From: Symmetrospora coprosmae
Taxonomy: Eukaryota > Basidiomycota > Cystobasidiomycetes > Symmetrosporaceae
Length of the DNA stretch: 64,000 nt
Reading direction: 5' to 3'
Assembly: GCA_008802785.1 (NCBI GenBank)
Contig: VUYT01000005.1
Location: 62,001 to 126,000 of the forward strand
Translations under genes and position numbers: made by a program
Notes under the pieces: generated by a model
Database searches by the model: none
The model's input: only the letters and a program-made list of their open reading frames with translations
What the model was told of the DNA's origin: nothing
Shown here: positions 1 through 64,000 of the stretch, piece by piece
Position numbering within the stretch: the first letter of the stretch is position 1
How the letters are laid out: every line of letters begins with the position of its first letter

Positions 1-678
1 CTGGCCTTGGAGAAAGTGCGACTGCGCGGGCGAATCTGGCACATGCTCGAAGGGGCGCACAACCGCCTGACGCACCTGAGCCTCGTCAGCGTGGGCTCGC
101 TGCAGCTCCGCGACCTGTGCCAGACGCTGACGGAGCACGGGCAGTCGCTCACGCACCTCGTCCTCATCGGCTGCCAGCTGGCCGGGGCTGACATGCGATC
201 CGGGCCGTTCTACAACGGCGGACCGGACGACGACAGCGAGGGATGGGGACCGGGAGGAGGGCGGCACGGCGCGTTCGACCGCGCACTGTCGGCTTGCGTC
301 AAGCTCGTCCACCTCTCGATCGAGCCGGGCAACCTCCCCGTCTTCCAGCCAGGCATCCTCTTCCGCGCGCTGGCCAAGCTCGAGACGCTCGAGTTCAACA
401 AGAAGGACGCCAATGCGTACGATGCGTCAGCGTGGATGAGCCTGTTGGGACTCGGACCCGTCCTGCTCGAGCAGAAGCGCAAGATGGAGAGTGGGTTGCG
501 ACAACACAAGGCTAGATGTGGCAGTTCCAGCTGATGCGCGAGTGCGCGAATGCCTCGCACAGAGATCCGCTTCGGACACGACTGGGTCAGCGACTCCCGG
601 CCGGTCGTCCTCCTCAAGACGAATTGGGCCAAGTTCGCGGATAGTGTCGAGTTTGGGCGCCTGGCCTACACGGCGTGA
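1..678 (+). CDS. Leucine-rich-repeat / F-box-like protein, 3' part only
   Basis: The reading frame is already open at base 1, so the 5' end lies outside the window. The visible part has repeated leucine-rich blocks (HNRLTHLSLVSVGSL, QSLTHLVLIGCQL, CVKLVHLSIEPGNL, LAKLETLEF), as in the LRR tails of fungal F-box-type proteins. The first frame runs to a stop at 532-534, but a 48-nt intron at about 495-542 (GT..AG, with CTGAT just before the acceptor) would join it to a good frame at 543-678 containing RFGHDWVSDSRPVVLLK and ending in LAYTA. The spliced end is my preference because that downstream frame reads like real protein. The F-box itself is not visible, so the class is inferred from the LRR pattern. 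Confidence 0.6.
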
Positions 679-1085
679 GCGGGGAACCGCGGATTCCTCC
701 ATCTCAGCAAGCATCACCTGTAGCATAGCCGTAGCATCCTGTGTATCGTAGCAAGCATTGCGCCATGACCATCTTTCGCAGCGTTGCCATCAGGCGGAGA
801 AGCCCCTCGTCCACCCGGAACTCATGAAGTTGGGCCTGCTTTCGCTCTTGCCTCCACACAGGCACACATTGACCAGATCCAGCAGCGCGGCCGTCGCTCT
901 TCACCATTCTCGGATCGACGACAGCGCGTCGATTGCTTTCTCTGCGTGTCCATCCATCCACAGCTCCGACTTCTTCTCCGCTCGCCGTCGTCGCCAGCTT
1001 CTTCTGTGCCAGCCCGTCACCATCCTTCAGTCGCAAGCTCAGCAGCAGCAGCAGCAGCAACACCACCACCACCACCACCAGCACA
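679..1085 (+). promoter_or_regulatory. ALA1 upstream region with in-frame presequence-like leader
   Basis: No separate gene is evident here. The ALA1 frame is open from 873 to the first ATG at 1086 and contains no ATG, yet it encodes a basic, acid-free stretch ([14 protein letters not shown], then an S/T-rich spacer) that resembles a mitochondrial presequence. Candidate near-cognate starts are ATT at 906, ACG at 918 and TTG at 933. Further upstream, an ATG at 765 in the same frame opens a 20-codon mini-frame (MTIFRSVAIRRRSPSS...) closed by TGA at 825. A CAG/CAC-type microsatellite occupies 1041-1080. Confidence 0.5.
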
Positions 1086-4000
1086 ATGGCAGCGTCGCAG
1101 CTCACAGCGCAGCAGCAGAAATGGCCAGCAGCCAAGGTCCGAGAGACATACATTGACTTCTTTACCAAGCAGAACGGCCACACCTTCTGGCCGTCGAGCA
1201 AGACGGTCCCTTACGATGACCCGACCTTGCTGTTCACAAACAGCGGGATGGTCCAGGTGCGTGCCTGAGCAGCGGCAAGAGGAGCAGCGAGGACGCAGGA
1301 GTAGGAGCAGGCACGGGTGAGATCGGCGCAGCGACTGCTGCGGTACCGCGCTGGGAGGCTCCTCAGCTAGAGCCGAGTCATGCAGGGCAGCCGAGGAGGC
1401 GGCCTGGGAGAGACGCGCCGCGTCCTTCCCAACTGGCCGCTGCTCACCGGGCAGCAGCCTCATCTCTCATCCCGCGCTGGCTGCTCGTCTGCCTGTCTCT
1501 CTCGCGTCCTGCTTCCCTTCTCCTGGCGTTCTCCCTCACCGGCCGACACTACCCTCGAGAGTGGCAAGCTGACGAGCCCACTATCGACTCCGTATCGCAG
1601 TACAAGCCCATCTTCCTCGGCATTGCAGACCAGAACACCGATTTCGGCAGGCTTAAGCGAGCAGTCAACAGTCAGAAGTGTATTCGCGCAGGCGGGAAGC
1701 ACAATGGTGTGTCGCGGCTCTGACAAGCTCGCTACATTGGCACGCGCGACTGAAAGCGCAGCTTTTCTCAGACCTCGACGATGTCGGAAAGGACGAGACA
1801 CATCTTACCTTGTCAGTGTCCCTCCTTCGCGCCTGAGCGGGCTCCTCGGGCTAACCCCATCGATGCTGACCCTCAAACAGCTTCGAGATGCTGGGCAACT
1901 GGTCATTCGGCGACTACTTCAAGGTGAGGGGATGCTGTTCAATTTGCTACGCACGTGTACCTTGCCGACGCAATGCCCCTTATCTTCCGCACACGCGCAG
2001 AGAGAGGCCATCCAGATGGCATGGAAGCTTCTGACCGAGGTGTACGGCCTGGACCCCGAGCGCCTCTACGTCTCGTACTTCCAGGGCGATGAAAAGCAAG
2101 GCCTTGCGCCAGATCTCGAGGCAAAGCAGATCTGGATTGACACTGGAGTGCCGGAGAGCCGCATCGTGCCAGGCAATGCTAAGGACAACTTCTGGGGTAA
2201 GTCGCCAGCGAGTTCTGGAGTATGGTACATCCTCACTCACCCTCTCTGCTTCGCGCGCATGTAGAGATGGGACCGACTGGACCTTGCGGGCCCTGCTCCG
2301 AGATCCACTACGACCACGTTGGCGGCCGAGCTGCCGCAGATCTTGTCAACGTTGACGGCTCTCAGGTCATCGAAATCTGGAACCTCGTCTTCATGCAGTA
2401 CAACCGCGAGGCCGATCTCAGCCTGAAGAACCTGCCCAACAAGCACATCGATACTGGTCTTGGCTTTGAGCGACTCGTCTCGGTGCTGCAGGGCGTGAGC
2501 TCCAACTACGACACGGACGTCTTCACCCCGCTCTTCGCCAGGATCCAGGAACTCACAAAGGCTCGTCCATACGCTGGCAAGTTTGGTTCAGAAGACACGG
2601 ACAGCATCGACACTGCCTACCGAGTCGTTGCGGATCACGTCAGGACGCTCGTCTTTGCGCTCGCCGATGGCGGCGTCCCCAGTAATATCGGGCGTGGCTA
2701 CGTCCTTCGGCGTATCCTGCGACGAGGATCCCGCTTCATCCGAAAGAAGTTTGGCGTGCCCATCGGATCTTTCTTCTCCTCGCTCATGCCCGCCCTTGTC
2801 GACCAGCTGGTGAGTGCATGGAGGATTGCCTTGCGCACAACAAGGACTAACTCGTTAGTCTCACTCACAGGGCTCCTTCTTCCCCGAGCTGACGACAAAG
2901 GTGGAGACGATCAAGCTGCTGCTCGACGAGGAGGAGGAGTCTTTCGCGCGCACCCTCGATAGGGGAGAGAAGCTGTTCGACAGTTACGCTGCCACTGCAA
3001 AGGCCAACAACCAGACCGAGCTCAACGGCAAGGACGTCTGGAAGCTGTACGACACCTTCGGCTTTCCCGTGGACCTGACGGAGATCATGGCCGAGGAACA
3101 GGGTCTCAAGATCAACCAGAAGGAGTTTGAAGCTGCTCAGGCTGCGAGCAAGGAGGCAAGCAAGGGTCTCGCCAAAAAGAGCGACACCGAAATCGTCAAG
3201 CTAGACGTGCACGATATTGCTCAGCTCGAGAAGAACGCCGATGTGCCAAAGACGAACGATGACGCCAAGTACGGCCGTGAGAACATCTCTGCACAGGTTA
3301 AGGCCATCTACGACAGCCGAGCGTTCCACCCTTCGACCAGCGACATCGCGCCTGGCAAGAGCTTCGGGATTATTCTCGACAAGACGTGCTTCTATGCCGA
3401 GTCGGGTGGACAGGAGGGCGATACTGGCATCATTACGATTGACGGCAAGGTCGAGTTCGAAGTGGAGGATGTCCAAGTCTTCAACGGTTACGTTATGCAC
3501 GTTGGTACATTGAAAGAGGGGCAGCTCTCTCTCAATGATCAGGTCACTTGCACGTATGATGAGGTGTGTCTGATCGGACTGGTAGGCCGGCGTATGCGCT
3601 CTCACTCGAGGTCTGACGGATGAGCCCCCCGTCCTTTGACAGCTCCGCCGGTGGCCCATCCGCAATAACCACACTGGCACACACATTTTGAATTTCGCCC
3701 TTCGCGAGGTGCTTGGCGACCACATTGATCAGCGCGGCTCGCTTGTCGCGCCGACAAAGCTGCGCTTCGACTTCTCGCACAAAGGGCCGGTAACGGTGCC
3801 TGAGCTCGAAAAGATCGAGTTCATCTGCAACGACTGGATCAAGAAGAATGTCGCCGTATACAGCAAAGAGCTGCCGCTCAAGCTTGCACACGACATTCCT
3901 GGTCTTCGAGCGGTCTTTGGAGAGGCGTACCCGGATCCCGTCCGTGTGGTCACGCTCGAGTTCAGCGTCGACGAAATTGCTGCAGACATTGCCAACCCGA

Positions 4001-4902
4001 AGTGGCGGCAAACGAGCGTCGAGTTTTGCGGTGGAACGTAAGTTCTTTTCCGTCGGATCCGGGTCTCCCAGATCCGCGTCCAGATCCGCTGAGACTGCCC
4101 TTTCGGACTTCGCAGGCACGTCAAGACAACCGGCGACATCAAAGACTTTGTCATTACGGAAGAGGCTGGCATTGCAAAGGGCGTTCGGCGCATCATTGCC
4201 GTCACCGCCACCGAGGCGCGGGAGGCATCGCACCTTGCCAACGAGGCCGAAGATGAGCTGAATCACATCAAGACGCTCAAGGGCAAGGAGCGCGAGAAGG
4301 CTGCAAAGTCGTATCTGACAGTACGTGTGGTCGACCGCCACAAGGCATCTCCTCTCGGAGCTTTCGACTGACATGTCGACTCGCTCGCTGCGCATCGCCA
4401 TCAGTCCCTCGATGCGAAAGACATCTCGCAGATCCGTCGAGCAAAGCTGAAGGAGCAGCACACAAAGCTGACTAAGGAGCTCGTGGAGGAGGCCAAGGTG
4501 CTAGAGCGCGCCGAGAGCAAGAAGGCAGTCGACGCCGTGACAGAGTTCTTCACTGCCAACCCCAATGCGCGGGTATGCGTGCTCGAGGTCGACGTGGGAG
4601 GCACGACCAAGGCGCTGCAGGCTGCCCTGCAGCACGTTACCAAGCAGTACCAGCGCGCTGCTTACCTGTTCAGCGTCGACAAGGCAGAGGGCAAGGTCAT
4701 TCACGTCAACCTTCTGCCAAAGGCTGAAGTGTCAAAGACGTTCAACTGCAAGGAGTGGATCGCCGCAGTGAGCAAGATTGTTGGCGGGCGCGGAGGCGGT
4801 AAAGATGAGGGCGCACAGGCCATCGGGACAGACGCTACCAAAGTGCAGGAGGCAATTCAGGAGGCAAAGGCTTACTACGAGAAGGGTCGGGGATCTTTGT
4901 GA
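1086..4902 (+). CDS. ALA1: Alanyl-tRNA synthetase
   Basis: Charges tRNA-Ala and edits mischarged Ser/Gly; normally needed in cytosol and mitochondria. Ten exons: 1086-1256, 1601-1706, 1772-1811, 1881-1923, 2001-2196, 2265-2809, 2871-3563, 3643-4037, 4116-4320 and 4405-4902, giving 963 aa, the usual size. Family landmarks in order: class II catalytic core with [37 protein letters not shown] and [15 protein letters not shown]; the GLGFERL block; the editing domain with zinc-site motifs HTGTH and CGGTH; and the C-terminal C-Ala region. All nine introns are short and have ordinary GT-AG ends. ATG 1086 gives a cytosolic form beginning [15 protein letters not shown] mitochondrial form could arise from upstream non-AUG initiation in the same frame. 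No other synthetase for mitochondrial Ala is visible here. Confidence 0.95.
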
Positions 4903-5074
4903 TGGCGCATACATGAGCAATCTAGACACTCCTCGTTCTTGACAGGGTCGTGAGGATCTCATTTCGGAATCTTGCCGTCGCGTCCGTCCAGGGCGTCAAC
5001 CGGGTCAAGGGGCACACCTCTTTGCCTCCGCTCGACACCTGCACGAGTGCACATTACCTACTCGAGTTACTACA

Positions 5075-6301
5075 ATGTCTCATGCAGGGCTCGCCGATAA
5101 TAGCCATGTCTCCAAGACAAATCTACTCTCACTGCCCGTCGAGATCATCGAGCGCATTGCTGGCAACCTGGCGACGCGACAAAGTGAGTGCCAGACCCGC
5201 TTGATGCAAGGCTCGATTGGTGCATGCGCTGAGATACAAGCCATGGCGTGCTATCTCGCAGTCTACACCTTGATGCACGCTCACCGGCACCTACGCGATG
5301 CCTGCGTCGATGCACTTTATCGGTCTGCCACGATCCAGCTATTCATGTACGACAGCAGGTTCAGCGGCCTCGAAATCAATGTCCACCCTGTAAAGCTTGT
5401 GGACTATATTACAACATCCCACAGAGCCGCGTCGATTCCCAACCTCGCCATCCACTTTGGAAGCCTTGCGCAGAGTGCCACTTGGGCTGCCTCCAGGGAG
5501 GTTGCACCGCTGCTCGAGCAGCTGGGGGAAATCATCAGACATCTCCTGCCGATCAGCCTTGCCCTTTCTGGCAGTAGCGAGAACCATCCCCTGACTGCAC
5601 TCGTCGCTGAGCAGCTCAATGTGGATCGTTTGCGAAGACTATCGGCGAACTGGAGTCGCCACGACACGACGGGGTCAGACCTCCTCGAGAAAGTCCTTCA
5701 CAGGGCCGCGCCAGACTTGACCGATCTCAGCATTGCAGGCGACGAGACAATCGATCCGGACTTTTCGCAAGCCGCGTCGCTCGCGAACTTGCGCCGCATA
5801 ACGCTTTTACGCGCGCCTTTGCCCAGCGGCGAAGCGTACATCAACAGCATTCTCAGCAGCGCGTCGCAGCTTTCGCACCTTGACCTCACTTTCGTGGTCG
5901 GCGCGGAACCATCTGGCCACAGACAGCGCATCGTGCGAATGATGGCTGGCTCGCTCAAGTCGCTGGAATTGCAAAGCTTCCAGACCTACGTACCCCACTC
6001 TGCGGCTTTCGCCATCGATCTCAGCGCTATGCAATCACTTCAATACCTCAAGATCAGATACGGCGATTGGGACATCGTGCACGCCCTGCCTTCGGGGTTG
6101 CAGCAACTGGAGCTCGTGGGTGTCGGCGCCAGCTATGACAATCTGGACAAGATCGTCGAACAGTTGGCCGATGTCGCCTGGCAACCGCGCCTATGCCTTT
6201 TGACCATCCGTCGTGCTCAGACATTGCCGGAGAAATTCCGTCCGTGCCTCGCGGCACTGCCCGCTTCGAGGGGCTTACAGGTCATAGTGAAGGGCATGTA
6301 A
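5075..6301 (+). CDS. F-box / LRR-like protein
   Basis: The N-terminus fits an F-box: LLSLPVEIIERIAGNLATRQ, then after an intron YTLMHAHRHLRDACVDALYR. F-box proteins bind Skp1 and recruit targets to SCF ubiquitin ligases. The rest is a leucine-rich series of degenerate repeats (LTDLSIAG, LANLRRITLL, LSHLDLTFV, LKSLELQSF, LQYLKIRY, LQQLELVGV). The frame is open throughout as 408 codons, but 5184-5261 looks like a 78-nt intron (GTGAGTGCC..CTCGCAG), a multiple of three with no stop. Removing it restores F-box spacing and gives 382 aa. The target is unknown. ATG 5075 was chosen as the first ATG before the F-box. Confidence 0.8.
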   Translation: MSHAGLADNSHVSKTNLLSLPVEIIERIAGNLATRQSECQTRLMQGSIGACAEIQAMACYLAVYTLMHAHRHLRDACVDALYRSATIQLFMYDSRFSGLEINVHPVKLVDYITTSHRAASIPNLAIHFGSLAQSATWAASREVAPLLEQLGEIIRHLLPISLALSGSSENHPLTALVAEQLNVDRLRRLSANWSRHDTTGSDLLEKVLHRAAPDLTDLSIAGDETIDPDFSQAASLANLRRITLLRAPLPSGEAYINSILSSASQLSHLDLTFVVGAEPSGHRQRIVRMMAGSLKSLELQSFQTYVPHSAAFAIDLSAMQSLQYLKIRYGDWDIVHALPSGLQQLELVGVGASYDNLDKIVEQLADVAWQPRLCLLTIRRAQTLPEKFRPCLAALPASRGLQVIVKGM

Positions 6302-6610
6302 GCATCCAAGCGGTTTGCGCAAGCTAGAAGGGTCGGCGACCATCAATGCGGAGGGGAATCAGGTGCCAGGTGCGAGGAGGGCGGACTACTCCGACGGAGC
6401 GGGCCTGCGTGCTTGTGAGAGCACGATCGATCTAGATAAGTCGACTGGCAGCCTCTGCCATTACGACTTCTAGATCGCTGCTCGAGTACCTCATTAATAG
6501 GTTCGCTTGTACATTCGCCATCGGCTTCCACTGTCTATAACTGTACTGCTAAGACTGCACTTCCGCTACAAATCTCCCATCGTGCCTCTACCATGCGTAA
6601 TGAGCTGTTC
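6302..6610. other. Intergenic, convergent 3' ends
   Basis: This is the space between the F-box gene and the minus-strand efflux-pump gene, so both 3' ends lie here. It is somewhat AT-richer towards 6530-6610. I see no gene or repeat in it. Confidence 0.6.
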
Positions 6611-8653
6611 TTAGACTAAGGTAGACTCCTTTTCGAGGGTCTTGCTGTGCGGGTGCTCCAGGTCCCACTCTGCGTCCGTCTTTGACTCCAGAGGCAAGCT
6701 GCGGATCGCCAGCGAGACTAGCAGTCCGAGCCCAGAGAGGCCGATTACGATGTACCAGATGACTCGCAGTGAATCGGCAAAAGCGAGTCGGATTGCGGTG
6801 CGCAGAGGCTCCGGGATGGAGGAGATCTGAGTGATGGCCCCGAAAGCACTGCCTGCGCCATGCGGGAGGCTGGCAAGGTATTCTGCCGGGAGGCGGCTCC
6901 CGAGCTCGTTATTGAGGGCCGTCGCTCCGATCGTGATTCCCAGTACCTGGCCGAAACTGCGAGTGAAGCCTGAGGTTACAAAGCGCCTCGGGTCAGTCAT
7001 TGTCATTGATTTCGTATGTGCAATTGCACTCACCATGGGCGCCCATCGCGACGGCATTGCGTGAAGGCGGCAATGGTGCGAGAACGGCAAAGGTAGTGCA
7101 TGCGTATCCCAGTCCCAGGCCCACGGCAAAAAGGACCTGACTGTTGCGAGAGACCTATCAGCGCCTGTGCGAACACGAATAAGAGCGAAGTCGGCTCACA
7201 GTCCATGAGCCATGACCCAAGAGGAATCAACTCGGATGAGAGTGAGGAGACCGGCGCCGACGATGCAGCAGACCCAGAGAAGGACGTTTTGAGGCGCGTA
7301 TTTGCCGGTGACCGTGACGCTGATGCCTGTCAGGATGGCGACTGGAGCCACCACGAATGCTGTCGGGAAGAGATCGATACCACTCCGTACCGCGCCGTGG
7401 CCCCTCGACTGGAAGTAGACCGGCAGGTAGTAGAAGAGCATGATGGAGACGATTCCGTGGAGTAGAGTGCTGAGATAGCCCGCAACGGTTGTCCTGTTCT
7501 GGAGGAGCTCGATTGGAATGATTGGGTGCTGAGGGTATTTGGCCTCCACGAAGAAGAAGACGACGAGCAGGGCAGCGCCTCCGATGAGCGGGACGAGTAC
7601 GGCTGCACTCTTCCAAGCGAACATGTCGCCTCCGAAACTCAAGCCGAGAATGAGGCCGGTAGAGGCAGCGATAAAGAGGATGCTGCCGAGCCAGTCGATC
7701 CGGCCGAGCTTTTCCTTCAGGCTGCCAGCAGGGATCTTGAGAGTTGACATGAAGATGAGAATGAGGGCGATGGAAAGTCCGGCGATAGGTAGATTGAGGT
7801 AGAAGAGCCATCGCCAGTTGGACTCTGCAAGTGCTCCTCCAAGGACCGGCCCGATCGCGCTGGCGATTGCCCAGACGAGTCCCAACAGACCGAAGAAGAG
7901 CCCCCGTTCGGCCAGAGGAACGAGGTCGGCGACCAGAATCTCGACAAGGCTGAGAATACCCCCGCCACCGACACCAGCGATAGTTCTGCCAGCGATCATG
8001 GTATCCATCGACTTTGCGGAGCCGCAGATGGCGCTCCCGACGGCGAAAAAGAGGACGGCGGCGATGAGGTTGTTCTTGCGACCGAACTGCAACAAGCGTC
8101 GTGATCAGCCTTGACTGAATGAGGAAACAAAGTGAAGAAAGGCATGTTGCGCACGGTCTGAGCGAGTCCAGCGAAAATGGGAATGAAACTTGTGCTCGAC
8201 AGAGCGTATGATGAAGCGATCCAGGATAGGAGTCTCCCCCGAGGTCCGCGGCGATGGTGGGCACTGACAAGGCAAGGATGCCGGATGGTCAGCATTTCTG
8301 CAGATTGTCTGAAACGAGGAGGCCCGATCCGACGTTCAGACCGACTCACAAGCTGTCGACAGAGCGGTCAAGTCCAGAGCACTAAGGAAGCAGGTGACCA
8401 TGAGGACGAGCATGATCATCCAGAAGCTGCAGCGAGCGTCGACAGGGGGTTTCAAGGGAGCATCAGTTCACGGGTCCGCCATTGTTGCCTTCGCGTCCAG
8501 AGAGGAGATGCCGACGCACTTCAGCCCTTTGCCGGTCTTGGTCGCGGGCGCATCGGTTGCTTCTTGCACATCCTTCGCATGACTCTTCTCCGACGGTACT
8601 TGCTGCAGCGTTTCAGGGTCGCTTGCTGTAGGCGTCATAGGTGGTGCCTCCAT
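6611..8653 (-). CDS. MFS DHA2-type (14-TMS) drug/toxin efflux transporter, with one frame break
   Basis: A proton-antiport efflux pump of the plasma membrane. Exons on the minus strand: 8653-8472, 8426-8350, 8263-8155, 8086-7200, 7140-7034 and 6969-6611. Family motifs: LDLTALSTALPTIAADLG (motif D2-like), FGRKNN (motif A) and GRTIAGVGGGGILSLVEILV (motif B), with about 14 hydrophobic segments and an acidic C-terminal tail. The exon total is 1721 nt, one short of a multiple of three. The break is localised: within exon 3 the frame reading GGDSY must shift by one base to continue as WIASSYALSSTSFIP, at about 8219-8226, and no intron fits in that space. Either the gene carries a one-base deletion or the base is missing from the assembly. 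The substrate is unknown. It is divergent from the acetyltransferase-like gene at 9262. Confidence 0.85.
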
Positions 8654-9261
8654 CTTCACTCGGAGCAGCCACGTGAGATGCGGATAGGGGTCGTGTTTAT
8701 AGCAGTGGAAAGGAAAGCGGAGTGAGTGATGCAAGGAAGAAAGAGAGAGAGTGGCAGATGGATCAGTCTTGCTTAAGTATTCGAGGCATTCGGGGATTGC
8801 GCAGAGGACTTACGTGCGACAGCGGCGCAGCAGCATGCCTGTTTTCTCGGGCAGGTCGGGCGGGTCCGCCTTTCGGGCGCGTCGGTCGAGCCTCCTGCCC
8901 GAGCACCCCGAGCTCGAGACCGCATGGGCTGATCCGAGGCGGCCGCTATGAGGTACACCGCACCGAGCACACTCCGAGCGTTAATAGCGGCTCTGTAACT
9001 GCAGTAAGCGCTTCACAGCTGCGTCATCAATCTATCGGGCCCGCTGTACAGTATGACGCCCGAGGCCAGGCCCTGAAGCTCTGTGTTGCCGCGACAGGGC
9101 GGACATAATGCAGCGTATCTCCGCGATAAGATGGGCGGGATGCCACGCGGCTGAGTTGCCGCACTCAGGCACAGACCCCCTCTGCAAAGGCGCCTCCTGG
9201 TTCTTGTCGTACTGTACCGCACGGTCGCACGTTCATCAATCTGACCAGCAACAGCGCAATC
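8654..9261. promoter_or_regulatory. Divergent promoter region between efflux pump and acetyltransferase-like gene
   Basis: The 608 bp separate the ATG of the minus-strand MFS gene (8653) from the ATG of the plus-strand acetyltransferase-like gene (9262), so both promoters should lie here. I see no credible coding frame and did not identify a specific operator. Confidence 0.5.
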
Positions 9262-10997
9262 ATGTCTCAAACCGTGCGACCACTCGGTGGGTCTTGTCAG
9301 CAGATCCGCCGTTTGCCGCCTCTGTAAGCTGACCCGTGAACTCCAGGCTGGCACGAGCGGTTCAGCATCACCCGCACCAACATTGGCTGTCCCGCTGTAG
9401 TGTGCATCCTCGCAACTCTAGATGCCGACCTTCATGCAGCGCGCACGAGCATCGAGACCCGCCTAACCGAACTCCTCGAAGGCGTGCCCCACCTGTCCTG
9501 CCGCGTCGCTGGCAGCAAGACAGAAACGCCCGAATGGGTCAACAGGAACCCACCGCTCACCTCTGCGGACGTGCTCTTCTTGCCGGGCTCTGCATCGGAC
9601 TCCAAGGACGTGCGCGACTCCCGCGAAGATCGCATAGCCCGCCTGTTGCTGCGTGAGACGGCAGCATTGACACGTCAGGATGTCGAGAACGACCCTCTCT
9701 TCCGCCTCGCGCTCTATCCGTGCTCGCGCAGCGAGGGATGCCAGGTCGTCCTCACCGTCCACCACGTTCTGGCGGACGGCAAGGGCTGCTTGGCCCTCTT
9801 CGAGGCCCTGCTGTCGTCTTCGCCTCTTGGGCCGGCGCAGCTCGGTTCCTGGCCTGCTAACAGCATACCCGCTGCCTCCGACGCGGTCATCTCGATGAAA
9901 CCGTTGCTTTCCTACCTCCTTCCTATCATCTGGCGTGAGATTATTCTGCCCAAATTGCCGAGTAGCCTTGCAGGCTGGCTCGCTGGACCTCCGGCCTGGC
10001 CTAGAGCGTCGGAGATAGCGCGCAACCCGCTGGAGTGCCCTACGAGCGCGAAATTACTCTACTTTGGAGACAACAGCCAGCTCGTCCAGGAGCTCAAGGC
10101 TGTCGGGAAGGGGATCGGTATCCCCACCCTGCATGGGGTCCTGCATGCTGCCGCACTCGCTGCTCTCTGGGCCTCTCTGCCTGAGGATGCGATATCTCAT
10201 GAGCGCACTCTGAAGACTGGCAACCCCACGTCTCTACGGGATGGGCAGGACCCGAAGCACGGCCGGATAACTGGCAATTTTGTCGGTACCGTAGGTGGTT
10301 ACGACGAGGCTCGCTCTACGCGCGGAGTACCCCCGAACAACACGTAGCTGACGCGCTCCGCCAAATTTATGTGCTCCCTCGCTCCTGCCCACGCACAGTT
10401 CGATTCGGAGTTGCCCACGTCCGCGAGTACGCCTCTGTGGACTGCCGCACAGCGATTTGCGACGGAAAGTGGGTGATCATGTATTGTGCGTTTGCGTGCA
10501 CGGCAGGCTTAGATTGTCTCCGATACGCAGGCAGCTCGCCATGGGCGAAGCAGACGGCGCCGTATGGCATCGGCATGCTCAGTCTGGTTTCTACAACGCC
10601 ACCAGCTGCAGACTCACCCCACGCCGGCTTGACTTCATGGGACGCGCACTTCCTCACGGCCGCGCGCTCGTCACTACCGTATACTTCGGCGATGGAGCTG
10701 TCCAACCTCGGTGCGTTCACAAGCGAAAGCGATACAACGCTGGGTATACGCGATGTATGCTGGATTCAGAATCCGACGCCCATGAGCGCGGCCCTCGACC
10801 TCAACATCATTGGCGCACAGGGACGGCTGGCTGTCGTCGTGGGGTACAGGCAGGGCGCGGTGGACGAGGAAATTGTGCACCGCTTTGTGCACTGCTTTGA
10901 CAAGATGATCCGACTGTTGGCAGCAAGTGACCAGGAGATCATCGCCGCGAGGGTCACTTTCGGTCAGATCCGCAACATCCTTCTACAAGAGAAGTAA
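9262..10997 (+). CDS. Alcohol acetyltransferase-like (AATase family) acyltransferase
   Basis: Predicted CoA-dependent acyltransferase with the condensation-domain fold, which esterifies or acetylates alcohols, amines or other small acceptors. Exons 9262-9286, 9347-10290, 10399-10468 and 10531-10997 give 501 aa. The start is supported because the tiny first exon (MSQTVRPLG) splices straight into WHERFSITRTNIGCPAVV, matching the family N-terminus. The catalytic HHxxxDG motif is present as HHVLADG in exon 2. ITGNFVGT|FDSELPTS across intron 2 and RFATES|SSPWAK across intron 3 confirm the joins, and the C-terminal part reads MELSNLGAF and VVGYRQGAV. Its divergent neighbour is an efflux pump, so the pair may make and export, or modify and expel, a small molecule. 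The acceptor is unknown. Confidence 0.85.
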
Positions 10998-11108
10998 GGC
11001 CGTGCTCGTTGCATTCGTAGTTGCAGTTAATACAAAGAGCATCAACGTGCAGTCTGCCCATACGTGTGTCAACAACATTCACTTCCAGCAATAGAGTCAC
11101 AGGCAGCA

Positions 11109-12651
11109 TCATCTACACGAATCGGCGAGGAGAATCTTGAGATCGAGCAGAACGTGGCGCAGTGCCCTCGTCCAGGTCTCGTCGCTGCTCCCGACGCGGA
11201 TCGAAACGTCTCCGATCTTATCCTTGTGGATGCTAGGGAGCCGTAGAGGAAGCGGGTGATCAACTTCTGGCTGTCTCCACCGCGGCCCCTCGGGCATACC
11301 GAGCAGGCGTGCAGAAGACTCACTGATGCGGTATCCGGAGCTCCTCGTTCTGCTCGAGTGCCCTGTCCTCTGCGAACTCGATGACCTGCCTCAGGCATTC
11401 GAGAAAGGCGACCATTGCCGAATCGAACCGTCTGTTCTGCAGGAGGCGGCCCAATGCCCAGTCGCCCGACCCATACAGCTCCATGACGGTGACCGAGACA
11501 CCCGAGCCGTCTCCGCGCACAGGCGAGGCGGACGCGGACGCCGAAGCGTGTTCGAGCTTCTCGACGCGGCTGAAGCTGCCGACGGGGACGACCCTGTACC
11601 CTTTCAGGTCCACGCCCAGCTTGCGCGCGACCGTGACCAACAGCAGGGCTGTCATGCCCCACGCAGCATTGATCTCGCTCCACTCGACCTGCGGATTCAC
11701 GGTGGGTAGCCGGCCAAGACGCAGCCCGTTGATGGTCGCGAGGCCGCCGTCGTGCCCGATGCAGAACGTGTCGGCGTACACGTTGGTTCGCTGAAGCTTC
11801 TCGAGGTGTGACAAGGTAGATGTGTAGGAGGAGAGAAGGGAGCGCGATGCTTCGAGCGACGCGGTCTGTTCCGTGAGGTGCCGGCCGTGCGCGAGCCAGA
11901 ATCTTGCGGAGCAGAGGAGTGTGTCAGCTCGAGGAACTGGTTAGGCAGCGGACCTGACAAGCACCCACTCGGCCTCCTCTGCAGCCAGCTCGCGCTCCTC
12001 CCTGTCGAGGGCAGCCATCTCCTCTGCAAGCTCCTCCTTCCTCCGCTCGCTCCGCAGTAGCTGCCCGATGAGGGCGTCCTCCTCGCTTTTGAGCCGTTCG
12101 ACAGTCTCTCTGAGCCTGTCCTGCTCCCCACTCTTCTCTGCCTGCTCCAGCTTCTCCCGGACCTCCTTCTCGTATCGTATCAAGAGGTCACGCTCGCGCC
12201 TCTGTGCCTCTACGTGGCGGTTCATGCTTGCGAACCAGGCATCGGCGCACTCTGCGCACAGCGGGTGGTCGACCTCGGACTGGGCGCTGAGGGCGTCAAA
12301 CAGCTTCTGCTGGTGCGATGCTCGCTGCTGCCTGGAAGGCGCGACGACCTTTCGTGGGGCTGCTGCAGAGGCGGATGCGACGGGCGGTGGGAACGGCGAC
12401 TCGGATGGGGTCGGGTTCCCCGCTCTGGCGGACGTGGCTGCAGCGCCGTTCGCAGCGCCCGTGAGCGAGATGTGAGACGCGAGCAAGTCATACTGCGACT
12501 CCTGGAGACTGCTGCTGCTGCTCGACTGCGAAGACGGGGCGAGGCCCAGGCTGGCCACAGTCGAGGCGGGCGAGATGCGCAACGTCAGAGGCTGGCGGCA
12601 GCGTCCGCAGTTGAAGCTGGGCGTCGCAGATGAGGACGACGACGACGACAT
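11109..12651 (-). CDS. ATG6: Beclin 1 / autophagy-related protein 6
   Basis: Scaffold subunit of the Vps34 PI 3-kinase complexes used in autophagy and vacuolar sorting. Exons on the minus strand: 12651-11969, 11902-11324 and 11232-11109 (461 aa). Seen in order: an N-terminal Cys pair (CGRCRQPL) and a second one (HPLCAECAD); a coiled coil rich in E/R (about residues 150-250); then the evolutionarily conserved domain with [54 protein letters not shown] and [14 protein letters not shown], ending [18 protein letters not shown]. Both introns fall at conserved places: AE|FW in the coiled coil and just before [12 protein letters not shown] 12651 gives the usual Ser-rich start before the first Cys pair. 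Family assignment is secure. Confidence 0.95.
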
Positions 12652-13362
12652 GACGAGATGGTGTGGAGAGCGCGTCTGTGCGGTTGCAGCTAGAGCGTGG
12701 TCACATTGGGGCAGATGTGGGGATGAGGGAGGGTACGAGTAGGGAACATCGACCCGTGCGGCCTTAAGAGCAGCGGTCGCCGGCACAGAGGCAGCAAGTG
12801 ACTGCGCAGGTCATCGTACGGCATCTATAGCATAGTTGAAAGGAGACGCAAGGGCGTCTGCAGAGCGTAACAGCCCTTGGTGCATTACATTGTGCGGCTT
12901 TCCACCCTGCAGGACAGCCGAACAGCGTGCCTAGTTCTACGAGCACAGAGCCGAATCGGAAGCGGCTGGGGATGAGGATGCGCCTGCGCCTGATGCAATG
13001 ACGATCCTCTGTCAATCTGCACACGACATGTACACCACACACAGAGGAGACCGTGCGGGATAGGCAATGCTTGGGTGCTCTCCAGTGCCAATGCCGCCGC
13101 GCCTGCGCTGAGCCCGATCGACCACCGCCACCCGAGGGACTTCTTGCCGAATTGGTGTGGTGCGATGGGGTCGAGAGGAGGAGCATGTGAGCTGCTTCCA
13201 TCTTTTCTTAACAGCAACAGCACAGCAAGAATCAGACCTCTCTTCCTTCTCTGTCTTCTCCTTTCTGCGCTTTCTCCAGTATCACCGCCGTCACGCATCC
13301 ATTCCTCCCGTTACCTAAGCTCTTTCCGCCGCAGTATTAGACCCCGGTCCTTCTCGTCTGCA
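12652..13362. promoter_or_regulatory. Divergent upstream region of ATG6 and the glucanase gene
   Basis: The 711 bp lie between two divergent genes. The glucanase frame stays open upstream to 13075 and includes an in-frame ATG at 13165, so a longer N-terminus is possible, but the ATG at 13363 fits family architecture better. No independent gene is convincing. Confidence 0.5.
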
Positions 13363-16113
13363 ATGCGCACGTCCTACGATGGGGAGGCTCAGGCCTTCCG
13401 GGCGCCCCAGCCTACCACGAGCTACAAGCGAGCAGCCATCACTGCTGCAGCTGTGCTGACCGTCGGAGCCCTCTTCCTGTCATCCTCCGCTGACTCGTCC
13501 CCTGCTCCCGCGGCGGCGAACGCCCCAGTCAGCGCCGAGAAGGTCCAAGTTCGCCACACCAAGCGGGATGCCAGCCCCATCGGGCAGAACCTCCGACAGC
13601 TCAGGAACTTCAAGGATGTTGAGCCGTTCCTCAAGCAGAAGAGCAGCGGCAAGGGCTTCAAGGTCAAGCGACAGGCTGTAGGAAGCTCGAGCGCACCCCT
13701 GCCCGGTCCGACCGCCAGCTCGGCGCCCGCTCCCGGCGGTGGAGCCACTTCCGGTGGACCAGGCAGCACCATCACCATGGCGTGAGCTGCAGTCTCCTAT
13801 AGCTTAGCCCCAGCCTTAATGCTGATGTGTGGGAGCTGGCAATTCGCAGCAACGGCGAGACGTTCGTCTACAACAACACCTTCGGAGGAACCTGGGCTTC
13901 CGAGCCAGGAGACTTCAGCGCCCGCCCTCAAGCACGCAGCCCTGCTCTCAACGAGACGTGGGACTGGAACGAGTACAGGACGCACGGAGTCAATCTTGGA
14001 GGTGCGTGACGGCCCACTTGCATTGCTGCCGCAGGCAATTTTCCCGTTCAGCGCCCATCTGACGCGGACTCTTTCTTCGTCGTTCTCCAGGCTGGCTCGT
14101 TACCGAGCCTTTCATTGTGCCCAACCTCTACATCCCGTACCAGAACGCCACGCCTCGTGCAGTCGACGAGTATACGCTCTCGCAGGCTCTCGGGGACCAG
14201 CTTGAGGATGTCATGATCAACCACTACGAGACGTTCATTACCGAGCAGGACTTTGCACAGATTGCGGCTGCAGGTATGAACTGGATCAGGCTGCCGGTGC
14301 CCTTCTGGGCTGTCGAGACGGTCGACGATGAGCCGTACCTCGAGGGTCACGCCTGGAACTACATGCTGCAGGCGTTTGGTGAGCGAGAGCTCTACTCTGA
14401 ACGTTTACCGTTCAGCGCTGATGGTGTCTGTTCGACTTTTTCGCAGAATGGGCCCGAAAGTACGGTCTTCGAGTCGAGCTTGACCTGCACACTGTTCCGG
14501 GCTCGCAGAACGGCCTGAATCACTCCGGCCGACTCGGGAGCATCAACTTGTGAGTGTTTGTGGCCTGCTCGTCATCCCAACTCGTGACTGACTTGTATGC
14601 TCCACAGCCTCAACGGAGTCATGGGAGTCGTCAACGCACAACGAACACTCAACTGCATTCGGGTTCTCACCGAGCTCGTCTCTCAGCCCGCCTACCAGCA
14701 CGTCATGCTCTTCAACATTGTCAACGAGGCGTGAGTGGTTTGTGCGTCGCTTGCTCCTTCGGCGTCTTGCTGACAGCCTGCACTGCACAGCTACGTGAGC
14801 ACCATCGGCCCGCAGGCGATCCGCCAGTTCTACTTTGAGGCCTACGAGACGATGCGCAACATCACGGGCATTGGAGCCGGCAACGGACCCTTCATGGTTA
14901 TCCACGATGGCTTCATCGGCCTCGAGACGTGGAACGGCTTCCTCGAGGGCTCTGACCGTCTCTCGCTCGAGTCGCACTACTATTTCGCCTTCTCGCCCGA
15001 TTCGTACGAGACCAACTTTTACAACATGGTCACGCGGCCATGCCAGTGGTGGGCGCCGGGCTTCAACCAGTCGACCCTCGACAACGGCCTCACGATCGGC
15101 GGAGAGTGGTCCATTGCACCCAACGACTGCGGCCTCTGGCTCAATGCGGTCGGGGAGGGTTCGTACTTTGACGGTTCGCACAGCAACTCCAATGGCCGCT
15201 CGTACGGATCATGCACGCAGTACACGGACGTTCGTACTTTCTCGGACACGTTCAAGGAGCAGCTCCGCGCGTTCACTCTCGCCAACATGGACACTTTCCG
15301 TGAGTCCATCCGTCATGAAGTTGTAGAGGAAGTCTGGCTGATTCTCCCCCCTCTTCGCAGAAAACTTCATGTTCTGGAGTGCGTGCCTCATCCGCGACCT
15401 GGCTTCTCCCTTCTGCGACACGCTGCTAACATCCTCACATCTTATCGTTCGCAGCCTGGAAGACACAGAGCAACCTAGAGACGGGCGCATGCTACAACCC
15501 GCTCTGGTCCTACTCGTGCGGGCTCGAGAACAACTACGTCCCGCGCGACCCGAACGACTCTGCCGGCGCGTGCAACCGCCTCGGTCCGCAGTACGGCGGT
15601 GGATACGGCAGGAACGTTCCGCTCACGACGCCCTACCAGGCCTCGCAGACGGGCGGCACGGCGACCACCTCGAGCATCGTCGCAGCGCAGACGCAGCAGT
15701 ACGGCCAGTGGCCCCCTAATGCCCTCACCAACATTGGAAACGGCCAGAACCTGCCGAGGTACACCACCACCGGGCAGGCGCCTTCGTTCCCTACAGAGGT
15801 GCCCACGCCGCTCTCGCAGATCGCGACTGGCGTTCCTTTCGGCTCGGCATACTACACGCCTATCGCGGGTTGTAGCTACCTCGACGTGAGTAGTTCGCTA
15901 CTGATGCAGGAACCTCCCTTCCCACGATGCTGACTCGCTTTTCGGCGCACATCCTAACAGCCTTACCAAGGTGTTGGTGCTCAGGTGCCCAACAGCCCCT
16001 GCACGGGAAACGGGGCCCGCCAGACGCAGGCAACGCCCACCTCGCAGCCCAGCTTTGGCGCTGCAACCTCGAACGTCATTGTGACTTCGCTCGCCTCGCC
16101 CACGGGCGTTTAG
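13363..16113 (+). CDS. Membrane-anchored exo-beta-1,3-glucanase (GH5)
   Basis: Cell-wall glucan 1,3-beta-glucosidase of the EXG type. Nine exons: 13363-13781, 13814-14001, 14091-14378, 14447-14549, 14608-14730, 14791-15299, 15361-15378, 15455-15885 and 15961-16113 (743 aa). The N-terminus is cytosolic followed by one hydrophobic segment (AAITAAAVLTVGALFLSSS), so it is a type II membrane protein with a Ser/Pro/Gly linker. The catalytic domain shows GVNLGGWLVTEPFI, the acid/base Glu in FNIVNEAY and the nucleophile Glu in GGEWSIAPNDC. The tail is Ser/Thr-rich (possible O-glycosylation). Oddities: the first intron would be only 32 nt (13782-13813), and exon 7 is 18 nt (encoding NFMFW). Both are needed to keep the frame, and the total is divisible by three. 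Confidence 0.92.
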
Positions 16114-16537
16114 GTTGGACTACATACCCCGAAGAGTAGGATAGCAAATGGACAATCCTCCCCTCTTCCGACAGTAATCTGCAGAAAAGCAGCCAGTGAC
16201 GGCCGCTGAAGCATCGTATTAGTCTGTAGCAAATTTCGTTGTGGTACCCTTTCAAGCTTTGCTGTTCGTCTCATTCGAGACACTTGCTTGCTTTTCGAAA
16301 GCGATGTCTGTTGGTGGCCAATGGGGTCGCTTGCCATTGCCGACGTTATGCCGCGGAGCGAGAACCCGGTGCCCCGCGTTTGTCCGGGGCAGTGGCGTTG
16401 CCGCTCGACTCCGGCGGCCTCCCTGTTCCGCGAGTTGGCTTCTCCTCCTTTCCCCTGTCGCCGGCCTGCTTCTGACGTACTTGCGGCTTCGTCGTCCTTT
16501 CAACGACCGTCAAAGACAGCGACTGTCCACGCCTACC
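16114..16537. other. Intergenic region upstream of the hydroxyacid dehydrogenase
   Basis: This holds the glucanase 3' end and the promoter of the next gene, which is on the same strand. Several open frames pass through it, but none shows protein-like features. Confidence 0.5.
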
Positions 16538-18691
16538 ATGTCTGGAGCCACTGCTGGGATGGCCCTCTCGGCGGCCGAAGTCGCGAAACATGCGTCCAAA
16601 AGCGACTGCTGGGTCATCATACACGGAAAGGTGAGTGCGCAAAGAGCAGCTACCAGTGCTTTGTGATGATAAGAGAGCTGAGCCATCCATGTCTTCAGGC
16701 TTACGATGTGACGGGTGCGGCCGGTCCAATGTCTCCGGCTTCTTCGGACGCTTGCTGATGATCTTCCTGCATTGTCCAGAGTTCATGCCCGAGCATCCAG
16801 GTGAGGCTATTATACAGACATGGTCGAGCATCCGCACAAGCTGATGCTGTCACGATGTCCACCAGGCGGCCCGGCTATTATACTCAAATACGCAGGACGC
16901 GACGCGACGGCGGTCTACGACCCCATCCACCCGCCCAACACGCTCGACACGTACCTGCCCAAGGACAAGCACAAGGGCACGGTCGATATGACGGGCGTCA
17001 AGGTCGAGGAAGCGGAGCTATCGCCAGAGGATAAGATCCGCGCGGACCGCCTGCAGGACAAGCCGCCCTTGAGCGAATGCCTAAGCCTACACGATTTTGA
17101 AACCGTCGCAAAAGAGACGATGAGCCAGGCTGCATGGGCCTACTACTCTTCTGGAGCAGACGACGAGATCACAATGCGCGACAACCATCTCGCCTACCAG
17201 CGTTTGTGGCTGCGTCCCCGCGTACTCGTAGACGTTACCAATATTGACCATAGCACGACTGTGAGGCTGCACACTGTGCGGTCGCACAAGGTAGTATGCT
17301 GATATACGACACCCCATCACAGATGCTCGGCACGAAGGTCTCCCTGCCAATCTACATTACCGCAACGTGCGTTCGGCAGTACTGGCATTCGCCTCGACTG
17401 TATTGCCAGTGACTCATGAACGCTCCTTTCCCACTCTGCAGTGCGCTCGGCAAGCTAGGCCATCCAGACGGCGAGAAGAACCTGACTTGGGCGGCTGCCA
17501 AGCACGATATCATTCAGATGATTCCGACACTGGCTTCCTGCTCGTTCGACGAGATCCGCGCAGAAGCGACGGACACGCAGACGCAATGGGTGAGAAGCAC
17601 TACAACCGCATCAGAGCATTCTGGAGCTGATGCTGGTTGGATTCGCACACGCCCGACTAGCTGCAACTCTACGTGAACAAGGATCGGGCCATCACGGAAA
17701 AGATTGTCCGGAACGCAGAGAAAGTCGGCATCAAAGGGCTCTTCATCACAGTGGACGCGCCGCAGCTCGGTCGGCGAGAGAAGGACATGCGCATGAAATT
17801 CGCCGACAAGGGGTCCGAGGTGCAGCAGGGCGATGGGAGCGTGGATCGCTCGCAGGGGGCAGCAAGGGCCATCTCGTCCTTCATCGACCCCGGGCTCAGC
17901 TGGAAGGACATCCCCTGGTTCCAGTCGATCACGCGAATGCCAATCATTCTGAAAGGTGTACAGAGCTGGGAAGATGCTGTTAAAGCCGCCGAGATGGGAT
18001 GCCAGGGTGCGTGAAGGCAGAGCGGGTCGGCCATGGGTAGGTGAAGCCGTGACCATGATGGCTGACGAAATCTGACCACATGCAGGCGTCGTCCTGAGCA
18101 ACCACGGAGGACGACAGCTCGACACTGCCAGAAGTGGCATTGAAATCCTCGTTGAGGTGATGCGCGAGCTGAACCAGCGCGGGCTCAACACGCCCAAATT
18201 TGAGGTTTACATCGACGGTGGTGTTCGGAGAGCGGCGGATGTTTTGAAAGCCATCGCGCTCGGCGCCAAAGGTGTTGGCATTGGAAGGTGAGCCGTACCT
18301 GGCTCTTCTGGCTTTGTCTGCACTTTGCTGACCAGCGGCGTGCTTCGGCATGACAGACCCTTCCTGTACGCGTACTCGGCCTACGGGACAGACGGAGTCA
18401 GCCGCGCGATTCAGATCGTGAGTCTGAGAGCGGGCATCGTTAGTCTAGCATGTGCCAGGACGGGGCGCGCTGATGCTGTCTTCATCCGTCGTTCAGCTCA
18501 AGGACGAGATGGAGATGAACATGCGCCTCATCGGGGCGCCCACAATTGCAGATCTCAGGCCAGAGATGGTTGACACAAGTGCCATTGCCCAACGCGCCAT
18601 CGGCTACACCGAAGACAAGCTCTTCAAGGCCAACTACGAGGGATTGCGCGCCAGGGAGTTTGCAAAGCCACAGCCGCGGTCCAAATTGTAG
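16538..18691 (+). CDS. Flavocytochrome b2-like L-lactate / 2-hydroxyacid dehydrogenase with peroxisomal C-terminus
   Basis: FMN-dependent oxidation of L-lactate or another 2-hydroxyacid. Ten exons: 16538-16630, 16699-16714, 16780-16800, 16866-17260, 17323-17366, 17442-17589, 17661-18006, 18086-18287, 18357-18417 and 18497-18691 (506 aa). An N-terminal cytochrome b5 domain has the haem motif HPGG, with DCWVIIHGK before it. The FMN barrel shows [41 protein letters not shown] (catalytic His), [15 protein letters not shown] and GVGIGRPFLYA. Unlike yeast Cyb2, it begins directly at the b5 domain with no mitochondrial presequence and ends in SKL, a canonical PTS1, so a peroxisomal location is predicted. 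Exons 2 and 3 (16 and 21 nt) encode the approach to the haem His. Confidence 0.92.
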
Positions 18692-18752
18692 AACCGACGT
18701 TCTTGTCTTTGCGAGGGAGTTTGCTAAGCCTCAGCCGTGGTTCAGCTTGTAG
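18653..18752 (+). repeat. Duplicated C-terminal coding block of the hydroxyacid dehydrogenase
   Basis: The last 39 nt of the coding sequence (18653-18691, encoding [12 protein letters not shown] and stop) recur just after the stop at 18714-18752 ([12 protein letters not shown] and stop). 33 of 39 bases are identical. The first two differences are synonymous; the next changes turn RSKL into WFSL and remove the peroxisomal signal. The copies are 61 nt apart and so not in frame by simple read-through. A 58-nt intron from GT at 18658 to AG at 18715 would splice the second end on in frame. Confidence 0.8.
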
Positions 18753-18925
18753 GGTTCACATTTTAGCCTTTGTAGCGCTACTTGTGTCTGTTAGGCGATG
18801 GAATGGAAGGGCGACCTTGGGTGGCAAATTGAGAGCATGACGCCTGGTTGCCTTGCCTCTTTCCCCCCTTCTCTCGGCGACTGCCTAACCAGAGTGAAAG
18901 CGACAGAGTGTAAAAGCCAGGCAAG

Positions 18926-20735
18926 ATGGTCAAGATTACATTCAAGACAGTGTCGCAGAAAGTCTTCCACATTGACGCAGAGCCGAGTGAGACGGTGAGC
19001 GAAGCAGCCTGCCTGGCTGGCTGGTCGGTCCCCAGGCCCCGCGCTGTAATGACGCGGCCAGGGACCTTCAGGCGACGGCGAAGAGCTGCACACAGACCAG
19101 CGATGGCACTGGAGGCCTGGTCGTGTATGATTTAGTGCAATAGCTGACTCGGACTATGTGCTCGCACGCCTGGGTGTTCAGGTCGGAGGTCTCAAGCAGA
19201 AGATCTCAGAGTCTCAGGGACATGCGTCGGACCTCCAGAAGCTCATCTTTGCGGGTGCGTAACAGATGCTAGGATTCCTGGCGAACAGTGCTCGCATGCT
19301 CGTGCGTGCTGACCTGTGCATGCTGTGGCTGCTGCCCTGTGCCCTGTCTACGTCCTGCAGGCAAGATCCTCGCAGATGAGAAGACGGTGGAGGACCTCAA
19401 GTTCCGCGAGGGCAAGGACTTTATCGTCGTGATGGTTTCCAAGGTGCGTGCTGCTCGTCGCCAAGTGCCTGCAGGGCATCGGACGCGAGACTGATGACCT
19501 CAACTCCCGACTCTCGCGCGCTCCAGCCCAAAGCAACCCCCGCCGCCTCGACGTCCGCAACTACATCAGCACCCGCACCAGCCGCTGCAGCAGCACCAGC
19601 AGCGGAGGCTGCTCCAGCATCGACCGCAACGCCTGCCGCCCCATCGACCGGCGCGCCCGCCGCTCAGCCAGCAGCAGACACGACCATGGCCGACGCGACC
19701 CCCACTGCTGCTGCCGCCGCTGCCACACCCGCCGCACCCGCCGCAGCCGAGACGGCAGGCGGCGCGACCGGCTTTGTGACGGGCTCGGCACTCGAGAGCG
19801 CCGTCAACGAGATGATTTCCATGGGCTTTGAGAGGGAGCAGGTCATGCGCGCCCTGCGAGCCGCCTACAACAATCCAGACCGAGCAGTCGAGTACCTCAT
19901 GACTGTGAGTGTGTGCGCTCATACCTGCTTTACTCGCACTCTTTGGCTGATCCAGCTGTGCATGTCAAAGGGCATCCCTGCGCATCTCCTGCGAGAGGGT
20001 CCGCCGCAGGGCTCGCCAGCTGGCCAGGCACCTCCGTCCACACCTGCTCCAGGTGGTGCTGCTGCTGCTGGGGGAGCACAGCCCGCCGCACCTCAGCAAC
20101 AGCCGCGCAACCTCTTCCAGGCCGCCGCACAGGCAGCGCAGACGGGTGCAGGCACGCCCACCCCAGCCGGTCGCGGAGCTGCCACTGGTGCCGGTGCCGG
20201 TGCCGGTGCGGGAGGAGCTGCAGGCGGCGGCGACGCAGCGGAGCTCGACGCACTGAGGAACGATCCGATGGTCGCGCAGCTCCGGCAGCTCGTGCAGCAG
20301 AACCCGGCGCTCCTCCAACCCTTCCTGCAGCAGCTCGGGCAGACCAACCCGAACCTGTTCGCGCTCATCCAGCGGAACCAGGGCGAGTTCCTCCAGTTCC
20401 TGACAGAGGGCTCGGGCGTCGAGCTCGGTGGCCTGGGCGATGACGACGACGATGAGGGAGGCGCGGGCGGCGCGGGCGGACCGGGGCAGAGCGTGATCCA
20501 GGTCACGGAGCAGGAGAGGGACGCCATCTCGCGCATGGAAGGGATGGGCTTCCCAAGGGATATCGTGCTGCAGGCCTTCATTGCGTGCGATAGGAACGAG
20601 GAGCTCGCCATCAACTACCTGCTCGAGAACGGTGAGTGTCAGATGCTCTCCTGCTGGGTCAGGTCTTCGACTGACTGAAGGGCTCCCTTGTCACCAGGAC
20701 AAGACATGATGGACGACTTCAATGGTCCGCAATGA
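18926..20735 (+). CDS. RAD23: UV excision repair / ubiquitin receptor Rad23
   Basis: Shuttles ubiquitinated proteins to the proteasome and stabilises the XPC/Rad4 damage-recognition factor. Exons 18926-18994, 19182-19254, 19361-19443, 19527-19904, 19971-20631 and 20698-20735 give 433 aa. Domains in order: N-terminal ubiquitin-like ([32 protein letters not shown]); Ala/Pro/Thr linker; UBA1 ([18 protein letters not shown]); Gly/Ala linker with a GTGCCG-type repeat near 20185; XPC-binding domain ([28 protein letters not shown]); UBA2 ([18 protein letters not shown]) close to the C-terminus. The intron at 19905-19970 is a multiple of three with no stop; splicing it gives the conserved YLMTGIPAHLL. 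Assignment is secure. Confidence 0.95.
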
Positions 20736-20993
20736 GCTTCTCTCAATGAGGACTTCAGCGAGAGGCAGCGGGCTGTACGCTCTACAGCCAGACAGTAGGC
20801 ACGACGCGTAGGCAGCCAGTGACGTCAGACGACCATGATAAAGCAATGAAGCTGCGATAGCGCAGGTCTCAAGAAGACAACGGGGCGCGTAGGCCCATTC
20901 GTGATAGCTTACAAGCATGGCTAAAGCTCCATGATGGAAGCAAGAGGACCAGGAGGCGCGAAGACGATGCCATTCGTTGGATGAGAGCCCGCA

Positions 20994-22196
20994 TTACCGG
21001 CTTCTGCCAGCCGGAGGTGGGGGCGCTAGCAGGGGGATGGACGCTCCACCGCTGCTATTCTCCCGCTTTGCTGCCTGCGCCGGTCGCTTGCCACCCGCTC
21101 CACCGATGCGGACGCTGATGGTCTCCCCCGCTTTCAGGCTGAAGTCGCGCTTGGGCGCTGATGAGATTGAGGATGCGGCTGACGAGGAAGAAGCCGTCGA
21201 GCTGGACGAGTCCGAGTGCTCGAGCTTCGGGATGCGTTGGCGTCTGGGTGCGACGAGTGCAAGGGGAAGGAAAGAGCCTGGATCAGCACGCCACTCTCGC
21301 ATCACGGCTCGATGGACGAAAGTGAGCGCAGGAGCAACGCACTTCTGCCAGTCCTGCAGCGAGACCTGAAAGTCAAACGCCTCTGTGCGCTCCTGGAAGC
21401 CCATGCCGAGGTAGGCATGTTTCCCCGAAGCGGCATCGACGACGCGGAGCACAAAGTAGCGCGAGCTGTCGAGCACGGCCTCTACTGCTTTCCCCGTCTT
21501 GTCGTACGGACACTGGGCGAATGTCTCGCCTGTAGCAAGAGTACCATAGGGCGTTGCGTTGTCATGCGGGGATATGCGAAGCGGGAAGCGGGCACGTGGT
21601 ACGCGGGGCATGGGACGCGGCGAGCACGGTGGACCCGCACAGCAGGGAGGAGCGAAGGAACGGGCGTCAGCATGCAGTACAGTTGGAGAGGCTCGTTCGA
21701 TGTTCTTCGCAGATCTGTGATAGGTCGTCCACCCACCCGTATTGCTATCTTCTAGCCGGACGACCACGCGTGAAGTGCTGCCCTTTGTGACCTCTATCAC
21801 TCGACATCGGCCTGTCAGACGTCCAGCATTTCCTCGTTAGCAAGCACGTATGTAGCAGTGAGCCTGCACAAGGCTCACCTTTCCAGAGGAAGGCCTCCAT
21901 GTCTCCCTGCGGGCATTGGTCCCGCAGCGGGTGAGCTGTCCAGACCACCTTAACCAGCGCGCTGTTCGGCAGGGCAGCGCACTCACCCAGTCTCCCGCCT
22001 TGTATCCCGCGGTGGATGTGCGCGCTGGCAAGCGATACACGTAGCACTCGCGCGCGACGAACAGGACAGAGTCGTACTCCTCATCCTCGAAGCTGGCTGT
22101 TGTCGTCGCGGCTGGCTGTACTGAAGCGGCGGACGCGGCTTGCGACTGCGGCTTTGACGAGGAGGGCGCAACAAGATCGCCAAAGAGGTCGTCCAT
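20994..22196 (-). CDS. NECAP-like adaptin-ear-binding coat-associated protein
   Basis: Endocytic accessory factor of clathrin/AP-2 coats with a PH-like NECAP domain. Exons on the minus strand: 22196-21987, 21906-21879 (28 nt), 21811-21737 and 21529-20994 (282 aa). The domain reads [86 protein letters not shown] and [10 protein letters not shown], all conserved positions. The C-terminal part is low complexity, with a late [15 protein letters not shown] block as in other NECAPs. The third intron (21530-21736) is 207 nt, long for this region. The short second exon is required for GDW..LWKG continuity. It probably acts at the plasma membrane during coated-vesicle formation. Confidence 0.88.
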
Positions 22197-22528
22197 GCTG
22201 GATGGACACGACGAGCTGCGATAGGGATGCTTCTTCTGCTAGCTATAGAGTGCTGCTGCTGCTGCGTGCTTCCTGTTGAGAAGGATGAGAGGGTGTCCCC
22301 CGTTTCAGGTACAGAGGAGGGTCGCCTACTCCAGTGAGGATGGCGACACTCTCTGACACGATACAGTAGAACACATCGCACTCCCTCCTAGCTACTCACA
22401 TCAACATCGCATACTACATCGTGACAACCATGCACACGGCTGTCAGATAGAGCGCTCCCGTCCACTGCCATTGCCCCTCCTGCCGCGTGGGATCTCCAGA
22501 ACGGGCTGCGCGTTCGTCCATCCATCCC
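22197..22528. promoter_or_regulatory. Divergent promoter region of the NECAP and PI 4-kinase genes
   Basis: These 332 bp separate two head-to-head genes. There is a run of tgctgctgctg near 22250. I see no gene in it. Confidence 0.5.
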
Positions 22529-25500
22529 ATGTCGTCAACCTCCTCGTCAAGACCTCGGAACGGCAAGAGCACAGCTGGCTACGAGGCTCTGCCAGCTCTG
22601 GATGAAGAAGAACTCGCGTCTGATCGCGATGAACAGCTGGATGGCTCCGGGGCGCTGCAGGATGGGCAGGATGGGCAGGATGAGGATGACGGAGACGCGG
22701 CAGCCCGTAGCAGCAGTGCAGGACGAGGACGCCAGGGATCCTCGGACCGGTCATCCGAGCAGCTGCAGAGAGCGAAGCGCCCTGCTCACGGACATCATCG
22801 CACGCGCTCAACGACCCTCTCCGTAGCGAGCATCGGGCAGGCCGTCGACATCAGGCATCTCGACGCGAAGCTCAGGCAGTGGACACAGACCGTCAGCGCA
22901 CGCTTCGGCGCAGGTAGGAAGCGTGAGTCGCGGTGCCGTTTTGATAGAGTTGGACAGTCTAGTGAAGCTGTTGAATCGCAACACGTAAACTGACACGGGC
23001 CCCGCCCACAACGTGACGCACAGGCAAAGCCGCACGGGACTTGTCGGTTCCGTACGAGATCCTGGCCAGCGCGTTTGGCAATGTAGAACCGAGCAAGGAG
23101 AGAGACCCGTCGCTGCCCATCAAGACGCTCGACCACAAGCCGCCGCTGCCCCACTCGGAGTTCGTCGTCGTCGTCAACAGCATAAAGTCGGCCATCGCGC
23201 TCGGGGTCAACCCCCGACTGAACAGGGCGGGGACGAGCGGGTCCTACTTTGCCAAGCTCCCCTCAGGGCGGACAGTGGGCATCTTCAAGCCAAAGAACGA
23301 GGAGCCGTACGGCTCGCTCAACCCAAAATGGAGCAAGTGGTTTCACCGCCACTTCCTCGCGCCGTTTGTCGGGTTCGGCCGTGCGTGCCTCTTGCCCAAC
23401 TTCAGCTATCTATCGGAAGCAGGCGCATCGCTGCTGTCCAGCAAGCTCGAGCTCCATATTGTCCCGCCGACCGACCTCGTCAGCCTCTCCTCGCCGGCCT
23501 TCTTCTACGACTGGATAGACCGGCACGCCTACCAGAAGAAGAAGCGGCCCCTGCCGGAGAAGATTGGCAGTCTGCAGCTGTTCCTTGACGGCTACAAGGA
23601 CGCCAGCGATTTCTTGAAGGAGCACCCCTGGCCAGGCAGGGCGGCGCGCGACACGCTCGATCTTCAGGGGACCGTCAACGAAAGGCAGAGAAGGCGGCGG
23701 AGACGCAGGAACTGCACCACTGCATGCAGACTGCTCTGTGGGACAGCAGGCGTGTACGACGACGACGAGGACGACAGTGACGATGGCGGAGACAGCGATG
23801 CTGGAGGTTCCGATGTGGATGACAGAAGTCCAAGGCTCTCTGCAGAGAATCTGCTGGCTGGCACGGAGCGCATGCCACTCACATGGACGCAAGAGCTGAT
23901 GGATGATTTCAGGCTGGAGCTGGTGCGTTGATCCTGCTTTGCTACGGACGCACTCGAGCTTGCAGCTGATCACTCCAACCCACGCACAGGAGAAACTGGT
24001 CATCCTGGACGTCCTGATGCGGAACACCGATAGAGGTCTAGACAAGTACGATGCACCTCTTCAGAGCTGTGTCAGCTTGCGTGGCAGACTGACGCCCTGG
24101 TGCATCTCCTCCCGCGCTGTAGTTTCATGGTCAAGGTCTGCCAAGGCCCATGTCGGCGTCGACCATCTGCAGCCTCTCTCCGCCGGCCCGCAAAGGAGAC
24201 ATCCGAGGTCAAGGGTGGCACCAGAACTCCGCCACAACAGCCAAAGGCTCGCGAGGGGCTGTCTCTGCATCCTCCGGGTGGACGCCCAGACGGCCAGTCT
24301 ACGCCAGAAGACGAGCCTTACACTGCCAGACCCCATGTCCACATCGCGGCCATCGACAACTCGCTCTCCTTTCCGATTCACCACCCAAACAGCTGGCGCT
24401 CGTACTGCTACGGATGGCTCTTCCTGCCATCGTCGCTCATCGGCCGGCCCTTCTCACAGCAGACGCGAGACCATTTCTTGCCGCTCCTCACCGACCCGAA
24501 ATGGTGGTCGCAGACAGTGTTCGATTTGCGCAAGCTCTTTGAGACGGACGAAGACTTCAATGACAAGATGTTCCTGAAGCAAATCGGTGTGCTCAAAGGG
24601 CAGGCGTGGAACGTCGTGCAGAGCCTACGGAACAGCGACGAAGGCCCGCTCGAGCTCTGCAGGCGGCGCACCTGCGTTGTGCATGATGATGAAGTTGTCG
24701 TGGCGGACGATGAGACGGCCAAGGAGATGCTGGCAGAGACGGCCCGCGTGACAGTTCGAAGCAGCGGCGAAGGCGACGATCAGCATAATAACGGGACGGT
24801 ATATCGCCCATCGATGGACCGGCACATGTCGGCGAGCGTTGGATCACTACCGCCTGCTGGTCGATCTGGGGCCAAGCCTGCCTACACGCGTCACTCCTCC
24901 GAGCGGCCCACTCGCTCAGTGGCCAGCTCTCGGCCGATCTCTGCGCAGTTCAGCAGCAATCGCCCTCACCTGCGGCCCATCCCGACATCACAGTACATCG
25001 ACCTGAATCGGCCGACGTTCGGCTCTGCGTCGGGCGTGTCGATGATGGAGCACATGGAACGCCTCCAGAGGAGGGAAGAGGATGTCTCGACAATCATGGA
25101 CAAGGCGCTGCACCCACGGCTGCTCCGCAGAGGCGGCAAGGAGGCTGCAGCCACGGGAGAAGAGGAGGAAAACGAGGAAGAAGAGACGCTCCTGCCATCG
25201 TCGCCGTCGTATGGCTCTACGACGCACTCCCGCAGATCGGCTCGCCAGGGCGCCAGCATGGACCTTGACCGGCGAACCCTCGGCAGAGATCTCGAGGCGA
25301 ATGAGGCCGTGCTGGGCGGAAGTACCGGCCGGTCAAGAAGCGGTAGTATTGACGAGGTGGGCGCCAGGCGTGCGGGGAGATACGACTTCGGTCGCGGGGC
25401 GAATGGGTCCACCGTGTCGCAGCGCGGAATTGGCGGCGCGCCTGCGCACACCGAATTCACCAAGATTGTGATTGTCGAGGTGGGCCGTCTCAACTTCCGA

Positions 25501-25591
25501 ACAAACCAGAGTGTCATAGACTGATCGGGATGTGGTCCCACCGCAGCGCGTGGAGGAAGTGGACGCGCGTCCATACTTTGTGCGGTTCTGA
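22529..25591 (+). CDS. LSB6: Type II phosphatidylinositol 4-kinase
   Basis: Makes PI4P on endosomal/vacuolar and plasma membranes. Exons 22529-22913, 23024-23922, 23990-24045, 24123-25479 and 25547-25591 give 913 aa, about twice the catalytic core. Kinase landmarks: NRAGTSGSYF (nucleotide loop), RTVGIFKPKNEEPYG with the ATP-site Lys, GEKIGS-like PEKIGSLQLFLDGYKDA, RNTDRGLDN|FMVKV (catalytic region, across intron 3), HIAAIDNSLSFPIHHP (metal-binding Asp) and WRSYCYGWLFLP. An acidic Asp/Glu insert (DDDEDDSDDGGDSDAGG, about residues 375-395) and a long Ser/Arg/Glu-rich tail flank the core. The last exon of 45 nt restores the family end (IVIVE|RVEEVD...). The frame would otherwise run to a stop at 25524, so intron retention gives only a slightly different tail. 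Confidence 0.93.
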
Positions 25592-25862
25592 CGAACTCGG
25601 TGGCGGCATACGAGCGGGGTCATAAAAATACGGTGCAGTCGGCAGGACAGTTGCCGCGTTGTGCACACATGATGTTGTCGTCTTTACTATCGTTCGTTGT
25701 TACGGTGCATGATATGAGCAAAGTACCTCCTTCTAAGCAGCTCCTCGGAATGGTGTAACGCCATCCGCCGTTGTCTTGTCGAGCACACTGCGCACAAACG
25801 GCACGCGCACTCTTTGGAAGAGCCCGCACTCCATGCGGAACAGCGGGCATTAATTGACAATC

Positions 25863-26761
25863 ATGGCATCCAAGGAAGGAGGAGCGTACGGAGGAGCGAC
25901 GACGACGACGGGAAAGGAGAGGAAGACGTGGGACAAGGCTGCGTACGCCGGCAAGGCAAAGGAGAAGGATGAGGAATACGCAGCACGGGCAAAGGAGCGT
26001 GCCGAGGCGCTCAAGCAGGGTGAGGGCAGGGGCAACACATTCAACGGACGCCATGCGCTGTGCATGATGCGAGCTATCTGGCTGCGGAGCTGACTGCATG
26101 ATGCCGCTGTGCCATCTGTGTTTGTCCGCTGTCGTTGCGCCGCACACAGGCAAGAAGGCACCCCGGCGGCGAACAGAGGTCCTGCCCAAAGCGACAAAGC
26201 TGCTGGAAGCCCGAGAGGAGCCAATGGAGCTCGACAAGAATATGAACAAGACCGTCATCGTCGCCAGTGGTCGTCCGGGCTTTACGTGCGAGATGTGCCG
26301 ATGGACGGTCAAGGATAGCGCATCCTATCTGGATCACGTCAATGGGCGGTTCCGTGAGTCACGATTGCACAGCGCTCCATGCACACATCGTCGAGGAGAA
26401 TAGCAAGTGGCTGACGTGTCATGCTTCACCTGTGCTGTCGTCCATCGCTGCCGCCTTCTTCGGCACGCCAGACCTGCGCAAGCTCGGACAGACGACGAAA
26501 GTAGCACGCTCAACACTGCAAGAAGTACAGGCCAAGATCCAGTCGCTGCGGGAGCAGTCAGCGAAGCGGATGGACGCGAAGAAGTACGACTTCCAGCAGC
26601 GCTTGAAAGACCTGAAGCAGATCGAGGAGGATGACGCGCAGTTGCGCAAGGAGAAGAAGCGCGAAGAGAAGGAGCGCAAGGCCGCTCTCGAGAAGGAACA
26701 GGCTGGGAAGGATGCAGACCCGGAGATGATGGCTGCCATGGGCTTTGCCTCGTTCGGTTGA
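25863..26761 (+). CDS. SNU23: U4/U6.U5 tri-snRNP zinc-finger protein Snu23
   Basis: Spliceosomal protein of the B complex. Exons 25863-26019, 26150-26353 and 26472-26761 give 216 aa, the normal size. The N-terminal basic/charged region has KTWDKAAYAGKAKE; MELDKNMNKTVIV precedes a matrin-type C2H2 finger: FTCEMCRWTVKDSASYLDHVNGRFH. The second His codon is created by splicing (26353|26472), which confirms the join. After it come LRKLGQTTKVARSTLQEV and a highly charged coiled coil (RLKDLKQIEEDDAQLRKEKKREE). ATG 25863 is the first in frame. Family assignment is secure from finger spacing and flanking motifs. Confidence 0.9.
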
Positions 26762-27129
26762 GCCGGGACGACCACCGCCGATGAGGCGCGCTCACGACGC
26801 GCAAGCCGGGCAGTATCTTACGCGCCGCTGTCCCACTCCTGCGAGCTAAGGGCAGTCGCAATAGCGGCGGATACAGAGGCGCGCTGCTTCGACTTTGGCT
26901 ATGGCAGCAGGATGCCCCGCTCCACGTACCCGACCTGCGCGCACCGGGCGCATACTGCGATGCCAGCACTGCACACAATGAACCTTTGGCACGGGAACAT
27001 TACCTCAACCAGGCGACTCCGACGATGCTCGAGGTGGCGCAAGGCCTGAGTAGCCATGAATTGCAGGCTGCCCTGGGGTAACGATACAGCAGTTCTGTTG
27101 TTGTACAGTCGGCCTGCACCAATGATCGT
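26762..27129. other. Intergenic, no clear gene
   Basis: Downstream of SNU23. Only unsupported open frames are present on either strand. Confidence 0.4.
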
Positions 27130-27340
27130 CAACTGCTCTGACGAATCTGCTATACCATCGTTGTCTCGCTGCCACGCTGATCATCCTTTCCGGCCTCTTC
27201 ATCAACTCCCTCCCACCTAAGCCATCTCGTATTCCCCCGGACCGGAAAAACCCTCGTACAGCCAGCACAATAAGATCGGTGAAGCTGGCGGCGTGGATGG
27301 GGCTGGTGGTGCCAATTGACGAGGCGTTCACCTGTCTATC
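27130..27340 (-). pseudogene. Relic of the 3' end of an MFS transporter gene
   Basis: On the minus strand this stretch encodes DLIVLAVRGFFRSGG..GLGGRELMKRPE, which matches the C-terminus of the MFS protein at 29935-31781 (SLVVLAARGPLRSN..GWGGKDDWQLVKRPE). Nucleotide similarity continues into the following bases (a shared GGCAGCGAGAC). Only this tail of roughly 180 bp is recognisable and no transmembrane region precedes it, so it is a decayed partial copy rather than a gene. Confidence 0.55.
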
Positions 27341-27461
27341 TTCTCCCCTATGCGGGCAATGCATACATCCTCGGGCGCTTTCACATCAAGCACGCGAGCA
27401 CAGGGGCGCGAGCGCCGAAGAGATATCAGCTTCGTGCAAGACCACATGTACGCAGTACGAG

Positions 27462-27509
27462 GCCGTTAGGCGCACTGCGTACCTGGCCGTTAGGCGCACT
27501 GCGTACCTG
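27462..27509. repeat. Perfect 24-bp tandem duplication
   Basis: The unit beginning gccgttaggcgcactgcg is present twice back to back. It lies in non-coding or decayed sequence next to the MFS relic. Confidence 0.85.
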
Positions 27510-27683
27510 CAAGAGCGACACTCTGTGACATTGAGCGAGAGGAAAGTGCCTGCCAGCTCGGCAGTATCGTCATCGACGGTCAAGATGGCCTCGTCGTGGG
27601 CGGTCTCGGCGCCTCGCTAGCCTTTTCTCTTCAGGACTTCTCGTGGATAGTCCACCACTGCCGAGCAGAGAAAGGAGGCAAGG

Positions 27684-28823
27684 TCAGCACACCAATTTGA
27701 ATAGCTGACAACGAGCAGCTCGCAGACGCACCCTGTGCTCCTCTTTGTCGGCAGCGAGCTCGGCCCATCTGCTGTGGGCCGGAATGTCAGGCGGGAGAAT
27801 GATGATCAGGACGGGCCTGGTAGCGAGGCCGAAGATTTCTCGCAGATGCGCCAGAATCGATCGCACCGCATCGCGTGACAGGATGTGGTCCTGTAATCTT
27901 CCACTCCGGCGATTGCCATTTGGCGCGGAGAGTTGTGTCGACAACCCCATCATGTACCTCTTCAACCTTGCATGACGCAAAGTCGAGAGGACATGAGGGG
28001 TGTCCTCTGTATGCGAATTCTGGGCGAGAGCGTGCACAAGCGCATGCGTTTGGAGCGTGGTGTCGGTGACGTGACCGCTGGGAGAGTGGAGTAGAATTGG
28101 GAAGATCGGGATGCAGGGATCGTCCGCTACCATATTGAAATCGCCAATGAGCAGCCGCAGCAGCGTCGTCTAGATCTCGTGCGCAAAGAAGATGTCGATG
28201 GACGGCAAGATGAGACCGCAGATGAGGCGCTGCTGGAGGAGCGTTCGCAGGTACGAAGGCGCGACGACGATGGCACGTCCTCTTCGCACTTCCCGTCACT
28301 CAAGTCGTTAATAGACTCCGTCGCCGATCTTTGCAGGAGGATGATGACGATGTCTTCGAGTTGGACATCTTCCAAAGCGGCCCGCACTTTGCTGCGATAC
28401 AGAACCCTGAACTGCTCGTTGATGCTGTCGAATGCGGTAGCTGATTCATCTCCGGCTTCGCGTGCCTGGCTGATGGTCTTGTAATGAAGCAGGATCGTGC
28501 CGCGGATCTACGACACGCAGATCCACGCGTGGACCATGGGAATGAGCATAGCCGTGGGCACACACGTGACGGCGGCAATGGTCTCTGCTCCAAGCCGGCC
28601 CCCGGCCTGAGCAATCGTCAGGCCCGAGCCATCCCTTGCAAGCTGTGTCGCCTTGGTCTCTGTCATAGGCCGAGCCGCTGCTTTGGCGATTGTCAAGCCT
28701 GGGCCATCCGCGCGAGCTGAGTCGTCTTGGTGTGTCGGTCACGCTGTGCGTTGATGGTTGCGGCTTGCTCGAGAAGAGACAAAGTTGATGCTGGGTCCGT
28801 GTCGCGGCGCAGGTGCCGCTCAT
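27684..28823 (-). other. Possible decayed minus-strand gene(s) of unknown family
   Basis: Several protein-like stretches appear on the minus strand but in shifting frames. At 28.8-28.5 kb: SLLEQAATINAQRD, then two copies of a block (TKTTQLARMAQA and TKATQLARDGSGLTIAQAG), then AETIAAVTCVPTAMLIPM with a hydrophobic end; the second repeat copy carries a frame change relative to the first. At 28.5-28.3 kb: HYKTISQAREAGDESATAF and VRAALEDVQLEDIVIILL. At 28.13-27.68 kb: a 149-codon frame containing IGDFNMVADD upstream and REIFGLATRPVLIIILPPDIP. The first block weakly resembles the pre-membrane segment of CorA-like fungal proteins, but I cannot support a family. An intact multi-exon gene is possible; a degraded one is more likely. 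Confidence 0.3.
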
Positions 28824-29662
28824 TGAAATTCAGCACAGTGGGGGCCAGGTCGGCTGCCGGACTCGGGGCCCCAAACTCCTTCTCGTATCGATGCCATGGA
28901 CAGACGGTCTGAGCGTCGCAGACCTGTTCTGCAGAGGTCGGAGGCTTCGGCCTCGCTCGCCACGCGAAGCTGCTTTGGGCGTCGATACGAGCTCGACTGC
29001 TGTGAAGAATCCGTCGAAAGAAGTCCGGTCGCTAGCTCCACCAGCCCGCCAGTCACTGACGTCCGGCTGTTTGCCAACGACCCCGCCAACACTTGGGTGA
29101 GGGAAGAACGGAGTTGTCCTGGCAAACAGATGCTCGCCCCGCACTGAGGGTCGCATCTGCAGCGCATGAAGTGACAGCGCGTGAAGTGACCGGAGCTGAC
29201 CAGCTCTTGAGTCAAAACATCTCTGCGAATACGTTGTAGCGCTTGAAGGTGCGCATGGCACCCATAATTCAGACGTCTGGGCTGGTCTGGGGCAAGAACC
29301 TGTGCGAGAAGGTTAGATCGGCGAGTGGGACGAAAAGAGGAAAGAGGAGGGCGATGGGAACACTTCCAATGCCTGTGACGTTCGTCAGACTGGGCAAATC
29401 GCTTGGCGAGCGAGCAGCATCGGGTCAGCTGATACGATGAAAGGTCACACGCGAGGAAGATCAGAGTCAGATCTGCAGGCCTTTGTGCAGTTGCGCAGGC
29501 TTGACCGACGTCTGCAGGCGATCGGATCTCATTTAGCGAGTATGCGCAGGCCGCAAAGACGTCAGACGGGCAGGGCAGAAAGCTTGTGAAGCGAGCGAAG
29601 GGGGAGGACGTGTAGATGGTGGGGCTAATCGCGTCCATCAGAGGAAGTGAGGTTGGTCGCAT
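28820..29662 (-). other. Long open frame without recognisable features
   Basis: A 280-codon ATG-started frame on the minus strand in a gene-poor region. It has no signal peptide, membrane segment, repeat or motif I recognise, and its composition (many Arg, Ser, Leu, Pro, Cys) resembles chance frames in GC-rich DNA. Recorded so that the stretch is not left blank; real coding is doubtful. Confidence 0.15.
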
Positions 29663-29934
29663 GAGGTTGGGTTAAAGGGTGGGGCCGAGCAGGAGTCAAG
29701 GAGGGTGCAGGGCGCGTGACCTTCGGGGAGGATGCGACATCCGCAGCGCTCAATGATCTTCCCGCCTGCTGAACCCGGACAGCAACTCGGCCAGCTGACT
29801 TGGTCGACGATTGAGATGGTGCGTGTCTGGAGCAGACCATCAGCTTCTTGGTAAACGGGGTCACGACATGCACTTCTCTTGTTGACCAGTCGACCTGCGT
29901 GAAAGATCCTTGCAAAAGGTTGTCTACTGACCAG

Positions 29935-31781
29935 CTAGACCTTCCCAGTCTCGCTGCCGCACTGATTTTGCTTTTCTGGTCTCTTTACTAATTGCCAGTC
30001 GTCCTTCCCTCCCCATCCGAGCCACTTCGTGTTGCTCCGCAAGGGCCCTCTTGCAGCCAGGACCACAAGACTGACGCCAAGAAGGGCGAGATTCACGCCG
30101 TAGAAGACGCGGACACCTCGTGCGAGGTAGATCTTGCTTAGAAGGCTGGAACCCACGAGCTGACCGGCGAATAAGGCGATAATGTAGATGCTGTTTAATC
30201 TCGACCCGGCAGCTGGGTTGGTCGAGAAGATGCGCGATTGGTTGGAAACCTGTGACGTGCTACGGTCAGTAATGCTCCAGTGTTGGGGTCAGCAGATTGC
30301 AAACCAACCTGGTTGAGCTGTTGACCCGCGTCCTGCACGAGGATTGCGATGACGACGACAGCAATATTGGCCTTCGCGCCGGCAGCGAGCAGGATGTTCG
30401 CGATGATGAGGCAAAGGTTGCCAAGGAGCGCCCCCACCCACGGCACCAGCCGGTCTACCAGCTTGCCTACGAGAGGCGCGGTGCACACTCCTGCGATTCC
30501 AACTAGGCCGAAAAGGCCGATGACGAGGGTGCTGTAGTTGTATGGCGCATCCGCAAGGAGGAAGGTGAGAGTGACCCAAAATGCGGAGAAGAGCGCGCTG
30601 CCGATCCCGCTGAGGATGCTACCATGTACTGAGAATAGGTACCCCAGTCAGTTGTCGCCTACAACAACTGCAGCAGAAGAGGCTCACCAAGCACAGGATT
30701 TGTGCAGATAAACTTGGCCATGGTAGGGAAGACGTGAAGGTACTTTAGATCCGGGTTCTTCGGTGGATAGTCTGGCAACGCAGCCCAGAGTGTCGCCCAG
30801 ACTAGCGCTTGAGTGCCAATAGCCATATAATAGACATTCCGCCATGAAGCGAACTCGGCCACGATCCCGGCAAGCACTCTTGCGCAGAGAATGCCAAGAA
30901 GCAGGCCGGACAGGACAATTGCCATACTCTGAGCACGCCGTGCGACCGGCGAGAGGTCCGCCGCGAGCGGGATGAGCACTTGAGGTGCGACCGTGCAGAA
31001 GCCGGTGATGAAGTTGAGGGCCTGGCAATTCGGTGATTAGCGTAATTTCTTCGGCCTGGGTTATAGCGAAACGACTCACCTGGAAGACATGGAAGGACTC
31101 GGTCACTGCAAGCCCGATGCTGAGGAGCGTAGTGATGGCAACCAGAAGGAGTATGAGACTGCGCCGACGTATCAAGTCACCCAGCGGCGTGATGAGGAGG
31201 AGACCGCCTGCATAGCCTCCCTGCAAGAGCGTCGGGATATGTGTGGCTTCTTCGTATCTGCGAGGCGAAGAGACAGTATCAGCACTGAGGCTACGGCTGT
31301 AACGATGTCGGGCCGGCACTCACGAAACGCCGAAAGAATCCGAATACTGGATGAGCAGCGGCTGGCAGTAGTATAGGTTCGCTACCGTGAAGGTCGAGGC
31401 CTAGGTGCGTAGCGGATCAGCAGGAGCTGACGCACGCGATGGCGAGATACGCCCTACGAAGGCAAACAAATAGTTCAGAAAGGGTGAAAAGGGCACTGGC
31501 TTGTCCGGATCGTAGCGCCTCGATTTTGGGATGGGCAGGAAGTAAAAGTCATTGCTGCGCAGGGCCGGAGCGGGTTCTGGAGGTTGTGGAGCGATGACTG
31601 CACGAGCTTCCGCTTTCTTCTCAGTCGTAGAATCTGCAGCCGTGTCTGCTCGTTCTGGTCGTGCATTCGGTGGATAGTCCTTCACGTCCTCGGCGCAATC
31701 GTGGGCATCCCTCTGCGTCCCGGCGGCGGTTTCCCGACCTGCGAGCCGCGAGCTGGTTGAGGGCGCCTCGAGGGAGGTCAT
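29935..31781 (-). CDS. MFS transporter (12-TMS)
   Basis: Major facilitator permease, substrate unknown. Exons on the minus strand: 31781-31458, 31400-31324, 31257-31080, 31021-30688, 30628-30309 and 30249-29935 (515 aa). A hydrophilic N-terminus of about 80 residues ends in SRRYDPDKPVPFSPF, followed by 12 hydrophobic segments. Motifs: PLGDLIRRRSLIL (motif A, G-D-x-x-R-R-R), ALNFITGFCTVAPQVLIPLAADL, and FGLVGIAGVCTAPLVGKLVDRL in the second half. The pattern resembles the YnfM/'MFS_1' permeases that lack the classic sugar-porter signatures. All five introns are 57-66 nt. A relic of its 3' end lies at 27130-27340. It is divergent from the LRR-like gene at 32439. Confidence 0.9.
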
Positions 31782-32438
31782 TCTGCCGGCAACTGCATGT
31801 GTACTTTGAGGAATAGAGGAGAGCAGGAGATAGGATGGGCCCGATGGCGCATGCGAGTGGGCGAGATGAGATGTGCCTGTCTATACGCGCTATCTTCGGC
31901 ATACGGGGGCGGCGATCCCGAGAGATGCCGAATTATATACGCGTGAAGCACGACACGGTTTGTCCAGCCCTGATAGCGACAATCAGGTCCGCACTAGCCA
32001 GATCCGCAATGAAGTACGTACAGCGCAGCAAGAAGAGGCCTCGCTCGAGTGGAAGCGAGCTTTCCCGCTCGCGCCCATCTCGTCCGTAGGCGATGAAGAT
32101 GCGCGGCATCATCAGCTTCTTCACTCGCTAGGGCTTGACAGCATCGCAGCCCCAATTGCGACGGCTCTGACGCCAGACGTGATGCCACGCGACCGCTGAC
32201 TGACTCTCCGCGAGCATTGACCTGCTCGAACACGGCGGAACACAGCCGGCGCGGAGGGGACGGACGGTCGACACGGTCCGGACTGTGCGACGCAAACAGC
32301 GGCACCGGGTCCGACGATCTCTGCAGAGCTGACGGGAGTACGCTTCTTGGCCCTCTCTGCTTCTGACGACTCTGCTCCATTCGCAATCTCCTTACGCCCC
32401 GCGTCACTGCTCCTGCTCTTGCCCGTACTTTCGCTGCC
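31782..32438. promoter_or_regulatory. Divergent upstream region between MFS and LRR-like genes
   Basis: 657 bp between two ATGs facing apart. Open frames cross it, but none is supported. Confidence 0.45.
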
Positions 32439-33593
32439 ATGACCCTCGACGACGTACCCTCCGCGCTCCACCTCACCGCTCGCGATTCCGTCTTCATCGA
32501 CTTCTCAACTTCCTTCCAGTTCGCCGAGGACGCCAACGACCCGCTGTACCCTTATACCCCACCGTCGCTCTCGGACTCCGTCGCACAGCTCATCGCGACA
32601 ACCGCCCCTGCCTCTGTGCGAACCTTGATCCTCTCCGTGCCATACCTGCCACGGAGCGCACAGACGGACGACGCGCTCGCGGCACTGCGGAGCTTCCTAT
32701 CCAGCCCGGCCTGCGGTGCAGTGCGCACGGTCAAGATCTGCGGGAGCTGCCATCTGCTCAATGACAGGTGGACCCTAGACGTCCTCAAACGGCGCTTCGG
32801 GCGAGACGGGGACTCGAAAAAGTGCATGGAGGAGCTCATACTGCAGGCCGACGGGGACAGCTACGCGATGGCTGCGGTCCTCGCTGCGTTCGAAGGCGTC
32901 AAGAAGCTCCGATGCACCTTGGGTCAAGTGCATGCGAGCTTCAAGGAGGAAACGCTCAGGACGATGGAGCAGCTAGAGGAGCTCGACATCGAAGTGACAG
33001 GCGATGCGTTTCAGCCGCGCAGCTTGACTGCGCTGCGGTCTCTGCGAGTTACTTTTGATGACTGGGACGGCCAGGGCGGGAGCCTGAGCGAAGCGCTCGC
33101 TGGGGCAGACTTGGATTCGCTTGCCTTGTCGCGGCGAGCCTGTCCGATGGTGAAGAGGCGCGACCCTCCTTCGAACGCCTTCGACCCTTATACGAGGGCG
33201 ACCAAGCCCGTCTACTCTTCGCCGACCAAGCTTCTCTCGGGGCTCTCCACGCTCGGCCACCTGGAGATCGCCTCCGGGTCTCTCAACGAGCCACTTGCGC
33301 TCGGCATGGATCTCCTCGACAGCATCCCCGCCTCCGTCTCATCGCTGTCGTTCAGAAACATCGCGATGCCGTTGAAGCTCCTCACGGAGCTCCGCCACCG
33401 CGTCCCCTTTTCGTACCCGAACCTGGAGTGCCTGCGGGTGGATCTGTATCTGCAGGCACAGGCAGGATGGTCCTTCATCCTTGGCCTGCTCGCCGATGAC
33501 CTTGAGCAGATGGGCGTTGCCCATCATCTGATCCTCCGGAGCGAGCTGAAGAAGGAGGAGAGGGCGTTTGGGATGGTTAGTCCCAGGGCGTAA
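32439..33593 (+). CDS. LRR-like protein of unknown function
   Basis: Intronless frame of 384 codons starting at ATG 32439 (gctgccATG, good context). The sequence has spaced leucine-rich blocks (VRTLILSVPYL, VRTVKICGSC, MEELILQADG, LEELDIEVTG, LRSLRVTFDD, LGHLEIASGS, VSSLSFRNIA, LECLRVDLYL), typical of degenerate LRRs in fungal F-box-like proteins. I see no clear F-box at the N-terminus (MTLDDVPSALHLTARDSVF) and no signal peptide or membrane span. It is not obviously a close copy of the F-box gene at 5075. Function unknown; a protein-interaction role is inferred only from the repeat pattern. Confidence 0.75.
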   Translation: MTLDDVPSALHLTARDSVFIDFSTSFQFAEDANDPLYPYTPPSLSDSVAQLIATTAPASVRTLILSVPYLPRSAQTDDALAALRSFLSSPACGAVRTVKICGSCHLLNDRWTLDVLKRRFGRDGDSKKCMEELILQADGDSYAMAAVLAAFEGVKKLRCTLGQVHASFKEETLRTMEQLEELDIEVTGDAFQPRSLTALRSLRVTFDDWDGQGGSLSEALAGADLDSLALSRRACPMVKRRDPPSNAFDPYTRATKPVYSSPTKLLSGLSTLGHLEIASGSLNEPLALGMDLLDSIPASVSSLSFRNIAMPLKLLTELRHRVPFSYPNLECLRVDLYLQAQAGWSFILGLLADDLEQMGVAHHLILRSELKKEERAFGMVSPRA

Positions 33594-34000
33594 GTGATGC
33601 GCACAGCAGCGAAGATAGTGCCTCTATTGATCGACGAGTTGTGACATAGCCTTGAGCTGGTCCAATGGGTGCCGTGTTAGGAAAATCAAGGCAGCTTCGA
33701 TGGGGAGGTGGACATTAGCACGGCTTGCACGGCTACAGTGTCAGCCAGTGCCCCCATCGCTACCGCGAGAAAACTATTTGCCAATCCTGTCAAACGTGCC
33801 AGTCATGGTCATTTGCATCCGAACGAAACGCTACACCCAAAGCCAGGGGGATTACTACGCGACAGGACAGAGGCGGCCGGACGGGCCCTTTTTCGACCCA
33901 GGGAGAGGCGGCCAGAGCCTAGCGAGTATATTCTTGTCCCCTAATGAAGGAAGTCGAAGTGGAGGCGGAGGCGGAGAAGCATATCGACTTGAGATTTCCG
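33594..34000. other. Intergenic, convergent 3' ends
   Basis: Between the LRR-like gene and the 3' end of the SUMO gene. There is a short ggaggcggaggcgga run near 33960. No gene seen. Confidence 0.5.
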
Positions 34001-34878
34001 CTACGAGGAACCTCCAACCTGGGAGAGAGAGGAGGGTGCTTCCTGCATCAGCCATATCGCGATGCGCATCTACGAGAAACGCCAGCATCGTGACATACCT
34101 GCTCTATCACGACATCGATCGAGTCGTTGTCCTCCATGTCGAGCTTCGCTGGCGTGTCATCGGCTCCGATCTTTACTCCATCGTACAGGAATTTGATCTG
34201 TGCGCGTTGATTGGAAGCAGGTGTCGAGTAAGCAGGCAGAGTCGGAAGTTTGTCAGTTACCAGCTGCGGAAGTACGAGCGGCAGCCGAGCTGTAGAGCCT
34301 GAGAAGATGTCCAACGCACGGTAGCCCTGTCTTGTCCTGTGATGCGAGCGAGGGAGGGCGTCAGCAAGGAATGGCCCGCTTCTCCCTGCGCATGGGCGCA
34401 GAATAGAGACAAGCTGCTAGAAGCTTACCGTTTCGGTCAGCGTAAGCATTCATGAGCTTCCCGAGCTTTGTTGACATCTTGATCTGAGTGGGATAGAGGA
34501 TAGGGCAGGTCTTTGCGTCAGCTGCTTTGTCCATCACCGCTCTTGCGTGAGTGTAGACCGGGAGTGCGAAGCAGCGGCGTGCGACCCCGGGATCTGCAGA
34601 GGCTGCTCATGTCGCATCCTTTCCCAGCTCACCTTGAAGAATGTCTCTGCATGGCTCGAGTCGACGACTTTGACTGCATCGCGCGCGGGAGTTCAGGCGT
34701 CCAGACGACGAAGATCGTGCGGCAGATCACAGCGACAGCAAGAGGGGGAACAGGGAAGCAACCTCGTCATACATCAGCACGCTCTCGGGTCATACACTAT
34801 GCCCGCAGCTCACTCACTGTTGATGTGGTCGTCTCCTCCTCCCTGCTTCTGCTCCTGCTGCTCCTCGTTGTCGGACAT
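34001..34878 (-). CDS. SMT3: SUMO (canonical Smt3)
   Basis: Ubiquitin-like modifier. Six exons on the minus strand: 34878-34818, 34673-34633, 34483-34429, 34336-34320 (17 nt), 34197-34099 and 34018-34001 (18 nt), giving 96 aa. It reads as a standard SUMO: acidic/Gln-rich N-tail (MSDNEEQQEQKQGGGDD), HINIKVVDSSHAETFFKIKM, LMNAYADRNG, IKFLYDGVKIGADDTPAKL and DMEDNDSIDVVIEQVGG, followed by a two-residue SS tail to be cut off by a Ulp protease. The diglycine and stop sit alone on the 18-nt last exon. If that intron is retained, the frame continues EQVCHDAGVS and stops without a diglycine. It is head-to-head with a divergent SUMO paralogue. Confidence 0.93.
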
Positions 34879-35327
34879 TGCGTGTGGGTGTGGGCAGACG
34901 AATGGGGATGCGGGCGTTGCTCAAGGGCAGTGTGCTGTGTCGTTCAGAGCAGGAACGTATGCTGTGTGCGCGTGTGTGTCGAGAATGGGTAGGAGCCAGA
35001 GAGTGTGCCAGAGCAGGGGCACTCAAGGAGGGAGAGCGAGGCGAGGCAGAACATGAACTGCAACATGCTCAGCAAGGACGGTACCGGCCAGGTGATAGAG
35101 TCAATGCAGTACGCGTCCATCCACAGCGCCGTGAGCCCTCTGCATTGATATCTGCATCTCTCGCAGACCTGCCCGTGTTGTCTGTCGTACGCCACAATCT
35201 GTGCCTCTTCTACGCGTGTCAGCTTGCCCCGGTTGGCCTCTCTTGCCTCCAACACCACAACAGCAGCACCAGCACCAGCAGCAGCGACACAAGAGGGCCT
35301 TGCACATCTCTCCCTCGCTCGCGCACC
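34879..35327. promoter_or_regulatory. Shared upstream region of two SUMO-family genes
   Basis: 449 bp between the minus-strand SMT3 start (34878) and the plus-strand paralogue start (35328). CA/TG-rich stretches (gtgtgggtgtggg, gtgcgcgtgtgtgtc) lie near 34880-34980. Both promoters must be here. Confidence 0.5.
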
Positions 35328-36116
35328 ATGTCCGCCTCACCCCCTGGCACGCCCGCGAAGGAGGACAAGGCGAAGGTGCGTGAACGAGTCTCGTGCTCCG
35401 AGAACCAGAAAGGCCTTCGCGCGATCTGGCTTGGCCGAGCGCTGCGTCCCGAGGAGCTGGCAGGACGCAGACGATGAGCTGACATCCTCCTCGCCTCTTT
35501 ATCCCTTGTCTTGCTCCTCGCTCATCCTCGCAGATAACGGTGAGAGATCCTTCCTGCACAACAGGCGCACCTGGCTGTCGACGCGCCGGCAGACTTTCTG
35601 ACGGCACACCTTATGCATCCCATCGGGGCGCACTTGCTTCCTCTTTATTCGCAGATCCACATTGGCTTTCAGAGTGGCGAGCCACTAGCCGTCAAAGTCA
35701 AGCTGACCACGCAGTTCAGCAAGATTCGCAAGTCGGTGCGCGATGCCCCTATCACCCTAGTCAACACCTCCCTACCGCCTTGGCTAACACCTCATGCTTG
35801 CATGATGGCACCTACTGCGCACCTCCTACGAGCAGATTGCGGATCAGAAAGGCATCTCGCCAAAGTCCTTCAGTCTTGCCTTCGATGGGGAAAGGTGCGT
35901 ACAGGCGCGACTTGCCCTGCCAGTCGCGTAAAGATAGTCTGATGCCGTTCACCTCGTTGGCCACAACCCGACAGGATCAGCGACGAGACTACACCGAAAA
36001 TGCTCGAGATGTCGGACGGAGATCAAATCGACGTGCAGCTCGCACAGGTCGGAGGCAGTGCATTGGCATCTTCTCCGCGGCAGCATACTCAAAGCAGGCC
36101 CGCTTCGACGCGTAGC
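35328..36116 (+). CDS. Divergent SUMO-like protein (paralogue 1)
   Basis: Ubiquitin-like fold protein ending in diglycine. Exons 35328-35375, predicted micro-exon 35534-35539, then 35655-35735 (81 nt), 35836-35894 (59 nt) and 35975-36116: 111 aa (109 without the micro-exon). Core: ITIHIGFQSGEPLAVKVK, TTQFSKIRKSIADQKGI, FSLAFDGERISDETTPKM, EMSDGDQIDVQLAQVGG. The TTPKMLEM/DxI/QVGG block is the SUMO signature. After the GG comes a 19-residue basic/Ser-rich tail (SALASSPRQHTQSRPASTR), longer than in normal SUMO, which would need cutting before conjugation. Exon sizes and phases match the next gene, so the two are tandem duplicates; N-termini also agree (MSAxPxGTP). Whether it is conjugated or acts as a decoy or inhibitor is unknown. 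Confidence 0.8.
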
Positions 36117-36549
36117 CAACGTACGCTTTCTCTACCTTGCTCTTCTTCCTCCTCGTAATTCTCAAGCTCCCCAGAAGAGCACTCCCATAGTTGTTGTAGC
36201 ATTACAACCGCACTCGCACTTCCGCAAATTTACCGCCTGATACGCGTGCTGATCCGGCGCCGTATATTGATTGGTATTCTGTATATTTTGCTACAGATGG
36301 GTTTCCGAGTGCCTAGCTTTTCGTGTGGGCTAGCCCTGCGACTCCGGCGCGTAGGCAAAGGCTGGAGACTCTGCCGCCTCACTTGTTGAAAGGAAGACCT
36401 CCGAGCACACTCTAGAGGCGTCCCGCAGAACCGCCCGCTCTCCGCACCTCTACTTCGCGCCTTCCGGATCCACCTCGACAACACGCGAGTCACAGCCGAA
36501 GAGGTGCATAGCAACACCGACAAGCGATACATTCATTCCTGCGCGCAAT
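36117..36549. other. Intergenic between tandem SUMO-like genes
   Basis: 433 bp with the promoter of the second paralogue. No gene seen. Confidence 0.5.
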
Positions 36550-37303
36550 ATGAGCGCCCCTCCCGAAGGCACACCCACCCCGGGGAGCCCCACGGGTGAC
36601 AGGTCCAAGGTACGCGTTTCGCGACGAGAGTCCGGAACAGGCCTGCTTCTGGGCTGCTATGCACACATGACGAGCTCTCCGCATGCGTTTCTTCGAAGCG
36701 CGGTCCCGAAGGTCGGCTGACACGGCCCTGAGCTTCCATCTGTACTGCCTATATACCCTTTGCCCCAGGTCGAAGTGAGCGCGTGTCCGAGCTGTACGAT
36801 ACGGATGCACGCCACCTGTCTGGTTCCTCTGAGCAAAACCACTCCTTCGCGCCACGTCTCCGACTGCCCGTGTGTATCGCACGCAACAGATCAGTGTCCA
36901 GTTTCAGAACGAAGAAGCGACGAGGTTCCGGGTCAAGCCTACCACCAAGTTTGCCAAGATCAGACAGACTGTGAGCCCGCGATAGCCTTCGGCCGTTCGT
37001 GCTTACAGTAACGCGCTGAAGGCTGCGCTCGTCTCCTTCTTGTAGCTGGCTAAAACAAGGGGCGTCGACGAGCAATCGTTCGTATTGAGGCTCGGCGACA
37101 CAAGGTGAGCTCGCGCGTGCGAGCTAGCGCTGTACGGCCGTATGGAGTGACGAAGGGCTCTTCCTCTGCCAGCAATTCACGCGACTGACCTGTTACTTTG
37201 CTTCCTCCCTCTGCGAAGAATCAATGATGACGATACCCCCAAGATGCATGAGATGGAGGGTGACCTCATTGAAGCCCACGTCCACCAGATTGGCGGCAAC
37301 TGA
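36550..37303 (+). CDS. Divergent SUMO-like protein (paralogue 2)
   Basis: Exons 36550-36609, predicted micro-exon 36769-36774, then 36890-36970 (81 nt), 37046-37104 (59 nt) and 37219-37303: 96 aa. Core: VEISVQFQNEEATRFRVK, TTKFAKIRQTLAKTRGV, FVLRLGDTRINDDDTPKM, HEMEGDLIEAHVHQIGG, then a single Asn. By eye it is about 40% identical to the preceding paralogue over the ubiquitin-like core and clearly less like SMT3. The loop that is FLYDG in SMT3 is RLGDT here, so contacts with the E1/E2 enzymes may differ. The exposed end needs removal of only one residue to give a free diglycine. Product function is unknown; the family call rests on fold-wide pattern plus the conserved DTPKM..QIGG end. Confidence 0.8.
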
Positions 37304-37733
37304 GGCAATCAGACGACAGCACTGTATACTGTATCCGCCGCAGCATCAGTCGTACGAGACGGTCGGCCTGCCAGAACAGTAGCGTTCACTCAAGAGAGCA
37401 GTGGGATCGAATGATTGTGGGAGACCTCTTTGACTGGGTTGAGGGAGGGGGAACATCGCTGTTGTTGTTGCATAACATGAACATGAAAAGCAAGCGGCCA
37501 TATCGTGATCCGTTACCAGCCGCAGACTCAAGGTCGAGAAGAGAGCCGACCCGGAGACGTCCGGGCATCCCACTTCCGTCGAATGCGACGCATTCATGCT
37601 TCTCATCACCGCGCAATCCGCACAGATCGTTTTCAGCTACGAGGTCCGCTTGTATCGTGACTCCCTCATGTTTTCATCGCTCTGGTGCCACTCTGCTTCC
37701 TCATTCAGTTCTTTCCATCATCTTCATGCCGCC
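37304..37733. other. Intergenic, convergent 3' ends
   Basis: Between SUMO paralogue 2 and the 3' end of TOM70. No gene seen. If the last TOM70 intron is not spliced, that frame reaches a stop at 37705. Confidence 0.5.
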
Positions 37734-40354
37734 TCAGATCCTGCCCTGAGCGAGTCCAAGCTTGTGTGCATACTGCGGTGTTACGCACGGTCAGCCTTAT
37801 AGCACTGTGCTCGTGTTGGGTTCGCTGTACGCCCACCTCCGGGTATTTCTCAATGAAGTCGAGCTGCGCCCGCGTGGCATTCTCGTACGCAAGCGCGTTG
37901 ACAAGCTCCGGCTCGGTCCTTGCAACCTCCGCCGACTGCTGGAATGCCTCGACGGCCTCGTGCACCTTGTTCTGCTGCAGAAGCAGCTGGCCAAGCGTGG
38001 CGACGGCAATGTCGCATGACGGGTCGAGCTGGAGCGCTTCCCGGCAGATGGCCTCTGCCTCAGGCAGAGCCTGGCGCGACTGGTACAGGCAAAGTGCCTT
38101 GTTAACCATTGGCAGCACGTTAGTCGGTGCGCCAGGGCTGTCGAGTTGGATAATCAGGATCAGCCTTAGTAGCTTTGCAAGCCAAGCGGTTTGGGGCGCA
38201 CCTTGTCTTGGTCTTCTCGAGCGCAATGGCCTTGTCGAGGTTCTCGAGTGCAGGGGTGAACTCTCCTCGGTCGAGCAGGATCTCGCCATAGTAGTTGAAC
38301 CTGCGAATGGTTGTTTGCAAATCAGTGGCAGGCCACCGAGAACGGAGTAGGCTGAGCGCAGCCCACGCTTCCGGGCTCTCCTCCCCAAAGTCGCGGATAA
38401 TCTTCTTGAACATGTGCATGGCCTTCTCTGCCTGCTCATTCTTGTACATTGCCACCGCGAGCTGGATCTGCGAGAAGACGAAGCGGTCGTCGAGCTCTGT
38501 CGACTTGCGGTACTCTCCGATGGCCTCTTGGAATTGGCCGGTGATGAAGTACACCTGGCCACGGTGGTAGTAGATGTCCGGGTCGGCATCATCGATCTTG
38601 GCTGCCTCCTCGAAGGCGGCGAACGCGGCGCTTGGGTCCGAGAGCTCCATGTGAACGGAAGCCTTCTTGACCCAGGTCTGCGTGTACTGTGGGTACAGCG
38701 AGACACTCTCTTCCATGTCCGACAGCGCACCGGGCGCATCGCCAATGATGAACTTGAATGTTCCGCGCATGTTGAGCGCGCGTCCCTTGAGCTTGTCCTC
38801 GGAGATGCCCTGCTCGATAGCCTCGTTGAATAGCGAGAATGCGTGCGGATAGTTCTTGGCGTCGACGGCGTCGAAAGCCAGGAACAGCGTCTCATCGCCT
38901 TGAGACGGGCTCGACGGCTTGGTCGGACGGTCGCCTGCGGGAGCGACAGTGTCAACGAATAAGCAAATCCTCGTGATAGGACGCATCTGACTTACGATTC
39001 CGGAAAGCCTCCATGTATGCCTTGATGAATGTGGGACTGGGCAGTCTCGGCTCTCGGGTGCGCATGATGGCCGATCCCTTCTCTTGCGCAAGCTGCTTCA
39101 TGACTCTGTCGACTGCCTTGGCCATGCTCTCGTTCTGGAAGCCATCGATAATAGCGCCAGCCGTAAAGTCTGATGATTGCACCAAGCTTTGACCATCAGC
39201 TTTGCTCCGATCAGCAGCTCATGCTCGTCGACACCCACCACACAGGGCCTTGAATAGGTTCTCTTCGCCACCTAGTGCCTCCTGTGCCGAACCTCGTCGG
39301 TTCAGCGCCTTCACGTAGCTAGGGTCCAGTCTGAGGGCGTCTGTGCAGTCCTTGACCACCTCCTCATTCTTGTTCAGGTTCGTGTAGCCTGAAGCGAAGG
39401 CCAGAGATCAGCTGCTGTCAGAAAGGTAGACAACAGGCTGTAGTGCTCACACGCCGCGCGGTTTGAGTAATACACAGCCTGCTCGTCGCACTCGATAGCT
39501 TTGCTGTAGATCTCGATAGCCTCGTCGAACTTCTTGCCGGAGTAGGCCTTGTTGCCCTTGGTCTTGAGGTCCGCACCAATCTGTTTCCGGCGCTATTGAC
39601 AAGAGGCGAGGTCAGAAGAGTGCCAATGCCTTGACGTGCCCATGCGACCTCTCATTCAACTCACTTCGATGGGCAACGCGGCGAGCTGTGCCGAGGTGAG
39701 CTTGAGGGGATCTGTCGGTTCCGGAGGCACGTCAGCAGGCGCTTCAGCAAGCACGTCACGCCTAAAGCGGCGCATCGCAGTCCCTCTGCTCAGCTCACCC
39801 TCTGACTCCGAGTCGCCATCCGAGACGGTCGGACTCGACACTGACTTCTCTCCCGCTGCCGACGCTCCTGCACCGCCGGCTGCGGTCGCACTCGAGGTGC
39901 TGCCACCAGCAGAAGCCGTCGATTTCCTACTCTTCTTCTTCTTCTTTTTAGCAGCGGCCGCACTGGCTGCAGCGTTGCCAGACGCACGCTTGTCTGCCGC
40001 TCCCGTGGCTGCATCATCCTCATCCCCCGCTGCTGCATCCAGGTCCCCGTCCAGTTCCTGCTGCTGCTGCTTCTTCCTGCGCTCTGCATCGGACCGCTTG
40101 ACGGCTGGCGGTGGCCGCGTGTAGTAGTAGTAGCCCGCAGCCCCCCCTGCGACCACGACGCCAGCACCAGCTGCTATGATGAGCGCTCGACGGTTGCGCT
40201 CGACAAAGTCGGAAACCCTGCTCGAGAAGGGCGCGGCGGTAGCGGCAGCAGAGGACGAGCTCGCACCCGCTCCTGCCGCTGCGGTGATGCCGCTGCCAAG
40301 CTGTCCGTTGGTCGTGCTCGCTATCGAGCTCGCTGGGTGCGAATATCCTGACAT
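37734..40354 (-). CDS. TOM70: Mitochondrial import receptor Tom70
   Basis: Outer-membrane TPR receptor for carrier-type preproteins delivered by Hsp70/Hsp90. Eight exons on the minus strand: 40354-39665, 39592-39451, 39388-39244, 39186-38996, 38934-38367, 38300-38202, 38137-37837 and 37772-37734 (724 aa). N-terminal single membrane anchor (about residues 57-78, RALIIAAGAGVVVAGGAAGYYYYTR), then a long charged low-complexity linker, the Hsp-binding TPRs (KTKGNKAYSGKKFDEAIEIY, YYSNRAACYTNL) and the preprotein-binding TPR array (YYHRGQVYFITGQFQEAI, SPEAFNYYGEILLDRGEF, VLPMVNKALCLYQ). Intron positions were chosen for TPR continuity. The last one (37773-37836, CTGAC branch) gives YPEYAHKLGLAQG at the C-terminus. 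ATG 40354 was chosen so the anchor lies near the N-terminus; an upstream in-frame extension exists but is not family-like. Confidence 0.93.
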
Positions 40355-40631
40355 GTCTGCTGTTGATGCTGCTGATTCTCGACTGTCTGCCGTTCGCGGG
40401 TTCGGGAGAAAGTGAGAGAGGGGGCGATGACGACGGAGCACGGCACCCTCGCCCACGCGCAAGGATGTGACAAGCAATGCATCTGTAGCGCAACCGACCG
40501 TACACTCTCGATACACTGAGCAACTACCTCTAAGTGCGACAGAAGCCCGCCATCACTGCCACATCCATCATGCCTGGGCCGTAGGCCTTTTGTCCGCTCG
40601 TTGCGCCGCTGCAAGGAAATGATCATGATAC

Positions 40632-42407
40632 CTAAAGCCTCGCCCTCTCGTCTAACCCATCCAGAGCAGTCTCCAATCTCCTCTTCCACTCCGCCGCCAA
40701 CTCTTCATCAATCGCATTCCCATCAAACGAGACGTTCGCCGCTATTGTCCCATCATGTCCTCCCCAGATGCCAACGAGGAACTCGCCGTCCCGTGCTCGC
40801 ACATTCGCCCACGAGTCGCGGAAGTCGGCCAGAAAGCGGTCCTCCGGCACGTCCCGCTTGCCTATGCCGGCCTCGCTGGCAGAGTCGACGCCGTATTTTG
40901 AGACGTCCCACAGCGAGCGCCCAACGGAGCTGACTCCGCACGTCGCCATGTTCGGGCTAGGCTTCACCGCAAGCTTGCCTTGTGGGTTGAGCTTCTGCGA
41001 CTCGGCCTCGCCGCGCAAGTGCATAGGCAGTTTCGTCCACGTCCGCTCGATAGCTGCTATGTAGCCCGCTGGAACTATCCTCCCGGCTAGTCCCGCCGAG
41101 GCCGCTGCACTTGCCCGCGCACCCTTCTGGTACTGCGAGAGCTGCTTTGACGCTCGCTTCACCAGGAGCCGGAAGCGCTTGGCAAAATCCAGGTTGGATG
41201 GGAGGAACGGTAGCACGACACCGTCCGAGAACGTGAGCATCATGCTGTTGGGCGCCGAGTGGTGATTGAAAAATGGGCGTGGGTTGATTGGGAAGCTCCC
41301 AATGAAGGGATGTCGCGAGGCGAGCGGTTCGTCCGGGAAGCGCGATTCTTGCATTGACATCATGATCATGGCCACGAGGACAAAGCATCCCGCGCCTACG
41401 CTCGTTCGCGCCTCTTTACACAGGCGAATGAGCTTCGCTGATGCATCCTTCGAGATGTGCGCCTGAACGGTATAGCTGTTGAGCGGCGGGACCTTGCTGT
41501 AGTCGAGCAGGCGAGGGTAGCTTCGAGGTGGCGACTTGGCTTTCGATGCGGGTGTGGAGAAGCGCAGAGGGTTTTGAAAGGCTGGAGGTTGCGGATAATG
41601 GACATGTCGCAGGACTCGAGTAATTGCCCACGACCACCTTTGCCGAGCTTTGTTGCCCGCTACAGGCGGGTAGAGATCCTCCTGAGGCAGTGGCAAGCGC
41701 GTGGTGAACGTCGCTCGCTGGCAAGACGCCGCAATGTCGCGCTCGAGACTGGCGATAGGCGAATTGAGCAGATCCACAAGATGGCTGAGCCAGGTGTGAT
41801 TGGTGAGACCGTCGGATATCTGGTGGGCCATGACGAGCAGGAAGCGCAGGCGTATCCTTTGCGCTCCGGAGCCAGTGCGTGACTCGAGCGGGAAGACGAA
41901 GAGCTTCGATAGCGCTTTGCTCGGGTCTACGACGCGTGCGACGTTCATCGAGTGGCGGTAGAAGTCGACAAAGTCGATATTCTGGTGCGCGTCCTCCACG
42001 AAGGCAATGTGCGCATCGGACGCTACAAGGGCATCGCTTGAAGCCGCAGCAGGCTGCACCACAAAGCAGCGTTCGTCGTCGATACTGTCGGCGCGGGCGA
42101 GGAGGAGCGCGTGATGTAGCGTCAGAGCGGTCCAAGCGAGGCGGATCCGCCGCCGAAGCTGAGCAGGCGAAAGGTGCGATATGCAGTCGAGCTCGAGAGA
42201 CGCGTTGATGTCGGCTCTCCCCTCGTTGTGTATAGCGTCTAGATCAAAGCCGCGCTCGATGAGGCCCTGCGGTCGGAAGAGGGCACCGGTGACTGCGGCT
42301 CCGTCCGCCTCGCTGGGCAACGGTCGCCAGGCATGGTAGGATGTGGCATATCGATCTAGCCAGTGTGCTGGAGCTTTTCGAGCAGCCTTGACTGCTGCTG
42401 TTGCCAT
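40632..42407 (-). CDS. Condensation-fold (AATase-like) acyltransferase, intronless
   Basis: A 591-aa single-exon frame from ATG 42407 (MATAAVKAARKAPAHWLDRY). The HxxxDG acyltransferase motif is present as HQISDG (in FLLVMAHQISDGL), preceded by a substrate-channel-like N-terminal half; later blocks are SFPINPRPFF, GRSLWDVSKYGVD and the C-terminal FLVGIWGGHDG. This organisation fits CoA-dependent acyltransferases of the alcohol-acetyltransferase/BAHD-like superfamily. It is distinct from the enzyme at 9262-10997. The frame is open further upstream to 42560 but without an ATG. The acceptor is unknown. Being intronless is unusual for a gene this long here, though not unique in the window. Confidence 0.78.
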   Translation of the reverse strand: MATAAVKAARKAPAHWLDRYATSYHAWRPLPSEADGAAVTGALFRPQGLIERGFDLDAIHNEGRADINASLELDCISHLSPAQLRRRIRLAWTALTLHHALLLARADSIDDERCFVVQPAAASSDALVASDAHIAFVEDAHQNIDFVDFYRHSMNVARVVDPSKALSKLFVFPLESRTGSGAQRIRLRFLLVMAHQISDGLTNHTWLSHLVDLLNSPIASLERDIAASCQRATFTTRLPLPQEDLYPPVAGNKARQRWSWAITRVLRHVHYPQPPAFQNPLRFSTPASKAKSPPRSYPRLLDYSKVPPLNSYTVQAHISKDASAKLIRLCKEARTSVGAGCFVLVAMIMMSMQESRFPDEPLASRHPFIGSFPINPRPFFNHHSAPNSMMLTFSDGVVLPFLPSNLDFAKRFRLLVKRASKQLSQYQKGARASAAASAGLAGRIVPAGYIAAIERTWTKLPMHLRGEAESQKLNPQGKLAVKPSPNMATCGVSSVGRSLWDVSKYGVDSASEAGIGKRDVPEDRFLADFRDSWANVRARDGEFLVGIWGGHDGTIAANVSFDGNAIDEELAAEWKRRLETALDGLDERARL

Positions 42408-42740
42408 TTTTCCTTGCCGTCGATGGGGCTGAAGGAGAAAGCAAGGCAGAGGCGGACCTGCAGCTGCGGCTTTCGTCTTGCCGACGCGTGCGCACCAGTC
42501 GATGATAAGCCTCGCCGGCAAGATGGCAATCGCGGCTGCAGAATCGCAATGACAAAGCACGTAGGATGGGTGAAGGGCAGAGGCGGAGTAGCAGCCCGTC
42601 TGCCCCTCTCCCTTTCAGCGAACCTGAGGCGGCTGCGATCTGTTGGTGACGGCTGGAGCGTCCGCTGAGGAACTGACATGCTCTCGCCCACTGTCGAACT
42701 GTCGCTACACGACGGTGACCACAGCAACCCTTCTCCACAC
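42408..42740. promoter_or_regulatory. Divergent upstream region
   Basis: Between the acyltransferase ATG (42407) and the first small membrane-protein gene (42741). An in-frame ATG at 42678 would lengthen the latter, but the ATG at 42741 puts the signal peptide at the N-terminus. Confidence 0.5.
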
Positions 42741-43118
42741 ATGCATCTACTCTCATTCCATTCCTCCGTCCTCGCTCTGTTCGTCTGCCTCTGCTGCGCT
42801 CTGGCAGCGCCTATCGATGTCACGGCACACAACGTCGACCTGTCAACTCGCACCCTCTATCCACGCGCGAAAGCGGACAACGGCAATGGCAACGGCGCAG
42901 GCGCCAATGCAGGCAAGGAGACCAGCACAATGGATGACTTGGAGAAGCAGATCAGAAAGCTCACAAAGGATCGGGATACGGCAATCGCGGTCGGCGCGAG
43001 TGTGGTCGGAGCCATCATCATTGTCGGTGGCGTGGTGACTTGCTGGATGAAGAGCAGGAACAAGAAGGCAGACCAAGCTGCCAGGCGAGCTGAGTACGAC
43101 GATGGCTACCAGAGATGA
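42741..43118 (+). CDS. Small signal-peptide + single-TM protein, member 1
   Basis: 126 aa, no introns. Signal peptide MHLLSFHSSVLALFVCLCCALA, then a short segment (APIDVTAH..) ending in TLYPRA, which looks like a propeptide with a dibasic-type/kexin-like cut after Arg; then a Gly/Asn-rich, charged ectodomain, a membrane span (AIAVGASVVGAIIIVGGVVTCW) and a cytosolic tail of about 23 residues that is basic then acidic/aromatic (ending YDDGYQR). Predicted type I surface or endomembrane protein. No family recognised. First of six such plus-strand genes within 7.5 kb. Confidence 0.7.
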   Translation: MHLLSFHSSVLALFVCLCCALAAPIDVTAHNVDLSTRTLYPRAKADNGNGNGAGANAGKETSTMDDLEKQIRKLTKDRDTAIAVGASVVGAIIIVGGVVTCWMKSRNKKADQAARRAEYDDGYQR

Positions 43119-43550
43119 TGCGCGGATGCTGGTAACCTGTCAGCAACAGACTGCAGCGCCGCAGGAAAGGCTTTGAAGCTGCGAACATGCTGGATAACCG
43201 TGCTTCTCTGTAGTCTTCATCCACCTTTACATTGCTAATCTGTAGCATGGGCACGCGCCAGATGACCGAGTCCTAGCATTGACCCTATCGCCCTGTCCAG
43301 CCTGAGCCTGCTGATTGCGAACTAACATCTGCTCTCCGCACCGCCTGCCCACAGGCCAAGCGTCTGTCTCACTGTTTAACTCTTTGTCGCTGTTGAGGCA
43401 GTGCATTTACGCTCCCTTTGAGGCAGGCTGGACCTGAAGCCAAATCAGGATGCCAGCCTTCACCCCGGCCTTGAGGAGAGTAGGGCGGCTCAGCTCGCCT
43501 CAAACCCGGCGGACACCAAACACATGCAGAGATTGTAGCGCATCTGCAGC
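43119..43550. other. Intergenic within membrane-protein cluster
   Basis: 432 bp between members 1 and 2. No gene or repeat seen. Confidence 0.5.
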
Positions 43551-44468
43551 ATGCGGTCCGGAACACCCGTCTGGGTCGCCTTTGCCGGTCTGTGGCTGCT
43601 CCTGGAGCTCGCCGTTGGCAGTCCGATACCAGACAGGACGCTCTCTGCTCGAGCGCCACCTCCATACAGTTTGGAGAGCGAGAGTGACCTGGATAATACG
43701 CGCTTGACCTCGACATCCCCATCCGCGAGCTCTTCGAGCAGCAGGGGTCATTCGACCACCACAGAACCAGCGTTGACAGAATCAGCTTTGCCTACTACGA
43801 GATCGTCGTCCGATGACTTGGATACCGAAGAGCTGGAGGAAGCCGATTCATCCTTGTCGGACAGCTCTGCTAGCGACAAGAGCAGGTCAACGATCACTTC
43901 GACCCTGACATCATCTGGCGCGTCACGGTCAAATATAAGCGATGCCGACCCAGGCAGCACTGAGAGCACAAAATCGACTCCTGCATCTACGACCTCATCG
44001 TCGAGCACTAAAAGCACCCCGACGGCCTCCACGCCGTCCATCCCGGCCTTCGAAGCGCCCGAAGCGCCAGACTATGTCGACGAGCTGCAAGACAAGGCCG
44101 CGAATTTCATGACCACGAAGTACGGCGCGCTCGAAGGCAAGTGGATCGTGCTCATCATAGCAATACTCGCTGGGTTGTTCACCATCATGGCGACAACCGC
44201 ATGCATCCTCCGAAGCAAGCAGCGGACACGATTGCGGCAGGAGCAGGCACAGCTAGACAAGATGTCAAAGGAGCTGGACGAGGAACAAAAGCAGCGCGAG
44301 CTGGAGGAGCGGAATACTCTAGCGAATAAGTCGCGTCACGATGAGGATCGCCGAGATGGGGAAGAACCGCAGGATTGGCAAGATCCGGCAGGGCCAGAAG
44401 CATCCTACTCACACACGCCAGACGAGTACCCGTATCCGCATGAGCGACCGCAGTACGGTTACAGCTAA
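43551..44468 (+). CDS. Ser/Thr-rich signal-peptide + single-TM protein, member 2
   Basis: 305 aa, intronless. Signal peptide VWVAFAGLWLLLELAVG, then SPIPDRTLSARA (short pro-segment with a possible cut after LSAR), a Ser/Thr-rich ectodomain of about 140 residues likely to be heavily O-mannosylated, membrane span WIVLIIAILAGLFTIMATTA, then a long charged coiled-coil tail (RLRQEQAQLDKMSKELDEE) and a Tyr/Pro end (PHERPQYGYS). The architecture is that of a fungal wall-stress-sensor or mucin-like surface protein, but there is no WSC or cysteine domain. The tail motif EQAQLD recurs in member 6. Confidence 0.72.
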   Translation: MRSGTPVWVAFAGLWLLLELAVGSPIPDRTLSARAPPPYSLESESDLDNTRLTSTSPSASSSSSRGHSTTTEPALTESALPTTRSSSDDLDTEELEEADSSLSDSSASDKSRSTITSTLTSSGASRSNISDADPGSTESTKSTPASTTSSSSTKSTPTASTPSIPAFEAPEAPDYVDELQDKAANFMTTKYGALEGKWIVLIIAILAGLFTIMATTACILRSKQRTRLRQEQAQLDKMSKELDEEQKQRELEERNTLANKSRHDEDRRDGEEPQDWQDPAGPEASYSHTPDEYPYPHERPQYGYS

Positions 44469-44763
44469 TGTTAAGGGATAGACGGACTTTAGAGTATCTC
44501 AGCGACGCGAGGAACGTTGAATTAGACGATACGAGAGGCTTCGGATTTGCGGGAGACATGGCATATGACCACGACGTGAGAACGTGATCTCGTTGCTGAA
44601 CATATGCTACGGTATAGGCGTGGTCATCTCATGATACACTGGTTTCTCCTCTTTACATTCCGCCACAGTGCCCTTCCATTCCTTCAAAAGTGGTCACGCC
44701 CGGCCTTCCTTTCTGGTCGAAACCGCACCAACCACCACCCCGATTCGCTAAATCCAAATACTC

Positions 44764-46874
44764 CTACTCGTCTGCATTGATGTCGACCTCCGTCGAGCTG
44801 AACTTGCGAGCCGACACCTTGCGCTTGAACAGGATGTCCAGCTCTCTGTAGGACCGGTCCTTCATTTCCGGCAGACCGAAGTAGGCGATGATGAGACACA
44901 TCAAGCCCGTGCCTCCCCAAACGTAGCCGCACTTGCCGCCCAGGTTGGCCTGCAGCGGGTTGAGCATGTAGGACGCCACTGAGGAAGGGCGGGATCAGCC
45001 CAGGTTGGCTGCCAATCTGCGGAGGGTTAAGAGCGACTTACGGAAGATGCAAGGAATCTCCACAACATAGTATGCGGCCCGCCTTGCCAGACCATGTCGT
45101 CAGTCTACGAGGCTCAGACAACGTGCAATATATCGGCAGCTCACCCGATTCCGGTCGTCAGCGGTCTGAGACGGATGGAGGATGTCTCACCGATAATTGC
45201 CTGCATGCGGACACGCAATGTCAGCCCGCGTCTCGATTACGTCTTAGATGCATGTGACAATACTAACGTAGCTTGCGGGTGCAGCGCCGAGGGTGAACAG
45301 CACCGATACGATCAGGCCGAGTGAAGCCTGCGCCAGAGATGCAGCCGTGGAGGTCCCGACAGATGCCGCAATGCCGAGACAGACCAGAAGGAATGTATTG
45401 ACTGCGCTACCGACTAGGTAGATTGAACGTCGACCGAAGTATGCTGTGAGGATCCAGGATAGCATGACCATGACCATTTGAAGCGCGGAGGTGACGAGCC
45501 CCAAAACAAACGCGGTTTCGACGCTGATGCCAGCCTGGCGGAAGAAGTAGACGGCTTGGTTCGCGATCAGGTTCCCGGTAAGATTCTGGGCCGCGTAGAC
45601 ACCGCAGACAATGAGCGTCCGTCGAAGGTCCGTTCCGCGGAAAAGTTCCCCGTAGCCAGGAGTTCCTGACGTCTTCTCGTTTTCGATGACTCGCCGCATC
45701 ATGGCTACTGTCTCCGTTGGGATAACTCTCGACTTCCGGCCGAGCCGCTCGATAGACTTTGCCGCTTGCTCGAGTCTGCCCTTCCTGACGAGCCACCACG
45801 GACTTTCTGGCGCACAGAAGAGCAGGATAGCGAGTGGAGTCGGGAAGAGCCACTGTAGGGCGATGGGAATCCTGTTGTATAGGGGGGTTCAGCTTGCTAT
45901 TCGCCGCAATTTGTCGGACCCCACACTCCGTAGCACTGACCTATAGGCGGCAGATTCGTTGAGGTCATTGTAGTGGTAGGTGACTGCACCAACGATGATT
46001 GACCCGATAGCCCAGAACATTTGCAGCATCTGCGTGCAGGGCGCTCGCAACTGTAGCGGAACCTGGATGAAAGCGGCTTCAGGTTTGTACGACGATTAGC
46101 TTCCACATCCTGCAGGTGCAGCTCACAATCTCAGAGCAATATGCGGGAGCATTCGCGATGAAGACGCCCCAGGGCAGGCCGGACAGAAGCTGTGCCACGA
46201 ACATGACCGCCAAAGAGTCTGGTGGAGACAGATCAGCCTGCTGTTCAAGCTTGAGGTGTCACCTCAGGGCAGAGGAGGGCTTACCGGCTACGTAAAAGAT
46301 CGCAATAAAGCCATTCAGTGCCATAAGCGCAATGATCGTCGCCCATCGGTAGCCGAATTTGTTGGTGAGTGGTCCAGCGAGGAAGACGCCAATGAGCGCA
46401 CCAAGCTGGCCGGAGACCTGATAATTGGAGGTCACGATGTGAGTAGATGATCAGGTGCACAAAAAAGCCAAGCAACTCACCTGCAGCGCGCTCTGCCATT
46501 TGGCGACGACGGTGTATTCGTTCTTCGCGGCGTCAAAGACGCCATACTCGCGTGTGAAGGCAGGGAGCGCGAGGAAGTTGCCCATGAGAAACACATCGTA
46601 GGATTCCATGATGATGCAGCAAGACCTGTGTGATCCTCTCTATCAGCGGGCTGTGTAAAGACGTTGCCGATCTCGGGCAGACCCACATCACAAAGGCCCA
46701 GAAAGTCGCCATAGGGTATGCCTTGACGGCGTCTATGACTCCCATAGCATGTTCGGCATTCTCGGCCTCGATGGCACCCGCCTTGAAGTCGGAAACCGGT
46801 GCCTTCTCGCTGTAGGTCGCCGCATACTCCTCCTCGGAGATCTGCGGCTTGGACTCGGGGTCTTCCTTGCCCAT
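44764..46874 (-). CDS. MFS sugar (maltose-type) transporter
   Basis: Proton-coupled sugar uptake permease, 12 TMS, 531 aa. Nine exons on the minus strand: 46874-46687, 46625-46481, 46417-46285, 46218-46127, 46062-45941, 45871-45268, 45200-45145, 45082-45042 and 44978-44764. Landmarks: hydrophilic N-terminus with AVKAYPMATFWAFVMS, MESYDVFLMGNF (alpha-glucoside-transporter type), GYRWATIIALM, GLPWGVFIANAPAYCSEI, SPWWLVRKGRLEQAAKS (PESPWWL signature), and the late LPEMKDRSYRELDILF, equivalent to the PETKGR-type motif. Exon joins YAIIGETSS and GIGRAAYYVVEIPCIFLASYML are good. It interrupts the cluster of small plus-strand membrane-protein genes. Confidence 0.92.
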
Positions 46875-47642
46875 GATGGCGGATGGAATCTAGATGGGCT
46901 GGATTAAATACAAGCGATGACTGACTTCGGGTAGACGCGAAGGAACGCGATAGCTTAGATGGATGAGGATGAGTGGGAAGGTTCGGGGACAGAGGTCTGG
47001 GGGTCTGGGGCTTGGAGAGGAGGATGACAGGCCAGATGAGAGAAGAGAGAGTGGCTCCCCCGACTTTATACTCATCCTGTGTATGGTTCACGCTATATAT
47101 GGGGCCTAGCGCGCGCGTTGATGATCCCCGCTGGATACCACCGGCATCCGGAGCTCCAGAGAGGGACCCGCCGGGCCTCCTCAGCCCAAATTCACGGAGA
47201 CACGTGCAAGATGGAAATGACCCGCCGGCGCCGGCGGGTTAAGAGCGACAGCTGGAGGCCGCGAGTGCCGAATACTCTATTATACATGGCGTGCAGCGGT
47301 CGGCGCGGTGTGCGTGTCTCTACCTACGTCGTGCGGCACCTTCATTGTGGCGCTCTCCGCCGCATCTACGGCTTGATTCTCGGAGGTCGCCCTGCACTTC
47401 AGCGAGCCGCCTTTTCGACATGTACCGCCCCTCAAATGGCGAGAGAGCCCTGCGAGCGTGTGCCAACCGAGCAGGCATCTATGCAGGCGCTGTTGACTCG
47501 GCCGTAGCCCGCTCGAGCCTTGCTAATACCTGTCAGACATGCTGCATCGCCTCCGATCTGGCGCAGGCGAAGCTGCACGACCTGGCTCATCGTCTCGCTC
47601 GCAACCACGCATTGAAGCTAGGCGGACCATCTGACCATAAGT
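46875..47642. promoter_or_regulatory. Region between the sugar-transporter start and member 3
   Basis: 768 bp between divergent starts. Contains a 20-bp perfect GC palindrome at 47220-47239 and other CCG/CGG pairs (for example 47168-47178), the half-sites typically bound by Zn2Cys6 regulators. Open frames here are not supported as genes. Confidence 0.45.
47220..47239. promoter_or_regulatory. 20-bp perfect palindrome, candidate regulator site
   Basis: The bases acccgccggcgccggcgggt read identically on both strands. It contains two CCGCCGG/CCGGCGG-type half-sites, lies about 350 bp upstream of the sugar-transporter start and about 400 bp upstream of member 3. A role as a zinc-cluster-factor operator is inference. 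Confidence 0.4.
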
Positions 47643-47963
47643 ATGAGCTTTCTGTCGGTCATACGGGGCACAGCCTGGTACATCTCGCTCCTCTCCGCCA
47701 TCCTCTGGACCATTGCGAGCTTCAGCCTTATCGTCGCCGAGATGTCCTTCGACGACGACGATCATGTCCACAAGCTGTCCGCCAGGGGTATGTCCAAGAA
47801 ACAGTACACCAAAGAAGGACTGGAGGCTCGCGTCGGCAGCACATTCGCCTATGTCATTGTGATTGGAGTTCTGGGCGGCTTCCTCGGGTTACTGCTGTTG
47901 GGGTGGTTAATCTGGGGCGCCCTAGCATATCGTGGGCTCAAGAAGCTTAAGAGCTTGAGATAG
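47643..47963 (+). CDS. Small two-span membrane protein, member 3
   Basis: 106 aa, intronless. N-terminal hydrophobic segment (YISLLSAILWTIASFSLIVAE) that could be a signal anchor, an acidic/His loop (FDDDDHVHKLSARGMSKKQY) with LSAR as in members 2 and 6, then a Gly/Leu-rich membrane span (FAYVIVIGVLGGFLGLLLLGW) and a short basic end (RGLKKLKSLR). No family recognised; an upstream exon cannot be excluded. Confidence 0.6.
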   Translation: MSFLSVIRGTAWYISLLSAILWTIASFSLIVAEMSFDDDDHVHKLSARGMSKKQYTKEGLEARVGSTFAYVIVIGVLGGFLGLLLLGWLIWGALAYRGLKKLKSLR

Positions 47964-48378
47964 GGTAGCTTCTATCAGCTATCGATGGAGCCCCAACCAT
48001 CGCACTGTAGTATGAGGCAATACGGAATGGAGTCCTTTCTTGATTCGATTGCCCTACGTACTATCGCATCAACGCCCGCAAAATCACCACCGTCAGACAG
48101 TTGCCGAGTCATTGCGTAGCGTAAGACTAGCGTTGGCTCTCCCGACGTGTCTGTGCCGAGCTAATCGCACCGCCTCGACCCGCCGCCATTTACAGCCAGG
48201 AAGGCCAGCAGCTAAGAGCAGCTGATTTCAGCAAAGATGTTGAGCGAATCCGTCTGACTAGGGCACCCGGCCCTCTTTGGCTGGAAGCACCAGGGGTTGA
48301 GCCCGCATGTTGACTTCCTCCGCAACGATTCGAAGAAGCAGCCATGCCCACATGACCCATCCAAACCCCACTATCTTT
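47964..48378. other. Intergenic within membrane-protein cluster
   Basis: No separate gene. An earlier in-frame ATG for member 4 is at 48307. Confidence 0.5.
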
Positions 48379-48669
48379 ATGCCCTCGCGCCGTCACTGCA
48401 GAAACAGTATCATCTACCTCATCTCCTTCATCCTATTCTTCGCTTCGACTGTCGTAGCCAAAGCTCAGGACGCGGACAAACCCCGCCGCCACAAGTACCG
48501 CATAGACCACAATCTGCTGCTTCAACGGAAATATGGACCTTTCCGACTATACCTCCTCATCATCATCATTCTGCTTGCTTCCATCACCCTCGTCATTGCC
48601 GGATGGATGATCCACGCCACCATCGTCATCAAAAAGGCAATGAAGCTCTACAGGGCGGCTGGCTCGTAG
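48379..48669 (+). CDS. Small signal-peptide + single-TM protein, member 4
   Basis: 96 aa from ATG 48379, chosen because it places a good signal peptide (IIYLISFILFFASTVVAKA) at the N-terminus; ATG 48307 would add 24 residues. Then a short basic ectodomain (DKPRRHKYRIDHN), a membrane span (LYLLIIIILLASITLVIAGW) and a short basic tail (IKKAMKLYRAAGS). Unknown family; the layout matches member 5. Confidence 0.6.
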   Translation: MPSRRHCRNSIIYLISFILFFASTVVAKAQDADKPRRHKYRIDHNLLLQRKYGPFRLYLLIIIILLASITLVIAGWMIHATIVIKKAMKLYRAAGS

Positions 48670-48958
48670 ATGTGGGCGGGGTCCCGCCCTTGATGCTCCA
48701 ATGCGAGAGTGAAAGTAGCAATTTCGACCTTATGGCATATCAGTAGCCAAGCCGTTTACGCGACACGGTCGAGGCGGTGCTCCGCGACGTGCACGATTCG
48801 GCCGGACCTTCTGGACTGAAGAATCTGGGCAACCGGCTCCTGCAGCCTGGCAAAAGGCGCCGACTGAGCCGTTTCGCCCTTCGACTGCACTAGTGATTCG
48901 CAGCAGATTGCACATTCCACTCGGGACGCTCCAGCGGAGCAGGCCGCGCTGCGCAGGA

Positions 48959-49270
48959 ATGACTTTTCGGGCCAGATGCAACGGTGCCAAACCGGTAAAG
49001 CTTGCTCTCATCACACTCACACTCCTCCTCATGCCGGAAGCTTTCGCTGTTGCGATACCCCCTCTTGGTCTGGACACTAATTCGGATCTGGCGAGAAGAG
49101 ATGGCTACCGACGGCGGCGGGATCCCTACGTCCCCGTACTGGAACGCTACGCAGGAGCCGTCAAGGGCTATGTCGTCCTCATCATCATTCTCTCCTTGCT
49201 CATCGTGCTTCAGGCCATCATATACTTCGTCGTGCTGTATCGAATGCGGAGAAAGAGGCAGGCGCGGTAA
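48959..49270 (+). CDS. Small signal-peptide + single-TM protein, member 5
   Basis: 103 aa from the first in-frame ATG. Signal peptide KLALITLTLLLMPEAFAVA, then IPPLGLDTNSDLARR (LARR, possible kexin site), a very basic stretch (DGYRRRRDPY), a membrane span (GYVVLIIILSLLIVLQAIIYFV) and a basic tail ending RMRRKRQAR. Orphan. Confidence 0.62.
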   Translation: MTFRARCNGAKPVKLALITLTLLLMPEAFAVAIPPLGLDTNSDLARRDGYRRRRDPYVPVLERYAGAVKGYVVLIIILSLLIVLQAIIYFVVLYRMRRKRQAR

Positions 49271-49556
49271 GAGGAGGAGATGGAGATACAGACATCTGGC
49301 GTGAGCGTTGGCCAGGGCAGCCCTCCTACGTGCCAGACATGTCTGCAAGAGTGTATCGACTGCTTAGACATGTCAACGAAAATGCCTTTCACCACCTCCC
49401 AAGGGCTCCGGGCCGGTCCGAATGAAAGGCATCCAAGCAGCTTGGCGGAATCGGTTGCAGCTGGCCGTCTGCACAAAGGCACTCTAGGCGTCTCGTGCGT
49501 GGCATCAGATCCCGATACATCTAGGCTTGCCTCTTGCCCGGCATCTCAGACAAGTA

Positions 49557-50233
49557 ATGACGGCATCCGAGTCGTCGCCATCCGTGGCTGCCTCCTCCTG
49601 GCGAGGATACTTGTGCCTCCTCGCTCTCACGCTCGTGGTTGGACCAGCGGCAGCCGCACCGGCGCTCAGTCAGCACCTTGCTGCTCGAGCTGAGGTCGAA
49701 AAGCCAGCAGCCAGCGCTAGCGCCAGCTCCACCAAATCCTCAGACAGCGCCAAAGAGAGCGACAAAGACGCCAAGGCGAAAGGCTCGGAGGAGGACGAAG
49801 GTTGGAGCCAGTATACGAGTGTGCAGGTCGCCGGATTTCCGCTATACATCTGGCTGCTAGTCCTCACGTGCGGAGCCGTCCGCGCGTTCGCTGGCGTTCA
49901 GAGCTGGCTTGTGCGCGGGCTGACACAATTGACCCTTGATCTGATCGTAGGGGCGTTTCCGTCATCGCGTTTGGCGTCTTCTGGTGGTGGCGAACGAAAC
50001 GAAAGGTTAAGCGGCAGATCGAGGAGGATCGCAAGAAGGAGGAGGAGCAGGCGCAGCTGGACGAGGAGGAGAGGCGCATGGGTGGTAGCCCGAACCCAGA
50101 GGCAGAAATGCGCCAGGACGGGAACAGCATGATGGATGATGACGTCTACGAGGAGAAGGATGTAGACGGCTACAGCAACGCTGCGCCTGGTGACCCGAAC
50201 TTTCTGCAGGTACAGAACAATCAGAAGTACTAG
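49557..50233 (+). CDS. Signal-peptide + single-TM protein, member 6
   Basis: 197 aa from two exons, 49557-49867 and 49951-50233; the intron lies inside the membrane span and splicing completes it (IWLLVLT|GVSVIAFGVFWWW). Signal peptide YLCLLALTLVVGPAAAA, then PALSQHLAARA (possible cut after LAAR), a Ser/Lys/Asp-rich ectodomain of about 50 residues, the span, and a highly charged tail (KRQIEEDRKKEEEQAQLDEE) resembling that of member 2, ending in acidic/Asn-rich sequence. Orphan family. Confidence 0.7.
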
Positions 50234-50383
50234 CGTGTTAGTCTGTACCAAGCATGCTCGCTCGTTCGTATCTGACTGCCAGAACAACCTTCATCCAGAA
50301 TTCGACGGAGCTGTGCGAGCAGAAGCAGATAAATTGCTATCTCCTGTGATTCGTAGCACAGACGAGCTAGTTATACAGTATTC

Positions 50384-51272
50384 TCATGTCATCTGCGCGG
50401 GAAAAGTATCAGCCAAGGCCTATTGCGCAGCACACCGGTCCCGCCCAACTCACAAAGCTCTCTCCACACCCGCACGATTCCTTGATGTTCGGGTTGTTGA
50501 AGACAAACTTTGCCGATATCTTGTCCTCCTGCCAGTCCATCTCTGACCCAACAATGCTAAAGAGCGCTTTGCTGTCGATGAGCACGCGCACGCCATCCTG
50601 GTTGACGACCTCGTCGAATCGCCCTGGCTTCTCGACGTATTCAAGGTGGTAGGCCATCCCTGCACAGCCCTTGTTGCGGACGCCTATCCGGATGAGCTTG
50701 GGCGTGGGCGAGTCTAGCAGAGCAGTGAGCTGTTCTACCGCTGTCGGTGTCTGTCCGGTGTATGAGCCAGGGTCAGCCGATGTGCCTTGTGCTCTCTCAG
50801 GCCGACGCGAGCCACAACGAGAAGCGCTCACCAAGCGGATGGCTGCCTTGGCCGCTTTGATCTCGCGTCTTGGTGCAGAACGCGGCTTGCTACTGCTTCC
50901 TGACGTAGATGCTGCTGGCTCGCCGCCGACGACTGCAGGTGGTGGCACGATCGATGCAGGGGCGACGGGCGGAGGCGACGTCGACGTCGACGTCGACGCA
51001 GGCAAGGGAGCCGCCCTACTGCCACTGATATGGTGTGACGACTGCTGCTGTGCCAGCTCCTGGTACCATCTGCTCGATGTGCTGATCCCCCTGCTGCTAA
51101 TGCGACTCCTGCTGCTTCTCGCCTTGGCCGCGGTGGCTGCTGCTGCTGACTGTGACGACGCTGACCACGTCGACGCCAGCAGGGGTGACCCGCATCTGCA
51201 GAACTGCTGGGCAGGCTGCAGCAAAGGCTGGTGCAGACTGCTCGTGGACGCACGGACTGCAGTTCGGAGCAT
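50384..51272 (-). CDS. ISA1: Mitochondrial iron-sulfur cluster assembly A-type protein
   Basis: Needed for maturation of mitochondrial 4Fe-4S proteins. Exons on the minus strand: 51272-50832, 50750-50454 and 50392-50384 (248 aa). The N-terminus is a long basic, Ser-rich mitochondrial presequence (MLRTAVRASTSSLHQPLL), then a Pro/Ser/Thr linker and the A-type domain: TPTAVEQLTALL, GVRNKGCAGMAYHLEYV (first Cys), VLIDSKALFSIVGSEMDW and the CGCG end (ESCGCGESF). The last exon is only 9 nt (Met-Thr-stop) and restores the familiar CGCGESFMT ending; unspliced, the tail would be VSWAGPVCCAIGLG. Intron 1 (81 nt) is a stop-free multiple of three. A GTCGAC repeat near 50980-51000 encodes part of the linker. 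Confidence 0.92.
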
Positions 51273-51818
51273 GGTTGTGTGTATGTAGGATGGCGAAAGA
51301 CAGGGCTGACGGGGACACCTGCTCAGAGCACACCGTCGGAACAGCGGGATCTGCACTGCGAATGATTGGGTGGCGAAAAAGCCTTCTTTCTTGAAAAGGG
51401 TGGTCATCTATGACAACAACGGGCTTATGTGTACGAGAGTCCCACGAACGGTGACCTCCTGCTGCGTCGGCCATTCAGCGATGACTCGGGCTTCGGAAAA
51501 GCAACACTGCAGCGGCTAGACGCGTAACGCGCTGACCGCAGGCGGTTGGTACGTCGCCGTGCGCCGCGCCTGGCGCGCTCGAGGTTCTGTGACCGTATGT
51601 CCGGCTTCGGTTCTAGCTGATCCCCAAACCGTCGCCGTGAGGTGCATCTGCGATACCTCGACCCCTGTCAGCCTGACGACCCGTCCTCGGGGTCGCGTAC
51701 GCGCATGCCCACCGATGATCACTGTCGGTCGGGCTGGCCCACGATAGTCGGCAAGGCCGAAACGCCGTTCTGCCTCGTTGTTCCGCTGTTTTGCTACGTA
51801 ATCTTTGCCCTCTTCCGC
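51273..51818. other. Intergenic, no clear gene
   Basis: 546 bp upstream of ISA1 and downstream of the next minus-strand gene, so it should hold the ISA1 promoter. GC-rich with some inverted CG motifs, but no supported feature. Confidence 0.45.
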
Positions 51819-52925
51819 TCACACCGAGATGACACTCCACCCGACAAAGGCGATGAGCAGGCACAGGAAGCGTGCGCCGGCGCCGAACACGAAGAGCTCC
51901 AGCGAGAGATTCATGCCGAAGATCATGAAGGTCCGCACAAGCTTGGCCTCTGGATCTGTTGTGTTCGGCCGCAATGTGAGATAGAGGAAGAAGCTTGCAA
52001 AGGGAGTTGTCCACGCTGGTAGGCCTTCGGGACTGGCAGCGTTCCACGCCAGCAGGAAAGGCATTGATGCGCTAGCAATGATCGTCTGGTGTAGTTCCAT
52101 CTGGCCGCGTGTTGGGAAGAGGTCCGTTGCTCCGACTAGGATGTTGGCGCTCAAGTAGACACCGACCAGGCCGAGCCACCTGTAGACGCGGAACCCGCCT
52201 AAGAACGTCGCAGCGGCGAAGCCGAGGCAGATCTGTACCAGTCTCGCCTGCTCGCCTTCCCACACCACCCTGCGTAAGCGAGGCGTATCGCTGCCTACGA
52301 GAGCTAGCGACGTAAAAAGCGCTACCGAGGCCGTCCTGTCCCACTCCACGAAGCGCGCATAGCTGCCAGCTAAGGCGGCAATGCTGAGGAGCCGGTAGGA
52401 ATGGGTCGGATAGACCTGATAGAACGCGTAGAAGAAGCGCCATGTCGAAAAGGAGCGAAGAGTGACCCAAACGAGGCGGAGCTCGCGGTTGCTGACGATA
52501 AGGGCAAGAAGCGCATTGATAACGAGCGCTAGGACGATGATGAGGGCTGTTGCGCCGCTGAAGATAGGCGCAGGCTGTTCGCGAACGAGCGCAATAGACC
52601 CTAGGGTCGACAGGAGGATGTATAGACCGCGCAGAAAAAGCTGGAATTCGAAGATCTCCAGGAGGGCGTTCCAGCGTGCCGAAAGGCGTTGGAGAAGACG
52701 GGAATACCGCGTGGAGTGAGAGGTCTCTGAATCGCTCGTCCTCGTTCCGCTTTTCGCGCCCGTTGACCCGGCTTCTTCTGGCTTTGAGCCACTGCTGCCA
52801 GCGTCACCATCGGGCGCCTTCGGAGTCGGGAATGCTCTGTCAGCTTAGGCCCGCCAGAGATGCACGAAGAGCGCACGTACAGTCTGAGCTTGACTCTTCC
52901 GAGACTTCGCCTTTTTAGCGGCCAT
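51819..52925 (-). CDS. Multipass membrane protein of unknown function
   Basis: Two exons on the minus strand, 52925-52877 and 52834-51819 (354 aa); the small intron is 42 nt. The N-terminus is basic (MAAKKAKSRKSQAQ), then a Ser/Thr/Gly-rich stretch, followed by about eight hydrophobic segments (LFLRGLYILLSTLGSIAL, ALIIVLALVINALLALIV, IAALAGSYARF, ASVALFTSLALVG, ICLGFAAATFLGG, LVGVYLSANILVG, FASFFLYLTL, FLCLLIAFVGWSVISV). I do not recognise a transporter or enzyme signature. The exact splice pair is uncertain (GTGCGC..CAGAG keeps the frame). An ER or endomembrane location is a guess. Confidence 0.65.
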
Positions 52926-53277
52926 GGCGCGCTTGCGCAACGAGGGTGTCAAGAGCGAAAGAGGCGTTGCAAAGACCAGCTCTAATACGACCTGCCGCCT
53001 CACGGGAGTCAGCTAGGTCGCATAAGTCCGAGGTGCCATTGCACAACAGTTCAGAGAGGTTTGATTCCAGCTGCTATTGCTCGTCTCGTGCGATACTAAG
53101 CACGTTGCGATCTTCTGTAGACCACCTCAAGGCTGCAAGGCCTCCATTCCGGCGGATAGGATAATGATACATGTATGACTACTGTGCTCGCATCTATCCT
53201 AGACATGCAGCCTTCGTTCAGGACCTCCATGCGCCGACGACTGGCTTTGCTATCTGTTCCGAGCCAGCTAGGCGCCT
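52926..53277. other. Intergenic, no clear gene
   Basis: Between the 3' end of the zinc transporter gene and the start of the membrane protein gene, both on the minus strand. Nothing recognised. Confidence 0.5.
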
Positions 53278-54792
53278 CTAAGCCCATCTTCCCAGCTGCA
53301 TTATGACAAAGGCAGCTACGTCAGTTTCTGCTCGCCAAGGCCTGACTGGCTATCGGTGTGATGGGGATAAGGAATAACTCACGAGAGACATGATGCCGGC
53401 GCCGAGCATCGTCACGATAACGCCAAACGCGACCTTTGAAGCCGGAGCTTTCCGCATGGCGTCGTTGAAGATGAACTCGTGGGCCTGTCGTGGTACAAAA
53501 TGCCTCAGTCTCGTCTGCCCTACAGGGTCAGGTGCAAGAAGTGACTCACAAGTAGCTCAACGAGACCCGTCCACAGGAGAATACCAGCGGAAATGGCATC
53601 AAGGACACCCGAGACGATAGCAGCCGTCGCCGACTCCGGGTTGTATGACGTTCGGACACCGAGCCCGATGGCCATGCCGAGAGGTGTGCAGCAGGCATAC
53701 ACTGCTCCGGCTATCAACGGAACCCAGTTGAGGCGTGAAGGCAGTGGCAGGTAGGCCAGACGCGTGCCGAGTCCGAGTCCCTCGAATCTGTCGAGCGGGT
53801 GACCGTAATCAGCTTACGTTCCGGAGTCTGGTCAGTAGGATGCGTCGAGTACTCACGTCTGGTGGAAGATGATGACTACGAAGAGGGTGTCGAACTCGTC
53901 CGTCACGGCAAGTGTCAGGCCGATAATGACGCTGTGCACAACGACACCTGCCTCGAGGATGGCCACACCAATAATCTGCGCAGCCGTAGAGTTGTGACTC
54001 ATGATTGATGAAGCGCTGTCGGCGTATGCATCTGCGGCGTTCTTCTCGCTTCCCTCAGAGACCATTGGTTGACCCTGCTCGCCGGCCTTGCCAGAAGTCA
54101 GAAGGGCCTGTGCGCGGTGATCATGCCCATGCTCGTGGTGGTGACCTTCGATATCGCCCAGCCTGGCGTGGGCGTTTTCGGGTCGCTCAGGCCCATGTGC
54201 CACGCCCGGGCCGTGCGTGTCTACGTCGATGCCCAAACGCTCCATGTAGTAGACGCCAAATCGGTGTGCGACCAGCTCGAGGATAAAGATGCCAAAGATG
54301 GACATCATGGCGATGGCGAGAGCCCATGGGTAGAGCGTCCATGTGCCTGTAAGGCACTCGCTTCCTAGCGCTTCTAAAGCTGGAGCGAGGAGATGGATGA
54401 AGGCTGGAGCGAGACGAGGATGTGGTTAGTGTCGAGCGGATCCGAGGAGATGCCTGGAGGGAAGAAACGCACCTGTCGCGATGATGACACCTCCGCCAAA
54501 GTATTTTGTAAATTGGAAGACAATGCTCGGGATCCGGAGTTTTGGTGCGCGCTTTGCGAGGATGGGGAAGAGGGTGCCTGCCATTGACGTCTTGCGGATT
54601 GCCGAGCGGGGGCAGTGTCAGTGGCTACGGTCGGGCGTGCCACTCGAAGGGAGCTAGTACACTCACCACCAAGATGATGAACAGGGCTCCCACACGCAGT
54701 CCGAGCTTTCCATTGTAGGGCGAGCCGCTACCGCACACATCCTCGGTTCCGTCGGTGATACCAGCTCCGGCCGTAGGGTCTTGATCCGCCAT
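53278..54792 (-). CDS. ZIP-family zinc/iron transporter
   Basis: Plasma-membrane metal uptake transporter (Zrt1/Zrt2-like), 8 TMS, 382 aa. Six exons on the minus strand: 54792-54667, 54590-54473, 54403-53857, 53787-53550, 53484-53383 and 53295-53278 (18 nt). Landmarks: LRVGALFIILVTSMAGTLFPIL, FTKYFGGGVIIATAFIHLLAPA, a His-rich cytosolic loop (GHHHEHGHDH) between TM3 and TM4, the metal-site helices GVVVHSVIIGLTL and HQTFEGLGLG, and LVELLAHEFIFNDAM. The final 18-nt exon encodes LGRWA plus stop, the usual ZIP end. The 1.48-kb upstream region could contain zinc-response sites, but I did not identify one. Confidence 0.93.
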
Positions 54793-56273
54793 GTTGAATT
54801 AGGTAGAAGGTGCTTCTTGAGATCTTCAGGCGCAGGTGGGAATCCCTGGATGCGATGCTGCTGCAAAGATTGTGAATGAAGAGAAGAGAAAGGCAATGCC
54901 GGCAGGACGAGCGAGACGATGCAGAAAGTATAGACAGCGGCCAGGGTGAGCGAGTGCACTATATTAAGGCTCACGGTACCACACGCGATACCCTGCGGTT
55001 GCGACCGAAGGATGCTGCTGATGGCGGGAAGAGCTCGGAAATCTCACCTTGCTGGACCTCGGGGGAACCGGGAAGGTGTCGCTGCTGCGGCAGAATCGCA
55101 GAGGGAGAAAGACCGATGGATAGCGCCGCCTTGTGCCTGCGCGCTCTTCCGTGAGAGGACTTCTGATGTTGCGATGAAGTGGAGTGCACAAGTGACAGAG
55201 AGCTTGCTGCTGCTGCTGCTGCCAGCTGTCGTTGTCCCCTCAATCCGCTCGCGGGCAGTTCTCGCTCTTTGCCCTCCTCGGCCCGTCGATGATCGGAGAT
55301 AACCTCTAAGGTGCCTGCTCGACTATTCGGCTTTCTCTGCAGCACGTCGACACTTTTTCGCGCTGCAATTGCCAATCTGTACAATGGAGGTCACATCGAG
55401 CATTGTCGTAACAGCCGCTCATGAGCCATTGCGGGCCCCCTCACTCGAGGGATGCGCTGCTCGCGGTGTTTCCACAAGCCGAGGAGGACCAGGGTCTGAG
55501 ATGCGTTGGGAAAAGTACCGTAGCCGAAGAGAGCCTGTGATACTAAGTACATAGTGACTGCATCATGAGACGGACCCCGTGCGATGCCTCCTGGCAGGAG
55601 ACTCTGGACTGAAGATCTGCGCATACCGTCGGGATTGATTCTCTGCGAGCATTCGATAGGAGGAGAACCTTGGCCTTGCCATGGGCCGGGTCTGAGCCTG
55701 ACCTGGCCTGTCCCCGCAGCAGAAGTGGCTTGTTGTGCCCATGGTCTGGCTTATACGCTGATGCTGGCTGGCGAGGGCTCGCGGCGGTGTTCCTTCGCTT
55801 CGAGAAGACGTTAGATTGGCTTGGTGAGCAAGCGCGGAAATGCCTTCAGGGAGATCTTGCCGTGCGATGCTGAACAGTCGGAGAAGCCACTGGCCGCGGC
55901 CCTTGCCGGCAGCTGGAGAGGTGTGAAGGGCCGCATCCGAACAAGAGTGAGCGCGCTTTGCGGCAGATCTGCGTCGACCTTCTCGCACATGTCAGGCATA
56001 GATGAGCGGGACAAAGCGTATGACCGCCAGCATGCCCTAGACGGGCCGTAGGGCGCCCGAGGGTTTCCGTGCTGCGGTACTGCGTCTGTGCCACGCTTGC
56101 TGCTCATATGTACGTCCTGCGGAAGTGCACAAGTTGGTTAGAATGTCAGGAAGCACTCTTCGCTCTGTCTCTTCCGCCAAGTCGCGCGCTCGTCTCGCCC
56201 GCTTTCTCACCCGCAGGACTGACAAAGGTCAACTTGCTTCTTTTCGTACGTCAAAGCCCCGACTGCATCTACA
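54793..56273. promoter_or_regulatory. Long divergent upstream region of the ZIP transporter and aspartokinase
   Basis: 1.48 kb with no gene I can support. Open frames are present on both strands, none with domain-like features. A tgctgctgctgctg run lies near 55205. It probably holds both promoters and 5' leaders. Confidence 0.4.
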
Positions 56274-58781
56274 ATGGTCAGCCTATCTTCAATAGCAGAA
56301 AGCTTGCCGGACGCGCCCTCTGGTGCTGTCGACGCTCTCGCTGCGTCTGTCGCCTCGCTGGCCTCGACTTCGTCCGCCTCGTCGTCCTCGTCCGGGTCAC
56401 GCCTGACTCGCAATCCAGAAAGTGGACCGTCAGTGGCATCGTCGAGCGGCACAGCAGCACAGACCAGGCTGCAGATAGCTGACGTGCATCTGTCTATACT
56501 CAAATGGGACAGATGGGTGGTCCAGAAGTACGGCGGTACCTCGCTGGGCAAGTTCCTCGACAACATCACAAACGAGACAATCCCGTGAGCTTTGAGGACG
56601 TCCTACATGCGCGACTCACCGGTCCAGCAGCTGAATGAGTGCTTCCGCCTGTCCACTTCGATTCGCTGCTCTGCCTTCCTCGATTGCCGCCTGGCTTCCT
56701 TCCTGCCTCTGCGTCCTCCCTATGCATCTATGCATGATTGACCTGCTCACACAGCGCGTACATTCGCGATGGGAACCGCGTCGTAGTGGTGTGCTCGGCG
56801 CGAAGCGGAAGCACAAAGCTCACAGGAACGACAAACCTCCTTATCCGCGCGTCATTGGAGGCTCTGCGGCCATCAGCAGCGAACCCGACCGCATCACAGT
56901 CGCCCACTGCCAGTCAGGCCGTCACGCCCTCGCTCAACAGCAGCAACGGCACCAATCCGCTTTCTCTCACCTCACAGCAATTTCAGCGGTCGGGGAGCTC
57001 ATCAGTCCTCCCCACCCTGCTCAATGGCAGCGCATCAAATTGGCAGTCGCGCGCCAACTCGCCCGGCGGCTACTCGCCCGTCGGCCGGCGGAGCATGTCG
57101 AACTCCATCTCTTCGCTGCGAGACGAGGTCGGCGGCCGTGGAGGCGGTGCCAGCACGCCTGGTGGCGGGATCCAACAGCAATTCGAGGCGACCGTTGAGC
57201 AGATCCGGAACGACCACCTCGCGTCTGCGCGGAGTGCCGTGCGCAACTCGCCCGATATCCTCGAGCAGCTCGAGGACGAGATCGACTACGACTGCGACCA
57301 GCTCCGCAGCTTCCTCATGGCTGCTCAAATTCTCGAGGAGATCTCGCCGCGCAGCAAGGACACCATCATTGGGGTCGGCGAGAGGCTCAGCTGCAGGATT
57401 GTGGCGGCAGCACTGCGTGACAGAGGCACGGATGCAGAGCTCGTCAGCTTGGAGAGCATCATCACAAAGGCAAGCGAGGACGGTGACGACGGGGCGGAGG
57501 GGAGCGGGAATGCGACAAGCGCGACGGCGGGAGATAACGAAAGCCTCGGGCAGCCGTTCTGGGACAGGTTGGCAAAGCTCTTTGGCGAAAGGATTGCAGA
57601 ATGCGGAGACAGAGTGCCTGTCGTCACGGGTGCGTCTTCCTTGCGAACAGATACGATAAGTACGCTACTGGCAGGCTGACCATCCCCGTCCGGCCCGCTC
57701 TACACCGTGCAGGCTTCTTTGGCGTTGTGCCCGGCTCGCTTCTGACGCAGGTTGGACGAGGCTACACAGATCTGTGTGCGGCGCTCTGTGCAGTCGGCCT
57801 GAACGCATCCGAGCTGCAGATCTGGAAAGAAGTAGATGGCATCTTTACGGCCGACCCGCGCAAAGTCCCCAAAGCCCGACTCCTCCCGCACATTACGCCA
57901 GAAGAGGCTGCGGAGTTGACGTACTACGGCAGCGAGGTGATCCACCCCTTCACCATGGAGCAAGTAATCAATGCTTCGATTCCTATCCGCATCAAGAACG
58001 TTGAACGGCCGTCTGGAGCAGGTACGGTCATCTTCCCAGATGTCAGCTCGAGCCATCCAGGCACGCCGCCCGTGCATGTCTCGGCGAGTGCCATGCAGGC
58101 CATTGCGCTCGACCCGACGATGAACGCCAAGATCCCCACAGCTGTCACCATCAAGGACAGCATCCTCGTACTCAACGTCCGGAGCAACAGGAAGACCATC
58201 AGCCATGCCTTCCTAGGCAAGATCTTTGGCACCCTCGACAGGTTCGGCATTGTCGTCGATCTCATCTCAACGTCCGAAGTGCACGTCTCGATAGCTATGA
58301 ATGGGAGCATGCGGAGACAGCTGCTCGACAAGGTGGTGGCAGAGCTTCGGAAGGTCGGCGATGTGAGTCATTTGCGTTCACACCTCATCAGCTGCTATGG
58401 TGCGATATTCTAAAGTGACACGCTTCTCCAGGTCTACGTCCTGCATGAGATGGCGATTCTCTCGCTGGTGGGAAAGCAGATGAAGAACATGGTTGGTATC
58501 GCTGGGCGAATGTTTACGTAAGTGTTGCGCATGCTGCGTATCGTTCAACGTCCAATGGGCATGGCTGAACCCGACTGATCCGACTTTGCAGAGTCCTGGC
58601 AGAAGCCAAGGTCAATATCGAGATGATCTCGCAGGGCTCGAGCGAGATCAATGTCTCGTGTGTGATAGCAGGCAGAGACGCGCTCAAGGCATTACGAATG
58701 GTGCATGGCCTCTTGGAGCAGCAGCATCCTGTTCAAAAGACGGAGCAGCAGCAGCAACAGCAAGCGGCGCAACGGGCGTAA
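56274..58781 (+). CDS. HOM3: Aspartate kinase
   Basis: First step of Thr/Met (homoserine) synthesis: Asp + ATP to aspartyl-4-phosphate. Exons 56274-56584, 56755-57629, 57713-58362, 58432-58517 and 58592-58781 give 703 aa. Kinase core: VVQKYGGTSLGKF (KxGGTS), NRVVVVCSARSGSTKLTGTT, GERLSCRIVAAAL, GSLLTQVGRGYTDLCAAL, WKEVDGIFTADPRKV and EAAELTYYGSEVIHPFTM. Two C-terminal ACT domains (ILVLNVRSNRK.., VYVLHEMAILSLVG..KVNIEMISQGSSEINVSCV) give feedback control by threonine. It is longer than the yeast enzyme owing to a Ser-rich N-terminus and an Asn/Ser/Gly-rich insert of about 90 residues inside the kinase domain (from about residue 140), plus a poly-Gln tail. Confidence 0.95.
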
Positions 58782-59250
58782 AGCGCCTTGCTGAATACGA
58801 CGCGGGGTAATATAGCTGTTGTGCATAGATAGATGGGGAGTGTATTCTGCAAGATAGAGCAACCCTTCTGGCACATCTCTCTGCGGGAAGTCATTGCGGA
58901 GACCCTATCTTGGAAATTAGGGAGGGCGAACCCGGCAAAGCCCGCGCGAGTTGAGGAGATTGCCGTGCCTGGTCACGCCGGAGCGGTAGGACTGCAGCTC
59001 CTCTCTGCCCATCCACTTCAGTCGTACGCACAGGCTTCCTCTTTGCGGCACCGTTCCCACGTCTCTTTCCTCCCCTGCAAGATGCTCTGGCTGCGTGAGT
59101 GAAGGCAGCTCGCTCTGCTCGTCCTGCTGATCCTGCCTGCTTGCCGCGGTCGGTCGTACCGGGCAAGCGGGACTTTGGGCCAGAGCCTGGCGAGCGCGGG
59201 GCCTGAAGATCCGGAGCAGTGGGGACCAGCAGCGACAGCAGCATGAGGAG
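58782..59250. other. Intergenic upstream of the mitochondrial carrier
   Basis: 469 bp between HOM3 and the next plus-strand gene. No feature recognised. Confidence 0.5.
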
Positions 59251-62200
59251 ATGACTGACATCAACGCTCTTCCCGCTCTAACCTCTACTGCTCCCTTGCT
59301 CCCCGACGTGCACACTCCTCCCCACGGTCAACCGGGCCCGGTCGTCATCGATGGGATGGATGGATTCGGCGCGATGTGCCCATTCGACATCCATCCTCGC
59401 AGCCTTCTCCCAGCAGCCCATCCGGTGCGATGCGGGTGCTGCACCAGCCGCTGCTTCAACATCCGCACCGCAGAGTGCCGGGCCTGGCATCCCTGCAGCA
59501 CCCTCAGGCGGCGCCTCGCCGTCAATAGCCTCGCGCGCCGCAACGACAGTCAAGACGGCTACCAAGGCCCTGCCCGGCAGCGCAGCTGCGGAGCTCGCAA
59601 AGTGGCAGCGTACCTTTGACAGCAACGCGAAAATCGACGAAAAGGGCGAAAAGTGCGTGTCTAGTCGTGCTGGAGTCGGTATTGCAGAGCTGGGGCACCT
59701 CGGACCTCGAGGGCAGGGATGGGGTGCAGTCAGGGGCTATCACACAACGCCAACATGAGTGAACCTACCGAGTCGGCACAGACCGGCAGCGTGTTTCATC
59801 GAAGTATCGCTGGTTCGGCTAGCCCTCGAAGCCCTTCTTGCTGGCAAGGAGATCCGCCGCTGCAGTCGCCCTTGTCCCCGGCTCTCGGGCCGATGCCCCT
59901 GCCGCTGTTCCAGTGTACACGCAAGTGCAAAGTACACTTCGCAGCATGCTGATTCTCTTTCTTGCGCCCTCATCCACCAGATACCTGGACCAGGACGCCT
60001 TCGTCAATGCCATTGCACCGTCTGGCGACTTTGAGAAGATTGCGAGGGAACAGTTCGCCGTGCTCTTCAAGGTCGCAGATACGCGCAAGGCGGGAAGAGT
60101 GGCATGGGACGAGTTTGTGGTGTTTGAGACCATTTTGAAGCGGCCGGTACGCATTCGCCTCTCTGCCCCGGACTGCATCGTCCCGTCTCTAATCTGCGAA
60201 CCCGTCTCCCAGGACGCGCCATACGAGATTGCCTTCCGCTGGTTCGACACCGACAACAATGGTGCGGTGACGTTCGCTGAATTCCAAGAGGTGTTCCGCG
60301 CCACACTGTCCCCGGATGCCATCCCCTTCAACTTCGATTCTCCGTGGGTGACGCTGTACCTGGGCCGCAAGGATGGCGTGCACGTCCTGGACTACTCGCA
60401 ATTCGCCCAGATGATGAAGGGCCTGCCCGGAGAGCGGCTCCGCCAGTCCTTCCACTACTTTGACAAAGACCGCACGGGCTACATCCGCCCCGATGAGTTT
60501 GCCAAAATCATCAAGGAGCTAGCGAGGCACAAGCTGTCGGACCAGCTCCTGGCGAGATTGACGACGCTCTGCACACTCTCTGCTGGCAACAAGATCAGCT
60601 ATTCCGAAGTCATCGCTTTCCACAATGTGCGCCCGGAATGGCTCGAGGCGAGTGCGGCTCTGCAGGTCGGGCGGGTCGCTGATGTACTCTGCTTCCCTCT
60701 AGATCATTGTCGCAATGGACAGTGTCGAGAAAATTGTCAAAGAAGGCATCGACAAGAGCACGGACGGTCGCATTGACCGAGCAGTGAGTGGCAAGCTCGG
60801 GTCAGGGCGCTCTCTGGCGGTATCTGACGCTTCACGCGCTGTTTTCACAGGACTTCCTCAACGCCGCCGCCCAGTCCACGCGATACAGCAACTTTACCCC
60901 TCTCGAAGCGTCCATCATCTTCCACTTTGCAGGGATGGGTCTCGGCGACACGCGGCTCGCCTGGAACGACTTCAGACAGCTCATCTCGCCGACATGGGAG
61001 CGTCCGGAGGACGTACACGTGGGCACGGAGGTTATTCCCGGCCGTGGAGCACTGCAAGACCTCCTACACTCGGCATATAACTTCGCCCTGGGCGGTGTAG
61101 CCGGCGCCATTGGCGCGACGGCTGTGTACCCCATCGATCTCGTCAAGACGCGCATGCAGAATCAGCGGTCTAAGGTCGTGGGAGAACTGCTATACAAGAA
61201 CTCGATCGACTGCGCAAAGAAGGTGTACAAGAACGAGGGTCTCTCTGGCTTCTACCGCGGCTTGCCACCACAGCTTGTCGTGCGTGTATTTTTCATACGA
61301 TTCCCCGAACTGCAGGTCTCGCTGACACCGTCATGCTCGCGCGTTCGCCGCAACAGGGTGTGGCACCGGAAAAAGCCATCAAGCTCACGATGAACGATCT
61401 CGTCCGAGGCAAGACGCGCGACCCAGATACAGGCAAGATCAAGCTGTACTGGGAGGTAGCCGCCGGAGCCATCGCCGGAGGTTCTCAGGTCGTCTTTACG
61501 AATCCACTGGAGATTGTCAAGATTCGGTTGCAGATGCAGGGCGAGGCAGCAAAGATTGCTGGGCAGGCTTCGGTTGGCGCCGTGCACATCATCAAGCAGC
61601 TCGGTCTGTTTGGTCTGTACAAGGGAGCTTCGGCATGGTGAGTTGGCTCTCTGCCGTTAGGTACGCCATGCCTTGTGTGAGCTCTTGCTGACTCATCCGC
61701 CCGCGCCCACGCACGCAGTCTCCTCCGAGATGTCCCCTTCTCTGCCATCTACTTCACCGCCTATGCCCACCTAAAGAAGGACGTCTTCCGGGAAGGCGAG
61801 AACGACAAGAAGCTGAGCTTTGTCGAGACGCTCACCGCTGCCGGTATCGCCGGCATGCCAGCAGCATACCTGACAACGCCAGCGGACGTCATCAAGACAC
61901 GGCTGCAGAGCGAGGCCAAGAAAGGGTACTCGACGTACACGGGTAACGTGGACGCCTTCCGCAAGATTCTCGCAGAGGAAGGGCCGAAAGCCCTGTTCAA
62001 GGGCGGCTTGGCTCGTGTCCTCCGGTCAAGCCCCCAGTTCGGAGTCACCCTCGTCGCGTACGAGACGCTCCAGACGGCCTTCCCGTACTCGGCACTCGAC
62101 AAGAGCGTCAAGAAGACGGCGCCGACCCTCCTCGAGCAGAACGAGGACATCACCCGCGTCAGGGCAAGGAACGCGCTCAAGGTGGGCCCTCGAAATGGGA

Positions 62201-62307
62201 GCTCGAGACTTGCAATACACTCGCTAACATTTCCCCCTCCCTCTTCCCGCGGGCAGATCCTGCTCGACGTGCACGAGAACATTGCAGTGACAAAGAAGGG
62301 GCCGTGA
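59251..62307 (+). CDS. AGC1: EF-hand mitochondrial aspartate/glutamate carrier
   Basis: Inner-membrane carrier exchanging aspartate and glutamate (malate-aspartate shuttle). Exons 59251-59307, 59414-59652, 59981-60146, 60213-60626, 60703-60783, 60851-61279, 61357-61637, 61719-62181 and 62257-62307 (726 aa, like Aralar-type carriers). The N-terminal half carries EF-hands, including the loop [14 protein letters not shown] and a second [13 protein letters not shown]; the C-terminal half has three carrier repeats with signatures [20 protein letters not shown] and [10 protein letters not shown]. Joins IAFHN|IIVAMD, LPPQLV|GVAPEKA and GASAC|LLRDVPF are convincing. The exact start is uncertain: ATG 59251 (exon 1 of 57 nt) has the better context, while ATG 59351 in the exon 2 frame is the alternative. 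Calcium control from the outer side is expected for the family. Confidence 0.93.
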
Positions 62308-62679
62308 GCAGAAGGCCGAAGCTATTCTCGCAGTTCCGCATCGCTGGTGTAGTCAATCAGGCAGGCACTCGCTCTGGTCGAGGCGCAGAGCTTGGTGCAG
62401 ACCGGCACATACCAATGTTATCGCACTTGCCTGACGGACTTGCCCGAGCGCTTTGCTCTGCTTGGAGTGCTCAGAGGGACTCCGCCTCGTTGCAGCAGCC
62501 CAACCGACTGGACCTTGTTCGTAGACTGCACTTCCCTTCCATTGCTCTAGCAAGATCCCAACATGGCACTGATGACAAGGCTAGAACGACGGTGTATGCA
62601 TGTGAAGAAGCGAGACGATGAGCGAGATGCGGGCGGAGACAGGATTGGCAGGCATGCAGTGCGCCAATTAATAGGCTTG
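62308..62679. other. Intergenic, convergent 3' ends
   Basis: Between the carrier and septin genes, which converge. No gene seen. Confidence 0.5.
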
Positions 62680-64000
62680 CTACCTCCTGCCCGTGCCTCG
62701 ACTGCCAATCTGGCTGCCCTGCCCGCCCTGGAACTGCTGCATGTTCTGCATCTGGTCGAGCTCCTGCTCGAGGGCCTTGATGGCGCCGTGGCTCTGCTCG
62801 AGGTCCTTGTTGAGCCTGTCGCGCTCGGCAATGAGGTGCTGCTCCCACTGCCTGAAGCGGGCCTCTTCAGACTTGACCTGCTCGGTGAAGCGCTTGCGCA
62901 GCCCTTCTTCCTCCTCCTTGAATTTCGGGTTGTCGAGCTTGCGCACTTTGGCCTCGCCGTACTTGCGCGTCTCCATCTGCGCCTGCCGGTACGACTCGTA
63001 GTGCTGCTCTTCGGTGGTCGTGATGAGATCGAGCATGTGCGTGCGGATCAGGAGCGAGCGCAGCTTCTTGAAATCGCAGTGCTCCTCGTTCTCGACTGCG
63101 GAATAAGCAGACGCGTGTCAGTCCGGGAGCGAGGCAAGGCTAGGAACACGCAAAACTAGGCACGAACCTTCTGCAACGCCCCAAAGGTACTCGCGGCCCT
63201 TTACCTGCCTGCCATCCGGAGTCACGACGTCCTGCGTCGAGCCGATGATGGAGAAAGGCATAGCGCCAATGAGGCCCTTCGCGTGCTCGGCTGCTTGGGC
63301 ATCGTCGTTCTCGATGGGCGGGGCGTAGATGCGAATGCCGTTTGCCGTGATGGCACTTCGGACCTGTGGGTCGAGTCTCCGGTCTCAGCGTAAATTACTC
63401 CCAACTGCGAGGGGACTGTAGCGCTGGAAGATGCACACCCTCTGCTTGAACGCCACGAGATCGTTCGGCGTCATTGTGTCGGCTTTCGCGATGACGGGGA
63501 TGAGGTTGACTCGCGAGCCGAGGCGCTTCATGATTTCGATGTCGAGGGGCTTCAAACTGTGTGCGGGGTGAGAGAAGGTACATCGTCAAGGCGTGCGACT
63601 ATTGATGCGCGTGCGGTAACGCATCGAGTCGCGCTCCTGACCGATCGCACTCACGCGTGTCCAGTCGGGCGGACAAAGTACAGACACGCATGGACGCGCA
63701 TGTCGAGCTTCTCCTTTCTGTCCGGCTGCTGTTCCTGACGCATAAAGCTCTCGTGCTGATCGTCGATGAACTCTACAATGGGCTGCCACGAGTCCTTGTT
63801 GTTGACGTAGTCCCCAAACCCGGGCGTGTCGACGACGGTGAGCTTTACGCGAAACTGCTTCTCCTCGAGCTCGGCCTTGACAATGTCAATCTCGGTGTAC
63901 TTGTCCTCGAGCTGCTTGGCGTGCCGGTTCGCGTACTCGCGCCCTGCGGCCAGCTCGGTTGCGAACAGCGTGTTGATGAGCGTCGTCTTGCCCAGCCCGC
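62680..64000 (-). CDS. CDC12: Septin, Cdc12-type, 5' end outside the window
   Basis: GTP-binding filament protein of the bud neck/septum. Visible exons on the minus strand: from beyond 64000 to 63655, then 63556-63439, 63363-63168 and 63095-62680. Seen: the P-loop [12 protein letters not shown], switch region [46 protein letters not shown], the G4 motif AKAD in [31 protein letters not shown] (septin unique element) and a C-terminal coiled coil ([19 protein letters not shown]..). The [10 protein letters not shown] block and coiled-coil tail favour the Cdc12/AspC group over Cdc3, Cdc10 or Cdc11. The N-terminus and polybasic region are missing because the window ends just upstream of the P-loop. 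Confidence 0.9.

Follow-up and report, generated by a model that had tools for sequence, protein, structure and literature searches.

Yeast is described with a single SUMO (PMC8415633, in the text available), whereas some Cystobasidiomycetes seem to use more. In a 64,000-nucleotide stretch of Symmetrospora coprosmae DNA (the window), an ordinary SMT3 gene stands beside two divergent SUMO-like genes, here called P2 and P3. The locus raises the question of whether P2 and P3 form a second type of SUMO, how they came to lie next to SMT3, and what they might do beside it.

Organization of the SUMO locus

Three adjacent SUMO-family genes, SMT3 on the minus strand and P2 and P3 on the plus strand, were modelled in-frame with GT..AG introns, which bears out an initial annotation that had placed a canonical SMT3 head-to-head with two plus-strand genes. 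SMT3 (34878-34001, minus strand) has six exons (34878-34818, 34673-34633, 34483-34429, 34336-34320, 34197-34099 and 34018-34001) and encodes 96 residues ending in IEQVGG-SS. Its product was 87% identical to a protein of a Cyphobasidiales MAG and 78% identical to that of Cystobasidium minutum. The 449 bp that separate the SMT3 and P2 start codons (34879..35327), arranged head-to-head, are possibly a promoter region, perhaps common to both genes.

P2 (35328-36158, plus strand) encodes a 125-residue precursor in five exons (35328-35375, 35534-35539, 35655-35735, 35836-35894 and 35975-36158). Its second exon is a 6-nt micro-exon (35534..35539, ATAACG) that contributes Ile-Thr to the first beta strand; an Ile-Glu pair occupies this place in P0004, a C. 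minutum relative described below. The P2 core ends in LAQVGG and is followed by 33 residues up to a TAA at 36156-36158. The 19-residue tail annotated earlier is wrong, the TAG at 36113-36115 being out of frame. P3 (36550-37303, plus strand) encodes 96 residues, also in five exons (36550-36609, 36769-36774, 36890-36970, 37046-37104 and 37219-37303), with a micro-exon at the same place as in P2 (36769..36774, GTCGAA, Val-Glu), and ends in HQIGG and the single Asn that had been annotated. Neither micro-exon figured in the initial annotation. The N-terminal extensions encoded by the first exons are 16 residues in P2 and 20 in P3. Exon 4 of P3 (37046..37104) carries a changed turn, LRLGDTR, in which yeast Asp68 is Gly; the corresponding loop reads FLYDG in Smt3, LAFDG in P2 and LRLGD in P3, a difference already seen in the initial annotation. 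An Rfam scan of the whole window gave no match, and no tandem repeats were found over 32000-40000. We rejected a duplication in the assembly, as P2 and P3 match at only 45% and share a contig.

P2 and P3 are divergent members of the SUMO family

All three products scored above the 23.8-bit cut-off of the Pfam Rad60-SLD model (PF11976), with 73.3 bits for SMT3, 60.0 for P2 and 37.9 for P3. Scores against the ubiquitin-family model (PF00240) were 38.0, 43.6 and 28.2 bits respectively, each below the protein's own PF11976 score; for P0004 the two scores were 62.1 (PF11976) and 37.9 bits. Together with the Q-x-G-G end (QVGG in P2 and P0004, QIGG in P3), these scores confirm both plus-strand genes as SUMO-family genes with a diglycine end, as first annotated.

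P2 and P3, judged by eye to be about 40% identical, proved 45% identical over the full alignment and matched at 33/76 core residues. Core identity to local Smt3 was 26/77 for P2 and 23/76 for P3, and to yeast Smt3 22/76 and 25/75. All four intron places and phases are common to P2 and P3, and exons 2, 3 and 4 measure 6, 81 and 59 nt in both. First, second and third codon positions differ between them at 32, 26 and 50 of 76 codons, the third most often. Given this common exon plan, the codon-position pattern and a P2 relative in another genus, these genes are not a chance finding.

That relative, P0004, comes from C. minutum, a member of the same class but of another genus, and matches P2 at 49/77 and P3 at 37/76 core residues; the C. 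minutum and local Smt3 proteins match at 65/77. P0004 has three residues after its diglycine. Since the contigs of P0004 and C. minutum Smt3 are both given with a length of 4,042,679, the two very likely lie on one scaffold. We found only one P2-type protein in C. minutum and no separate P3. Two fragments from metagenomic near relatives, P0007 and P0008, show P2 exon 3 (35655..35735) to be conserved and the adjoining intron not to be: against P0007, 1/27 exon residues were changed compared with 11/29 in the translated intron (Fisher p 0.0025), and against P0008, 1/27 compared with 5/14 (Fisher p 0.013; computed without the downstream intron of P0008, in which 10/15 are unlike and the length is changed). 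In related fungi the P2 type is intact as an annotated protein in C. minutum and across exon 3 in both fragments.

The fold evidence for the P2/P3 type comes from a single model, that of P0004, which was built on a 25-row alignment that includes Smt3 proteins (mean pLDDT 77, pTM 0.58). In a Foldseek search of the PDB with this model, 47 of the best 50 of 1889 matches (E <= 10) were titled SUMO, Smt3/SMO1 or SMT fusion; the other three were 9lhp, 3v7o and 5yca. With no alignment supplied, P0004 folded poorly (pLDDT 66), and the 25-row model was used instead.

P2, P3 and P0004 form one clade

We built trees on an alignment of only 77 columns, for which P0009 was truncated after 92 residues and P0010 was shortened by its first 16. 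The first tree sampled 14 of 102 Smt3 hits and 6 of 8 hits from the search that gave P0004, with the fragments P0007 and P0008 left out. In the second and third analyses, four further SUMOs took the place of ubiquitin, Rad60, P0006 and P0103, and the third set further omitted P3, a group of proteins with two SUMO domains (the double-SUMO group), or both. The clade of P2, P3 and P0004 was supported at 97/99 in the first tree, 100/99 in the second and 100/100 without the double-SUMO group. Order within the clade was weakly supported (55/23, second tree), which leaves P0004 as a possible sister of P2, P3 or the pair. This clade, and the presence of both an Smt3 and a P2-type protein in C. minutum, support the expanded SUMO set proposed in the initial annotation. 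On the placement that it had wanted checked by a tree, the best first tree puts P2 and P3 with SUMOs, but a clade of P2, P3 and ubiquitin was not rejected (AU p 0.36) in a tree that lacked Nedd8 and Urm1 and in which the ubiquitin and Rad60 branches were saturated (length 10).

Changes common to the clade fall on contact surfaces

In yeast numbering, P2, P3 and P0004 have in common the changes D30F, L45F, F52I/L, R55Q/T, L63F and F65L, which affect the core, the groove for SIMs and the surface that contacts the Ubc9 backside. Position 68, in the turn by which SUMO contacts that backside, is Asp in P2 and Gly in P3, and for want of Asp/Glu here P3 was not classed as a canonical, chain-forming Smt3. 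We compared 12 'lethal' positions from Table 1 of PMC5319795, leaving out the triple mutant H23/I24/V28; position 85 is N85 in that table and D85 in the sequence. According to the portion of that study available, yeast does not survive D30R, F65A or R55A, and R55E is not lethal. D68R is described as disturbing the Ubc9 backside contact and lowering above all polySUMO chains (PMC8636563, text available).

Contacts identical to yeast, in the order P2, P3 and local Smt3, numbered 4, 5 and 9 of 15 for the back of Ubc9, 3, 3 and 9 of 11 for SIMs (similar at 9, 7 and 10), and 6, 7 and 9 of 18 for Ulp1 (similar at 10, 8 and 14). That P3 is so little similar at the Ulp1 contacts argues against its being matured efficiently. 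E1 contacts were identical at 4, 6 and 4 of 9, counts that decide nothing. Changes found throughout the clade on surfaces essential to yeast Smt3 (PMC5319795, in part) suggest that the set is specialised, as first proposed, although this part of the proposal is argued from residues. How far that argument goes is limited: D30 is Gly in both aligned human SUMOs, yeast tolerates R55E, and this genome's Rad60-type domain likewise has Q for R55 and L for F65.

SUMO enzymes and further copies in the genome

Genome searches read one exon at a time, so their counts are minima and an additional Ubc9 or protease may have escaped them. They found one clear Ubc9 at C26 (its best exon reaches 73% to the human protein, and Arg13/Arg17 are kept in LAEERKQWRKDHPF), one UAE_UbL/Uba2 place, one MIZ place, and C48 protease at two places. 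Searched against the genome, P3 matched 5 places, all within the P2 and P3 genes, and P2 matched 9, namely the P2 and P3 genes and, weakly, ubiquitin at C27 and C44. These queries found no further P2/P3 copy, but as neither recovered SMT3, they would overlook one equally distant. A PF11976 search of the genome matched 7 places (SMT3, a Rad60-type domain at C1, ubiquitin at C27 and C44, and C33); it missed the P2 and P3 exons and so can miss such genes.

A second SUMO type is the favoured reading

We put at about 0.5 the probability that P2 and P3 represent a second, diverged SUMO type that is conjugated by shared enzymes and read by other partners, with P3 being chain-poor or competing. The change of D30 in human SUMOs and the tolerance of R55E in yeast keep the figure from being higher. 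P2 and P3 would be a fast-changing SUMO type kept beside the ordinary SMT3 in part of the Cystobasidiomycetes. An Ulp-type protease would cut their precursors after the diglycine, and the E1 and Ubc9 that serve Smt3 would attach them to proteins. They would be set apart mainly by their readers, the SIM-binding groove and the Ubc9-back face being altered alike in P2, P3 and P0004. The sequences themselves show the gene structure, the family, the clade, the residue changes and one Ubc9 and one Uba2; we infer that P2 and P3 are expressed, matured and conjugated and that their partners have changed. The three roles named in the initial annotation, a separate conjugate, a competitor of Smt3 or a non-conjugated regulator, all stay candidates. 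P2, with its Asp68-Gly69 turn present, should serve as a separate tag. Loss of Asp68 in P3 fits a chain-poor or competing form: it would weaken binding to the back of Ubc9, so for P3 we expect slow conjugation, little chain formation and competition with Smt3 for the enzymes that both use.

Alternative explanations

P2 and P3 could instead be a duplication of the local SMT3 that changed fast in this fungal class, with no function beyond dosage or expression timing, which we consider possible, if on the unlikely side. Their head-to-head position beside SMT3 suggests such an origin, and plants and Chlamydomonas offer known cases of SUMO genes duplicated in tandem (PMC11371177, available text). 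However, the four intron places of P2 and P3 all differ from the five in SMT3, the nearest being one base off (exons placed on the alignment by eye). The trees point both ways: a clade with Cystobasidiomycete Smt3 was rejected or borderline with the double-SUMO group included (p 0.021, 0.046 and 0.012), but was not rejected with that group left out (AU p 0.226, and 0.232 when P3 was also left out). Against plain redundancy stand the changes at positions lethal in yeast.

It is also conceivable, though doubtful, that P2 works while P3 is a relic of a tandem duplication in the P2 lineage, drifting towards a still-open pseudogene. A homologue search with P3 returned no protein with three 5-residue words in common, and P3 is the longest branch within its clade (1.31, 1.04 and 1.5 in the three analyses); for these reasons P3 may be decaying. 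Its turn has gone from DG, present in all other aligned SUMO rows except human SUMO1 (EG), to GD, and the similarity to yeast at only 8 of its 18 Ulp1 contacts points the same way. Yet the whole P3 frame is intact across five exons and eight splice borders, and with stops making up 3.6% of random codons at this base composition, the chance of 96 unconstrained codons staying open is about 0.03. P3 moreover retains K40, T43, Q95, G97 and G98. That P3 is functional would be argued from one feature, its intact frame.

A third reading, in which P2 and P3 act unconjugated as SUMO-like regulators or competitive inhibitors, binding enzymes or readers without ever being transferred to substrates, appears improbable. 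Many of their Ulp1, Ubc9-back and SIM contacts are indeed unlike those of yeast and local Smt3, and the 33-residue tail of P2 would remain if uncleaved. But the Q-[VI]-G-G kept in P2, P3 and P0004 argues against a purely non-conjugated role, since the diglycine would be expected to be lost without selection for conjugation; P0004 has only three residues past it, and P3 keeps a yeast-like EAH..QIGG stretch.

Finally, the P2/P3 lineage might be old or acquired, kin to eukaryote SUMOs including two-SUMO-domain proteins and not derived from a fungal SMT3. After P0004, the P2 core is closest to the first domain of P0002 (37/77), to P0005 (36/77) and to the first domain of P0001 (36/77), compared with 26/77 for local Smt3, and grouping with the double-SUMO group was supported at 99/96 in the second tree and recurred without P3 in the third. 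We did not accept this grouping as proof, because without that group the signal against a local origin vanishes; its members were fetched by their likeness to P2 and P3, which biases the grouping, and the first tree did not find it (there it was only not rejected, p 0.218). None of the seven domains of the group carries D30F, F52I/L, L63F or F65L (alignment, by eye). When viral contigs were scanned for such double-SUMO proteins, 60 pattern matches came up, none of them confirmed. With the double-SUMO group in the tree, a clade of P2 and P3 with all sampled fungal Smt3 was not rejected with P3 included (p 0.083) but was rejected without it (p 0.0215). As arrival beside SMT3 by chance is unlikely and the trees use so few columns, we give this origin little credence, and find quite improbable the fuller proposal that the fungal class holds a separate second SUMO system, old or acquired and not from its own SMT3, with shared enzymes, its own readers and P3 as a chain-stopping tag unable to keep hold of the Ubc9 backside.

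Comparison with known SUMO systems

A small fungal genome with one Ubc9 and one Uba2 found beside two adjacent SUMO types would make a compact system for studying how SUMO paralogues divide work. It could be asked here which surface governs the choice of partners, and whether a naturally occurring SUMO may drop the Ubc9 backside contact yet stay in use. Human SUMO1, SUMO2/3 and SUMO4 are paralogues that differ in partner choice and chain ability. Human SUMO1 and SUMO2 keep R55, F65 and Asp/Glu at 68, whereas R55 and F65 are replaced in P2 and P3, and position 68 in P3 as well; D30 is changed in both groups, to Gly in the human proteins and to Phe in P2 and P3. The changes at D30, R55, F65 and D68 provide natural variants for the yeast mutational map, in which some substitutions there are lethal or conditional (PMC5319795, available part).

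Extra diverged SUMOs, partly in tandem, are described in Arabidopsis (SUMO4/6 and SUMO7/8) and Chlamydomonas (SUMOs 161 bp apart), the latter with single copies of SAE1 and SAE2 and three SCE1 (E2) homologues, compared with the one Ubc9 found here (PMC8415633 and PMC11371177, available text). These paralogues belong to the green lineage, unlike the fungal P2 and P3. Among the matches listed, titles and abstract openings on several fungal SUMO genes name no second fungal SUMO type, and we found no relevant literature on SUMO in Cystobasidium or Cyphobasidium. Listed papers on proteins with two SUMO domains yielded nothing helpful. Like fungal Smt3/Pmt3, P2 and P3 have a SUMO-type domain, an N-terminal tail, a Q-x-G-G end and residues past the diglycine; unlike them, they and P0004 are changed at D30, R55 and F65, P3 has lost D68, and the exon plan of P2 and P3 differs from that of local SMT3. 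Rad60/Esc2-type domains belong to the same PF11976, but the frame at C1 has no diglycine, whereas P2 and P3 stand alone as small proteins that carry one. C. minutum P0004 has the core changes of P2 and P3 and a diglycine with a short tail, shorter than that of P2.

Three adjoining SUMO-family genes

Gene models were built on the raw window sequence using GT..AG splice borders and, together with Pfam SUMO scores, they confirm three adjoining SUMO-family genes, as the initial annotation had claimed. The canonical SUMO gene SMT3 occupies 34878-34001 on the minus strand (six exons; 96 residues, ending IEQVGGSS), and its divergent paralogues P2 (35328-36158) and P3 (36550-37303) lie on the plus strand with five exons each. 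P3 encodes 96 residues and ends HQIGGN, in agreement with the single Asn proposed to follow its diglycine. The 19-residue tail proposed for P2 has to be corrected: its frame extends 33 residues beyond the diglycine, to a TAA at 36156-36158.

The exons of P2 and P3 follow one order and agree in phase: a first exon, the 6-nt micro-exon, exons of 81 nt and 59 nt, and a last exon. Intron 2 is 115 nt long in both genes. The micro-exons contribute two residues of the first strand and are supported by P0004, a P2-type protein of Cystobasidium minutum, since it also has two residues at this position (KIEIRV). They lie at 35534-35539 and 36769-36774 and are common to paralogues that are 45% identical; if they were skipped, the frame would stay open and the first beta strand would be two residues shorter. 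SMT3 likewise has a very short exon (17 nt; 34320-34336). By eye in the alignment, none of the four P2/P3 introns exactly matches an SMT3 intron, the closest being one base off.

All three proteins score above the Pfam Rad60-SLD/SUMO cut-off, and each scores lower with the ubiquitin model. When solved structures were searched by sequence, the two-unit SUMO2 chain 4bkg was the top match for both P2 and P3; it was followed for P2 by three polyubiquitin chains, via summed repeats of which none passed singly, and SUMO fusions were among the remaining matches. P0004 is modelled with a SUMO fold. A first tree had ubiquitin and the Rad60-type domain of this genome as its non-SUMO members. In it P2, P3 and P0004 formed a clade among the SUMOs (97/99), but a grouping of P2 and P3 with ubiquitin was not rejected (p 0.36) and both outgroup branches were saturated.

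Relatives in other fungi and selection

Window Smt3 is 87% identical to a protein from a Cyphobasidiales metagenome-assembled genome and 78% identical to C. minutum Smt3 (P0012), both sources being Cystobasidiomycetes, which makes the same class very likely for the window. A joint protein search with P2 and P3 yielded 8 proteins out of 47 candidates; P3 as the sole protein query found no homologue. C. minutum contributes one of the eight, P0004. Fragments P0007 and P0008, from very near relatives, resemble P2 exon 3 plus its introns, and the other five are P0001-P0003, P0005 and P0006. In P0001, P0002 and P0003 (171-182 aa) two SUMO domains follow one another, each with a GG end, and these three are possibly poly-SUMO precursors resembling polyubiquitin. 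P0004 and P0012 each lie on a contig of 4,042,679 bases, very likely the same scaffold, although adjacency was not seen. Across the core of about 77 aligned residues, P0004 matches P2 at 49/77 and P3 at 37/76 positions, and P2 matches P3 at 33/76. Because P0004 is closer to P3 than P2 is, and the tree does not settle the order within the clade, P0004 may represent the P2/P3 pair jointly.

Compared with the window, P0007 shows changes at 1/27 positions in exon 3 and 11/29 in translated intron (Fisher p 0.0025), and P0008 at 1/27 and 5/14 (p 0.013), two tests that are not independent as their sources are closely related. Core identity is 65/77 between window and C. minutum Smt3 (49/77 for P2 and P0004), and the P2 lineage is conserved yet faster-changing than Smt3. 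Codon differences between P2 and P3 (76 codons) number 50 at the third position and 32 and 26 at the other two. The evidence specific to P3 is its intact frame, which 96 unconstrained codons would show with a probability of about 0.03 and which may be compatible with a recent functional loss.

Origin of the P2/P3 lineage

With the double-SUMO group (P0001-P0003 and P0005) included, the P2/P3/P0004 clade joined that group (99/96), as it did in a tree without P3; in the first tree this grouping was absent, though not rejected (p 0.218). With the double-SUMO group present, a grouping of the clade with Cystobasidiomycete Smt3 was rejected or borderline (p 0.021, 0.046 and, without P3, 0.012), and one with all sampled fungal Smt3 gave p 0.083, or 0.0215 without P3. 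Once the double-SUMO group was removed, none of three groupings was rejected (Cystobasidiomycete Smt3, p 0.226 with P3 and 0.232 without). That group was chosen by similarity to P2 and P3, and its seven domains are without D30F, F52I/L, L63F and F65L (yeast Smt3 numbering; alignment, by eye). More than one origin would fit these trees, of which the location adjoining SMT3 favours an old local duplication.

Contact residues and possible mode of action

Using the yeast Smt3 contact residues listed in Table 1 of PMC5319795, we compared 15 proteins. At the 12 positions with lethal substitutions in yeast, window Smt3 is identical at 10 and similar at 12, human SUMO1 at 8 and 11, human SUMO2 at 8 and 10, P0004 at 6 and 10, P2 at 5 and 9, and P3 at 6 and 8. 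P2, P3 and P0004 all carry F for D30, Q or T for R55 and L for F65, and are likewise changed at F52, L63 and L45. These changes look like a repacked core with altered SUMO-interacting-motif and Ubc9-back surfaces, an argument limited by the Gly at D30 in human SUMOs, the L at F65 in ubiquitin and the Rad60-type domain, and the report that yeast R55E is not lethal (PMC5319795).

The D68 position is Gly in P3. In yeast Smt3, D68R is described as breaking the contact to Arg13 and Arg17 on the back of Ubc9, with chain formation lowered most (PMC8636563); both arginines are kept in the genome's Ubc9 (by eye). A genome search located at least one clear Ubc9, at least one place each for Uba2 and a MIZ E3, and C48 protease at no fewer than two places. 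Taken together, the residue changes, the P3 Gly and this enzyme set suggest that P2 and P3 would be served by Smt3's enzymes but met by other readers, and that P3 would be a poor chain former.

Novelty, further copies and neighbouring loci

Yeast is described as having a single SUMO (PMC8415633), and extra and tandem SUMO genes are reported from plants and Chlamydomonas (PMC11371177). Since titles and abstract openings of the matches listed from the open-licence literature hold no report of a second fungal SUMO type, such a type would be new for fungi, extra and tandem genes being already known in the green lineage. In genome searches, P2 and P3 hit nothing beyond their own two genes, apart from weak matches to ubiquitin with P2. 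Neither query picked up SMT3 itself, so another copy as distant could be missed.

Past the SMT3 3′ end, a 384-aa open frame (32439-33593, plus strand) has no Pfam match at E 0.01. Past the P3 3′ end, on the opposite strand, lies a TPR-repeat open frame (38120-38986, minus; Pfam TPR_2 and others), with a possible likeness to Tom70-type import receptors. Elsewhere, at G000:C27:2818-3779 (loci L008, L009, L012 and L018), ubiquitin units recur at a spacing of about 310 bp and are separated by intron-like sequence, which looks like a polyubiquitin gene with one intron per unit.
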